From Brachypterus glaber (lineage: Eukaryota; Arthropoda; Insecta; Coleoptera; Kateretidae): 64,000 bases of DNA. Numbering within the stretch: the stretch's first letter is position 1; each line of letters begins with the position of its first letter. The translations under genes were made by a program, and so were the position numbers. Below the pieces are notes generated by a model. The model was not told where the DNA came from, did no database searches, and saw nothing but the letters and a program-made list of their open reading frames with translations. The stretch lies in contig OY294044.1 of assembly GCA_958510825.1 (NCBI GenBank), forward strand, positions 79,964,895-80,028,894, read 5' to 3'. Positions 1-64,000 of this stretch are shown piece by piece.

Positions 1-236
1 TTCAAGTATTACGCAATGCAAATTGTAACAAAATTCATACACTTCATACCCCGGTTCTCGCGTTATGTAAGGCAGTAGAGATTTCATATTTTGGCTACCC
101 CCTAACACACCCCCTATTTGGGGGGGGGGGGGGTAGCCAAAATATGAAGTCTCTATATCGTATAATAACGCGAGAACCGGGGTATGAAGTGTATGAATTT
201 TGTTACAATTTGCGTTACGTAATACTTGAACGTTCC
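1..236. mobile_element. Foldback MITE, AACGTTCAAGTATTACG family, long arms
   Basis: Nearly the whole segment is one palindrome: the left arm (1 to about 112) reads as the reverse complement of about 125-236, with a G-rich centre. The outer end matches the GGGAACGTTCAAGTATTACG terminus seen at 481-620, 26325-26552 and 29667-29812. The left end is cut by the window. The right flank lacks the TTA/TAA seen beside the other copies, so that end is probably mutated. There is no coding capacity, so this is a non-autonomous element. Confidence 0.8.
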
Positions 237-350
237 TTTTATAATAAATACTATATTCAAAAATATTTCAAAAAGTAACTGTTTTATTTATTCACAAGTC
301 CACAATTAAACCCAAAAAAAATAAAATTTAATAATTCTAATCCAAAATAA

Positions 351-754
351 CACAGCCACACAAAAAAGGTCCGGATTTTTTTTTGGAGACCATTTTATTC
401 CTATGTATTTTGAGGCACCTCATCCAATTAGTTTTGGAGATAACCTCAAAAAACCTTATTTTCGAGTAAAACGAGCATAAGGGAACGTTCAAGTATTACG
501 TACGCTCCTAGGGGGGGAGGTCATTTTGGAGTGTTACGCCCATGTTAATGGTATATGAAAATAGCATTACAGGGGGGGGGGGTGTCCAAAATTTGCGTTA
601 CGTAATACTTGAACGTTCCCTAACATTTTTTGAGTTTATCTCCAAACCTAATCGGATGAGTTGCTATTTTGACCTCAAATTCGGGTTCAGCTCCATAAAA
701 TACATGGTAATACAGTGGTCTCCAAAAAAACACTTTTTTTTTTGTGTGGCTGTG
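351..754. mobile_element. MITE with CACAGCCACAC terminal inverted repeats
   Basis: The ends are CACAGCCACAC and GTGTGGCTGTG, and the arms stay complementary for over 100 bp. It is flanked by TAA on both sides (348-350 and 755-757), a 3-bp target duplication. The centre is interrupted by a second MITE at 481-620. Relatives lie at 19305-19882 and, more divergent, 16628-17200, each flanked by TTA. TWA duplications are typical of PIF/Harbinger elements, but the CACAG end also resembles CACTA-type termini, so the superfamily is left open. Confidence 0.8.
481..620. mobile_element. Short MITE with GGGAACGTTC ends, nested in the CACAG MITE
   Basis: A 140-bp element with ends GGGAACGTTCAAGTATTACG and its complement, flanked by TAA at 478-480 and 621-623. 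It sits inside the arms of the 351-754 element, so it inserted later. Its core differs from the long-armed copies at 1-236 and 26325-26552 but matches 29667-29812. Two subfamilies therefore share the same termini. A 3-bp TWA target fits PIF/Harbinger mobilisation. Confidence 0.85.
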
Positions 755-773
755 TAATTAAAAATTGTTCAAA

Positions 774-2240
774 ATCGTTTTAAAATTACTTACATTTACT
801 CTCGGTTTAAAAATTATTCCTAAATACACTATAGTATTATAAAAAAAACACACAAAACATACACTAATACTGTTTAGAACAAAAAACAAACAAAAACGAT
901 CCACTTTATTCGGCAGACTGTAATGAAATGACTAAAATATTTAGTTTACAATGGCACTTGTTACATAACATTATCATATGCGTCAGGAATATCGTTGCCG
1001 ATTTTATTATAATAAACTTTAGAAAGTTTTGTGCAATGATACCGCTCAAAATGGGGGCCCACTTGGGCATGCTCAGCTGCAGCTTAATTTCGATATTTCA
1101 GCTGTCGTAAATTGCCCCTCCCCATTTAAAAATTTTCCGTTCCCCGAAGTTACTTATAATTGCTCAAAGTTAAAAAATATTTATCTTAATAACACTGGTC
1201 TACTAAATAAGAAAAAAAAATCTTATCCAAAGACCAAAACCTATCATGCGTTAAGAATTTTTGTGTGCTGATAAATCCGAAAAAGTTTACTTTTTTAGGC
1301 ACGTATAACCAATGTCTAATAAAAACCGGGATTTACTCGAAATCTACGCGGTAGAAAGTTTTTTAAATTGAAAATTCGGTTTCAGCACACAAAAATACTT
1401 AAGGCATGATAGGTTTAGTCCTTGGAGAAGATTTTTTTTGTTGACCAGCGTAATCAAAATTACTTACACTTGCGGTTGAAAAATTATTCCTAAGTAGTCC
1501 GACAAGCCATATATAGTTAGTGTAAAAACACAAAACATACACTAATAACGTTCAGAACTAAAAACACAAAAAAAAAAACACGGAACGATCTACTTCATTC
1601 GGCAGACTGTAATGAAATGAACAAGATTAAATTTAGAATACCTTTTGTTAAAAAATTACATAACATTATCATATGAGTCAGAAATATCTTTGTTGACTTT
1701 ATTATAATAAATGTTAGGAAGTTTTGTGCAGTGTTATCGCTCAAAATGGGGGCTCACTTGGGCAGATTAATTTTGAGATTTCAGCTGTCGTAACCCCCCC
1801 CTCCTACATTTAAAAATTTCCCGCGCCCCAATGACTTATACAGCACTTTTACCACTATAGCACCAAGCTAAATTTTCTATTTATTATAAAAATTAAATGA
1901 AAAATAAATATCTTAATAATTAAAATTACTTACATATACTCGTGGTTGAAAAACAATTCATAATAATCCGACATAGTGTAAAAACACAAAACGTACACTA
2001 ACACTGTTTAGAACTAAAAACACACAAAAAATCACGAAAGATCCACCTCATTCGGCAGACTATAATGAAGTGACTAAAAGATTTAATGTGAATGCCTTTT
2101 ATTAAAAAATTACATAACATTATCATAAATACAGAAATACGGTTGCCAAATCTATGTTTTTTCGAGCGTTTTAAGTTCTTTATTGTTAGTGGCACCTCCC
2201 CAAAATGGGGACCCAACTTGGGCCGCCCGAGCATCTGGGG
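774..2240 (+). repeat. Three diverged copies of a ~400-bp repeat
   Basis: Units begin near 782, 1457 and 1922. All share the motif TTCGGCAGACTGTAATGAA or close variants, a block around ACATAACATTATCAT, and an end near AAAATGGGGG followed by ACTTGGGC. Spacing is uneven because a MITE (1193-1450) lies between units one and two. There is no credible reading frame. This looks like local duplication of a transposon fragment. Confidence 0.7.
1193..1450. mobile_element. MITE with CACTGGTC/GACCAGCG ends
   Basis: The two halves are inverted repeats of roughly 110 bp, including a conserved TTTTTGTGTGCTGA block in both arms. The element is flanked by TAA at 1190-1192 and 1451-1453. It separates units of the 774-2240 repeat. 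This is another family using a TWA target; it has no coding capacity. Confidence 0.75.
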
Positions 2241-2326
2241 CCCACAAAGACTAAATTAAACTGAATTAAATTTAAAAGTAGTTCAAATTATCTATTTTTT
2301 TTTATTTATAAGTCAATCCAATATAA

Positions 2327-2450
2327 AGCCGATCTCGGTGGCGCAGTTGGGCGCACGAAGACTGAGATTGTGGGTTCGAGCCCCACATAGAGCATGGATG
2401 TCAATTAGGCCATAGCAGCGAAAAACGACGTTAAATGATTAACCAAACAA
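2327..2450 (+). mobile_element. tRNA-derived SINE with 13-bp target duplication
   Basis: An A-box-like TGGCGCAGTTGG (2339-2350) and a B-box-like GGTTCGAGCCC (2373-2383) stand about 22 bases apart, as in the internal RNA polymerase III promoter of tRNA genes. An unrelated tail of about 65 bases follows. CAATCCAATATAA occurs on both sides (2314-2326 and 2451-2463), a perfect direct repeat expected from LINE-mediated insertion. No clear acceptor-stem pairing is visible, so this is a SINE head and not a working tRNA gene. Confidence 0.8.
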
Positions 2451-2463
2451 CAATCCAATATAA

Positions 2464-3138
2464 GATAAAACAATTTTAAGTGTCCCACCTTTTTCCGAGA
2501 GAAGCGTATGATCATTGATCAAGAAGAATATAAACCTTATTTGTCAACAAGATTAGCTTCTAGAGGGGAACAAACAAACATATACCCTCATTAATGGCGT
2601 TTTGCAAAAAAATCGCTGGTTGCCGAGATATTAGGGTGGGTCTTTTTTGCCTTTTTTTAAATCGGAAAACAACCATGTAATAAATTCGTAATAACTTAAT
2701 TTCTATTAAAGCTATAGACTTTATTCGTATTGATTTGTAAAGAGAATCGAATTATGGTCTAGGACACCCATTTTTTTACCCATTCTGACATTTCCAAGAT
2801 GGCGGACCGCCATGTCAATTCGGGGAAGTTTATATTTTGTATCCCCAAAATAGCTTATCTTCGATTTTTTTAATTTTTTTACTATTTACTTGTATTTAGT
2901 GGTAGTATGTCCCTATAAAATATTTCGACTCAAATGACATATTTGTGGGAGATATGACCCACAATGTGCGACCATACCCTACTTTTTTTTCATTTTTAAC
3001 TACAAAAATTAAGCTCTGTGAGGAATTTAATGAAGAAACTAAATCCATTGCACAATGTTATTAATTTGATTGCTTATTTAATGAAAAGGGTCTTCAATAA
3101 CAATATACAGGGTGTACCAAAAATTTAGGAGCACCCTA
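2464..3138. other. AT-rich intergenic DNA, no gene seen
   Basis: No open frame of note and no clear terminal repeats. A short palindrome GGCGGACCGCC lies near 2802. A fragment of a CAGGGTGTAC transposon end lies just before the foldback that follows. Confidence 0.4.
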
Positions 3139-3140
3139 TA

Positions 3141-4512
3141 CAGGGTGTCACAGAATGTTTTCAGATATCTTAAAGGTAATTATATCTCGTCAAAATAATG
3201 CCACAAGTTCATATAAAATTTTTGGCTACGGCCCCCCTACTCTGAGATATTTGCCCCCCAAAACGAAATAGAAAAATATTTTTTTTTGGATAACTTTTTT
3301 AATTTTTAATATTTATTGACAATTTTTTTTGAGTTATTTAAGAATATTAATTTGCATTTAATGATTTTAACAGAAGTTTTAAAAGTAATCAGAAAAGTCA
3401 GGGGCGCACTTCCTTTATGGTTCCAAACTCCCAAATATTTTTAGGGGTACAAATTTTAGACTTTCAATTACTTTTGTACATTCTGTGAACAATTTTGATC
3501 AAAAAATCACTCTACACAAAATTTGATAAAATAAAGTGTTTCCGAGAAAAAGGCACTTTTTAATTCAAAGGCAGAAGGACCGTAAAAAAATATTATTTTT
3601 ATATTATTTCAAAAACAGCATAAATTATTATCTCATCAAAATGAAATAAAAAGTTTGTAGGAAATTTTCGACTAGGATCCCCCTTCTTGGAGATATTTGA
3701 TGATGAAAAATAAAAATTCAAATTTTCAAGTTTAGAAATATAAGTAAAAAGCAAAAAGCATTGGGGTGGTCCAAAGTTTTATTTTTGTTTCGATCTTTCT
3801 AAAAATGTGTCAAATGGCTTCTTTTAGTTATATTGATGTAGACCAATGTCCATGACTTACACTTCATGATAATGAATGAAATTTTTGGCATGGTTCATAG
3901 CTGAAAAAAATTATACGTGATGAAAACAAAAAAAATGCTTGTTTGGCACTCAGTGAGTCTTAACTAAGCCAAAAAATAAAAAAACATCCGATCACTAAAT
4001 CCTTGTTGGCCTGTGTTATTGGTGCTTTATTTTATCGAATTTTTGGATCAAAACTGCTCATAGAATTTAAAAAAAGTTAAGAAAAGTCTGAAATTAATAA
4101 CAATAAAAAACTTAGGGGTTCGGCACCATAGAGAAAGTCCGCCCCTGAATTTTCTGATAACTTTTCAAAAGGCTGTTAAAATCATTCGATGCATAAAGAG
4201 CTTATAAAATAACCTTAAAAAAATCGTTAAAAAATATTAAAAAAAGTTGGATTTTTATTTTTTAACTAAGGGGTGAATATCTCAAAGGAGGGTGGGCCCT
4301 AGTCAAAAATTTCATATGGACTTTTTATTTCACTTTAATGAGATAAAAACATTTTAAAAATAATATATAGCAATTTTGATAAAATATAAGAATATTTTTT
4401 TACGCCCCTCCTGCCTAAAAAAAGTGCCTTTTTCTCGGAAACGCTTCATTTTATCAAATTTTGTGTAGAGTGATTTTTTGATCAAGATTGATCACAGAAT
4501 GTACAAAAGTAA
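3141..4512. mobile_element. Degenerate CAGGGTGTC foldback (Tc1/mariner-like, non-autonomous)
   Basis: The left end is CAGGGTGTCACAGAATG after TA. Long inverted segments follow: 3480-3560 is complementary to about 4430-4510, and 3270-3450 to about 4070-4210. The left arm closely matches the left arm of the element at 30958-32859, including a GGCTACGGCCCCCCTAC block. The right terminus is not recognisable, so the copy is truncated or rearranged. The assignment rests on TIR sequence and TA flanks only. Confidence 0.6.
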
Positions 4513-4924
4513 TTAAAAGAATATATGATTTTGGATAATATGAGCTGATTGCGAATCTGAGTTTAGTTTTTTTTCCATCACGTCAGAATTTTGCGCAAAT
4601 GAAAATATAGTAAAAGAAATATATAAATATTTTTGATAACATGGTAGGAAAGAGAAGTTTAAGCCCTTTACAATGGTTTATTACATAAGCTTTATTATAA
4701 TTTATTATACTTTTTCTCACACCGCGCCATCTATTTTTTTTAACTTACCAAAAAAATTTTCCTATTTCAAAAGTTATAGGCAAAAAAACATTCTATATTA
4801 ACGCCTATCCAGAAGCTTGCATAAGAACATAAAACATAAGAATGCAATACCGTGATTGGCTTACAAGATACCCAGCAAACACACCAGCAATGGGCCGGCA
4901 ACGGCACAATGCTGTAAGCCGATA

Positions 4925-5066
4925 AAGAGTCATCGGTCCGTTGACGACATGCCATTACCGGCCCGGTAATGGAAGTGTCGCACAAGCCGATAACTGGCCG
5001 GTAATGGCAAGCCGATAACGGGCCGGTAATGGCAAGCCGATAACGGGCCGGTAATGGCTAGCCGGC
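4925..5066 (+). repeat. ~25-bp minisatellite rich in GGCCGGTAATGGC
   Basis: Roughly three to four units built from GCCGATAAC plus GGCCGGTAATGGC follow each other with few changes, preceded by looser copies. It is far more GC-rich than the surroundings and sits near one end of the 4871-5699 element; scattered relatives (GCCGATAATCGGC) occur near its other end. Confidence 0.75.
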
Positions 5067-5400
5067 AGACTTTTTGTTGGAGGTTGGATCAGTATTTTAC
5101 CATGGCATAAAAAAAGAACGATAATATCGATCGTTTTAGAATATTATTCTGAATAAGTTTTTATATTTTAGTACCTACGGAACCTTAACGAGCTTCTTTC
5201 CCGCCCTGGGATCTTGAATGCGACTTAAATGCAAGTGAATTAGTTGTTCATTTAGTATTTAATAAAAAAAATGTAATTACTTACTTTTTATCTTCAAAAA
5301 TCATTATTAAGAATTGTAAATAAACACATGCCACAGAAAATTTTCATTAATGAACTTTAAAGTTATAATTATCACTGACGCAGCAAAATCACAACACAAG

Positions 5401-5512
5401 AGGCCAGTTTGAGTTGAAGCTCTCGGAGCATAGTTCTATCTCTTTCTAACTACTTGTTTTAAAAGAGATAGAACTATGCTCCGAGCGCTCCAAGCTTCAA
5501 CTCAAACGGCCC
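5401..5512. mobile_element. Small foldback, third nesting level
   Basis: The arms (AGGCCAGTTTGAGTTGAAGC and its near complement) pair over about 45 bp around a short loop. AAG flanks both sides (5398-5400 and 5513-5515). The whole unit lies inside 4871-5699, which itself lies inside the MITE 4801-5777. Confidence 0.65.
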
Positions 5513-5914
5513 TAAGAACACAACCCGCGCAAAACTTGCGCATGCATCTTGACTTCTTCTCCTTCTACGCAAGATCATATTTTAAATTGACGTTGTATCG
5601 TCGGCCACAGATCGGTCCTTTACAGGCTAGCCGATAATCGGCAAGCCAGCAATGGGCCAATAATTATTTATGCCGATTATCGTACGGTGGTTTGCTGGGT
5701 ACATGGTGGCACATCAAGCCAATCACCGCATCGCATTGTTATGTACTATGTTGTTATGCGAGCCTGTAGATATGCCCTTAGATACTAAATTATACATTAG
5801 ATAAGAATTTGTTTTTAGTTTGTTAGAAAATACATTAAAGCAACAAGGGTTTGCATGTGATTTTTCCTATTAAGGCCTATTAGCCAATGGAATTTGTAGT
5901 AGTTACTTCAACCA

Positions 5915-6260
5915 GGGACGTCCGAAATGGGGGGCCTTATCACTTTTTTGCTCCTAACTTTTTGCTGCTTAACTTTTTTGTAGGTTTATTATTAAAATAA
6001 TATTCCCTAGGTAAAAACACATTAAAAAGAATTGTGTTCTAATACCGTAAGATTAACCGTTTTCGAGAAAAATACAATTAAAGGCAAAATTACACGTTAC
6101 AAGAAAAAAAAAAAATAGACAATAAAATGTTAAAAAACACATTTTAATAAGGCAGGGAGATTTTACATCAAAAGCCGGGAGATTTTACATCAAAAGCTCG
6201 TCAAAAGCTAAGAAAAAAAGTTCATGTAAAAAGTCAAAAAATCGTTTTTAAGAGTAAACA
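5915..6260. repeat. Foldback-derived fragment with short direct repeat
   Basis: The 5920-6090 stretch matches the interior of the foldback at 44111-45261, including AAGATTAACCGTTTTCGAGA. Near 6155-6195 GGGAGATTTTACATCAAAAGC occurs twice. No coding content. Confidence 0.5.
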
Positions 6261-6261
6261 T

Positions 6262-6355
6262 TGCGCGGGACTTTAACAGCGAAAAAATTACCGCGAAGAC
6301 CATTACAGCGCAGTCCATCACGGCGACAAGCCATTACCGCGCATGTCCTTTACCG

Positions 6356-6389
<34 letters not shown>

Positions 6390-6390
6390 T
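6262..6390 (+). repeat. Degenerate ~16-bp tandem repeat plus CT microsatellite
   Basis: Repeats of the form ATTACCGCGAAGACC, ATTACAGCGCAGTCC and ATTACCGCGCATGTCC run in series to about 6350, followed by an interrupted TC-dinucleotide tract. Confidence 0.6.
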
Positions 6391-6706
6391 TACTAAAATG
6401 AAAACAAATTATTTTTTTTTTGTTAAAAACAATTAGTCGTCATATTTAGAGTCGAAACGCCACACAATAATTCGTTGGGTCAAATTCAACAACACTAATA
6501 AAACATTCTTAGATGCACAAACACATTTTAAAGCAAATTTTGGGCTGACTCCTATGTAGGACGAATTGTTTTTTTTGATACTCAAAAGAGGGCACTTAGT
6601 TACACCATCTTCAAAAATCTTCAAAACAGGCAACTCTAACCTTTTTCCAAATATAACTTTTTCCATGATGCTAGTCGAAAAGCTGCTAACTCCGCCACTT
6701 CCAGCA

Positions 6707-6803
6707 ATTATTGCAAAGGTTTTTATTTTTAAAATGATGCTTTTTGATGTTGAAGACAGTATTTTGTACTTTCATTTTCTAAAATAAAAACCTTTGCAAT
6801 AAT
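6707..6803. repeat. Hairpin abutting scaffold gap 1
   Basis: 6707-6729 is the near-perfect reverse complement of 6781-6803 (core AACCTTTGCAATAAT), with a 50-base loop. The right arm runs directly into the N block. Confidence 0.75.
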
Positions 6804-7003
6804 NNNNNNNNNNNNNNNNNNNNNNNNNNNNNNNNNNNNNNNNNNNNNNNNNNNNNNNNNNNNNNNNNNNNNNNNNNNNNNNNNNNNNNNNNNNNNNNNN
6901 NNNNNNNNNNNNNNNNNNNNNNNNNNNNNNNNNNNNNNNNNNNNNNNNNNNNNNNNNNNNNNNNNNNNNNNNNNNNNNNNNNNNNNNNNNNNNNNNNNNN
7001 NNN
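6804..7003. other. Scaffold gap of 200 N
   Basis: Exactly 200 unknown bases. The second gap in the window has the same size, so this is a fixed-length placeholder and the true distance is unknown. Confidence 0.97.
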
Positions 7004-7850
7004 TAGCAGGTAACATTCTAAGACGACGATGCACGATTTAGTAACATTGCACGCTAGGTACAAAGCATAAGTCAAGTGTCATGAAAGTAAATATAGGTTT
7101 TGTTAACAGGCTATTAAAAATTGTTTTTTCTGTCTTCTGTGTTAAAAATAATGCCCTTAAAATGTAAAAATCTATTAAAAAATGCAAGAATCTTAAGCAG
7201 TTAATAAATTAATTAGAGATGATATTTCAAATACGTAAATAGGTAGGTAGTAGTATATTTCTGCTTAAAAAGAAGTGCCTATGTAATCACTTTGTCATAT
7301 TTAGTTTTTAAACAAAAAATAAATAAAAATAACTGTGCACATTAATGTGTCAATTGAATACCAAGCAAAAACATGTATTTTTCCTGTGGGGATAAGGGCA
7401 AAGTTTCAACCATAGACAAGAAAAGACCTCCAAAGCCGTTGCGGAATACTGTGATAAATTTGCCTAGCGCATCTGAGATAAACTTGCACATGCGCACTAC
7501 TATTGTTGTTTTAGACGAGTATTTTTAACCTTAGTTTTGTGTGTCAAATAAAAATTGTAAAAAATTCAACAAAAAACAATAAATATCTACGAAGAAACGT
7601 GGAAATATTTTTTAAAATTATTTTATAAGAATTTTTCGAGGTGTGTTTGAGTTTCGGGATTTTGTATACCTACTTTGAGTACACCAGGGATTGACCCTTT
7701 GCTCTTCATAAAGCAACAATACAGGTTAGGTTTAAAGTTATAAACAAATGCAGCAAAAAAACAATTAAAACAGTACAAGTCGAAAAATGAACAGTAACAA
7801 ACGACGATCTGACAGTACTGACAGTATAAACAAAATACTAATAATTCGTT
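7004..7850. other. AT-rich DNA without recognisable features
   Basis: No supported gene. A 101-codon minus-strand open frame (7623-7928) has no signal peptide, domain or codon character that I recognise and runs into the adjacent MITE. Confidence 0.4.
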
Positions 7851-7942
7851 ACCCCAGTATTGGTTTGCCATATCTCTATTTTTGGACATTTTAAGATTTT
7901 TACTGGGGGATTTTTGGACATAAGACAAATGAATACTGGGGT
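7851..7942. mobile_element. 92-bp MITE-like hairpin with ACCCCAGTATT ends
   Basis: The outer ACCCCAGTATT is complementary to AATACTGGGGT at the right end, with a further CCCCCAGT inside. No clear target duplication. Confidence 0.5.
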
Positions 7943-8751
7943 GATGAATTGTTTTACGACCGACAGCAGTTCACAGCTGATAGAGATGCGTACTGCGCAA
8001 GGTCAGATATATTGCGTTACGTCATTTCGCTGCCCCGTTCTGTCACAAAATAATCTTGCGTAGGCTGGACTAATGGTTCTCTTTCCATCTCTATGGTTTC
8101 AACCCATTCCTCTGCTCTTAATGCACGAATACATTACCTCAAATCTAAAATAATTTACACAAAAAAATTAATAGCTGCAGAATAATATAATATATTATTA
8201 ATATTATATCGAAGTTATAATCAAAAGCACAAAATGATCGAAGGTGGATTTATTACAAAAAACACAAAAATATACAAAAAATTGAAAGAATTTAAATTGT
8301 CAACATTAGGCTAAAGAGTCACTTAGTGCATAACGAGTTTGAAATGATGCATTGTTGTCAGGTTTACGATAACACAAAAATGTAAAATATATTTTTATGT
8401 AATTTTTTTCTTTAAACAAACTTTGTTTTTTTTTATCTTTTTTTTAATAATTTTGTACTGTTTTAAACAAAAACATATTTTCTCATTTAGCCTAAAACTT
8501 ACCTTTAAAACGATACCCTTCTTTGGTAATTTTTTTAATCGAAAGTAAATTTTTCTGCAAAAAGGGCTTTAACCTCCTATAAATGAACTTACTGCGCGTG
8601 TATACTAAAGTACATAACAGCGGCAACCAAACGGTCAGTTTGAAACACCACATTTTCCGAAAATGTTGTATACATAAACATAAACGTTGGAAATTGCAAT
8701 TTTAGGTATGATAATTAGCTAGCAAAGTAAAAATAATTATTTATTTACCAA
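7943..8751. other. AT-rich intergenic DNA, nothing recognised
   Basis: No supported coding, RNA gene or complete repeat seen. Confidence 0.4.
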
Positions 8752-8858
8752 AGGAATAAACTGTCTGTTTTAGTCCCGCTGCATGAGTGTTTCCTGAGCG
8801 AGCGTAGCGAGCGAGAAAAACAGAAATGCAAGGGACTAAAACAGTTATGTTTATTCCT
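8752..8858. mobile_element. Foldback with GGAATAAAC ends
   Basis: The left arm around ACTGTCTGTTTTAGTCCC pairs with GGGACTAAAACAGTTATG on the right. The centre is a GC-rich run GAGCGAGCGTAGCGAGCGAG, itself nearly palindromic. Confidence 0.65.
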
Positions 8859-8873
8859 GAGGTATAAACATTA

Positions 8874-9284
8874 TTTTTTGCACGACCAAACATAATTTAG
8901 GTAGGTAGATAAAATTAAAAATTAAAAACCATGCGTCTAAAATCGGGTGTTTTATTTTCGTATCTAATTTAATCAAGATGCCTGCGAATTGCAAAAAGTC
9001 AGTTTCACGGCTGTCGCGATTTCAATTGTTTTTTAATATGGTTGACACAAACAGTTCGAAAGAATGGACGAAGACGATAAATTTTAAGTAATTTAAACAA
9101 TGTTATGTTTAAAGGTTTTTTATGTTAAAATCAAGTAAACTCGTTTGAATCGCTATGTATGTATGTATAATATTTTAATATTATCAAGGCTCCCGTGATT
9201 TTTTTCCCTTCGGAGAAAAACTGCAAGTTTAGTACAGCAAATGAAAGCGTAAAATTAAGTTGTAGTCTTGGTCGTGCAAAAAAG
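8874..9284. repeat. Inverted pair of TTTTTTGCACGACCAA
   Basis: TTTTTTGCACGACCAA at 8874-8889 is complementary to TTGGTCGTGCAAAAAA at about 9268-9283. It could be the TIRs of a 410-bp non-autonomous element or the outer part of the adjacent foldback. No coding in between. Confidence 0.45.
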
Positions 9285-9828
9285 AAATTTACTCGCTGTT
9301 CTTACATTTTGACATATATAGCAGAACAAAATTAAAAACTTACATTTTATAAAAAATATTTATTCTGAAAATTATATACTTTATAGTATAAAGTACATTG
9401 TATACATTGTATGATGTATGGATAAGTAATAATAATTTTAGTATATTATTCAACGAGTGTATAATAATTGCTAATACGTGTTAATTTTACGACACGAGCC
9501 GATAAGCGAGTGGCGTAAATTACACCGCGTATTCACCCGAATGATGAATAGCTATTATTACACAGCCGTTTCAAAGTGTAAATGGTTTATTTTTACTGAC
9601 CCGTGGTTTATATGCCTATTAATCACTGCCGTGGATAAAGGTTATATCCTGGGCTTACAAGCAAAGAACACTTATTCATAAAACATGGTTTTGATATAGT
9701 GACAAATTTAACTTTTATTTTTATTCATTTGTAATAATTATTTTTGGAAAAAAAAACGAGTGCAAATCGCATTTACATGTTTGGACATCATCAACCAAAT
9801 TTACTTGTAAGCCCACGGTATTGTCCGT
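9285..9828. other. AT-rich intergenic DNA, short imperfect hairpins only
   Basis: No supported gene. The 67-codon open frame at 9478-9681 has no recognisable domain. Confidence 0.35.
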
Positions 9829-11364
9829 GATACTGTAATACTGCTTAACGTCATTTTGCAAAACCGCGTAACGTCTAACTGCAAAACCGCGTAAATAGTT
9901 TTGGGAAAACTGTACGACAGATTTTTCTTAAAATATTGTTTAGTACTTTGCCTACAAACATACATCTATTAAAATCTGCTATTAAATCTAAAAGATCTAT
10001 TAAAATCTGCTAATAAATACACAGGTTTACAAATGTCGGTAAATTTTTGGACCCGAGAAGAGAAAAGTGGTTTATAAGTATTTTCGCACGTTTAATTCAA
10101 ATTCGTAGCTCGTTTTCCGCTATCAGGTCAGATTTCTTTGACTTCGTGAAGGCCCTTGACCGAGATGGACCGGGTTTCCACTAATTGATAAAGCTGTTTC
10201 TCAAAATTTCTACGCTAGAGTCAAAGAAGTCTTTTTTGTTGGACAGGATATTATAAGATTGATGAAGGACGACAACTTCACTAAATGTTCCAATCCAATC
10301 CAATTCCAGTATGGCTTTTCCTTTTGGGTAGTGGGCCAGCTCGATCTAGTATAATTTCGGTCTACGCAAAACCGTTTCACTCTGTAGTCTTGTTTGCGCA
10401 GACGCCAACTTATAAAAAAATTATCTCTTTGAAATTCATAAAAAAATATCCACGTGTACAACGAAATACATTGAATATAAATTTAACATTACATATTAAT
10501 AATCACGACTCACTTAAAACTTTACAATTAAACGAATAATTTCACGACTTACATAAAATAAAAAATAAAATTAATCAAGTCCTGTGCATATCAATAATTG
10601 CGATGCTGATGCTGGAGGAAATCCGCCAAAGCGGTCACACCCGTCCCTTACAAAGATCACGCTACAACTGTTTATCAGCCACGCAAGCAGCAATATGGGA
10701 ATCATTCAAGAGCGTAGTTAGAAACTTCCTTGGTAGCAGAAAGAGTAACGACTACCACAGAACACCCACCGACGACTACAAGCGAAATGGGTGTCCGAAT
10801 GTCATCGAAAATCTATTTTCTTTATTCCCATCTGGATTTATAACCTGACAACTTCGGCCAAACTAGCGACGAGCAAGGAGAACGACTACACCAAGGCTTA
10901 CAAATAATTGAGAAAAATTACAAAGGTTTTTGGGATAAAGGTATGCTGAGTGATTATTGTGGATCTCTTATACGTGAGACAGACCTAAAAATTACAAACG
11001 ACCCAGTTTCACTGAACTTCATTTTTGACTTCTGGTATTTTTTCCAAATAAAGTAATGATTTTTGGTTAAAAATTGCGAAAAATGGCTCATTCATTTTAT
11101 CTAAGAAACCTGACCTGATAGCAAAAAACGGACTGCGAATTCGTAATCAGCGCCTAAGGTTACCTAAAAACTGCTTTCAGCTACTTGGCTCAAAAACCGT
11201 GTAAACTTGTGATATAAGACAGGTTTTTCAATGCAGGCCAGTGTAATAGTTAAATGAATTAGTTTTTCTCTTTACTTGTAAAATTTTGTTTTTAAACCAT
11301 ACGCGGTTTTGCAGTTAGACGTTACGCGGTTTTGCAAAATGACGTAAAACTGTATTGCAGTATC
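9829..11364. mobile_element. TIR element carrying a broken SDEQGER-family gene
   Basis: 9829-9895 and 11301-11364 are about 65-bp inverted repeats, each with two GCAAAACCGCGTA blocks. A second inverted pair lies inside (AAATTCGTAGCTCG near 10099 with its partner near 11135). Between them are two pieces of a protein pseudogene on the plus strand. No clear target duplication is visible, so the superfamily is not assigned. Confidence 0.75.
10128..11056 (+). pseudogene. Frameshifted gene of an insect repeat-associated SDEQGER protein family
   Basis: Three blocks read in one order. 10128-10290 encodes DFFDFVKALDRDGPGF, then after a shift FVGQDIIRLMKDDNFTK. 10684-10800 encodes WESFKSVVRNFLGSRKSNDY. 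10844-11056 encodes DNFGQTSDEQGERLHQ, then YKGFWDKGMLSDYC, and ends in a stop. From memory, motifs of this kind (FLGN/FLGS, SDEQGERFHQD, YQGRWD..MMADYCW) recur in many near-identical uncharacterised proteins of insect genomes and behave like transposon cargo. At least three frame changes and an unrelated stretch at about 10290-10660 make this copy non-functional. It lies wholly within the TIRs 9829-11364. Its biochemical role is unknown. Confidence 0.7.
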
Positions 11365-11912
11365 ATTGACTATATAAGCGATTTTTTATTTTAAGGGGTC
11401 TCTCTACCTTAGAAATTTAAAAAATAATCTTTTTTTAAACATTTTTTTTATATAGAAAGAAAAAAGATATCATTGTTAAATTTTGTAGGTATTCATATTC
11501 AAAGAATACAAATAAAATTTCTTTAGATTTTTAAAGTGCCATTTTCGGGCCATAATTTTTTTTTTTGAAAAAAACATTAAAAAACGGTGGTCGCCATGAT
11601 TCCGGCCGTTTAGATCAACTGAAAAAAAAAAACAAAACGGGATATTATTTAGTACTGAAGTCGCTATAGCCCTATCTAGAAGATTTTTTTTGGCCAAAAT
11701 GGCGGACGTTTTTCAAAAGTTTTTAAACATTTACAAACAAAAACGTCCGCCATTTTGTTATTTTTTTAGCCATTTTTTTTTCTTCTATATAGGGCTATGG
11801 TGAATTCAATACTGAATAATATCCCGTTTTGTTTTGTTTGTGATTATTTTTATAATATTTTTTTGGGAAGAGGGTTGAAATTAATAATACTCAAACTATT
11901 TTCTTAAATCGT

Positions 11913-11944
11913 GAGGTTTCGAGAGTGGTTTCCCTCGTCCTCAG
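11913..11944 (-). ncRNA. Compact hammerhead-like motif (palindrome arm)
   Basis: Minus strand: CTGAGGA, one extra C, a stem II of about 5 bp (GAGGG/CTCTC, one wobble), then GAAACCTC. The last part departs from the self-complementary ACGT seen in its partner. Activity is doubtful. Confidence 0.4.
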
Positions 11945-12108
11945 ACCTTTAATATGAGAAAAAAAAACAATATTAAAATTATATATGAACAAGTTTCTGC
12001 AAAACCAAAATTTTGTTTTTGGTTAACCCAACAAAAACAAAATTTTGGTTATACAGAAACTTGTTCATATATAATTTTAATATTGTTTTTTTTTCTCATA
12101 TTAAAGGT

Positions 12109-12140
12109 CTGAGGACGAGGGAAACTACCGTCGAAACGTC
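12109..12140 (+). ncRNA. Compact hammerhead-like motif (palindrome arm)
   Basis: CTGAGGA, extra C, stem II GAGGG/CCGTC with one mismatch, then GAAACGTC. The GUC cleavage triplet and a self-complementary ACGU in the stem III position are present; there is no room for a stem III loop, so pairing would have to be between two molecules. Stem I is weak. Confidence 0.45.
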
Positions 12141-12295
12141 ACGATTTAAGAAAATAGTTTGAGTATTATTAATTTCAACCCTCTTCCCAAAAAACATCAA
12201 CGAATAGAAAAAACCGGGGTAAAAAAACACTAAGATATTTTTATAATAGGTAGAAAGACCCCTTAAAGTGAATAAAATAATTAATTATATAATTT

Positions 12296-12705
12296 TTATT
12301 GTAAAATCCTGTCCGAATTTTTCTCCATGTATTCGCAGCAGTTAGCTGCCTCCGGGTAGTCACAGACCTGTATGTTATTATTAAAAAGTAAATTCGCAGG
12401 GCATTTCATATGAAAGGAACCCGAAGGTCCAGTTAGAATAAATGTACGACAATTTTCCTCATTTTCCCTTACATCCTGAATAGTTTGGTTTGGCCTACTT
12501 TCAAGTCCTTCATAAAATTGACACGTCATAATTTCGCCATTAAAAAAAGAGCCACGAGGGCACTGTATTATTTCCGAAGAATCGGGAAAAATTCGCAGGA
12601 AAGCATCTTTTCCAGTTTTGTAAACCTCTTGAATAGGTAATACTGGATTTGTGTCTAATGATGATATTATGTAAGATCTGGAGCACGAGATGTAGCAGGA
12701 GAATA
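12296..12705 (-). CDS. Terminal exon of a peritrophin-A (CBM14) chitin-binding protein
   Basis: In one frame from the minus-strand splice acceptor (pyrimidine tract at 12708-12720, AG at 12706-12707) about 136 codons run to a stop at 12296-12298. The first part holds the end of a chitin-binding domain (CPRGSFFNGEIMTCQF). The second domain (ENCRTF, then KCPANLLFNNNIQVCDYP, then ANCCEY) has the CBM14 pattern of spaced cysteines, LFN and CDYP. Such proteins bind chitin extracellularly in gut peritrophic matrix or cuticle. An AATAAA overlaps the stop, a likely polyadenylation signal. No upstream exon is visible. An ATG at 12738-12740 opens a hydrophobic, signal-peptide-like MKFHITITILFSILLL, but in another frame, so either a frameshift has broken a single-exon gene or that overlap is fortuitous. 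Confidence 0.7.
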
Positions 12706-13071
12706 CTAAAAAGAATTGTAATTGTTATATGAAATTTCACCTCAAATAAAATTTATTTCCGTTTTTTTATTACACTCAGAAAATTTCTTGTATTTTTAAT
12801 ACTGAATGTTATTTGTTAATACATATTTTGCTTTCCCATTTTTAAGATTTTCTACTTTTGACACGCTGTGTATAATGAAATGCGTTAAGTATCTTCACGG
12901 CTTGTTTTCTTAATGCATTTACATAGTATGCATAAAATACATTTTTTCGTATTTTGTCTCTTTTATTTTATTTAGGACTGGTAGTCCAGTCAAATAACGA
13001 AAAATGCATGTAATGAAAAACTATGATTCTTTGTATATCGGTATAATTGTAATAAATAAAAAAGATCAGCC

Positions 13072-13106
13072 GAGCGCTTTCGCTTCAATCATTGAAGCAT
13101 CTTCAG
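13072..13106 (-). ncRNA. Compact hammerhead-like motif (palindrome arm)
   Basis: Minus-strand complement of the motif at 13280-13314: CTGAAGA, extra T, stem II GCTTCA/TGAAGC, GAAA and the palindromic AGCGCT followed by C. Confidence 0.5.
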
Positions 13107-13279
13107 GGCGGGCCTTGTCAGGTTTTTATAGACTGTGGGCACTTTAGAATACATACATTTAAACATATAGACAATAAATTATTTTATTTTAAATGTAACC
13201 GTCTTCATTTATTGTCTATATGTTTAAATGTATGTATTCTAAAGTGCCCACAGTCTATAAAAACCTGACAAGGCCCGCC

Positions 13280-13314
13280 CTGAAGATGCTTCAATGATTG
13301 AAGCGAAAGCGCTC
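13280..13314 (+). ncRNA. Compact hammerhead-like motif (palindrome arm)
   Basis: CTGAAGA, an extra T, perfect stem II GCTTCA/TGAAGC, GAAA, then GCGCTC. A 3-bp stem I is possible (GCC before, GGC after). AGCGCT is self-complementary, so stem III could form only between two RNAs. This resembles small dimer-forming hammerhead variants reported from Penelope-like elements, though the cleavage triplet would be CUC. Confidence 0.5.
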
Positions 13315-14348
13315 GGCTGAACTTTTTTATTTATTACAATTCACGGTATACACGTCAAACCCACAGTAAAAATGCATGTGTTAAATAGCAATAAATGTAG
13401 ACGGGCTAATATTTTAAAGGGTAGTAGTGGATAGTAACAAAACACTCCTGTTAGTTTTTTACCGGGTGATTTGCGTAAGGGATCTCCGCTCTCTTAAATT
13501 TTAGGGGTGAGTGCGATTATCTCGCTAAATATTTAGGGGTGAGTGCGGTTATCTCGCTAAATATGCATCTTACGATAAAAATATATATATAACCAATTTT
13601 GTCAAGGAAAAAATTATAAATTATGAATTTTCAATTATAGCTATGCTGGGGGTTAAATTGTTTTTTTTTTATTTTCGAGCCAAATTATTCATCGGAGGAT
13701 AAAAGTTGTTATGAGCTCTTAAAATTCTCTATAAATTTTATATATTATGAATTTTCATAAGTATTTTGTCACGGTTACAGTGGGCGGTGAAAAAGTCGAG
13801 TTTCACCCTCTGTAACGTACCTATTTATAATATATGAAATTTATAGAGAATTTCAAGAGCTACAAGTTTGCTTATAACTTTTATCGTCCGATGAATAATT
13901 TGACCGCAAAATGGTAAAAACCAATTTCACCTCCAACATGACTATTTTTAAATTAACTCGATTGTTATTAATATGTTAAAAAAATCATCCAAACAAAAAG
14001 TGTTGAAAATTTCCTTAACAAAATTGGTTATATGCATTTTTATCGTAAGATGCATATTAAGCAATCCACCCCTAAAATTTAATATAGCGGACAAATCACT
14101 CGGTAAACTAACAGGAGTGTTCTGTAACCATCCACTACTACCCTTTATAATATCAGTCCGTGTAAATTTATTGAAATTTACATTTATTATTTGACTGGAC
14201 TATGGCGTAATTTTATAGGATGAATAGTTTAAAAACTATTCGTTAAAAATCAAATTTTAACAAAAATAAATTTTCAAAATACTTCTTACTTATTTTTTTA
14301 TACTCTTTCGTTTAAAATTAATAACTTTTCTTTTTTTATATGTCCTTA

Positions 14349-14496
14349 CACAGAAAAAAATAATTCTTTGAACCAAAGTCAATGTCCTTGAAGGAAGAGC
14401 GCAGGTCCTTGAACGAAGAGCGCAGATCTTCATTCAAAAACCCGTGCTCTTCATTCAAGGACTTTGACTTTGGTTCAAGAAAGCCTTTTTTCTGTG
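14349..14496. mobile_element. MITE with CACAGAAAAA ends
   Basis: The ends are CACAGAAAAAA and TTTTTTCTGTG, and the arms contain TTGAACCAAAGTCAATGTCC and its near complement. Flanked by TTA (14346-14348) and TAA (14497-14499), an imperfect TWA pair. The 109-codon frame crossing it is fortuitous. Confidence 0.65.
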
Positions 14497-14566
14497 TAAT
14501 CAAATTATTTGAAGTAGTTATAGGTTATAGGATCAAAATAAATGCTTTTTTTAATGTAAAATCGCC

Positions 14567-14602
14567 AACGTTTCGAGCACCTAAACGGTCACTCCTCTTC
14601 AG
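14567..14602 (-). ncRNA. Compact hammerhead-like motif (palindrome arm)
   Basis: Minus strand: CTGAAGA, extra G, stem II closed by GAG/CTC, GAAACGTT, then GGC able to pair with GCC before the core. AACGTT is self-complementary. Confidence 0.45.
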
Positions 14603-14812
14603 GGCTCTATTACTTCATTCAGCATATTGTCAACATAAAAATAATATTAGGCACAGTATACGAATATTTTACGTAAGGCGTATACTATGCCTAATATTAT
14701 TTTTATGTTGACAATATTAGGCATAGTATACGCCTTAATGTTTTACCTAAGGCGTATACTATGCCTAATATTATTTTTATGTTGACAATATGCTGAATGA
14801 AGTAATTAAGCC

Positions 14813-14848
14813 CTGAAGAAGAGCGACCGTTTAGGTGCTCGAAACTTT
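14813..14848 (+). ncRNA. Compact hammerhead-like motif (palindrome arm)
   Basis: CTGAAGA, extra A, stem II GAGC/GCTC with inner ACC/GGT pairing, then GAAACTTT. The G of the expected ACGT is replaced, so this arm is probably inactive. Confidence 0.4.
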
Positions 14849-14884
14849 GGCGATTTTACGTTAAAAAAAGCATTTATTTTAAAA

Positions 14885-15460
14885 TTAATTTTATTCACTC
14901 ACGTGGAAATGTTTTTAAAATATTCCTTAAAAACCTTTTTTAAGGGGTTTTAGGGGCAAACAATTAGCAATTTTGCTAAAAAACTTCGCTTAAATTTATG
15001 CGGGAACACAGTTTTACCTTCATATATAAATAAACCAAAGTTATATATAAATTCGGTTTATTCAGTGTTAAATTAATGCAGGAATACTAATTAAAGTAAA
15101 TAAGAATTTTAAATTCTAAGGTATTTTGTAGGTATTTTTTTTAAAATGTATATTTTGCAAATTTTAAAATATGTAAACTATTTTCAGTATTAACATATTT
15201 TACAGTAAACATATGCATTAAGCATAAAATTATACTACTTACCTACAAATAACGATCTAAAAAAAATCATGTTGACAATATAGCACTTAAAAATAATATG
15301 ATTTTCTATAAACGCCTTATCATTTATTGAATGTTGGATTAAGTTTTTTTTTTTTAAATGTATATATATTGATGATATCAATAGATAAATTAGATATTAT
15401 TAAAAATAAGCTTAATATATTAATCCGATTTAGTCAATATTTTTGTGATATACCTAGACT
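14885..15460. other. AT-rich DNA, nothing recognised
   Basis: Only low-complexity sequence and small chance open frames. Confidence 0.35.
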
Positions 15461-15461
15461 T

Positions 15462-15675
15462 ATAATACAGGGCGGGCCATCTAAGACATCACGGCGCGAT
15501 TTTTTAGGTCGATAACAAAAAAAATGGCGCAATTCGAAACTATTCCTTATAGCCGGCGCAATATACTATTGTGCCTCGCACTTGCACGCATCCTGCGTTA
15601 CGAAGGTTAAAGCGTAAAGTTGAGAGCGCGCTCGGCTATAGTAAAAATTATTACTATTACTATATAAGTCTAGCT
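15462..15675. repeat. GC-richer imperfect palindrome
   Basis: CTAGACTTATA near 15462 pairs with TATAAGTCTAG near 15664, and TATAGCCGGCGC pairs loosely with GAGCGCGCTCGGCTATA. It resembles a decayed MITE. Confidence 0.4.
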
Positions 15676-15789
15676 TTCATTTCATACCAAATTAAAAACA
15701 ATCCATCGACGAAATAAATAGTATTCAACTTTTTATTTTTTTAGAGTAGCTTTTGACCCAAATTTATTAAACTCTTTTTTAGACTCATA

Positions 15790-16080
15790 TACTGGGTGTA
15801 ATAAGACCAAGGTACACCACCCTTCTTTCCTTATTTTAAAAGTTAGAGTTTTCAATTTTGGAACATCGCTTATTGTCACAAAACGTCAACTTTTAACATA
15901 AAAAGTACAGGTCACTTCCGGTTTTACCGGAAACGACACCAACTTTCGATTTTTAAATGGGACACCCTATAATTTTTTACATATTTAAATTCTACGCTTG
16001 ATTCTGATACAATAATACCAAAAATTTCAAAGCATTTTTTAATTTAATTTTTAACATAGGTTGGCCATGATTATATAAAA
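15790..16080. repeat. Solo arm related to the 26902-28883 foldback
   Basis: Contains the hairpin CACTTCCGGTTTTACCGG (near 15911-15938) followed by ACTTTCGATTTTTAAATGGGAC, parallel to the GTGCCACTTCCGG hairpin and ATGGAACACC block in the arms of 26902-28883. No matching inverted arm is present nearby. Confidence 0.5.
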
Positions 16081-16415
16081 TCATCCTAGAAAAACTAATT
16101 TATGCTGAAAGCATTCTGTATAAAATTAAATTTGACATAAAAATCCTGTCTTTCTTAGTTTTCAAAGCCAACTGTTTTACTATCACGCATTAAAAAATAA
16201 TTGATTTTTAGCATTTATTTAAATTTATAAAGACGGATGTATTTATCATAAATAAAAATAAAATATATTGCTAGATTTTTTAATGATGGTGCTTTTTATT
16301 GGTACCAATGTACCAATATGGTGCCATTTAAAAAAATTGAATTTTTGACCAAAAACCATTTTTACAATCTTTAAAATGGTGTATAACTAAATGAAGTTTT
16401 TAGCGTAATAGTTAT

Positions 16416-16472
16416 TTTCTTAACTAGTGTATTAAGTGGACAAAATCACTTAATACACGAGTTACGAAGAAA
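16416..16472. repeat. Short palindrome around GTATTAAGTG
   Basis: GTGTATTAAGTG and CACTTAATACAC surround an 8-base spacer, with partly paired flanks (TTTTCTTAACTA, ACGAAGAAA). A degenerate relative is near 34335-34410. Confidence 0.5.
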
Positions 16473-16627
16473 CTACTTATTTAGAGCCGCATGCGTTTTT
16501 TTAGAGGGTTTCCATTTCCCAGACACTTTAGAATTTGACATGTGACAACATTACTGGTAAACAAGTTTTTCGCAGAAGGTGAAATTATTTTAAAACACTT
16601 TTCAATTATCAGAATTTTAGTTAATTA

Positions 16628-17200
16628 CACAGACACACAAAAAAATAAAAGTGACCACCAGAAATCGTTTTTTTTGCTGTAAATGAGTTTTTTTATTATC
16701 TCTTATTCAAAAAGATTTTCCCCGAAAAAAAATTTTTTTGCAGAAGATATTAACAATGAAAGCTTAACGTTACAACATGAATAACACTTTTCTAGTGAAC
16801 GGCTAAACGGATTTACGTTGAAATTTTCGTTTAAATACGTACATACACTCTAAAAATCTTTCTTCCAAATGTAAAAAATATTGAGTTTGTTTAAAAAACT
16901 TAAATTATTTTATTTTCATAAAACTTTCATTGTTAATAACTTTTGCAATTTTTTTTTTCAAACAAAACCTGGGATTATCTTTTTGAACATAAGAGCTTAA
17001 AAAAAATTTACAAAAAAACGACTTTCGATTTTTGGTGGCCTACTTTGGGTAATTTGACCTTAACTAAAAATTAAAACTCGAATAAAAAAAAACTGGTATG
17101 CAGAAAATTTCAATCAATGCAGATTTCGACTTTATTAATAATACAATGCTATATAGGTCGCTTTTTGACTCCGCACACTTTATTTTTTTGTGTGCCTGTG
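16628..17200. mobile_element. MITE with CACAGACACACAAAA ends
   Basis: Ends CACAGACACACAAAA and TTTTGTGTGCCTGTG, TTA on both sides (16625-16627 and 17201-17203). The arms pair imperfectly for about 200 bp (AATGAAAGCTT against AACTTTCATT). A diverged relative of 351-754 and 19305-19882. Confidence 0.7.
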
Positions 17201-17437
17201 TTATTTTATAAAACATTTTAATTTAATTTCGTCTGTCGCGGATATTTTCCCATGACTGCAAGTTTTTGACTTTACAACAAGAATTTTAAAAGCTTATTAT
17301 TTTATAAAATATTTGAATTACAATTTTCCCATAGATTTGTTTGTGGGTTATAAATAGCTGGTACAGAAGATCATTCGTGGTTCTCATCACATTACTAGCA
17401 ACAATCTTCAGCGCCGCAGGCATTTTTTTTTGAGAAA

Positions 17438-17469
17438 TCTGAAGGGCCAAGCACCCCTCGGGGTGCTTT
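17438..17469. other. Perfect GC-rich hairpin AAGCACCCC/GGGGTGCTT
   Basis: A 9-bp perfect stem with a TC loop in AT-rich surroundings. It looks like an intrinsic-terminator hairpin, but in a eukaryotic context it has no assigned role. Confidence 0.5.
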
Positions 17470-17492
17470 GTTATACATATAATAGTATGTTA

Positions 17493-17613
17493 AAGTACTA
17501 GTTTTATAACACCCGTTTTTAGCGCACGAGTACAAGTTTAGAAAACGAGCCGCTTGCGGCGTGTTTTATAAAGTACTAGTGCTCTAAAAACGTGTTATGA
17601 AACGAGTACTTTA
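17493..17613. repeat. Inverted repeat around AAAGTACTAGTTTTATAACAC
   Basis: The left block pairs with GTGTTATGAAACGAGTACTTT at the right, and a third copy (ATAAAGTACTAGTGCTC) lies inside. Foldback of unknown type. Confidence 0.55.
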
Positions 17614-18417
17614 TACATTTTTTTCTATTTTGCTCTAAATTAAAAAAAAATTGTTTTGGGTTGGCATTACAAATTTTGCAACGTTTGAAATTAAAAGAAA
17701 AAACGATATTTTTATATTTTTTATAGCCAGTTCTTCTACTTTTCACTGAAAGTAACCAAGCCGTAATTTTAACACGTAACAATTAACTTAAAACACAATT
17801 TCATAGAAAATTAAACTTAAAAGCGGTGTTGACATTTGCATGGAAGACGCCATTCATTTCGACAGGATCCTGTTCCCAACCCAAAAGAAAAAAAAGTAGA
17901 AACATTTATTACATTTATTTATAAATATAAATTTATATTTACTATAACTACTAATTTATAAAAATTAAATATATTTTTTCTATTATCTGTCGGGGGGCGT
18001 AATTTGGACCATTTAGAGGGAGTTTTCCGAATGCCGGTGGGCCCCTACTGTTTTAAATTTTATATCTATATCTTAAGCCGTTTAAAAGTTAAAGGCACTC
18101 TGCCATTAAAAAGAATAACCCTGTATACAGTTACATTTAAGTGTTAGTTTTCTATAACGTAAAAGGGCTTAGATTTTTTTATTGTCTCTGAAAATGATCC
18201 TTACAAGTCACATAAATTATAAAATAAAAATTGTGTAAGACGAAATAGAAGTTAGTGAACTATATTTCACATTTTGGCGAAGGTGTTATTAAAGAAAAAT
18301 ATTCTAAGAACTATTTTGTGCTACCTGGGTTTAGTACTTATAGGGGAAAGGCTGTTTTATTGGCAGTAGTATTTTGTATTAATTTTTGCAAAAAGTAAAA
18401 ATACAAGTTTTAATGAA
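17614..18417. other. AT-rich intergenic DNA, no gene seen
   Basis: A GC-richer patch near 17985-18045 does not form a credible frame. If 18418-18836 is an LTR leader, its LTR would lie in this stretch, but I cannot define its start. Confidence 0.35.
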
Positions 18418-18836
18418 GGGTGGCGCAGGTCCGCGGCACGACGTGGCGCAAAGAGGCATCCCGGGCTCCAGTTGTAGTCCAAAGGGCGTTCAGTTCACGT
18501 CACATTGGTGGCGATCTGTACGCGAATCTAAGGAAATATTACGCGCTATAGAGTGCCGGTAGATCCGCGAATTCTCCAAAGTTCATTCCATCTAGGGGTG
18601 AAAATAATTGAATTTTCGTGCATTTGTGTGTGTTACGTGAAGTTTAAACAGTTTAAATTTTAAACTCTTTGGATTTCGAAATAATTTTTGGGTGTAAGTA
18701 AATTACAAAAACAGTTATTTGTATGCCAAGGCCAGAAAGAACGTTTTTGTTGGATGAGTCTGCCTTGCGAGACGAGGTACGAGGTTTACAAAAAAAACTA
18801 GTTTTGGCCATGGCGCACACATTGTTTGTTATATAG
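18418..18836 (+). pseudogene. Possible LTR-retrotransposon leader and gag start
   Basis: A markedly GC-richer segment. A CACA followed by TGGTGGCGATCTG (near 18505) resembles an LTR end next to a primer-binding site, which starts with TGG to match tRNA CCA ends. Downstream an ATG at 18723 opens 37 codons (begins MPRPERTFLLDESALRDEVR) before a TAG at 18834. This could be the first residues of a gag-like protein or a captured exon. No second LTR or pol is present. Tentative. Confidence 0.3.
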
Positions 18837-18898
18837 CTATTACTTTTGAGGTTATATTATTATCTGTCATATATTGACATAAAACAGCATGCGTATTA

Positions 18899-19048
18899 AG
18901 GCCTATCCAGAAGTTTACATAAGAACATAAAACATAAGAATGTAATGTCGTGATTGGCTTACAAGATAGGTAGATGGCGACACATCAAGCCAATCACGGC
19001 GTCGCATTGTTATGTACTATGTTGTTATGCGAGCCTGTAGATATGCCC
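18899..19048. mobile_element. Intact 150-bp TTA-flanked MITE
   Basis: The arms include GCATAAGAACATAAAACATAAG-like sequence and an imperfect complement, meeting at TGATTGGCTT. TTA flanks both ends (18896-18898 and 19049-19051). This is the uninterrupted reference for the split copy at 4801-5777. Confidence 0.85.
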
Positions 19049-19304
19049 TTATGCATAAAGTTGTCTACTACCGATGAACCGAAAGCGTTTTTTTTAGGTG
19101 ACAGAGATGTATTTTACTGTGTTTTACTTACGGTGATGCGTATATAATTAACTCTATACAACTGAGTAAGGGAGACCGGGTACAAAGCAAGTAATTAATT
19201 ACTAATTCTGTAATAATTTTAAATTATTATTATTATTATTGCAGAATTTCTAAACTGTAATATTTTATATTTCTGCGAAATTACTAACCATAAGTAATTA
19301 ATTA

Positions 19305-19882
19305 CACAGCCACAAAAAAAGAAAAAAAGTCCGGATTTTTTTCCCACTGTATTTCTATGTATTTTGAGGTGCTTAATCCGAATTTGAGGTCAAAATAGCA
19401 CCTTATCAGATTAGTTTTGAAGATAGCATCGAAAAACTTTCCCTAAATTTACTAGAAAATAACGTTTATTGAGGTTATTTCCAAAACTAATCGGATGAGG
19501 TGCTATTTTGACCTCAAATTTGGATTCAGCGCCTCTAAATACATATAAATACATTGGTCTCCGAAAAAAATCTTGACTTTTTTTTGTGTGAATACGTGTG
19601 TGGCCACAAAACGAAAAAAAAGGTTGTACCATTGTATTCATAGTATTTTGAGGCACTGAATCCGAATTTGAGGTCAAAATAGCACCTCATCCGATTAGTT
19701 TTGGAGATAATCTCAAAAAACGTTATTTACATACTCGAAAATAAGTTTTTTTAAGGTTATCTCCAAAACTAATCGGATAAGATGCTATTTTGACCTCAAA
19801 TTCGGATTCGGCGCCTTAAAATACATAGGAATACAATGGTCTCCTAAAAATTCCTGACCTTTTTTCTTTTTGTGTGGCTGTG
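19305..19882. mobile_element. Double CACAGCCACA MITE
   Basis: Ends CACAGCCACA and GTGTGGCTGTG, TTA on both sides (19302-19304 and 19883-19885). Two palindromic units lie head to tail with a degenerate junction near 19592 (GTGTGTGGCCACA). Each contains TTGAGGTCAAAATAGCACC and its complement. Two elements may share outer ends, or one inserted next to another. Confidence 0.8.
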
Positions 19883-20424
19883 TTATTAATAACACAGGTT
19901 ACTAAAAAAAATATCGTCAATTACTCCTAACTAGACAATATTTTTTCTTATATATTTTTTAGCTCCGAATTTGATATATGAAAAGCTCGCTGCCCCTTAA
20001 AGGACCTCGCTCCCTTCTTATGTAAAAGTGGTTTCAGATAGATTTGGCTGAATTTTGGACTTTTTATACTTCTTGACATTCCAAACAAAAGTGTGGCCCT
20101 TGAAGGGCATAACCCTTCAATAGTTTTGATGCTAGATACTGAAAATATCGAAAATCGATTCTTGGTGCATCACGCGGTGCACCAGTCTTATGAAAAAGTT
20201 GTTTTGGTCAGATTTGGTTGATATTTTGATATAGTTCTCGACTTCCGATCAAAAGTGTCTGCGGGCACAACTTCCAAAATTTAATAGTTTAGATGCCAGA
20301 TAACTTTGAATAACTCGAGCTTGCTTGTCCAGTATTCTTCAGTAATAATTACTTCTATTGACTATGTTTACACGATACCTAACTACCGTAGTTATTACTA
20401 CTGTATACCACTATTCTCCATTTC

Positions 20425-20895
20425 TTTAATTTTTCTTTAAGGAGGGTTATTATTGCCTGGTTGATTCGGAGTTTGATCGGAAAATATTTTGACACTTGGA
20501 GTTCTGCATTTATCTTTTTTTTTTAAGTTTAAAGCATCACTTTTTGAGGCTTGAGGCTACTTTTATTTTGGTTGTGTTTTCCCAATCGTATACTTCTGAT
20601 TTCTAGATTTTCATTTGAACCTATTTGCTGTACAATATTTTTTATTACTTGCTTCTCATCTTAAATTATTTCAGGATTTGTAGCTTTTTTGATTCAGCTT
20701 CATAATTATTATGTTTTGGGTCCTATTTTGCCGTTCAATTATTTCTTGGGTTACTGACTTTTTCTCAGGATCAGAATTTTTCGATTTTATTATATTAATA
20801 TCCTCCTTTAGTTTTATATTTTCTTCCTTTATTGGATTTGTCTCTTTCAATAACTTTTGATACTCTTGCTCATATTTTTTAAACAGTTGATCCAT
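20425..20895 (-). pseudogene. ORF1 remnant of a non-LTR retrotransposon
   Basis: Reading on the minus strand, an ATG at 20893-20895 opens a lysine/glutamate-rich, coiled-coil-like 74-codon segment (MDQLFKKYEQEYQKLLKE and on to TQEIIERQNRTQNIII). After a stop and frame changes, segments DEKQVIKNIVQQIGSN, IRSIRLGKHNQNKS and VKIFSDQTPNQ follow. The order coiled coil, RQNR..NI+I, IRLGK, VKIFSD..PNQ is what I know from ORF1-type nucleic-acid-chaperone proteins of LINEs. Several frame breaks; no ORF2 follows. Confidence 0.6.
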
Positions 20896-21249
20896 AGTCC
20901 ATGGACCATAGATACTGAAAACTTTTTCGATAGTACCTGGCTAATTTTTCTTTGAATAGTTTATGTTCATGTTTAACAGTATTTTTAGTTAATTAATCGT
21001 ACCTTCATTATCTGTTGTTTTTTGAACACAAATATTTTCGGTTTGGTGAATTAAAAACCATATGTGTGTTACACACAGTGTGTAATACATAATTTTCAGC
21101 TTATAAAATTCTCTACTCGACCATGTATTTTTTATTTTTTTAGCGTTTTTTTTGTGTGGCTTAAAAAAGGGTTGAAAATGGTAAATATCGTTAAAATAAA
21201 AAAAAACAAACAATATTTGTTTAATGATTAATTTGATAATACAAAATAC

Positions 21250-21965
21250 TAAATGATACTTTTAAACTAGTTTTAAATGTTATAAATAAAATATTAAAAA
21301 AATAAGAAAATCGTTTTTTTTAACGAAAAATTTAACACCTTCAAGGACATTTTTAAAACATAAAATTATATCTCAAAAAAGAAAATTTAATAAGCTTAAA
21401 AATGAGGTATCTTGTGCCTTGCCTCCAATGTGCCCCCTAAAAATATCAAATATATACCAAAAATTTTTTTGGGCTATGTTATTTAAGTATTCCAAATCTC
21501 AAGTTGATATCTTAAGTAGTTCCAAAGTTGGAAGGAGGTGTACTTTAGACACGCACTTTATAATAATTATAATTATTATTGCTCCTGTTACATTATCAAT
21601 CAAATTATCTGTTCCTTTCTGCTTATTGTATGAATAAAGTTTTAGTTCTGAAAATTTGTAATTAAATTAAAGTAATGAAACTTTTCCAGGTTCATTTATC
21701 TCATTTTAAACTGCAGTTTCAATTTAACAGATCGAACTTTTTAACAAATCTGCAGTAATTTAGAAATTTATAAATAATTAATGGATTTTAAATAAAGTTC
21801 ATTAAAATATTAAATTACTTAAAACAGCAAAATAATTATAGTTAGCGACTTACAAATATTTATTTGTTAAATGTCGGAGTTAAAGTTTATTAACCGTGGA
21901 TCCGAGCGTGGACCTTTTCAAATTTACAAAAATTAAATATATTTTAAATAATAATTAACGACATT
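21250..21965. other. AT-rich DNA with fragments of the 42989-43610 foldback family
   Basis: Around 21300-21420 a run with TTAACACCTTCAAGG and ATATCTCAAAAAAG resembles interiors of other foldbacks. Nothing coding. Confidence 0.35.
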
Positions 21966-21967
21966 TG

Positions 21968-22085
21968 TGGAGGTGAATTTCAAAACGCAGTTTTTGACTT
22001 TGTGACATAGCAGCTTGTCAATTACTTGACAATCAAATTGTATTGTTAAAAAAGTCAAAAACTGCGTTTTGAAATTCAGCTCCTC
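21968..22085. mobile_element. Foldback with GGAGGTGAATTTCAAAACGC ends
   Basis: The first about 40 bases pair almost perfectly with the last about 40 (GCGTTTTGAAATTCAGCTCC). The loop carries a further short inverted pair. Typical of a small MITE; target duplication not clear. Confidence 0.65.
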
Positions 22086-22259
22086 ATTTATTGATCAAAA
22101 ATATTTTCTAATCAACCGGCCTGAAGCTTTATCTATTATATAAAATTCAAACTAAGTGAATTCAGGAGACAAAGCCTAGCCCAAACCCCTGGACCTAGAA
22201 ACTTCCAATTTGGACAGTTTTTTCCTTTTATCATGTAAGCACCCACTAAGAAACTATTT

Positions 22260-22905
22260 TTCGAAATTCAGCTCTTAAGGGGGTGAAACGGGCGTTGAAA
22301 GGTTTTTTTTAAAAGTGTGCGTAACTCAGAGCCCTCTTAATCTAGAATCTTAATTTTTGGCAAAAATGTTTTCTATCGAAATCGAAAAGATACGTGTTTC
22401 AGTATTTTTCGATATTTTACCCCTAAGGTGGTAAAAATCGTCATATTTAAGTCCAAAGTGGTAAATTATGTAAATTATGTATATATTTTTTGAAAAGTGT
22501 GCGTATCTCAAAGATCTCTTAATCTAGAATCTTTATATTTGGTAAAAATGTTTTTTATCGAAATATATGTGTTTCAGGAATTTTAGATATTCGACCCTTT
22601 AGCGGTAAAACGGGTGTTGAAAGGTTTTTAAAAAGTGTGCTTATCTCAGAGACCTCTTAATGTAGAATCTTCATATTTGGCAAAAATCGAAAAAACACGT
22701 GTTTCAGAAAATTTCGACCTCTAAGGGATGAAACGAAGGCTGAAAGGTTTTTTAAAAAGTGTGCGTATCTCAGAGACCTCTTAATCTAGAATCTTCATAT
22801 TTGGCAAAAATGTTGTTTATCGAAATCGAAAAAATACAGGTTTCAGGATTTTTCGATATTCGATCCCTAAAGGTGTAAAAATTGTGTTGTTTTGGTTTTA
22901 AGGGG
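22260..22905 (+). repeat. Degenerate tandem repeat, four units of 120-180 bp
   Basis: GTGTGCGTATCTCAGAGACC-like starts occur near 22316, 22497, 22636 and 22760, each followed by CTTAATCTAGAATCTT, a GGCAAAAATGTT block and a TTTCGATATT block. Confidence 0.75.
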
Positions 22906-23034
22906 TGAATAATTTAAAAATTAGACATTTTTAAAAAACTAAATTAAATTGTTTGATATTTACAATTTTAAAAAATCTATATAAAATATTTTACCTTTCC
23001 TTAAAATACCTTCATAAACAATTTTTTCAAATAA

Positions 23035-23795
23035 CCCAAGTTTTTTTTCATAATTTTATTATTTAGAGCTTTGGCATCTTTTTAAGACCAAATTTAAAAA
23101 AATCTATCAAACAAAAAGTATATGAGATATTTAAAAATTATTTTAGATATTCAGATTTTACGTCAAAAAGCCAAAAAGTGAAAAAAATAAAGTTTTTATA
23201 GACGTTTGAGCTAAATTGCTTTTTAAGGGAGCTAAAGGGCATTTTTAGAATATTTATCACCTCATATCTCAGAAACGGTTTGCCTTATTGGCATGAAATT
23301 TTTACTGTAGTTTAGAACCAATAAATGTAAACAATTAACGTTTTATTAAAATTAACTTTTTGACCAGGGGCGTAGGTAATGAGTGTCTCCTAATTTCTCT
23401 ATAAAACTGTAAGTCCGCTCCTGGTTAAACATTTAACTTTTTTATATCATATAATAATAATATTTATTGATTGCATACTACAGTAAAAATTTTAAGTCAA
23501 TAAGTTAAACAGTTCCTGAGTTATGAAGTGAGTAATAATCTAAATATGTCCTTTAAACGTGCTCTAGCTCCCCTAAGAAGCCATTTAACACAAAAGTCCA
23601 TAGAAACTTTTTTTGTCACTTTTTACTTTTATTGACGTAAAATCTGATATCTTATAAATAATTTTTATATTATATTTTTTTGTCAAAACAAATGAAAATC
23701 GTTTTTTCTCAAAAACTCATCGATAGATTTTTTTAAATTTGGTCTTAAAGAGATGCCAAAGCTCTAAATCATTAAATTATAAAAAAACTATATTA
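23035..23795. mobile_element. Large foldback, ~330-bp arms
   Basis: 23040-23350 pairs with about 23440-23790 (for example GAGCTTTGGCATCTTTTTAAG against CTTAAAGAGATGCCAAAGCTC). The centre near 23385 has GACCAGGGGCGTAGG and its relative GTCCGCTCCTGGTT. A PLE insertion follows directly. Confidence 0.7.
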
Positions 23796-23863
23796 TATTA
23801 TTATTATTATTTAAAGAACTTTCACTTTCGGGTTTAGACCGTGTTAATGGATTTTCACTTTCC

Positions 23864-23898
23864 GACGTTTCGTCTCTTACTACTAGAGACATCTTCAG
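23864..23898 (-). ncRNA. Compact hammerhead-like motif in PLE 3' end
   Basis: Antisense-arm copy of the motif described at 58264-58298, apparently unchanged. Confidence 0.5.
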
Positions 23899-24297
23899 GG
23901 ATTAATCTGAAACTAAGTTTCGAATCAAATTGTGTCACTATTTATGACGAGTTGTGGTTATTCACCCGTGACGAGGTTTTTCCTATCAAAGACTTCCATA
24001 TTGCAGGTAAGTGGTAACCAGTGTCCCGATTGATATTGTTAGGATGCTTGATGATTTCTATCGATTCCCGTATCTTCCTTGGCATTTTTCTGTTTTCTGT
24101 TCACTTTCGGGTTTAGACCGTGTTAATGGAATCGATAGAAATCATCAAGCATCCTAACAATATCAATCGGGACACTGGTTACCACTTACCTGCAATATGG
24201 AAGTCTTTGATAGGAAAAACCTCGTCACGGGTGAATAACCACAACTCGTCATAAATAGTGACACAAGTTGATTCGAAACTTAGTTTCAGATTAATCC

Positions 24298-24332
24298 CTG
24301 AAGATGTCTCTAGTAGTAAGAGACGAAACGTC
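24298..24332 (+). ncRNA. Compact hammerhead-like motif in PLE 3' end
   Basis: Sense-arm copy, identical in sequence to 58264-58298. Confidence 0.5.
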
Positions 24333-24416
24333 GGAAAGTGAAAATCCATTAACACGGTCTAAACCCGAAAGTGAAAGTTCTTTATATCTTAATGGCCGTG
24401 AAAGCTTAAAATCTAA

Positions 24417-25140
24417 AATTATTATTATTATTATTATTATTATATGAAAGTTGAGCTAAAAATTGTTTCCAGACCACCGTGAGCAGAATAACAAGGTAAA
24501 ATAAAAGTTTACATATTTGTTTTAAACTCACATCCTTAAGCGTAATTCTTATTTTATTTTATTAAAATATTATAAGTTCTTTTTTCTTGATTGTAAATCT
24601 TATATTGATTTTACGGAAATATTATTTTTAAAAAGAATAAAGTTTCTTTAAGATTTATTTGCCTTTAATATTACCATTTTATCCACGTATATCTACAAAG
24701 CTTTTAAGGTATTGTTATTTTCAATATTTTTCCGAGTATTTTTCATAAAAATTTAATGACCAATTACAGTCTTGTCTATAATACGAAACAGTTTTAATAG
24801 TTTTTTGTGTACCCAGAGCGCAATTATACATAATTTCCGTCTAGTAGTAGAAATTACTGTTCGAGGCGGAGCGCCGAGAACAGCAACTGAATAAGGAAAT
24901 TATACTTTGCGGTCGAAATGCGCACACTATTTCTTCTACGGCTCACAAAATTTAAATTATAAAAAATTATTTTAATTTATTTGCGGTAGGTAATTTTTTT
25001 TTTGATAAAATAAAAATACCTACATATTTTAATAAAAAAAAAGAAATAAAAAATTACACTGACAATTACAGTTAACATTTTTAACATTGATAATTAAGAA
25101 TTATTTGATAAAATTTAATTAAAAACCTTATTTTTAGTAC
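24417..25140. other. ATT microsatellite, then AT-rich DNA
   Basis: An (ATT)n tract of about 27 bases at 24417-24443. A short inverted pair (AGAAATTACTG, GCGGAGCGCC) near 24850-24880. No gene seen. Confidence 0.4.
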
Positions 25141-25144
25141 AATT

Positions 25145-25245
25145 TTAAAGGGCCGTAGGGATAATTTCCGGACAAACCTTTATAGGAACTACTTTTAATA
25201 TTTTTGGATGTAGAATGCATGCCAGTAACTGATCACCCTGTATGT
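25145..25245. repeat. Solo end of the CATACAGGGTGATCA family
   Basis: The last 35 bases (GCATGCCAGTAACTGATCAC, then CCTGTATG) match the right end of the foldback at 32985-33880. No left partner. Confidence 0.5.
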
Positions 25246-25249
25246 GGAC

Positions 25250-25937
25250 CTTCGCCTGAAAAGCACCTATATTGTCGCTTTTAAAAAGTTTACGCGCTAT
25301 AATAGTAGTTTTCGTAACGAGTAAGCGACTTGTCGCAAACGAGTTGCGAACAACATTTTTCGTTCGATTTACAGTCTAGACTCTTTAAAAATGTATATTT
25401 TAAAGAATTACCTGTGTTTAATTTTGACATTTGAAAGTTTTATAAACGTCAAATGACTTTTGTCAAAATGAATGCTATGTGTAATCGTTTGGATAAATGA
25501 ATGTGCATAGTTGTCATTTCATTCAAATATACACTATGAACTCGTGCGATAGAAAAATATCCTAACGAGGATAGATAGTAAACATGAATTTTTCTTTATT
25601 TTGTGTACACTAGGTCGTACGAAAACGATTTTATAAACTGATGTCCAAATTGGCCATTTTTATTTTTATATTTTATCTCCTATTTTATGGTAGTTTAATC
25701 TGATGCTTTATCCGATGTCTGGGAACCACTGGGAAGTGGGAATATTTCTCTGTTAAAATTAGTACAATAGAGCTTATATTGTCGCAGCCAAATAAGAATG
25801 TTTGTCTGAAATGTTTTACCCAGAAATCTGAAATTTGGCATCTACATACGTTTCAAAGTTAAGCATGTTGGGGTAGGACGGCGCAGGGACAGAGCATGGG
25901 TCGAATAAAGCATTAGCATTGTACTTTACGCGTGTGA
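25250..25937. other. No clear feature; may hold frameshifted 5' part of the next retroelement
   Basis: A small palindrome (AACGAGTAAGCGACTTGTCGC) lies near 25317. The last 80 bases could encode further RT-like residues in a shifted frame, but this is not convincing. Confidence 0.3.
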
Positions 25938-26165
25938 TATAATAACGCTTACCGCCTTCTACACCGCTTACCACGGTACAACAGTGCTACAGAAATGTTT
26001 GCTTCGGCCGGTATAGACACTCTGGATGCACTACGTCGAAAAAAGCTTGCCAACTTTGTGGACCGTCTACGGAAAAGCCCTAATGACATCCTTAGAAGCA
26101 TAGTGTCCTCCGATGTCTTTTGGACTTCCTCAGTCATAGCCAGTTGGCGTCGTCTCTGCTTCTAA
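25938..26165 (+). pseudogene. 3' end of a non-LTR reverse transcriptase ORF
   Basis: A single frame of 75 codons ends at TAA 26163-26165: YNNAYRLLHRLPRYNSATEM, then FASAGIDTLDALRRKK, then VDRLRKSPNDILRSIV and SSDVFWTSSVIASWRRLCF. The order NNAYR.L..LPR..SA..MF, LRKK, RL..S.N.I matches the C-terminal tail that I know from CR1/L2/jockey-type LINE ORF2 proteins. The 3' UTR ends in ATAAATATATTATTATTG, a simple tail typical of such elements. The copy is 5'-truncated. The minus-strand frame over it is a shadow. Confidence 0.75.
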
Positions 26166-26324
26166 TTATTTTTTTTATATGATAGTTTTTTTTATGTTTA
26201 TACATATATGTTTCTTTTTGTTATTTTGACATGGCTTCAAAGGCCGGAATAAATATATTATTATTGGTACGTAAATTTAGCAAAGATCAGAACAGGAATT
26301 ACTAATACTTAGAACTGGCCGTAA

Positions 26325-26552
26325 GGGAACTTTCTAGTGTTACGTAACGCAAACTTTACCAAAATTCATACACTTCATACCCCGTTTCTCGCGTTATTAA
26401 AGGCTGTAGAGATTTCATGTTTTGGCTACCCCCCAAACAGGGGGTGTGTTAGGGGGGGTAGCCAAAATATAAAATCTCTACAGCATTTAAAAACGCGGGA
26501 ACCGTGTATGAATTTTGGTACAATTTGCGTTACGTAATACTTGAACGTTTCC
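26325..26552. mobile_element. Foldback MITE, GGGAAC family, long arms
   Basis: A near-complete palindrome related to 1-236, with terminal GGGAACTTTC / GAACGTTTCC and TAA on both sides (26322-26324, 26553-26555). Contains the same CATACACTTCATACCCCG and GTAGCCAAAATAT blocks. Confidence 0.85.
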
Positions 26553-27325
26553 TAAGACAAAAACCACTAAAACATGCCCGTGCAAATAACGAGCTCGAAT
26601 CTAGTATAGCATAAAAATTTTATTCTTTGTTAATGTTTACAACATTTACAACTAACTATTTTAACCCAAAATCTGTTGAACTTCCAACTAAAAGTACAAT
26701 TTTTAGCTAGTCAAACTTTATATACGATTTTTTCGAAACGTACTTTCTATGCTTTAGCTTTGCAAATGCCCAAAAAAAAGTTATAGATGGATGGAAACCA
26801 AACTAGTTTTAAAAGTTGAGGGACATATCTGGGATAATCCCTGATTCTATAACTCCATAACGACAATAAGGGCCTTTTTCTCTGGGGTCCACAAACATAT
26901 ACAGGGTTATTCACGGAAGTGGCCTATTAAACGTTTATGGAGAACCAATAACTTTAAAAGTCTGCTAATTTGCACTTTGGGGTTTTTGAATATGGCCTAT
27001 CGATTAAAAATATTTTCATGCTTGTGCCACTTCCGGTTGTACCGGAAGTGGCACTTAACTTTGAGTTTTTAAATGGAACACCTCATATATTTTTTAATTT
27101 TTTAAATTTGCATTAAATTTGCTTTATTTTGATGTATAATACTTCATGTCTATCTTCAGTAGTTTTTGAGTTATTCAAGTTTTTAGCGAAAAATAAGTAA
27201 ATTCAAGCACCCCTAAAAACAATAATTTCTCCTTGATTTTTTCAATTGGAGAAAAGATGTTTTGTGTTTTGCTCAATGATGCTTAAACGAATTATCCTAT
27301 GCTAAAATGGAACCCAAAAATTATA

Positions 27326-28459
27326 CAGGGTGTCTGAAAAAGCAGGTCAAATCTAACAAATTTAATATAGCCATAACTCATTTTTTTTAAATGGCACCCT
27401 ACATTTTTTTTTATTTGGTTAAATAGAGAATTAAATTTGCTTTAAAATAAGTATAGGATACCCTATACCTAACTTTAACCGTTTTTGAGCTATTTGCAAA
27501 TTATTGTGAAAAAGCCGTATTTCTGTTAAAATTTGTTATATTTTATAAAATAGGCCAGAAAAATTAATCGATTTTTATTTATTTACCTCAAAGATCATTA
27601 TATTTACCTTAAAACTGGATTTTCATGCGCCCAGAGGTGTACATTTCTTCTGTTAAAAATACCCTGTTGAGAAAATTTAGCCTCGTCCGTCCAAATTATT
27701 CTTTTTAAAAAGTTTTGTTTTTCTTGAATATTTATCAAAAGATTTTCACAAAAGTCCACTCTATTTTGAAAATCATTAGGTTTTAAGGCCTGTATTTTTT
27801 GCTTTTTGTAATCGTGCATCTTGTGGTTTTTTAAAATTCTTTGGATGCTTGAATAGGAAATTCCCAAATCGTAACTAGCTGCAGGAATTGAGGCATGTGG
27901 ATATGCATAAAAGTAACCCAAAACATTGACTTCGTTATCTTCGTTGTTTGTAATTGGTTTCGTAAGAGATTTCACTGCATTTTCTTTTCCAAATTGCGAA
28001 AAATTTTTGTGTATTCTTCTAAATTTTTTACATGACATTCTTGGTAAATCAGGATATTTTGTATTAAAGTTTCTGCAGGTTCTACTAATTATTTTATCAT
28101 TTTCACCAAAAATAGAAAATAAATCCAAAATAACAGGGTAAGAATAAGCCTCTGCCATTATTTTACACTAATTTATCACGATAAGAACGATAACATTTAG
28201 GTTAAAAGAAATAAAAACACAATACAATTTTAAAAATTTACGTAATTGCAGAAATACTGCAAAATACTTCTTTTTCACATTAATTTGCAAATAGCTCGAA
28301 AACGGTTAAAGTTAGGTATAGGATATCCTATACTTATTTTAAAGAAAATTGAATTCTCTATTTAAACAAATAAAAAAAAATGTAGGGTGTCATTTAAAAA
28401 AAAAAGAGTTATGGCTATTTTAATTTTGTTAAGTTTGACCTGCTTTTTCAGACACCCTG
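27326..28459. mobile_element. Inner element with CAGGGTGTCTG ends and transposase
   Basis: TIRs of about 200 bp including GAGTTATGGCTAT and the complement, TA at 27324-27325 and 28460-28461. It is centred exactly within the outer palindrome 26902-28883. It may be the original transposon, with the outer arms belonging to a larger derivative, or it may have inserted at a palindrome centre. The flanking AACCCAAAAATTA/TAAATTTTGGATT are themselves complementary. Confidence 0.75.
27604..28158 (-). pseudogene. N-terminal half of a DDE transposase (Tc1/mariner-like)
   Basis: 184 codons from ATG at 28156-28158 to TAA at 27604-27606. Residues about 10-55 look like a first helix-turn-helix (SRTCRNFNTKYPDLP, FRRIHKNF), 87-113 like a second (PHASIPAASYDLGISYSSI). 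IIWTDEAKF at 154-162 contains the first catalytic aspartate (D158), followed by FNRRN and HEN. The second Asp and final Asp/Glu of the DDE fold, roughly 150 residues in this family, are missing. The frame ends in AAG-GTAAAT, which would fit a splice donor, but only the inverted repeat follows. It could still supply a DNA-binding domain without catalysis. Confidence 0.8.
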
Positions 28460-29666
28460 TATAAATTTTGGATTCCATTTTAGCTTAGAATGATTCGCTT
28501 AACCATCATTGAGCAAAATACAAAACAACTTTTCTTCAATTTAAAAAATCAAGGAGAAATTATTGTTTTTAGGGGTGCTTGAATTTGCTTATTTTTCGCT
28601 AAAAACTTGAATAACTCAAAAACTACTGGAGATAGACATAACGTGTTATACATTAAAATAAAGCAAATTTTATGCAAATTTTAAAAATTAAAAAATATAT
28701 GGGGTGTTCCATTTAAAAAATTAAAGTTGAGTGCCACTTCCGGTACAACCGGAAGTGGCACAAGCATGAAAACATTTTTAATCGATTGCCCATATTCAAA
28801 AACCCCAAAGTGCAAATTAGCAGACTTTCAAAGTTGTTGGTTCTCCATAAACGTTTAATAGGCCACTTCCGTGAATAACCCTGTATGTATGTATACTGCC
28901 CTCTAAGCTAGAAAGTAGTAACTTCATTTTTCAATTGCATCGTTTTCAAAATATTACATCACACGGTGACCCCCAAAAAATATAATTTAAACTAAAAATA
29001 CGAAAAAAAAAACGGAACACGCCACATTGTAGCCTGGAGAATATATAGCCGTTTACCATAAAATCGAAGCTGCCGCACCTTGTTAAATAACGTTAACAAA
29101 TCATTTTGAATAAGCTTATCAAAAGCAATAGACAAGAAAGTACATGCTAAGCTAGTTTAAATCAAAACTTCTATATTGTACTTAACACTTGATGTTCAAT
29201 ATGGTGTCCTTAAGAACAGCTTCTTTTTGTAAATGTGTTAATAATGTTAAAATGTTTTAATTTTTTGAAGAATGTTTAATGCAGTGTCCAAGAAAGTAGG
29301 AAGTACTGAGATAACCCTTGCCGAGCATCAGGAGCGCGAAACTACATACTACCAATATCACTCGGTACGGTATTTGCACAAAATAGATGGACGGAATATT
29401 TGTTCCACTGCTATACTCATATGATCATAAACATTTTGCTGTTTACGGGACACTGAATTTATGCCAATTTACTTTTGACAATAATTTGATGAAAAATTCA
29501 AGATTTGACATGTACACTGTTCAACACAATAAAAATTATCTATGATTATCTAGGATTACTATTTAGCAAGAAAAGTATACTATTGCGGATACTACAGTAA
29601 TATATTTAATTTTCTGTATGAAGTAGAACATACAATCTTATATTTAATCTCGCTTAGAATTAATTA

Positions 29667-29812
29667 GGAAACGTTCAAGTATTACGTAACGCTTCTAGGG
29701 GGGTGGGGGTCATTTTGGAGTGTTACACCCATGTTAATGGTATAGGAAAATAGCGTTACAGGGGGGGTCCAAAATGATCAAAATTGGCGTTACGTAATAC
29801 TTGAACGTTCCC
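29667..29812. mobile_element. Short GGGAACGTTC MITE
   Basis: Ends GGAAACGTTCAAGTATTACG and complement, TTA on both sides (29664-29666, 29813-29815). Core matches 481-620. Confidence 0.85.
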
Positions 29813-30083
29813 TTATCTGTTTTTTTATTTTTTTTAAGTGTATTTAAAAATAGCAGCAAATAAAGTTATAGAAGCGAAAATTTCTCGAAAACGAAAGTTG
29901 ATAGGTCAATTCTACGAACAGATTTGAATTCTGGGGATAAAATAGTACAAGAAACTGCCTATAAATTTTTAGTTATAGTGTCCTACTAACCAGTGACAGG
30001 TCCTGAAAAGTTTTTAACAATATTTTACAAGGTGCGGCAGCTTCGATTTTATAGTAAACGGTTATATGCTCTCCAGACATGTG

Positions 30084-30507
30084 CACTGAAAAAAACGATC
30101 CTTTGCGGTAATGGCATATGAAATTAAGGCCAAATGCTTCGCACTCTTGAATACGTCCAAAAGCGCTCTCTCTTAACATGAAAATATAATTCACTTGCCA
30201 AGATCTTTCTGATTCTTTAGCTTAAAATTGTTTGATCTTGTGTAAAATGCAAGTGGTCTTGTCTCAAAAGAAAAATTCTTGAGTCAATGTATTTAAAATT
30301 ATTTAATTTTTAACAATCTTAAAACAAGATAAATGGTTTTTGCCTCAAATGCGCCAGGTCCAAGAAAATTTTAAAAATATTTTAAAAGCGACACTTTTCT
30401 TGGGACAAGATAAATACTTTTGTTTGAAGATACACATCTTTTAAGCTAAAAGAATAACTGACAAGAGTGTTGATTACTTTGAGACAAGAACGTCATTTTT
30501 TTCAGTG
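30084..30507. mobile_element. MITE with CACTGAAAAAAACG ends
   Basis: CACTGAAAAAAACGA at the left and TTTTTTTCAGTG at the right, with internal complementary CTTGT/ACAAG blocks. Interrupts the right arm of 28894-30647. Related ends occur at 37071-37486. Confidence 0.65.
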
Positions 30508-30957
30508 TGGCTAGAATGTGACGTAGTACGTTTTTTCGTATTTCTAGTTCAACTTATATTTTTTGAGGGCCACCGTGATCAGAGCTGACGTGAAAACGTC
30601 GCTATGCGACAAATGGAGTTACTGCTTTCTAGATTAGTAGGGCAGTATAGTCAATAATTTATAGCGCAATATAGAAAATTCATGCATATAGAAAAAATAT
30701 AGGAATAGTAGGTACTTTATATCGAGTCAATTGATCAAATAGAAAAAGTGATTGTCTCAAAAACTCGATTTTTCACAGACGAATTATGGTATCATATTAA
30801 TTTAAAAGATACAAGCCGTTTTTTCGACGTTTGAGGGTGGCGTTTATTTTCACAGTTTGGTAATTTTAGTTCACCCTAAAATATAGTATCCCGATAAAAA
30901 AACGATTTGATCCAATTACACTGCAACGTTTTAAACGAGCAAATATACAGGGTGTCC

Positions 30958-32859
30958 TAGAATGCTTCCAAAATCTCTTAGGGGTGATAATATCTCGTCA
31001 AAATAATGCCACGAGTTCATATAATTTTTTTGGCTACGGCCCCCCTACCCTGAGATATTTGCCTCCCAAGATAAAATAGAAAAATACATTTGTTTGGATA
31101 ACTTTTTTACTTTTTAATATTTTTAAACAATTTTTTCAGGGCTGTTTAAGAAAATTAATGCGCATCAAATAATTGTAACTGAAGTTTCGAAAGTTATCAA
31201 AACGGTCAGTGGCGGACTTCCGTTTGGGTTCCAAATTTTAGACTTTTTCACAGAATGTAAAAAAATAAATAAAAGTCTGAAATTTATAACCGTAAAAAAC
31301 TTAGGAGGTTTGGAAACTTTTTAAAAGCCTTTTCAAAAAATTCGATGCATTAAAAGTTTCTTAAATAACCTTAAGAAAATCGTTAAAAAATATTAAAAAA
31401 GTTGTATAAAAAAATTGCTTTTTTTTCATTTAACGGGTGAATATCTCAAAGAAGGGGGTCTTTTTTCATTTCATATGAACTTTTTATTTAATTTTGAGAA
31501 GATACAAATCCTGCTTTAGGATTTAAAAAGTGCCTTTTTCTCGGAAACACTTTATTTTAGGGGTGACCGGGGCTAATTGTCGCACTTTTCATTCAAAATC
31601 AGTTTTTTCCTTTATTTTTGTACTTTTTTTTAATTGACCTAATGGTAATTTTAGCTGCATGTTTCAGTAACATTATTTAAAGAAAAAATATGGAAAAATT
31701 TATAGGGTATTAGAGTTATGTTTTTTTTGTGAAGTCTTGAAAATTGCGACAACGTGCCCCATCACGGGGCACGTTGTCGAGGCACTTCGAGTATATTTTT
31801 TTGAAGAAATATAAAGGCATTTATAAAAATTATAAATAACTAATAAGACATGTGCCTCCCCACAAGCTGATTGTTATCTAACTTTTTACTTTTGTGCCAA
31901 AATTTCCAACTTTATAATTAAATAATATTTTTTTGATTTTTTTTTAATTTAATATAATTTAATAAACGAATTTATTTGCTATTCGACAAAGTTTCACTTT
32001 TTTAGACAGTTTTGAATAAAAAAATGCCAAAAAGGAAATGTTATACCATGAACATATCTCCAGATCATGCGACAACTAGCCCCAAACCAAATGCGACAAC
32101 TAGCCCCAGTGGCCAATTTTACGTTATGTATCAAGTACTTTCTAATTAACGAATAAACACTCCTAAATGACAATATCAAGAAATAATATACACCTTAAAC
32201 TATTATTATACATAAAATTCTCTTATCTTATTGCTTTAAATCAGTAACAATAAGAAAAAATATTTACCACAAAAAAATTACTGGGCTCTTTAATTTTTAC
32301 ATTTTTTGGTTTATCTGGATGTTCTTCTAATTTATTGCATTTAAGTTTACAAATGATAAATGGCACTATTGTAACGCAGCGGTTAATCTTGGTTTGGCGC
32401 AGAAAAATATTTTACTTTTTAAGATATAAGCACTTCGACAACTTACCCCTGCGACAACTAGCCCCGGTCACCCCTATCGAATTTTGCTTGGAATACTTTT
32501 TTGATCAAATTTACTCACAGAATGTTTAGAAAAGTAATCATAAGTCTAAAATTTGCAACCCTAAAGAACTTAGGGGTTTGTAACCATAACGGAAGTCCGC
32601 CCTGACTTTTCTGATAACTTTCGAAACTTTTGTTAAAATCATTCGATGCGCATTAATTTTCTTAAACAACCCTGAAAAAAATGTTAAAAAATATTAAACA
32701 GTAAAAAAGTTGTTAAAAAATTTTCTATTTCATCTTGGGGGGCAAATATCTCAGAGTAGGGGGCCGGCTGTAGCCAAAAATGTTATAAGTTGTGGCATTA
32801 TTTTGACGGGATCTGATTACCCCAAGAGATTTTGGAAACATTCTGGGACGCCCTGTGTA
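30958..32859. mobile_element. Large CAGGGTGTCC foldback, split by a nested element
   Basis: Left arm from 30958 (CAGGGTGTCCTAGAATG) pairs with a right arm ending in CATTCTGGGACGCCCTG; arms extend about 320 bp (GGCTACGGCCCCCCTACCC against GGGGGCCGGCTGTAGCC). Interior includes the GTGCCTTTTTCTCGGAAAC block also found at 3560 and 4430. It is interrupted at 31560-32474. No transposase; probably a non-autonomous Tc1/mariner relative. Confidence 0.75.
31560..32474. mobile_element. Element with GGGGTGACCGGGGCTA ends
   Basis: GGGGTGACCGGGGCTAATTG and its complement, TA on both sides (31558-31559, 32475-32476). The host sequence on either side rejoins to the related sequence seen near 4440. The interior repeats GCGACAACTAGCCCC and has a near-perfect hairpin (31745-31778, GACAACGTGCCCC arms). 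No coding. Confidence 0.8.
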
Positions 32860-32984
32860 ATAAAATACGATGTTTTGCTAGTCACTCTATCTGGCGGCGG
32901 CTCTAGTCTAAACCTAGCTAGAGTTTTTTGAAATTTAATGTGTCAATGTTTCATAGAATTCTGTAATACAATCTGATCCTTAAC

Positions 32985-33880
32985 TGGCATACAAAAATGT
33001 AAAAGGTTCTAGATCAAAAAAAAAAATGAAAAAAAGTTGCTATAAAGGTTGGTCGGGAATGAGCCCTAAAGGAACTACGGCCCTCCTAACGGTGAGTAGA
33101 AAAGAATTTTTATTTAATATCTCTAGAATCTTGTAAACCACGGTGTAGACATTTTGCACATGCCCAAACATTGATAAAGGCTACTGGCAACTTTAAACAG
33201 AGGCGTGAAAAGGGGGGGGGGGAGAGCTTGTCACTATTTTTCCCCAAACTTTTTCGCCTCTAGTTTTTTTTTAACAATGTATCAACAGACTATGATTCCT
33301 TGGTTAAAAATACATAAACGAAGTACTCTTAGTGTAACACCGTGGAACCAACCGTTATCGAGAAAAATACGGTTAATTAGATAATTTCACGTTCTGAGAA
33401 TCAAAAATAGAAACTAACAAATACTGCCGGTTCTACATCATAACTTTAAAAATAAGTTTCCATATACAAATGATCAGAAATCGGTTTTTAGGGAGCTACG
33501 AAGTGTTACTTTTAAGACCAGGCACTATCTTGAAACTGAATTTCAAACCTAGGTGTATAGGAACTTTTTTAAAAGTTTTTGATGTAAAATCAAGAAAACT
33601 TTTATTTGCGAAATTTTTAATTCCTATTTTTGATGCTTAAAACGTAAAATTATCTCTTTATCTGCAATTTTCTCATTGTCTACGCCCTGTTTAAAGTTAC
33701 CAAACAAAAATTACATATCAATTTTAGAGCATGTGCAGAAATTCTTTACTGTGCTTTACAAGATTCCAGAGATATTAAATAAAAACTCTTTTAGACGCAC
33801 CCTTAAAAGGGCCCAACCTTTAAAGGAACTTTTTTAAATTTTTGAATTTTGGCATGCCAGTTATTGATCACCCTGTATGT
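32985..33880. mobile_element. Foldback with ATCACCCTGTATG right end
   Basis: About 33060-33200 pairs with about 33680-33830 (ACTCTTTT/AAGAATTTTT, TCTTGTAAACCACGG/GCTTTACAAGATTCC). The interior shares the CGTTATCGAGAAAAATACGG block with 6058 and 44510. The left terminus is decayed. Confidence 0.55.
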
Positions 33881-34995
33881 AAAATTTAAATAAAAAACTA
33901 CAATAATTGTAAACATTTTATAACAAATATTATAATTTAAAATTGGTTGGTTTTGTAATGTACCTACATTTTTTGCAAAATCAATGCAGAAAAACTAAAT
34001 ATAGAGTACATTTAAATCGGAAAAAACTGGGAGGCAAAAAGAAACATGTAAGCCGATTTTTTAATTTTTTTAAGGGTGTAAATTAAGTTTTATCGAACAC
34101 CTTCATAGAAACACTTGTTTTTAGCACTATATTAAATATCAAAAGTTAAGTTTTTTTTCCACTAGTGACTAAAACTTTTTTGCTTACTCTTTTGCGTAAA
34201 AGAGGACTATTTTAAATATAAAATGTTAATTTTATTCCAGTAGTGACTAAAAAATCTTTTACTCACTCTTTTGTTAAGGAAACTTAATCTCTTTGTCATA
34301 ATTTTTTGCTAAATTACAGTTAAATTTTATTTCTCAACTCGTGTAATAAGTGATTTTATTCACTTAAAAATTTGTGTGGATAAAATGCTACCTAATTCAC
34401 TAGTTAAGAAAATAACTATTTAAAATGTAGGTTAAAATAATTTGACTTAGGGCCGGTTTATCAATGTGCATTTAAAATTTTATCTAATGGTTAAAGTCTC
34501 AATTATGGACAAATTCTGGATATTAATTGGATTTGCCATGGCAATTATGTGTCAGTTAATTTTAGCTGTATATTGATAAATCCATATTATTTGACATAAA
34601 TATCAAAGTTTTAATTATACGGTTTAAACAAAACATTTTTAGGTGTCCCACTTTTTTCTTTTTTTAATAATTTAATAAGTATATATTATAACGAGCACCA
34701 TTTTTTGATATTGCTTTTACAGTTATTACTTGATGATTCTTCATTAGTTTGTAATTAAAATTTTCGTTCTTTTCCATATTAAAAAATTTATTTCTTGCGT
34801 TTTCTTATTTTCATAATTTTTGTCTGAGAGATCCTTCACGTTCAGACAATTTTATTAAATTAATAGAAGCGTAAGAGAATATGAGTGGTCCTGGAATGTA
34901 ACTGGAACTTAATTTTTAGTACTGTTTTGTACAGTGATTACGCGTAGTTGTCTACTCCTTGGCGGACCCTAATTTCATTTTTTTAATCTGAAATA
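33881..34995. other. AT-rich DNA with one MITE-like inverted pair
   Basis: GGTTTATCAAT near 34453 pairs with ATTGATAAATCC near 34573, suggesting a 130-bp MITE. Otherwise nothing recognised. Confidence 0.4.
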
Positions 34996-34996
34996 A

Positions 34997-35943
34997 GGCG
35001 TATAGTGCAAGAGTGGCCCATATGTCTTCTTTTGGCATTTGCGTTTTTTTATAAATGTAATAAGGACATCTATATCCTTCATTACATACCACCCTCATAA
35101 CAGAGGGTTTTCTTTTTGGCACCATACAAGCATTTGAAGCACTATTGCATTATTAAAAATATCGCTTTTATTAGTGCAAGAGTGGCCCACAGGTATAGGC
35201 TACCAGTCAAACATATCTTAACAGTCATAAAAAGTCCAAACGCAGCGAAACTTTTTAAACAAATTCGCCCTCTCCCCATAGAGCGTTACGTGATACTTGA
35301 ATGTTCCCTAATGGGTTGATAGTGGTGTTCGCTGGGTTATATTATTGGGGATGTTGAAAAAGCCAACTGCATTATTAAAAATGTCAATTTTATATTCTTA
35401 AAAAAGCTAACAAGGCAAGTTTTACCAAGGATTTATAAATATATTTTTAGAAATATTCTTAAAAAAGCCAAAATTTGTTTTATCGAGAAAGTTATTTGTT
35501 CGCCCCAAAACAAATCATTTTCTGCACAAATGCAGGAGCGTTATGTTACCAATTTTGTACATTTTGCTTTATTAATAAAAAATAATTACAACTTACCTTA
35601 AACTTTGAGATCATAGGAACTAAAATCCATTTATGTACTTGAACAATGTTTACGCATTAGTTATTCTTCATTTTTAAGGGTAATTACTCCAAGAACAGTA
35701 AGAAAACATTTGTTTAACTATTCCAGAGCATAATTATTGGTATTTTGACTATTCTGTTATTAAATAAAATAAATTTGTTTGTCATACATTACTTCAATGT
35801 TGGTTGAGTCTAAAAACCCTAACAGAAAATTTTTTAATAAAATAATGCGTCCTAGATCAAAGATTAAAAAATCGGATAAATTTAAATAGCCATTATCTCG
35901 ATATTTCCATAAAGTGAGATGGGCCACTCTTGCACTATACGCC
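34997..35943. mobile_element. Foldback with GGCGTATAGTGCAAGAGTGG ends
   Basis: The terminal 27 bases are inverted repeats, and GTGCAAGAGTGGCCCA recurs at about 35173. A GGGAAC-MITE end (GAACATTCAAGTATCACG on the minus strand, with TAA beyond) lies at 35282-35308, a solo or truncated copy inside the element. Confidence 0.7.
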
Positions 35944-37070
35944 TCAAATGTGGCACATAATTTTGTTATGGTATTTTTTCCGATATAAGGGACTTGAAAG
36001 TAAAAAAAAAAACCTGTTTTTTGAAATGCCCTTACGTAAACGTACCCATTCTAAGCCCAGTTGAATAATGGCCACCAAGGAATTAACAACTTCAGAGTAA
36101 TGATTTTTTCAAATCGCATTTTATACTTAACTGAGTGAAAAGAAAGAGATATTCGCTTTAAGCAGAAAGAAATTGTATTGTCCTAATTTCCTAGGGATTT
36201 TATAGGTCATTAAGCTCTATAATTATAAATAAAAGGGAGTTTTAACTAAACTTGTGACACCGCTTCAATAACCGATTAAAATTTTAACAAAACTCAAGTT
36301 TTCATAAATTTAAACAATGAACAGACATTATAATGCTATTATAAAAGTAACACAATATATTCCCCAAATTCCTCAATCTGAACATCGTTCGAATTTCAAA
36401 GTTCGAATAAAGCGAAATATTTCTTTTTCATACGATCCTTAATTCCTTACATTTCACGTTTTCACTATACAGTGCGTGTCAAAAGTCGTCTTCCTTAACT
36501 TTTAAACTTGAGCTTGAAACACGTAAATACATGGCCTAAATAACTTTGCCATATATTTGATATGTTTGGGGGTATAACTGAGACAGGGGAGCAAGAGGGA
36601 TTTCTTTAATGGAAAGGGGGTCGTGTGATACATCAGTTTAAACACATAAAATTCTCTATTCGACCATATATGTTTTTATTTTTCACATTATTTTTAGGGG
36701 TTAATAAATGTTGAAATGGAGTATCCGTCAAAATTTCTTAAAAAAAATTGCTTATTAATATGATAAAAACTTTTACTTTACTTTTAATACGTTAAGAGCC
36801 CATGCTAGAAATGAATAAGGGTCCAGTGGGCCACCTATTTTTTTTTATGTAACTTAATGGAAATAGAGATTTGTACTAAAATAATTTTATCAAAAAATAA
36901 TAATTTTTAAGGGTTAAAATGGGTGAGCACCCTATAGGCCAATATCATTCTCAGAGAAACTAAGGCAATTTTATGCCTATTAACACGCAAAGCGCATCTT
37001 TATTTGCTAAAATTGCTTTGAGCATCCTTTATAAAGCATGCTGACACAAAATTATTTAAATACTAACATA
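35944..37070. other. AT-rich DNA with fragments of the 42989-43610 family
   Basis: 36580-36670 resembles the interior of the foldback at 42989-43610 in reverse (AATGGAAAGGGGGTCGTGTG). No gene seen. Confidence 0.4.
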
Positions 37071-37486
37071 CACTGAAAAAAACGATGGTATTATACTAAC
37101 ATTATTGCAGCGATTTTATATCGTTATATTGTAAACTCAAAAGTAGTTTAATAAAAACCCAATATTATTGTGGATTTACTAAATTTTGCGAAAATCCTTG
37201 AACATTTTACAAAAAAATCCAAATGTTTTCATTATGTTTTCACAAAAAAACATTTAAAATTACAAAGACGTGTTGTAATATTGTAAAAATGCGAAATAAT
37301 TTCACAAATTATTATATAATATCATAATTATAATGTAATTAGGTAAATGTTGTGAAATTACAAAAAAATTATTTTTATGAATTTACAAGATTACAACGCA
37401 GTTTAGTTGTAATATGATTAGCGAAATCGGTGGCATTAAGTAACCAATGATATTGTTAGTAATTTCACAGAACAATTTTTAGAGTG
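37071..37486. mobile_element. MITE with CACTGAAAAAAACG-like ends
   Basis: CACTGAAAAAAACGATGG at the left; TTTTTAGAGTG at the right; arms share ACTAACATTATTG-like and GTTAGTAATTTCACA blocks. Flanked by TA. Same terminal motif as 30084-30507. Confidence 0.55.
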
Positions 37487-38790
37487 TAATATAGCGAAAT
37501 ACAGTTCTTTAGCATCACAAAACTTACAGGTTTAAAAAAAAATAGTTCACAATGCCATGTTATTCCATGGTACTTTTTAACAACTTACAACTATTTTGAG
37601 TTTGAAAGAAGCATGTATATACTTCAGTTTAGATGTTAGTAATGTTTATTTTTTTAATTTTGTGGTAAAATCTGCCGTGTTAAGCTGAAAACTGAAAACT
37701 GATTAAACGTCATAACTGAGATAATTGAACTTTAGTTATTTTATTTAAGGAGTGTTCGAATAAAAGGAATCATTTCCACTTTTTGGCTTGTTGCTTTTTT
37801 TTTGCAGAATCGTACGTAAATCTATAAACTACACATTCTTGTTGAATTTGGCGTATCAAATATTAAAAATTCCCCTAGAAAAACCGAGGTTTTCGAACAA
37901 AAAGGAACATTTCCACTCCTTTATAAAAATGTTGATGAAATAATAAATTAATATTTTATAATTTTGTTAAAAATTAAAAATTTCTGTGTTTATAATGTTT
38001 CCGTAGACTACAGAAACACTGTAGTTCTAACAAAAAGTGACATCGTGTTGGCTAAAAAGTGCCCAGGGTGTTATTAGGGGACCTAGTTTCTTGTTCGATG
38101 TTCTGATACAAGAAAATAGGGGTTCAGCAAGGCCTATACGCAACCAACTGGGCTCATGGAGACGAATACGAAACTTATCATCGGGGTCGTGTAATATTTC
38201 CTTGAATATAAAATAATGTAAAATATAAAAAATACCAAAAGAACACTGATTTGAATTAATTGATTATGAAAATACCTGAAAGAGAAATGTGTACTCAATA
38301 AAAAGCTGATTTAAAGTGTAACGTATATAAATATATTAAATTTAAATTAAGAATTACAAAAGTAATATAAAAACTGGCATTATAACACTTAATATAACAT
38401 TTCAATATAAATGAAAAAAATAGGGCATATTCAGCTGTGCAAAATAGCAAAATTAAAAGTAAAATTTAGCAAAAGTATAAAATTTGAGCTGAGCAGAAAA
38501 TTACAAAAAAAATTGGGGTACATCAGCTTTAAATTCTACATGAAAAGGAAGCCAATCTCCTGTCGAACCAACAACCAGTTAGCTAGCGATTTGGGATACC
38601 TCTGGAGCTCAGAATACAGCTAATGGCCCCAAAATCATACCCATCTTGTAGGTGTTATAAGGATTATAAAATCATTCCAAAAGATAAAGATATGGCTTCT
38701 TAGTTCAGCTCATCAAATGTCAGGTGAGTTTCAAACCCAGGGGTATTTAATACTTGGCTGGATATCCCAAGCAGATAAAGCCACAATCTT
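37487..38790. other. AT-rich DNA, no supported gene
   Basis: The 70-codon frame at 38411-38623 is lysine-rich and lacks any recognisable domain. Nothing else seen. Confidence 0.35.
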
Positions 38791-38791
38791 C

Positions 38792-39376
38792 GAAGAAGAA
38801 GAAGAAGAAGAAGAAGAAGAAGAAGAAGAAGAAGAAGAAGAAGAAGAAGAAGAAGAAGAAGAAGAAGAAGAAGAAGAAGAAGAAGAAGAAGAAGAAGAAG
38901 AAGAAGAAGAAGAAGAAGAAGAAGAAGAAGAAGAAGAAGAAGAAGAAGAAGAAGAAGAAGAAGAAGAAGAAGAAGAAGAAGAAGAAGAAGAAGAAGAAGA
39001 AGAAGAAGAAGAAGAAGAAGAAGAAGAAGAAGAAGAAGAAGAAGAAGAAGAAGAAGAAGAAGAAGAAGAAGAAGAAGAAGAAGAAGAAGAAGAAGAAGAA
39101 GAAGAAGAAGAAGAAGAAGAAGAAGAAGAAGAAGAAGAAGAAGAAGAAGAAGAAGAAGAAGAAGAAGAAGAAGAAGAAGAAGAAGAAGAAGAAGAAGAAG
39201 AAGAAGAAGAAGAAGAAGAAGAAGAAGAAGAAGAAGAAGAAGAAGAAGAAGAAGAAGAAGAAGAAGAAGAAGAAGAAGAAGAAGAAGAAGAAGAAGAAGA
39301 AGAAGAAGAAGAAGAAGAAGAAGAAGAAGAAGAAGAAGAAGAAGAAGAAGAAGAAGAAGAAGAAGAAGAAGAAGAA
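38792..39376 (+). repeat. Uninterrupted (GAA)n microsatellite, 195 units
   Basis: 585 bases of pure GAA, with no interruption seen in the assembly. All long open frames across it (polyGlu, polyLys, polyLeu, polyPhe) are artefacts of the repeat. Homopurine-homopyrimidine mirror repeats of this length can form triplex DNA. Confidence 0.98.
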
Positions 39377-39401
39377 TCTCATGTTTCATAATGACAGAGA
39401 A

Positions 39402-40050
39402 CAGTGTTGCCAATTTGGTGATTTTGGCAGCAGAACTGGTGCTTTTGAAAACCCATTTTACACTTATCGTGGTATCTGGTGCCATGTGTAAATCCTGGTA
39501 ACTTCCAAATGATCTGGTGACAAATCTGGTACTTTTGGAATTTAAATTTTAAAATTGGGTAAATATTTAGGCATTTGTTATCGCCTTCTAGAAATCTATT
39601 ATTTAGCCATCTAGAATCTGTTATTAAGATTACTTTCTTAATCTATAATCTACCTAGACAAAAGTTATTCTAACTTTAGACCCTAACGTTAGACATCTAA
39701 CATTCAAACCACATTCATCTAACGCTAGGTCAAGTCGTTCTAACGTTATTTTCCACCAGCGATAAGAGAGAGAGAAAGAGCTCTATTATTCGAGACATCT
39801 AGTTAATAATTAAATAGTTTAAAAATCAAATTTTTGTATTTTTTTTTTGTAATGTGTAATAGATGGAGCTCAGAAGGGACACATAAAATTAAAAAAATAA
39901 ATTAAAAAATGTAAATTTCGACTTATAACTCAAAATTTGAACCTAAATATAGTGTTTTTCTGGTGTTTTTAGCTGTTGCAAAATCTAGTTACTTCTGGTG
40001 CTTTTGTTACTTAATTTTACACTTTTCACAAAATTGGTTTGGCAACACTG
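39402..40050. mobile_element. Non-autonomous hAT element with 8-bp target duplication
   Basis: Ends CAGTGTTGCCAATTTGG and CCAAACC-related GGCAACACTG. The 8-bp ACAGAGAA is duplicated exactly (39394-39401 and 40051-40058). CAGTGTTGCC ends and 8-bp duplications are hallmarks of hAT transposons. 649 bp, without a transposase frame. Confidence 0.9.
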
Positions 40051-40477
40051 ACAGAGAATGATAACAGTGTTTTGTGTTTGAATAAGAAGAGAAGAAGAAG
40101 AAGTGTTTGAATAACGGAGTAATGGTTATCAAAAAGTCCAAACCAAACTCAGTTATCTCCATTAATATAGAAGGTTCTAAATGGGCAAAACTTTTTCAAT
40201 ATATATTTCTGTATAAACATAATATTTAAAAAAATATGCATATGCACTTTTAATCACATTTTAGTGATTTCTGGAAAAAAGCAACGATGCCACTTTTTTT
40301 TCTTTAAAATTACCAAAATCCGCCAGTTATTTAGTCACAGGGAAAGTAAATTTTTGAAAATAATGCCAAAGATTTTATTTGTCGCAAAATTAGATAGATC
40401 GGACCTAGCTTAGGAAATTATAGGAATTACTTTATATCACATAGGACTATCTTGGTGCATTTTTATTACCGAAACAT

Positions 40478-41127
40478 CTCTAGTGCGGTATAGTATATTC
40501 TATAACTAGTATGGAATAGACAATATTCCGCGCGAGCCGGCAGGCGAGTATGACGGTCCCGCGAGCACGGAATGACTATTCCATACTTGTTGTAGACTAT
40601 ACTTTTTCTTCGACTGCAAATATGAAACACTGTATGACTATAAACTGCGGACAAGGTTAAAAACAATGTTTTTTGTCACTCGACATTGTAAATGCAACAA
40701 AACACATATTTTTAAATAAAGCAATTAATGATATTTAATAATTTAATCAAATCAGTACTTAAAAAAGATTTTTATTTAATTTTAGCACATTTTTACAAAT
40801 TATAATGCAAACATTGAAGGTTATGTCAGATTGTTGTGACAGATATCAGGTTTAAATATTTAACAATAGATGGAGCAGTTTTAATTTTTTGAACTAAATT
40901 GAAAAAAAACTGGTCAAATATTAAGAAAAACTTTATGTAATTCTAACGCAAAACTTAAAATTGCATTAAATTATTCAATATTTCATGGTAAAATATATAT
41001 ATTTTTGCTAATTTTGCTACAGTTTTCTTTACTTTTATAAACAAGAGATGACACTACATGCACTTGATACGAAATATTCATACCGTATCTATAGATACAT
41101 TCTAAAGCAGTCGTAGAAAAAAGCCTT
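40478..41127 (-). repeat. Solitary inverted copy of the 713-bp repeat
   Basis: Matches the 713-bp array units at 52375-55106 on the opposite strand, from the TATGGAATAGACAATATTCC block to CATTCTAAAGCAGTCGTAG. It is more diverged than array units are from each other. Ends directly beside the pseudogene at 41165-42147. Confidence 0.8.
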
Positions 41128-41164
41128 TTCGGTGCATGATGCAGTCTGAGATAGTGTGATATGG

Positions 41165-42147
41165 TTAGCCTAAAAGATTTGATATGCTCGATAATTGTTT
41201 CCTTGCCGATTTTACAGCAGGGTGGTGGCCTCGTTGTTCACGTTTTGGTGTTAACGATGTAACGTCGGTATTTCTAATATTTTTTAGAATTCGATCGTTA
41301 TCATATCCCAGAGTTGTAAGTAAGAATACTTTACAAACATTTACTTCTGCATCTTCATTATTTTTAAGAAAATATTTAAATGTATTATCTCTCGTGAAAT
41401 TTGGTCCTGCAGTGCATCTCTTCTTAGGTGAAAGTTTTATGCAACTTAGAACGTAGAAATTTGTGTTTGTTGGGTTTATCTAGCTTCCAATACTGCTCAT
41501 TAATCTTATATTGTCTTTCTTCACCAATAATTGTAGTACACTTTAACCAACAATTTTTACAAGGTTATTTAACGCCGTGTTTTGCTACCGTTTCACCAAG
41601 TTCAATTTTTTTTTCTTTCGGCTGGACTTTTATCATAGATATTACGCTTCCTAAGATTACCTTTCTTTGTATACAGTTTTTTTCTGTTATTTCAACTGAT
41701 GATTCTACGATAGATAATACAATATCATTGATGAAATCTATTAAATCATCCCTAATATTTTTCTCCGTATTTTCTAAAAAAGTTATCAGCTGTAATGTGA
41801 CGAAATGCCTTATTTTAAAGATATCTATTATTTTGGTTCTGCTCATTACTGCCATCACCTACACTTTCTTCTTGAATACCATGAGGGACATAATTAGGAT
41901 CACGGTTACGCATCAAGTTTGTTCCATTACCCTTGTCCTCATTACTGCTATGATAATCACTTTCATTTGATGTTTCTTCTTGAGTTGTATGAGGGACATA
42001 ATCAAGATCATGGTTTTGTAAGTTTGCCCTGGGTTTTTGCGTAATCTTTCGAGCAATAGAGATTTTTTCTTCTACCTGTCTATTTAGTGCCAAAGTAAGG
42101 AGGAATTTACCTAGTGAATTTTCCATTTCTGAAAAAAAACAACACAA
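41165..42147 (-). pseudogene. Broken transposon-like gene (CKNC..YW..VCK..TLGY family)
   Basis: On the minus strand a run starts MENSLGKFLLTLALNRQ (near 42126, just after a TTTTTTTTCAG splice-acceptor-like site), with DYVP and PNYVP repeats and an acidic stretch. It changes frame near 41850, continues to a TAA at 41565-41567, then CKNCWLKCTTIIGEERQ and NEQYWKL. A +1 shift near 41426 leads to FTRDNTFKYFLKNN, VCKVFLLTTLGYDNDRI and REQRGHHPAVKS, ending at TAA 41165. From memory, C..C.KC, YW.L, YFL, VCK.FFL.TLGI and RG.H.P occur in this order in abundant uncharacterised insect transposon-derived proteins; the zinc-binding cysteines are kept. At least three breaks. Confidence 0.6.
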
Positions 42148-42988
42148 TTTAGTAAATCCGCTCTCTTAAAATAAATTATTCAGAACTCCACTATTTGAAT
42201 TACTTACGGCATTTCAATGTTTACTATTCTTAGTAACGTCATAATTTTTTAAAATTTAAATCTAATAATTTGACTATTTCTTTTATTTTTTCACTGTGAC
42301 AATGTCAAAAATAGTAAAGTAAATTTGTCCTATCTGCATACCAACAATCAAATAGGACAATAATAAGTTGGCATAAAATGAAGGTTTTACTAAGTAAATT
42401 TGGCCTATCTGCCTACTTTTTCACAGTTAGGACAAGTGAGCATAGTATAATCAGATAAGACATTAGGACTTAGCAATTGACCTTCAGCGGTAAGATCGGA
42501 CAAAACAAGCAGCTATTTTAATACAATTTAGAAACAAGACGTGACATTTTAGCTGAGGGGAATGGTTAGGGAATTATTGAATATATGGGGACGAAAATCA
42601 ATTTTTCATCAGATAGGACCTTTCAGCTTAGCACGGCAAAATTTAGTAAAACGTATTTTTTTTATTCATACATATGAAGACAAAAACAATCTTATTGAAT
42701 TGATAATAAAAAAAAACAAAATTTTGATTTTTTTTTTAAATGGGAAGCAAAAGCTATCGGCTAAAAACCTTTTCTTAATCCTTTAAGTTTTATAATAATT
42801 TTTATAAAGAAATCATTCTTTTAACGCTTTAACTGTTTTGTCTGAGCATCATATCATATATGACGCTTAACGTGTTAAACTAATTTTAAATTATATAAAT
42901 GAACATTAAAAAAAATCTAACAAAATCTCATGTTTTAGGTTCGCGAAGTCGTTGCGTAATTATTATACGCCGCAAGGTAAAACATATA
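42148..42988. other. AT-rich DNA with a short direct repeat
   Basis: AAGTAAATTTGTCCTATCTGC near 42317 recurs near 42394 (one change). It may belong to the element that carried the pseudogene to its left, but TIRs were not found. Confidence 0.35.
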
Positions 42989-43610
42989 CCGGGTGTCCCA
43001 ACTCTATTTACCCAGCGATTTTCTCGAAAACTAAAAGAGATAATCAAGTTTTTAGAAAACCATCTTAAATTAAACAGCTTAAACTATCTTTTAGCATATA
43101 TTTATTACTTCCATTTTTTAAGTTTTTTTTTTTTGTAAATTTTTATTAATGTCAATTAAAATTAGTTTAAAAGTATAATTTACGTTTTTTCATCATGAAA
43201 TTAAAAAAATTGTTTGATTTTTTTAGAGTAATTTTGAGAAAAACACCCATTTTCAACTCTATTTTAAACCCAAAAAAAAAAAATGTTTAAAAAAATAAAA
43301 AAAATATAGTTAAATGGGGAATTTATAGTTAAATGGAGAATTTAATAAGCTTTAAAATTATGTAACACACGACTCCCTTTCCATTAAAAAAAACTCTCCC
43401 GTGCCCCCCTGCCCACATTTTGAGAGCTGAAAGTATTAAATATATGCTAAAAGATAGTTTAAGCTGTCTAATTTAAGATGGTTTTCGCAGAACTTCATTA
43501 TCTCTTTAAGTTTTCGAGAAAATCGCTGGGTAAATAGAGTTGAGACAGAATTTGATTATTTCTTTAAGTTTTCGAGAAAATCGTTGGGTAAATAGAGTTG
43601 GGAAGCCCGG
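42989..43610. mobile_element. Foldback with CCGGGTGTCCCAAC ends
   Basis: TA on both sides (42987-42988, 43611-43612); arms of about 120 bp around CTATTTACCCAGCGATTTTC. In the right arm a 55-bp block (TTTAAGTTTTCGAGAAAATCG) is duplicated in tandem. No transposase. Confidence 0.75.
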
Positions 43611-43734
43611 TATTTGCGCTAATTCGAACGTGAAAATGTATAATAGTTTCGATGGAATTGTAGAAAAAAAAAATCCGTAATTATTATGTGGACTATTTTT
43701 TTTACGATTCCATTGAAATTAACTTTAAGATTTA

Positions 43735-44055
43735 CTAAAAAATATTATTTTAATCTTTTATTCGTTTTTTATTATTTATTTGCGTTTAAGTTATGTTGTC
43801 CAAAGTCCCACCAACGCTTTGATAATTTTTATATTTGAGATGGAGTAAAAAAAGTTATAAAATATGTTCAAATCATTTTTATAGTGTTATGTTTCAATAA
43901 TTTTTTTTTATTTTTTTTTGCGACTAAAGTATGTTGTTAAAAGGCCTAAGCTTTGACAATTTTTATAAAATTTTTGGAGTAAAATGAGTTATAAAAAATG
44001 TTTAGATCATTTTTACAGTATTATGTTTCAAAATAAATTATTGTTGTTTTAATAA
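43735..44055 (+). repeat. Two-copy degenerate tandem repeat, ~140 bp
   Basis: Both units contain TATGTTGT, GACAATTTTTATA-like, GGAGTAAAA and ATCATTTTTA(T/C)AGT(G/A)TTATGTTTCAA. Confidence 0.6.
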
Positions 44056-44110
44056 ATAAATAAAATATACAATAGAAAGAGTTGAAAAAATAACTGTCAT
44101 TCATAGTATA

Positions 44111-45261
44111 CAGGGTGTCCTAAAATAACGTTTGGAAACTTCCCGAGCCAATTCCTCCGACAAAAATAAGAAAAAAAGTTTCTAAGGATATTGGTCCGGA
44201 AATGCTTATTGACGAAGCTACAGCCCTCCAATGTTGGGGACCTAAAGAAGGTTTTTATTTGTTATCTCAGGAACCCCTTGAGATACAGCAACGAGGTTTT
44301 GCACGTAAACTAATCTTAATAAGGCCCATCTTGTACGTTATTTTCATGTACTTATTTTAACCATGGATGTGCGAAACAGGGGCGTCTTATCAGTTTTTTG
44401 TCCCAAACTTTTTTCTGGGTAACTTTTTTGTAATTTTATTTTTTAATGTGATTACACAAGTCAAAATACATAAAAAGGTACTCTTGGTGTAATACTGTAG
44501 GATTAACCGTTTTCGAGAAAAATTCATTTTAAGGTGAAATTTCAAGGTTTAAGGATGAAAAATTGAATACTAAAATTTTGAAAATCAAAATTTTAATAAC
44601 TCAGGGGAATATACATCCAAAACTAAGAAAAAAACCTCATATACAGGTACTTCCAAAAATCAATCCTAATGAAGTTATGGTATCCTAAAAATGCACAATT
44701 TTTAAAGGGGCATAGTAACTTTAAAACCTATTTTTCGATCTACATGCATAAAAACTTTTTTTCTTAGTTTTTCATATAGAATAACCCTCCATTATTGAAA
44801 TTTCACCTTAAAATGTTTTTTTCTCGAAAACTGTTAATCCTACAGTATTACAACAAGAGTACCTTTTTTATGTATTATGGCCTAAGGAATCATATTTCAA
44901 AAATAAAATCACAAAAAAGTTACATAGAAAAAAGTTTGGGACAAAAAACTGATAAGGCCCACCCGTTTTGCCCACCCCTAGTTAAAACAAGTACATGAAA
45001 ATAACATACGAAGATGGGCCTTATTAAGATTAGTTTACGTGCAAAACCTCGTTGCTATATGTCAAAGAGTTCCTCGGATAATTATTATTATAATATTATA
45101 TTATTATAATAAATAAAAACCTTCTTTAGGGCCCCAACGTTGGAGGTATGTAGCTCCGCCAATAAGCATTTTCAGACCCATGTCCATAGAAACTTTTTTT
45201 CTTATTTTCGTCCGAGAAATGGGCTCCCGTAGTTTTTAAAGCGTTATTTCCGGACACCCTG
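44111..45261. mobile_element. Large CAGGGTGTCC foldback, 1.15 kb
   Basis: CAGGGTGTCC and GGACACCCTG, TA on both sides (44109-44110, 45262-45263), with flanking CATAG/CTATG also symmetric. Arms of about 450 bp, for example AAGGCCCATCTTGTACGTTATT and GTTTTGCACGTAAACTAAT with their complements. No coding. The right arm has a short ATT-rich insertion near 45080-45110. Confidence 0.8.
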
Positions 45262-45299
45262 TATACTATGTACAATTAAAGGCCCTAGTAGTAGTAGTA

Positions 45300-47480
45300 A
45301 TTTTTTTTTCTTTTTTTTTTTTGCAATTAAAGGCTTCCAAATAACGTTTTTAAAACACACATTTATAGAAAATTTAATTTAAGAACAAAATTTTTAAAAA
45401 TCTAAAATTAAAATAAAGATTCTTTTCATTGGAACCACCCTAGCGGGCTTTGTTAGGAACCTGGCAAAAGATCCTGCTTTTAGTCAAATATATAAAAAAC
45501 TAAATGGTTACTTTATTTATAAAACAGATTCTAGCCTTTTTTTACGAGACCACTAAGTCCTGGTTTTGGTTCATTTAGCTCCAGCGATTTTTTTTAGGAA
45601 ACCGGCAAAATACTCTACCTTTAGTCAAAGAAACGAAAGTTTCGCTTTAATTGTAAAGTTATAAAATTATTAAAAAAATATTTATATTATACATAAACTA
45701 CACTAAATAAGCTTGTTAACAGTACTTACCCTAAACCATTTTTTTTTTGGAAAATATTAGCAAAATCACATTCTACCGTATTTAATGTCAATACGTTCAT
45801 AAAACACATAACTTTCATACTATCTATGGCAATAAGATTTACAGAACTCTTAGTAGATGTCGGCAGCTTTTATTTAATTTTAAAATTTTAAGAAATTTCA
45901 GTTTGGGGTGGGTGTTAGGAGCCATGGGACTTATTAAGATACCGGGCCTTATTTGGACAACATACCTTATAGAAGAAACTAAAGCAATTTTATATGTTGG
46001 TAAAAAATAAATTAGCCTTGGTTAAGTGGCGGAAAAACTGTAAAAAAATAATCTATTTTTGCTAAACAGACAATAAACTCGTATAAAATGACTGTAAAAG
46101 CTAATAAACAAAACACAAAGAATAAAAAAAAACTGCTAAAAGGTAACATTAGAAGGTAATAATTACTTTTAATTATTATAATATGGGATAATGGGATATA
46201 ATAGTATATCGTACGGGTATGTGAAACTTAATAGTTTCTGTCCGTCTGTCTGTCCATCTGTCTATCTGTGGAAACTACCAGTTAAAAAAGCACTTGAGTA
46301 CACATTGAAAAAAGTAGTTGACGAGTTGCGTACGATGTTTTTCCTACGACCTTTTCCATTAAGTAAATCACAAAAAATTAATAATAAAACAGTGTCATTT
46401 TAAACATCAATCAAAATGTTAATTTTACTTTTCTCTAAAATACACACTACACTGCACAGAAACCGTTATATTATATCGTCTGCATAGGTACTTGTACAAA
46501 AAGTACATAACATCCTGTCTATATCGCACGAGTGCATAAGTGCACACGTTAAATATAAGGAATTTTGCATAGGAAAACTACAAAACCAAACACATAAATA
46601 CAACTAAACTATCAGCCTCTTTTAAAAAATTAGGCTTTTAAAAGTGGTTTTCTCATAAATGTTTATTAAATTTTGCTTTTGCACATTTTATTAATAAAAA
46701 GGAAGTGAATAAAAAAACAAAGTTTCAGCCATTTCGACTGTAGACCAGAAATCTGCATGTGTAATGTTTTATGTACCATGTCATTTAATAAAGTTTTGCT
46801 TTAAACCAAATGGACTCCAATCGAAAGCTAATGAAGATAGATAGCCACAAGTTTTGACATATCAAGATAAATTAATGTAGAATCAAAAAATGTAAAAACA
46901 TAAAAAGTATGTTTTTTCTGTATGCATGCAAAATTTTTCATTAAATAGAGTAAACTTAGATAGTGTTATACAGTGTGGAAGTTTTAGAATAAATAAACTC
47001 GATTACTGATCAGACACACTTGTAATTCAGGTCTGCGCCTACGCCAAATAACCGTTTTGCGGCCTAGACCAAAAAATTAAACTTTTCGTACAGGTTTATT
47101 ATACAAAAAGTGGCGCATTTAAATCCAATCGAATAAAAAATCAGTTAATTGATTTGAGTAAGCCTTCATCCAAAGAAGCTTTAAATCTTTTGGATGAAAA
47201 TTGAAAGCTAAATTTATTAAAAAAAAAAATCCGGGCGCAAAGGGATAATCAACGAGTAGAAGTGTGGGTGTATAAAAAATATAAACTACGTTCTTTTTTA
47301 ACAAAACATGTTTTTATCATATTTAATTTGTCGGTTATAAAGTCAGTATCTTTTAGGTTTTCAGACTAAAACTGCGTCCTTGTGATTTTATTAACATACC
47401 ATTTTAATTTGTTAAGAGAACTGGTGCATCTTTAACAGGTAGGTTACCATTGAACTTTAAATTAAATAATTATTAAATAT
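45300..47480. other. AT-rich DNA, weak repeats
   Basis: 45420-45650 holds a two-copy degenerate repeat (GGAACCTGGCAAAAGATCC, GGAAACCGGCAAAATACTC, each with TTTAGTCAAA). 46230-46270 is a CTGTC/CCGT microsatellite. No supported gene. Confidence 0.4.
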
Positions 47481-47711
47481 ACACTGAGGGCTCGGTACCG
47501 TAATAAATACTAAACTTTTTTTGCTTATATGGAACCCCACGAAACTTTACTTAACATTCACTGGTTGTTACAGTAATAGTTAACGTTTATTATTCCATCC
47601 TGCACGCTGATTAAGAAAACGTTTTTAGACTTTACTCGCAAAAGGAATATAGCCATTAGATTGATGTAGACTTGTGCGCCATCTATTTCTAGATGTAGAC
47701 AACTACTCTGT

Positions 47712-49777
47712 ACCGTAATTAATACGTTCACTGCCAACGGCTAGTTTTGACAGCGGAGCAATGGGTATGGGCAAGGGAAAAATAGAAAGAATTGATTAAT
47801 GTTGTTAGGGGCGCCAGTTACTTTAGCTTTTACTCCTTTAGGTAAGTAACAACCTAGTGTAAATACTTAAGCTTTTCAATTTGAGAAAATATAACCCCTA
47901 AATAAAATAAGATAATTCATTTGAGAAATTTATTATAAATAAACTTAATGAAAGCACATCAAGTAATGTATTAATATATCTAAAAAAATATGTGTAATTA
48001 TATTAAGATATAATTAAAGAAATCTTAATAAAAATTACTAAATTCTGAAATCATTCGACTTAAATGTATAAAGAAAACATGAAGTTCAGCAAGCACCAAG
48101 AAATGTATGTAAACAGCAATCATTTCTTGCAGTGTATAAAAGTCATGCTTAAATTAGAAATCATTTAATCAAAAGTATGATATTTAATAATTAATAAATG
48201 AGATTAAATGTTTTAAAAAAATAAGTACCTAAAAATGAACAAAAGCCAGAAGGGCATATAGTATTAATCAATACTATATCAGATCTGATAAAGTTTACAG
48301 TTATAAGAATATTGAAATAAAAGAATTTTAAATATGAAATATTGCTTTCAAAAGTTTTCAGAATGAGTACTTAGCTGGTTTCTGCAAAATCCATGAGGTA
48401 TGAATTCCATCGTCTCCATCTGTACAAGTCTCCCCTATGCTGATGAATTCATTTCTCAAATGAAAGAAAAAAAAATATAGGCTGTCCCATCTACTTTGGA
48501 AAAATCATCTTCCAGGATAAAATGTACGATTGAAAATGTTGTCCGGGATAAAATATGCTTTTGAAAATTATGTCCAATGTAAAATTGTCTGCTAGACGGT
48601 TACATAGAATTTATCTATGCCGAAAATTACAGAACCATGTTCCAACAGAACATCACTCCATGCGGAGAACTTGTATATCAAATATACCAAAATAAACTTC
48701 AACTTAAATTAATGTAATTCCATATTAATGGTATAGAAATGGTGAGTAATTAATGGTAATTAATTAATGGTGCTAAAACAATAATTATATCTCAGAAATA
48801 TTCTAAGAAACAGAAAAACGTAACTTACATGTCATACTAAGTCTTCGATGTCCATCGAAACGTTATAAATGCGTAATTGTAGAAAATAACCGTTACAATA
48901 TCTTCCGCATTTTTTAAATATTCATTTTCACTAACTTTAAATAAAAATACATGAAGGATTACTTCGATGATTACAGAAAATAAACACTCGTCAAAATGAC
49001 ACCACCATTGTACAGAGTTGCTTCAAGAAGGAGGAAAATCGACCTTATCAACCGGTATGAACCCTTCAGGTAAATAAAATACTATTTCTGAACTATTAGC
49101 GACATCTATGCAAGTCATTATCAACTACAGTTTTACCGTATAGGATTCCTAATAAAGGTAACGAAAACGACACCAAAAATAATAACAAAAGAATATTTCC
49201 TAATAAATCCGTATTAGTGATATCTAACCTCAAAATATTACTCTAAGAAACAAATATAAACAATACTTATTGTTTATCAGCAAAACTAATAAAAATACGA
49301 ACAGAATACTAAGTGTCCTGTGAACTAAGTATAAACAAAATACTGAATCTAAGTGAGCAGTTCCAGCAAACTATTTTCAACAAATTCTGGATTATCCCGA
49401 AGGAATAAGCATACGAAACTTTCCAGGAGAAACAAGCTACAGATGAAAGCCAGTGAAATCCAACCCTCAATAGACTCTGAAACATATAAAAACCAGGTAA
49501 GTCCATAGACAAATGTATTATAGAGAAATAAGTCATATGATTCTTTATTATTAAAAATCATATTCTAATTATGTTTTCTTTATGTTATTTTCAGGTAGAA
49601 CTATGGAATAGAGACTCATATGGTTAGAATTCAGTTCCTGCTACAAAATAGTCCCAGATACAAAATAGTTCTGTACGTACGTAACTATTTATATACAAAA
49701 TAAACATAAATTATAACGTAAGTAAACGAATAGTTTAATTAACCCTTGCTATATTACAAAGTGACGATTTATATCGT
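47712..49777. other. Interior of the TIR element, no gene recognised
   Basis: AT-rich. The minus-strand frames at 49309-49561 overlap each other, have no domain and are probably chance. The junctions ACAACTACTC (left) and ACAACTCATACC (right) suggest this block interrupts an array that was once continuous. Confidence 0.45.
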
Positions 49778-49976
49778 TACAACTCATACCTCTCCTTATC
49801 TGGAGACTTTGAATGGTAGCAAGTTGAAGACTTGTGTGTCTCAAGCACATAGTACCACTAACGGGTGGTTAGACGTAAAATTAGTAAGGACAGAAATTTT
49901 TAATTTTAAACAAAATTATAAAAATATTAATTTATTATTCCATCAATCTATTTTCTAATCATCGTACAGAGTGATA

Positions 49977-50021
49977 TTGGTAGACTGACAGTTTCGGGCT
50001 GCTGGCCCTCTTCAGTACCAA
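49977..50021 (-). ncRNA. Type I hammerhead ribozyme, array unit 1
   Basis: Minus strand, 5' to 3': stem I TTGGTA, core CTGAAGA, stem II GGGC-CAGCA-GCCC, core GAAA, stem III CTGTCAG closing as A-U, C-G, U-A around a 3-base loop, then UC and stem I TACCAA. Predicted cleavage after the C of GUC, between 49983 and 49982. All invariant core positions (CUGANGA, GAAA, UH) are present and stem I and stem II pair perfectly. Confidence 0.8.
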
Positions 50022-50330
50022 GAGTCAACTCTGCACGCTGATTAAGAAAACGTTTTTAGACTTTACTCGCAAAAGGAATATAGCCATTAGATTGATGTAG
50101 ACTTGTGCGCCATCTATTTCTAGATGTAGACAACTACTCATACCTCTCCTTATCTGGAGACTTTGAATGGTAGCAAGTTGAAGACTTGTGTGTCTCAAGC
50201 ACATAGTACCACTAACGGGTGGTTAGACGTAAAATTAGTAAGGACAGAAATTTTTAATTTTAAACAAAATTATAAAAATATTAATTTATTATTCCATCAA
50301 TCTATTTTCTAATCATCGTACAGAGTGATA

Positions 50331-50375
50331 TTGGTAGACTGACAGTTTCGGGCTGCTGGCCCTCTTCAGTACCAA
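50331..50375 (-). ncRNA. Type I hammerhead ribozyme, array unit 2
   Basis: Same sequence and fold as unit 1, exactly 354 bp away. Confidence 0.8.
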
Positions 50376-50684
50376 GAGTCAACTCTGCACGCTGATTAAG
50401 AAAACGTTTTTAGACTTTACTCGCAAAAGGAATATAGCCATTAGATTGATGTAGACTTGTGCGCCATCTATTTCTAGATGTAGACAACTACTCATACCTC
50501 TCCTTATCTGGAGACTTTGAATGGTAGCAAGTTGAAGACTTGTGTGTCTCAAGCACATAGTACCACTAACGGGTGGTTAGACGTAAAATTAGTAAGGACA
50601 GAAATTTTTAATTTTAAACAAAATTATAAAAATATTAATTTATTATTCCATCAATCTATTTTCTAATCATCGTACAGAGTGATA

Positions 50685-50729
50685 TTGGTAGACTGACAGT
50701 TTCGGGCTGCTGGCCCTCTTCAGTACCAA
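50685..50729 (-). ncRNA. Type I hammerhead ribozyme, array unit 3
   Basis: Same sequence and fold as unit 1. Confidence 0.8.
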
Positions 50730-51038
50730 GAGTCAACTCTGCACGCTGATTAAGAAAACGTTTTTAGACTTTACTCGCAAAAGGAATATAGCCATTAGAT
50801 TGATGTAGACTTGTGCGCCATCTATTTCTAGATGTAGACAACTACTCATACCTCTCCTTATCTGGAGACTTTGAATGGTAGCAAGTTGAAGACTTGTGTG
50901 TCTCAAGCACATAGTACCACTAACGGGTGGTTAGACGTAGAATTAGTAATGACAGAAATTTTTAATTTTAAACAAAATTATAAAAATATTAATTTATTAT
51001 TCCATCAATCTATTTTCTAATCATCGTACATAGTGATA

Positions 51039-51083
51039 TTGGTAGACTGACAGTTTCGGGCTGATGACCCTCTTCAGTACCAA
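51039..51083 (-). ncRNA. Type I hammerhead ribozyme, array unit 4 (variant stem II)
   Basis: Stem II reads GGGT-CATCA-GCCC, which keeps three G-C pairs plus a U-G wobble. The core and stem I are unchanged, so selection or chance has preserved pairing. Confidence 0.75.
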
Positions 51084-51529
51084 GAGTCAACTCTGCACGC
51101 TGATTAAGAAAACGTTTTTAGACTTTACTCGCAAAAGGAATATAGCCATTAGATTGATGTAGACTTGTGCGCCATCTATTTCTAGATGTATACAACTACT
51201 CATACCTCTCCTATTCTGGAGACTTTGAATGGTAGCAAGTTGAAGACTTGTGTGTTTCAAGCACATAGTACCACTAACGGGTGGTTAGACGTAGAATTAG
51301 TAACGACAGAAATTTTTAATTTTAAACAAAATTATAAAAATATTAATTTATTATTCCATCAATCTATTTTCTAATCATCGTACAGAGTGATATTGGTAGA
51401 CTAACAGTTTCAGTACCAAGAGTTTTAATAACCCGTGAATGTCCAAACTAAACTTTCGTGGGGTTCCATATAAGCAAAAACGTTTAGTATTTACTACGGT
51501 AACGAGCTCTCAGTGTACTGTACTGACAA

Positions 51530-51761
51530 TTAAAGGTTTTCTAAATTAGAACTAAACCTATGATTTTCATGTTTAAGGCCACGCTTCACATGCTATCCTT
51601 TTATAGATTCTTTGTTAGGTATATATTTTCTAAAGTTTTCAATACTTTAACAACAATGCTCGTATTTCTAATTTGTGTATTTTTAACAGAACTGAAAAAT
51701 AAAAGAACTCTAAATAAAACCCACCGAAGTATTAATTCTCACCAAAAGATTCCCTTGCAAC
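51530..51761. other. AT-rich spacer between the TIR element and the palindromic copy
   Basis: The 71-codon frame at 51560-51775 is hydrophobic at its start but has no recognisable family; not supported as a gene. Confidence 0.3.
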
Positions 51762-51864
51762 ACCTAAAGGAATAAGGACAGAAATTTTTAATTTTGAACA
51801 AAACTATAAACATATTAATTTATTATTCCATCAATCTATTTTCTAATCATCGTACAGAGTGATA

Positions 51865-51909
51865 TTGGTAGACTGATAGTTTCGGGTTGCTGGCCCTCTT
51901 TAGTACCAA
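51865..51909 (-). ncRNA. Hammerhead with mutated core (CTAAAGA)
   Basis: Same layout as the array copies, but the invariant G of CUGANGA is A, and stem II has GGGC against ACCC. Predicted inactive. Confidence 0.65.
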
Positions 51910-52057
51910 GTGTCAACTCTGCACGCTGATTAAGAAAACCTTCTATTGTCTACATCTAGCAATAGATGCTGCACAAGTCTACATCAATCTAATGACTATA
52001 TTCCTTTAGCGAATAAAGTCTTAAAAGGTTTTCTTAATCAGCGTGCAAAGTTGACTC

Positions 52058-52102
52058 TTGGTACTGAAGAGGGCCAGCAGCCCGAAACTGTCAGTCTACC
52101 AA
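52058..52102 (+). ncRNA. Type I hammerhead ribozyme, palindromic copy
   Basis: TTGGTA, CTGAAGA, GGGC-CAGCA-GCCC, GAAACTGTCAGTC, TACCAA: identical to array unit 1 but on the plus strand. Confidence 0.75.
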
Positions 52103-52374
52103 TATCACTCTGTACGATGATTAGAAAATAGATTGATGTAATAATAAACCTAGAGGAATATTTCACCACACTAAATATAATATTTTTTATCCCTAGCCAA
52201 TCCTCTCATTACCCTTAACACTCTACTTGCATAAAATTAAAAATAATTATTTTTAATTATAGTCAAAAGCCCAGTCCATCCTAAGAAGAAAGACAACACT
52301 GTTTCTTGCCCTGATTGCAGTCATATGTTTTTTAACTAATTTTGGGTCGCTGAGAGCCTCAGAATGTTTTTTTT

Positions 52375-55106
52375 CTACGACTGCTTTAGAATGTAATCAA
52401 ATACACACACTTTTCAAACACAGAATGAATCCATTCTAGCTCTAGATACGGTATGAATATTCCGTATCAAGTGTTAGAATGAGCACATGTAGTGCCATCT
52501 CTTGTTTATAAAAGTAAAGAAAACTGTAGCAAAATTAGCAAAAATATATTTATTTTACCATGAAATATTGAATAATTTAATGCAATTTAAAGTTTTGAGT
52601 TAAAATTACATAAAGTTGATTGGTTAGTCTTAATATTTCACCAGTTTTTTATGAATTTAGTTCAAAAAATTAAAACTGCTCCATCTATTATTAAATATTT
52701 AAACCCGATATCTGTCACAACAATCTGACATAATCATCAATTTTTATATTAAATAAAAATCTTTTTTAAGTACTGATTTGGTAAAATTATTAAATAACAT
52801 TAATTGATTTATTTAAAAATATGTGTTTTGTTGCATTTACAATGTCGTGTCAGAAAAAAACTTTATTTTCAACCTTGTCCGCAGTTTAAAGCCATACAGT
52901 GGTTCATATTTGCAGTCGAAGAAAAAGTATAGTCTACAACACGTATGTAATAGTCATTCCGCGCTCGCGGGACCGTCATACTCGCCTGCCGGCTCGTATG
53001 ACAAACTTTCCACTCGCGTGGAATATTGTCTATTCCATACTAGTTATAGAATATACTATTTTCTACGACTGCTTTAGAATGTAAGCCAATACACACACTT
53101 TTCAAATACAGAATGAATCCATTCTAGCTCTAGATACGGTATGAATATTCCGTATCAAGTGTTAGAATGAGCACATGTAGTGCCATCTCTTGTTTATAAA
53201 AGTAAAGAAAACTGTAGCAAAATCAGCAAAATATATTTATTTTACCATGAAATATTGAATAATTTAATGCAATTTAAAGTTTTGTGTTAAAATTACATAC
53301 AAGTTTATTAGTTTTTCTTAATATTTGACCAGTTTTTTATCAATTTAGTTCAAAAAATTAAAACTTCATCTCCATCTATTAAATATTTAAACCTGATATC
53401 TGTCACAACAATCTGACATAACCTTCCATTTTTGCATTATAATTTGTAAATATGTGTTAAAATTAAATAAAAATCTTTTTTAAGTACTGATTTGATAAAA
53501 TTATTAAATAACATTAATTGCTTTAATTAAAAATATGTGTTTTATAGAATTTACAATGTCGAGTCACAAATAACACTGTTTTTAACCTTGTCCGCAGTTT
53601 ATAGCCAAACAGTGTTTCATATTTGCAGTGGAAGAAAAAGTATAGTCTACAACACGTATGGAATAGTCATTCCGCTCAAGCGGCACCGTCATACTCGCCT
53701 ACCGGCTCGTATGACAAACTTTCCGCTCGCGTGGAATATTGTCTATTCCATACTAGTCATAGAATATACTATTTTCTACGACTGCTTTAGAATGTAAGCC
53801 AATACACACACTTTTCAAACACAGAATATATCCATTCTAGCTCTAGATACGGTATGAATATTCCGTATCAAGTGTTAGAATGAGCACATGTAGTGCCATC
53901 TCTTGTTTATAAAAGTAAAGAAAACTGTAGCAAAATCAGCAAAATATATTTATTTTACCATGAAATATTGAATAATTTAATGCAATTTAAAGTTTTGTGT
54001 TAAAATTACATACAAGTTTATTAGTTTTTCTTAATATTTGACCAGTTTTTTATCAATTTAGTTCAAAAAATTAAAACTTCATCTCCATCTATTAAATATT
54101 TAAACCTGATATCTGTCACAACAATCTGACATAACCTTCCATTTTTGCATTATAATTTGTAAATATGTGTTAAAATTAAATAAAAATCTTTTTTAAGTAC
54201 TGATTTGATAAAATTATTAAATAACATTAATTGCTTTAATTAAAAATATGTGTTTTATAGAATTTACAATGTCGAGTCACAAAAAACACTGTTTTTAACC
54301 TTGTCCGCAGTTTATAGCCAAACAGTGTTTCATATTTGCAGTGGAAGAAAAAGTATAGTCTACAACACGTATGGAATAGTCATTCCGCTCAAGCGGCACC
54401 GTCATACTCGCCTACCGGCTCGTATGACAAACTTTCCGCTCGCGTGGAATATTGTCTATTCCATACTAGTCATAGAATATACTATTTTCTACGACTGCTT
54501 TAGAATGTAAGCCAATATACACACTTTTCAAACACAGAATGAATCCATTCTAGCTCTAGATACGGTATGAATATTCCGTATCAAGTGTTAGAATGATCAC
54601 ATGTAGTGCCATCTCTTGTTTATAAAAGTAAAGAAAACTGTAGCAAAATCAGCAAAATATATTTATTTTACCATGAAATATTGAATAATTTAATGCAATT
54701 TAAAGTTTTGTGTTAAAATTACATACAAGTTTATTAGTTTTTCTTAATATTTGACCAGTTTTTTATCAATTTAGTTCAAAAAATTAAAACTTCATCTCCA
54801 TCTATTAAATATTTAAACCTGATATCTGTCACAACAATCTGACATAACCTTCCATTTTTGCATTATACTTTGTAAATATGTGTTAAAATTAAATAAAAAT
54901 CTTTTTTAAGTACTGATTTGATAAAATTATTAAATAACATTAATTGCTTTAATTAAAAATATGTGTTTTATAGAATTTACAATGTCGAGTCACAAAAAAC
55001 ACTGTTTTTAACCTTGTCCGCAGTTTATAGCCATACAGTGTTTCATATATGCAGTGGAAGAAAAAGTATAGTCTACAACACGTATGGAATAGTCATTCCG
55101 CGCTCG
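52375..55106 (+). repeat. 713-bp tandem array, ~3.8 units
   Basis: CTACGACTGCTTTAGAATGTA starts at 52375, 53063, 53776 and 54489, giving spacings of 688, 713 and 713. Units two to four are nearly identical; the first is more diverged. The last stops inside GTCATTCCGCGCTCGG. Each unit has a GC-richer imperfect palindrome (TATGGAATAGTCATTCCGC against GCGTGGAATATTGTCTATTCCATA). An 86-codon frame recurs intact in two units but is unlikely to be coding. A solitary inverted unit is at 40478-41127. Confidence 0.9.
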
Positions 55107-55298
55107 GTTTTTGAAAAAAATGCGACAAAAGTGGTAAAAAATCATTATTTTAGCCCTCTTTTTTTTTTCTTAAATCATGCACTGATAGAAAAATCTAAAA
55201 ATAGTACAACTACACGTTGTTGTAATAAGTTAAATAACATTTTTACGATTATTCTAAAACATTATAACGTTATATTAAATACACTATTAAAATTGTAG

Positions 55299-55525
55299 AT
55301 TCATATTATTATATTATTCACAGCGCCTGCGCTAGAATAATATTATACGGCAAAAATCGTCCTAGACAAAAAATTCTTGGATATAAAGTTTCATGAAAAA
55401 ATAAGCATCTTTTTTTTAATGTTCGTCCTTCCGTCCGTCTGTCTGTCTGTCCGTCCGTCCGATACCACGATTTTTTAGATCTGGCCCATAGTGCGCAGGC
55501 GCTGGAATAATATAATAATATGAAT
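55299..55525. mobile_element. Foldback with AGCGCCTGCGC arms
   Basis: ATTCATATTATTATATTATTC followed by AGCGCCTGCGC pairs with the right end GCGCAGGCGCTGG and ATAATATGAAT. Interior has a GTCTGTCCGTCC microsatellite. A short (AAT)n tract follows at 55525-55549. Confidence 0.65.
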
Positions 55526-55549
55526 AATAATAATAATAATAATAATAAT

Positions 55550-56550
55550 CTTTCTTAACCCAACAGATTAATCCATATTCAGGGCAAAAAAATATATAAT
55601 AATATATATATATACAATTATATACACAATCTTAACTAAAGTATACACTATGTAATCTACTTCATAGATTTTCTGTGTATAGAATTGAATTTAAAGAACA
55701 AATATTAATATCAGATGAGTTACTTAAATTATTATAATTGCTACACATGGTATTTGAAGGTGATTTAAGTAAGACTAAAGTTTCATATAAATGTTTCTTC
55801 ATGACGTGATACTAATCTAGGAATTTTAAAGTTTTATTTGACCAAGTAGGTCTGAACAGTCCACTTGATTGTGTAGAAGCTTGTAAAGAAAGCTAAGAGA
55901 GAAGTTTACTCTTCGTGTGTAGAGAGAAAGCATATTAAATCTATTAAGTAACACAGAGTGATCATATAATAACTATTATGGCTGAAAATAAATTATTACC
56001 GGTAAAAAACCGCTGCCAACAAAATAATGCTTTCCCCTATGGGCCTAGATTCATTAAAATAAAAAAAAGTTTAAAAAAAAAAATTCTTTTTCAAAAAAAG
56101 TTTTTTTTTTTTCGTAAAACGAAAATTAAATTGGAAGAAATATGTTTTTGAAAAAAAAAATTTTTACCCCATTTTACCACCTTACCCCAACCCGATTTTT
56201 ACGAAAAACAATCCCAGTCTAGAACTTTAGATAATCAACCTGTGGTCCAAATTTTAAGTCTTTAGCCCGAAGCGTTCTTTAGTTATCGTTGTCACAAATT
56301 TCCCGGACTCACAGACCGACAAACCGACAGACCGACCGACAGACAGAATTTTTTTTGACGTAAATCATATTTTTTGGATATAAAACGTCCAGAAACGTAA
56401 AAAAAGCAATATTTTTTTTAATTTATTTTACTAACGCAAGACTTTCCTTGGGGAAAGTAAAACACAAATAATCTCTTAGTTTAGAACGTCTGCAATGGAG
56501 CTCTCTACAACTAGAATTATGAAACAAAAGACGTCTACCCTATCTCTATC
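55550..56550. other. AT-rich DNA with a GACAGACC tract, no gene
   Basis: 56300-56347 is a CGACAGACCGACC run, roughly the reverse complement of the tract at 55424-55465. No supported coding. Confidence 0.4.
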
Positions 56551-56555
56551 TCATT

Positions 56556-56645
56556 TGTGCTACACTTTCCAGCCAACCAAATAAATACTTTATTTGTTTT
56601 TCATACAACAAATACAGTATTTATTTGGTTGGCCGGAAAGTAGCA
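56556..56645. mobile_element. 90-bp palindrome GTGCTACACTTTCC
   Basis: The left half (GCCAACCAAATAAATAC) pairs with the right (GTATTTATTTGGTTGGC), ending GGAAAGTAGCAC. A weaker relative (TTTGTTCAACAAAGAACAAA) is near 56770-56800. MITE-like. Confidence 0.6.
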
Positions 56646-57018
56646 CTGAGCGTCACGAACGAACCTAGCTAATGTAAATCTGTAGAATAAGATAATTCTA
56701 CTAAAATTTAGATGGCGCCAGTAATTTCTTTAATAAAAATAATATAGTTACACTTTTCGCCCGGCTAAGTAAATATTGTATTTGTTCAACAAAGAACAAA
56801 TACAGAATTTGTTTGGATGGGTGGAAGTGGGAGTGTATGCATGTCTTCTATCCTTTTTGGGTAGAACTTTTGTCCCTGTCTAATCTAACGGGAGAAATCG
56901 CCATTAAACGCAAAAATCTATTTTTCCATTTTCTACTTTTTTTTAGCACATTGCGTTGCGGCTTTCCACAGCAGTGTAGATATTTACAAAACTTTTGAAT
57001 CAAAAGTGAAGTCAGTGG

Positions 57019-57218
57019 NNNNNNNNNNNNNNNNNNNNNNNNNNNNNNNNNNNNNNNNNNNNNNNNNNNNNNNNNNNNNNNNNNNNNNNNNNNNNNNNNN
57101 NNNNNNNNNNNNNNNNNNNNNNNNNNNNNNNNNNNNNNNNNNNNNNNNNNNNNNNNNNNNNNNNNNNNNNNNNNNNNNNNNNNNNNNNNNNNNNNNNNNN
57201 NNNNNNNNNNNNNNNNNN
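57019..57218. other. Scaffold gap of 200 N
   Basis: Placeholder of the same length as gap 1. It lies immediately upstream of an inverted segment of the PLE. Confidence 0.97.
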
Positions 57219-57280
57219 TGAAATCATGAAAGCCCTATGAACAAGTGAATTAACTACCGAGCGTTTTTGAGAGGGATGTG
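57219..57280 (-). repeat. Inverted PLE segment at the 5' truncation point
   Basis: Reverse complement of about 57508-57575 in the PLE coding region. The junction with sense PLE is at GATGTGATAGACGATG, just before the reverse-transcriptase DD. It looks like a 5' inversion with local duplication of the kind made by twin priming, though a palindromic misassembly beside the gap is possible. Confidence 0.75.
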
Positions 57281-58222
57281 ATGTGATAGACGATGTCTAT
57301 GCTATTTGGCCCCATGGCATGGAAAGCCTTCAAGGTTTTCTAAATCACCTCAATTCCCAACATAAATCTATACGGTTTACGATGGAAATTGAGAACAACG
57401 GATCACTTCCCTTTTTGGACGTTTTGGTTTACAAAACGGAAAATGGCTCAATAGGACACTCGGTATACAGGAAGAAAACCCACACTGACAGATACACCTA
57501 AACGCATTTTCACATCACCATCCCTCTCAAAAACGCTCGGTAGTTAATTCACTTGTTCATAGGGCTTTCATGATTTCAGACAAGAATTCCCTAGACACAG
57601 AACTCCTTAAACTAACCAAAGCCTTGACCATGAACGGTTACACCAAAAAAGACATTAATAAGACCATATACAAATACAGAAATCCCAGACCCAAACAACA
57701 GGACAATAGTGACAATGACAGACAGACACAAGTTATACTTCCCTATGTAAGCGGTATCACGGATAAAATAGGTAAACTTTTGAAGAAGTCAAATATTAAG
57801 CCTATATTTCGGTCCAACCAAAAATTAGGTCAATGTTTGACTTCAACAAAAGACAAAATACCCCTGAGTTCAGAAGGCGTATATAAAATACCCTGCTCCT
57901 GTGGTACGGTTTACATAGGTGAAACTAAGAGAAAAATTTCTACAAGACTTCAAGAGCATGAGCGCAATATAAGAAAGAAACAAATTTCCTTATCGGCAGT
58001 AGCCGAACATGTACATGAAACAGGTCATAAAATCAATTTGTCTGAAACAAAACAAATATTAACAGAAAACAGAAAAATGCCAAGGAAGATACGGGAATCG
58101 ATAGAAATCATCAAGCATCCTAACAATATCAATCGGGACACTGGTTACCACTTACCTGCAATATGGAAGTCTTTGATAGGAAAAACCTCGTCACGGGTGA
58201 ATAACCACAACTCGTCATAAAT
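57281..58222 (+). pseudogene. Penelope-like element: RT end plus GIY-YIG endonuclease
   Basis: The first block keeps the catalytic DD and beyond (DDVYAIWPHG, LPFLDVLVYK, YRKKTHTDRY). A 2-base AC insertion near 57497 shifts the frame and gives a stop. The second block (57570-58222, 216 codons) holds the C-terminal linker and GIY-YIG nuclease: GVYKI at residues 103-107, CSC 109-111, YIGET 115-119, R126, EH 129-130, SAVAEH 142-147, TGH 151-153, E176. RT followed by GIY-YIG is the defining architecture of EN-carrying PLEs. Most of the RT is missing 5'. The nuclease half is intact. Confidence 0.9.
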
Positions 58223-58352
58223 AGTGACACAAGTTGATTCGAAACTTAGTTTCAGATTAATCCCTGAAGATGTCTCTAGTAGTAAGAGACGAAACGTCGG
58301 AAAGTGAAAATCCATTAACACGGTCTAAACCCGAAAGTGAAAGTTCTTTATA
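58223..58352 (+). mobile_element. PLE 3' untranslated end
   Basis: Nearly identical to the two arms of 23812-24385, ending GAAAGTTCTTTATA. Contains the hammerhead-like motif. The downstream flank is reverse-transcriptase coding sequence of another element, marking the insertion site. Confidence 0.85.
58264..58298 (+). ncRNA. Compact hammerhead-like motif in PLE 3' end
   Basis: CTGAAGA, one extra T, perfect 6-bp stem II GTCTCT/AGAGAC with a 7-base loop, then GAAACGTC. Stem I is short (TCC/GGA). ACGT in the stem III position is self-complementary, allowing pairing only between two RNAs. PLEs are known to carry hammerheads, including small variants reported to cleave as dimers; the extra base before stem II departs from the classical core. 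Confidence 0.55.
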
Positions 58353-59590
58353 CCATAAAACACTGTTTTAATAATTGTGAACTCTTACTCTATGCGAATG
58401 ATTCAAAGATTTCTCTCTGAGTATTACAATACACTGATAGAATAATAACGTTATCAATACAACAACATATTGTATAAAGGCGTCTTTTCACGGAGCAATT
58501 TGTACGCAAGTTTGGTGCTGTGCAAGTTTGCTGCCAGATATAGCATGAGAACAATTCTACATTCATTTGCCTTTTCATGGAGCAAGTTGTACGCAAGTTT
58601 GACGCTATATATTGTTAAAGTTAAACAGCGCTGCCTTTTTCCAGGTTGGTACCACGAAAATAACTATAAATCTTGCGTGAAAATCGTCTAAAAATAGAAC
58701 TTGTTCTATAATTTGATGGCTGGAAAATAGCATCAAAGTTGCATAGCACCAAACTTGCGTACAAATTGCTCCGTGAGCAATTGTTGTATTTATAACAATT
58801 GTATGTTGTTTACCTCTTAATTCTACAACTGGTTGTTGTATTGTATAACATATTTATGCTATGGCATATTAAAAAATCAGTTGTTTTTGAATATTGACAA
58901 ATGTTCTGTAATATCGTTTTCGCGTGGCTCCTTCATCATCTATTGGTATAAACTGGATAGGGAGTCCTCTTCGACTCTAAGCTCATGTTTCATCTAGATA
59001 TTGACAAATTGGTCAATGAGTGTAATAAAACTGTAGGATCTATACAAAGGTCTAATGTACCTATTTTCAAAATTCCAAAGCACTAAATACATTGTATTAT
59101 TCTTTGGTTTTTACTTCGCCTCAATCATCTCTAATATAAGATACAAAAATAATACTGATAGATAAGAAAATATATAAAATAAGTTTATAAAATTTCTAAC
59201 GTTATAATTTATAAAACACGCCTCAATTATCTGGAATCCGAGATAGAAAAATAATACTGATACAATTCCAAAGCACTAATTACATTGCATTATTCTTTGG
59301 TTTTTAGTTCGTCTCAATCATCTCTAATATGAGATACAAAAATAATACTGATAGATTAGAAAAGATACAAAATAAATTCATAAAATTTCTTATATTATAA
59401 AACACAATATGCTATCGCGTAATATTATACTGCAGCCCGTTCTCACTTTAAAAGTTAGAAAAAAAGAACTTTATGTAATATATTGGAGTTGTTTAAGATA
59501 TTAAATAATATATCTAGTTCACTTTTAATTCTCTCTTAAATTTTTAACATACCGTTTAGAAAGCTTAGCAATCAAAATTTTTCGCGTTCC
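58353..59590 (+). pseudogene. Non-LTR reverse transcriptase C-terminal region, interrupted by a MITE
   Basis: 58355-58420 encodes KHCFNNCELLLYANDSKI, where YAND replaces the catalytic YADD. After the MITE 58484-58790 the frame resumes with LNIDKCSVISFSRGSFI (near 58890), GVLFDSKLMFHLDIDKLV and NECNKTVGSIQRS. 59266-59410 encodes TDRLEKIQNKFIKFL, and near 59485 ELFKILNNISSSL follows. This order (YADD, LN..KC..ISFSR, DLGVLFDSKL, LE.IQNKF..FL, L..LFKILN) is the jockey/RTE-like ORF2 tail as I know it. A segment of about 170 bp (59093-59262) is duplicated as 59266-59410. Many breaks. Confidence 0.75.
58484..58785. mobile_element. MITE with CACGGAGCAATTTGTACGC ends
   Basis: TTTTCACGGAGCAATTTGTACG at the left and CAAATTGCTCCGTG at the right, with an internal AAGTTGTACGCAAGTTTG copy. 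It splits the RT pseudogene. Same family as 61018-61539. Confidence 0.75.
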
Positions 59591-61017
59591 TTATTTTTGT
59601 AAACTTATGTTTTTCCAATGAACATCTTGATTTTTTCTACTAGTCTAACAACATTTAAGGAAAATCTCACACAAATATGTTTCATTAAAAAATAAGCAAC
59701 TTCAAATATGTCCGTCCGTCTTCTTGTAAATACGATAACTCAAGTACGAATTATTTGATCTACTCGAAATTTTCAAGAAACATCAAGTTATGTGAGAGGA
59801 AGATTCCTATTGTTTTTAAAAATAATCCCCCTAAAACAACACAGTTGTTGGTTAAAGTTTAATAAATAAAATCAAAAAATTATCTTTCTCTAACATTTTT
59901 TATTTCAAAATTTTTCGTTTTTCGAAAAAAGAAGTAAAATAATATTATTCTATATTTTTTAAAAGAAAAAAAATTATTTAAGAAATAATTTTTTACAACA
60001 AAAGTTTTCTGATTAAGGAACGCTCTCGCCTGAATATTGATTATATAAATATTTTATTTTATCAGTAATTTAGTGGAAAATGCACCAATTTATTATTAAT
60101 AAGAAATTATAAATTAGATATTGGGTATTGAGTAAACCTCTTGATTAAAATATAGAAATCCAGTATTCCAGAGTGCGACCCCAGCTTAATATTTTTTCTT
60201 TTCTTTTTTAATTTAACAGTCTAATATGGTACAACATAACCTTAATAAGGTCCCAGAACGACTTTAAACTGATTAAATAAATAAAAAAATAAATAAATAA
60301 ATCTTTGGATTAATTCGGAAAATTTTTAATAATGGTCGTAAATGAGGGGGACCTCCTCGCCAAAAGCATCAGTCAGGGCCCCAAAACGACCATTTGCAGG
60401 CCCTTTTTAAGCGTATATATTTGGTATCCAACTAGACCATAGACCTTCGAATTGCATTTTTGTGAAATTGTAAGATTCATCAAATTTGTAAAAGATTTCG
60501 CCAAGGGCTTTGGGTTTTCTTTATTTTTATTTTAAGAATGTAAGACTTTAGTTTTAGTAAAGGCGTATTCACAGACACGCATAACCAGACTTCATAATTA
60601 TCTAGCACTTACAAGGAACATAAATGTTATTTTTTTATTTTAAATGTTCTCTTTCGACATTTTTCACCATTTTCATTGCCTTAATCCGGCCCTGCCTGAC
60701 AGTTGAATTTACGGCAGATTATTTAATTATAATTATAAGGGATATTCCTATGCTTCAATAAATTTATAAAAAACAAAATTAAAAAGGCAATTTCAAATTG
60801 TATATCTTTAATTTAAATATTGATTGTCACAATCCTGAAAAATCTCCCGAGCAGATATCTCTCTCAACCTTAAATAAGTACAAATTTTATTTTGGGAGTA
60901 TATTTCTGTACCTAAGTATTAACTTGTAAACATTGACACGGTGCTGTGTTAGGACAATTTAAATCAACCTCAAATTAACTCATTTTTATTTCTATACGTT
61001 AATTCTATGAGACCTAA
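59591..61017. other. AT-rich DNA, no supported gene
   Basis: Low-complexity AAATAAAT runs near 60270-60300 and a GC-richer patch near 60340-60420 without a credible frame. Confidence 0.35.
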
Positions 61018-61539
61018 AAGCCACTTTACACGGAGCAATTTGTGTGCAAGTTTGATGCTATGCAAGTTTGTTGCAAGAATGATTTAGTCACTGCGCATGC
61101 CTTCAGGCAAGTTTGAGGCCAGTTTTGTGCCATCAAATTATTTAGAACATGTTCTATTTTTCGGCGATTTTCACGCAAGTTTTATGGTTATTTTCTTGGT
61201 ACCAACCTGGAAAAAAGTTACCAAATCGATTTCATTTTACTAACATAGTAGCAACTGCACATGTTAATAATTATTATTATTAATAATAGGTCGGTCTGTG
61301 TAACTAAAAAACTTCCTTAAAAAAGCAATTACTAGGTTATGTTTTTGCCAAAAAACGCAGAGACACGTCAAAATAGTCTGGTTGGCAGCACTGTTTACCT
61401 TGCAATATATAGCACCAAACTTGCGTACAACTTGCTCCGTGAAAAGGCAAATCAATGTCCAATTGTCCTCATGCTATATCTGGCAGCAAACTTGCATAGC
61501 ATCAAACTTGCGTACAAATTGCTCCGTGTAAAGTGGTCT
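61018..61539. mobile_element. MITE with ACCACTTTACACGGAGC ends
   Basis: Ends AAGCCACTTTACACGGAGC and GCTCCGTGTAAAGTGGTCT, TAA on both sides (61015-61017, 61540-61542). The arms share GCAAGTTTGATGCTATGCAAG. Fits the PIF/Harbinger TWA target. No transposase. Confidence 0.8.
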
Positions 61540-61542
61540 TAA

Positions 61543-62200
61543 GGATGATTTTGACCAAAAATAAAACAAATCTATTGAGCACTTTTTCTTATCAAGCAAA
61601 AACCCCGTATTAGGATTTTTAAAAATGCGAGAATTCAAAATGTTAATGGGCTACCACCTCATTTTATTATTCCCTATAAAAAAATTGCCAAAATTGACTA
61701 TTCCTAGAGGTCGCTACGAGCAAAAAAAAGATTTTTTTTTGTAAGATCCATTTCTTCTAAAATTATTGATTTTTTTATTATATTATATGGATAAATTTTA
61801 GTTTAAAATTATCTAGGTTAGTTGCCTTATAAAAGTCATGAACATAGGTGGCATGGGGGTCATGTGGCCCACTCTTTGGGCTTTTTTTGTAAAAAATTTT
61901 CACTTCCCTTGCCAGGTTTTATTTATAATTCTTAAGTTCGCCCCCTTCAAATATATTTTTTTATTGCTTCCCACCTATATCTAGCTAAAATATTATAAAA
62001 TTTTTATATTGACACAACTTTTTGACATTTACAGCTCGGAAATTGGTACAAAATGTCTTAAAATTATAAAAAAATGATATTTTATCGCGCAAGGGGTGGC
62101 CCACTTGACCTCCCATACCGCTTATGACCATATCTTTTATTAAGCAATTAACCAAAATACTTTAAGCCCAAATTAATCCATAATAAAAAAATCAATAATT
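61543..62200. other. AT-rich DNA, nothing recognised
   Basis: Short inverted pieces only. Confidence 0.3.
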
Positions 62201-62269
62201 TTAGAAAAATATATGTTTGGACTTTTGGATCGGGATTGTTTTTGGTAAACATTGGGGTGCGGCAAGGGG

Positions 62270-62530
62270 GGCCAATGGGGAAAATACATTTTTTTTTAGA
62301 AAAATTTGAAAATTGCTATATATAGGTTTTTGAGGCTGCTGAAATTGAATCTGATAAAAAAACTTTTCTAATTCCACCCCTGAGGGGGTGAGGGGGTAAA
62401 TATTTTTCAATATTATTAATATTTTCTTCAAAATTGGTATATAGGGGTTTTTGTGGTCCACGAATATGAATCTGATAATACTTTTTTCTAAGTTCACCCC
62501 CTGAGGGGTGGGGGTAGTTTTTGATTGTTT
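62270..62530 (+). repeat. Two-copy degenerate tandem repeat, ~125 bp
   Basis: Both units run AAAATTG.TATATA, GGTTTTTG, a GAATCTGATAA block and a CACCCC(C)TGAGGGG hairpin. A distant resemblance to the 22260-22905 repeat. The 114-codon minus-strand frame over it follows the repeat and is not supported as coding. Confidence 0.65.
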
Positions 62531-62764
62531 AAAGAACGTTTCCAAAATTAATAATTATAATTAATTAGTATTAATTATATGAAACTGCTTACTATACCAG
62601 AACTAAGACAGTTTTCAGAGGCAATCGGCTGTGCCGGCAAAGAACTATCTCCTGAAGTCAATAATTATAATGAATCATTAATAATGATAAAACACTTCAC
62701 GGTCCAGTTCTAAGGACTATTTTCCGAACTAGTTTTTTTTATATTCTTGTTATTTATGTAGTAA

Positions 62765-63330
62765 CCAAGGATTTAGGAGCAAAATTTAAAAAAATCTATA
62801 ATTTTTTTTTATTTATATTTTTTTTATAAAAATCTGCACCTACTCAATTATTTGTCTATATCTCGGCTATTTCTAATTATAATACAAATATTATTATAAA
62901 TAAAACAAAGATTGCTTAATTTTATACAAAAAAGTAAATACTATTTTTTTTAATCCTTACGCCGTTTTGTCACAATACGCGATTAAAGTTTAAAGTAAAA
63001 CAAAAAAGTTGATCTTTATATTTATTAAAATAATAATATAATAAGCCTCCTTAGATAATTTTAAATAAATATAAAGATTAATTTATATTTTTTTGTTTTA
63101 CTTTAAACTTGTGGCAAGACGGCAAAAGATTAAAAAAATGGTTTTTATTTTTTTTTGTAGAAAATTAAGCAGTCTTTATTTTATTTTTAATAATATTTTT
63201 ATTACATAATTAGAAATAGTGAATAAGTGAGATATGGACAAATAATTAAACAGGTGCAGATTTTTATAAAAAAAATCTAAAGTAAAAAAAACTAACCGAT
63301 AGATTTTTTTTTAATTTTGCTTTCGGAAAA
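62765..63330. mobile_element. Large foldback, ~230-bp arms
   Basis: 62790-63020 pairs with about 63075-63320, for example AAAATCTGCACCTACTCAATTATTTG against CAAATAATTAAACAGGTGCAG, and AAGTTTAAAGTAAAACAAAAAA against its complement. No clear TIR motif and no coding. Confidence 0.7.
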
Positions 63331-64000
63331 CACCCCTCAGAAATGCATCGAGACTTTGAACTTACTGTGAAGGCTTCAAATTTAGTTTTGAAATAAAATC
63401 TGATAATAAAAAAACAAATGCAAATGAAAATTAAATTATTACCTACACAACGAAAGTACACGTAAAAAGCTTTGTCATTTTACAGGTAAAGTTTTGTTTC
63501 TCTGTTCTGTCTTTATTCCATCAACTTTAACATAGCAAAATTTGAATGCGTTTATCAGTACAATAAATAACGCGATATTGTATCATATAAATGATTCAAG
63601 CAATAATATTTTTATAAATTAACTCTTTTTAGAAAGTTGCTTAGTGCGTTTTACTTGTCACTTATTGCACTTAGTGCGTTTTACTTGTAGATTATTTCAA
63701 ATGTTTTACTAAGTGAACTAAGTGACTTAGTGCCTATTGCCAGATAAAATTTTAATCAAAATCAAATTGGTGCGTTTTGTATACTGGGTAACTCCCTTGG
63801 CAGACCACCTAGAAGTTAGTTCGGTTTACCTATACATAGATCATCAAAAATTAATTACAGTGCCATTAAAATCCCATTTTTGCAAAAAAGTGACTTAGTG
63901 CCTTTTACTTGTAAGCCGACGATATATTATATATATAGATAGATAAATAGATAGATAGATAATAGATAGATAGATAGTTTATTAATAATCCCTTGATCAC
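63331..64000. other. AT-rich DNA with short direct repeats and GATA microsatellite
   Basis: TTAGTGCGTTTTACTTGT occurs near 63642 and 63670 and a variant near 63895. 63937-63977 is a GATA/TAGA microsatellite. No gene seen. Confidence 0.55.

Follow-up and report, generated by a model that had tools for sequence, protein, structure and literature searches.

A tandem array of 354-bp units at 49778-51424, each full unit of which carries a hammerhead ribozyme (HHR) motif, raises the question of what kind of element this repeat represents and which enzymes move it. The array lies in a window of 64,000 bp from the beetle Brachypterus glaber (contig OY294044.1), and positions refer to this window. It represents a single, damaged member of a family dispersed through the genome, a newly described element belonging to the animal non-LTR retrozymes. 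We consider it highly probable that the array is a non-autonomous retrozyme copy bearing a predicted HHR and likely mobilised by the reverse transcriptase (RT) and endonuclease of a Penelope-like element (PLE) resident in the same genome. The PLE is identified as the likely mobiliser because dispersed sister insertions of the retrozyme show its paired-end signature.

The first-pass annotation of the window had placed a 354-bp tandem array at 49778..51424, and this is borne out by four full units and one partial unit. TRF reports the 354-bp period over 49782-51411 with 4.6 copies, 99% matches, and 0% indels. Units 1 to 3 are identical, while unit 4 and the partial unit 5 (214 bp) show 98.3% and 97.2% identity to unit 1, respectively. 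The 354-bp unit has a GC content of 35.9%, and its longest stop-free run, determined on the tandem unit, is 65 codons. These tandem, non-coding, low-GC units fall in the range of ~150 to 450 bp, as in animal non-LTR retrozymes. Since no open reading frame (ORF) exceeds 65 codons and the unit therefore encodes no RT and GIY-YIG endonuclease, the retrozyme is not itself a PLE. A 109-bp piece of the unit at 47600-47708 is likely the continuation of the array, split off by the stretch 47709-49777. The features of the array are as follows:

47600..47708, minus strand: 109-bp unit piece, nearly in phase with the array
49778..51424, minus strand: retrozyme tandem array of 354-bp units (four full, one partial), both native ends lost
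49977..50021, minus strand: type I HHR motif of unit 1 (descriptor), predicted cut between 49983 and 49982
50331..50375, minus strand: HHR motif of unit 2 (descriptor scan)
50685..50729, minus strand: HHR motif of unit 3 (descriptor scan)
51039..51083, minus strand: HHR motif of unit 4 with stem II GGGU/GCCC (descriptor scan)
51393..51419, minus strand: HHR of the partial unit, disrupted by the loss of stem II (from the sequence)

The stretch 47709-49777, 2069 bp long, occurs only once in the window and seems to split the retrozyme array.

The minus-strand motif is a 45-mer, UUGGUA-CUGAAGA-GGGC-CAGCA-GCCC-GAA-ACU-GUC-AGU-C-UACCAA, with the predicted cut before UACCAA. An intact hammerhead had been claimed for every full unit, and the descriptor scan confirms a complete type I core on the minus strand, with every core base and three stems, in 4/4 full units. 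Stem II comprises 4 bp closed by a 5-nt loop and is followed by GAA, and GUC is found at the cut site of the full units. The stems described in that annotation have to be modified in part. Stem II, given as GGGC/GCCC for the first four units, has this form in units 1 to 3, whereas unit 4 shows GGGU/GCCC with a G-U pair. The 6 bp given for stem I are its inner pairs; the stem is longer, with an internal loop and then 8 outer pairs. This outer stem I architecture is the general plan of the canonical animal type I HHR. The short stem III is found as 3 bp with a 3-nt loop but has a pair probability of 0.0 in the Turner model, which favours an ACUGA/UCAGU pairing instead. The internal loop in stem I and the 5-nt loop II, between which a loop 1-loop 2 tertiary contact may form, are both present. 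Across the window, the descriptor finds five HHR motifs, four in the array and one at 52058-52102 on the plus strand, compared to none in each of five mononucleotide shuffles.

Covariance models give less. The strong match every 354 bp that had been proposed as a check does not appear at the gathering threshold, the best score being 21.3 of 56.3 bits. Rfam returns no family at the gathering threshold for the whole window and no hammerhead family at E values up to 10 for 49600-52200. On a 121-bp piece, the model RAGATH-1-hammerhead scores 21.3 bits (E 0.091, gathering 56.3) in the right register and Hammerhead_HH10 13.6 bits in a different register. The stem III strands of two copies can pair mutually with one mismatch (-8.3 kcal/mol), so that a dimeric ribozyme is possible. 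A weak stem III is also described for amphibian HHRs, which work better as dimers (PMC7229834). Folding predictions for the 354-nt circle show a high degree of self-pairing, with a minimum free energy of -93.3 compared to -65.9 ± 5.7 for shuffled sequences (z -4.8; 0/100 shuffles as low). Self-cleavage of the transcript into 354-nt units is plausible as a prediction. A comparison of the HHR stretch with viral contigs gave no exact matches.

The array had been assigned to the HHR-bearing tandem repeats of the satellite or retrozyme kind; the HHR core and the tandem units show this class to be right, whereas the one local array seen at that time is part of a dispersed family. The strongest evidence comes from how insertions of this family are built at places other than 49778-51424. 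The 39-nt HHR core occurs 5572 times with at most 3 mismatches in the 648-Mb assembly, with none for the reversed control, and a search with the unit dimer gave 185 matches from the 39 scored of 381 candidate places. A total of 49 loci were examined: 38 multi-unit loci from the best-scoring dimer matches, 10 loci on a single contig (C1) that were the first-listed exact HHR matches, and the insertion at 51773-52148 of the window, neither locus set being a random sample. They contain 192 HHR motifs, 10 of the loci having been picked for an exact HHR. The direct matches sum to 2.6 to 14.2 units per locus in the 38 multi-unit loci. Among 136 full units of 39 loci, 37 units from 21 loci share an identical haplotype. 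Two units differ on average by 2.44 if taken from one locus and by 3.22 if taken from different loci, and 1 in 2000 permutations of the labels gave a within-locus mean as low. As in animal non-LTR retrozymes, most of the dispersed copies scored carry target-site duplications. The largest array examined, L017 (G000:C4:69218100-69227500), has ~14 units, among which the master type takes turns with a type carrying 99A and 196T and one carrying 160G.

The typical locus, representing most of the 49, consists of a direct array with a short inverted arm joined head to head at the 5' side of the array. The outer ends fall at two sites of the unit, counted from the predicted HHR cut: 39/44 ends of class A at +50 to +61 and 40/42 ends of class B at +97 to +107, with class ranges of 36-73 (A) and 90-112 (B) that were fixed after inspecting the data. 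Both ends are classed at 38/49 loci, and at 37 of these they are opposite (20 B/A and 17 A/B), with one A/A locus (L049) and no B/B locus, an excess of opposite ends with a two-sided binomial probability of 2.8e-10. At the 11 unclassed loci (L023, L027, L028, L029, L030, L037, L038, L045, L046, L047, and L052), the inverted arm was not found or an end lies beyond both ranges. A second fragment at L024 and another at L037 were left out of the scoring. A simpler earlier script yielded opposite ends in 27/27 cases, with 12/39 loci unclassed. The inner joint and the number of units differ from locus to locus. Because the array at 49778-51424 is without native ends, the window was scored only for the separate small insertion at 51773-52148:

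51773..51942, minus strand: small retrozyme insertion distinct from the array, direct arm reaching site B (+98) at its outer end
51946..52148, plus strand: inverted arm of this small insertion, reaching site A (+52) at its outer end and containing an intact HHR motif at 52058-52102

A match to MIR2599 at 51900-52068 (42.2 of 120 bits) is the palindromic joint of this small insertion and was rejected as a microRNA.

Target-site duplications accompany these ends. At 31/38 loci, the sequences at the two edges repeat each other exactly and in direct orientation over 10 bp or more, and at 30/38 over 12 bp or more (12 to 17), compared to 4/652 and 0/652 for mismatched pairs from different loci of the same class. 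Eight unit letters per side enter this test in loci and controls alike; the repeats may include a few of them, and the true duplication is therefore somewhat shorter. The first version of the test, with flanks free of unit letters, found repeats of at least 8 bp in 7/32 cases compared to 2.9% of 992 controls and is weaker because some of the duplicated positions are at the same time unit letters. The 22-bp flanks contain 74 to 80% A+T, compared to 69.5% for the window.

Arm ends within 3 nt of the HHR cut were called by script in 2/38 direct and 6/32 inverted arms. One of the direct cases (L042) and four of the inverted ones (L012, L031, L040, and L046) overlap the self-complementary stem I, two inverted cases (L011 and L016) are an artefact of query splitting, and the direct arm of L017 stands. 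As only L017 stands, there is no clear pile-up of arm ends at the cut of the kind that run-off on cleaved RNA would produce. At L012, L031, L040, L042, and L046, the direct and inverted matches overlap such that the joint of the arms lies within stem I of the HHR, which may help in joining the two cDNAs.

The resident PLE is represented in the window by the following features:

23803..24419, plus strand: short PLE insertion with both ends resolved, minimal HHR from 24298
57219..58358, plus strand: 5'-truncated PLE copy with the direct arm at 57287-58358 and an inverted bit at 57219-57286 beside the N gap 57019-57218, minimal HHR from 58264
57489..58220, plus strand: open frame, C-terminal part of this PLE copy, with a GIY-YIG-like motif recognised by eye

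Pfam gives no match for the frame 57489-58220. A genome search with this frame led to 5138 candidate places, of which 150 were scored, almost all with 100% identity over 229 amino acids. Among the copies listed, at least seven have an open frame of at least 800 codons. The tandem copy L061 shows a period of 2506 bp and a frame of 821 amino acids with an RVT_1 domain (E 3.1e-9). GIY-YIG is not called by Pfam in its protein and was assigned by eye. Among the 120 protein relatives listed, many of the named ones are from insects, with 39 to 53% identity; one is an Anolis carolinensis protein with 47% identity over 94%, and the relative P0044 (47% identical) carries PF01541, which we take to be GIY-YIG. 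The PLE has a minimal HHR-like motif at the start of its ORF, with the cut 26 nt after the ATG. On L061, where the HHR cut of the PLE lies at 1150, PLE insertions end mostly at 1204-1211 or 1236-1242, at ~+55 and ~+87 from that cut. Fifteen PLE copies were examined, namely a set of 14 (one of them being 57219-58358 of the window) and 23803-24419. Five have both ends resolved (L058, L063, L066, L070, and 23803-24419), and all five pair the two sites; at 23803-24419, the inverted arm 23803-24101 ends at PLE site A and the direct arm 24128-24419 at site B. L067 fits this pairing but runs into the edge of its stretch. The other nine are without an inverted arm or without an end in the stretch, L065 ending at 1195.

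Two internal end sites and an inverted arm, which fit priming on both target strands, are hence common to 37/38 retrozyme loci and 5/5 resolved copies of a PLE that retains an intact frame in the same genome. The ends of the retrozyme insertions thus repeat the PLE pattern with comparable offsets from the HHR, even though the two elements lack common sequence. A search for homology between the two yields only short AT-rich chance matches (best E 0.11), and a comparison of the regions near the start sites shows no apparent shared fold. The spacing between A and B is 40 to 50 nt in the retrozyme compared to ~32 nt in the PLE, a spacing of 30 to 40 nt being expected from the PLE "tail". For the movement of animal retrozymes, this means that the insertion ends give a readable signature that is common to the resident PLE.

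Studies of the PLE Poseidon PAc from Anolis (PMC11167929) describe the closest experimental counterpart. In vitro, this PLE acts on both strands of the target, cleaving and extending them, and initiates reverse transcription inside the RNA at two sites, mainly 111 to 118 nt into the ORF, and its targets are AT rich like those of the retrozyme. Its HHR is located where the ORF begins, and its cut lies 26 nt downstream of the start codon, as in the resident PLE; by arithmetic on the published figures, the main starts on the Anolis RNA lie at ~+82 to +92 after the cut. The retrozyme, by comparison, lacks an ORF, spaces its two sites more widely, and has a more complete HHR that includes stem III and 8 outer pairs in stem I. 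The strict A/B pairing described here goes beyond that assay, since no strand preference for the start site is reported for it. The Anolis enzyme also inserts RNA with a mutated HHR in vitro, and reads ending at the cut site were not detected; by analogy, cleavage may not be needed for insertion of the retrozyme.

Animal non-LTR retrozymes as described in PMC7229834 share with the present element the type I HHR, tandem units of a few hundred base pairs, low GC, the non-coding character, copies from dimers to multimers, self-paired RNA, and the presence of PLEs in the same genomes. Cleavage and circular RNAs were shown in that work and are predicted here, whereas the signature of the insertion ends is supplied here. 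Cervera and de la Pena (2020, PMC7229834) name PLEs as strong candidate mobilisers of animal retrozymes, and retrozyme repeats are described as having no conserved motif that identifies the mobilising element in a review (PMC7761336). Searches of literature that leaves subscription journals mostly outside found neither A/B pairing in retrozymes nor a match of retrozymes to PLEs by their ends. Penelope elements of rotifers (PMC3846280) resemble the insertions in their inverted pLTRs joined head to head, palindromes at the inverted junction, a 31-bp "tail" that one of these pLTRs may carry, and 8- to 10-bp duplications in several copies. The asymmetry of the ends is therefore already visible in PLEs from this "tail". 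In contrast to the retrozyme, some rotifer copies are without duplications or inverted pLTRs, and the authors favour self-priming on an antisense template, whereas the retrozyme data fit two target-primed starts. HHR-bearing tandem repeats of ~300 to 500 bp are further known from newts, schistosomes, and Dolichopoda cave crickets (in part from PMC8490949), those of newts with a short stem III as in the retrozyme. They are usually described as satellites, whereas the loci examined here are single dispersed insertions with defined ends.

A cycle that accommodates these data would begin with transcripts of the HHR strand being cut into 354-nt units and circularised. The PLE enzyme would then introduce nicks ~10 to 15 bp apart on the two strands of an AT-rich target, in keeping with the observed duplications. 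From each nicked end, a separate cDNA may be primed at an internal position of the retrozyme RNA, A for one and B for the other, leaving the observed paired ends. One cDNA would round the presumably circular template several times to give the direct array, the other staying short and giving the inverted arm, which matches the anatomy of the loci. Finally, the cDNAs would be linked head to head; the position of this joint varies and at several loci falls within the self-complementary stem I. An extended proposal, which we hold with about even confidence, is that the retrozymes are parasites of the PLE that copy its RNA address, consisting of the hammerhead, site A at ~+50 to +60, and site B at ~+90 to +100. 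The PLE would act as a coupled enzyme pair on one (circular) RNA, using A once and B once with one site per target strand; the insertion would be born as two cDNAs joined head to head, and the hammerhead would also mark the docking module. The one-A-one-B pattern constrains PLE insertion itself, as it points to two coupled starts on opposite strands.

The state of the template separates this cycle from its closest rival, in which the PLE mobilises the repeat from linear, uncleaved multimeric transcripts and cleavage and circles play no part in copying. The direct arms of 49/49 loci continue past the HHR cut. Since a cleaved linear unit would allow just 50 to 100 nt of cDNA from A or B before its 5' end, this leaves a circle or an uncleaved multimer as the template. 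The insertion of HHR-mutant RNA by the Anolis PLE in vitro (PMC11167929) suits the linear multimer, as do some arrays whose units differ in blocks, as a copied source array would, and the unit-order test for circular multimers, which is null for 11 arrays (adjacent sharing p 0.74, alternating p 0.27). Alternating unit patterns in L016, L044, and L017 were dismissed as evidence for circles given this null result. In favour of one circular unit, 4/4 variants present throughout a direct array are also carried by its inverted arm, three of them representing one common allele (11T), compared to 0/8 for partly shared variants. Moreover, retrozyme circular RNAs of similar size are abundant in the three animals tested in PMC7229834, and by this analogy the circle would be favoured over the linear multimer, which we regard as a possible but rather unlikely template.

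Mobilisation by other means fits the insertions far less well. The attraction of a LINE acting via twin priming is that this process also gives inversions with duplications. LINE cDNA normally starts at the 3' end of the RNA, however, whereas the two arms here originate at fixed internal positions as in the resident PLE, and this route is very unlikely. Slightly less credible again is a DNA transposon of foldback or TIR type, or a Helitron, that carries tandem repeats in its interior. Such an element would account for the inverted ends and the target duplications, but the outer ends represent two different points of the unit, A plus B, rather than equal inverted termini, the variable joint and unit number speak against it, and the resident PLE has the same design. 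An ordinary satellite spread by unequal exchange, with a fossil hammerhead, would explain tandem arrays with partly shared variants and the smaller differences within loci than between them. Insertions that are single and dispersed, end at fixed sites, have inverted arms, and are flanked by target duplications contradict it, as does the one haplotype found in 37 units of 21 loci, and this explanation is the least probable of those considered.

Apart from the retrozyme and the PLE, the window contains several other features. The frame 12296-12724 encodes a chitin-binding peritrophin-A domain (CBM_14, E 1.9e-8), for which a word search did not find a homologue, and the frame 27604-28167 shows a sub-threshold match to the helix-turn-helix of Tc3-type transposases (24.7 of 31.5 bits). 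Tandem arrays at 19344-19865 and 22486-22826 have periods of 282 and 124 bp, respectively. A perfect (GAA)195 run of 585 bp at 38792-39376 (100%) stands out by its length and purity and is possibly an effect of assembly or sequencing. A further tandem repeat at ~52371-55106 has a period of ~690 to 713 bp, beyond the 500-bp limit of TRF, and an inverted partial copy of it lies 11 kb away at 40490-41097.
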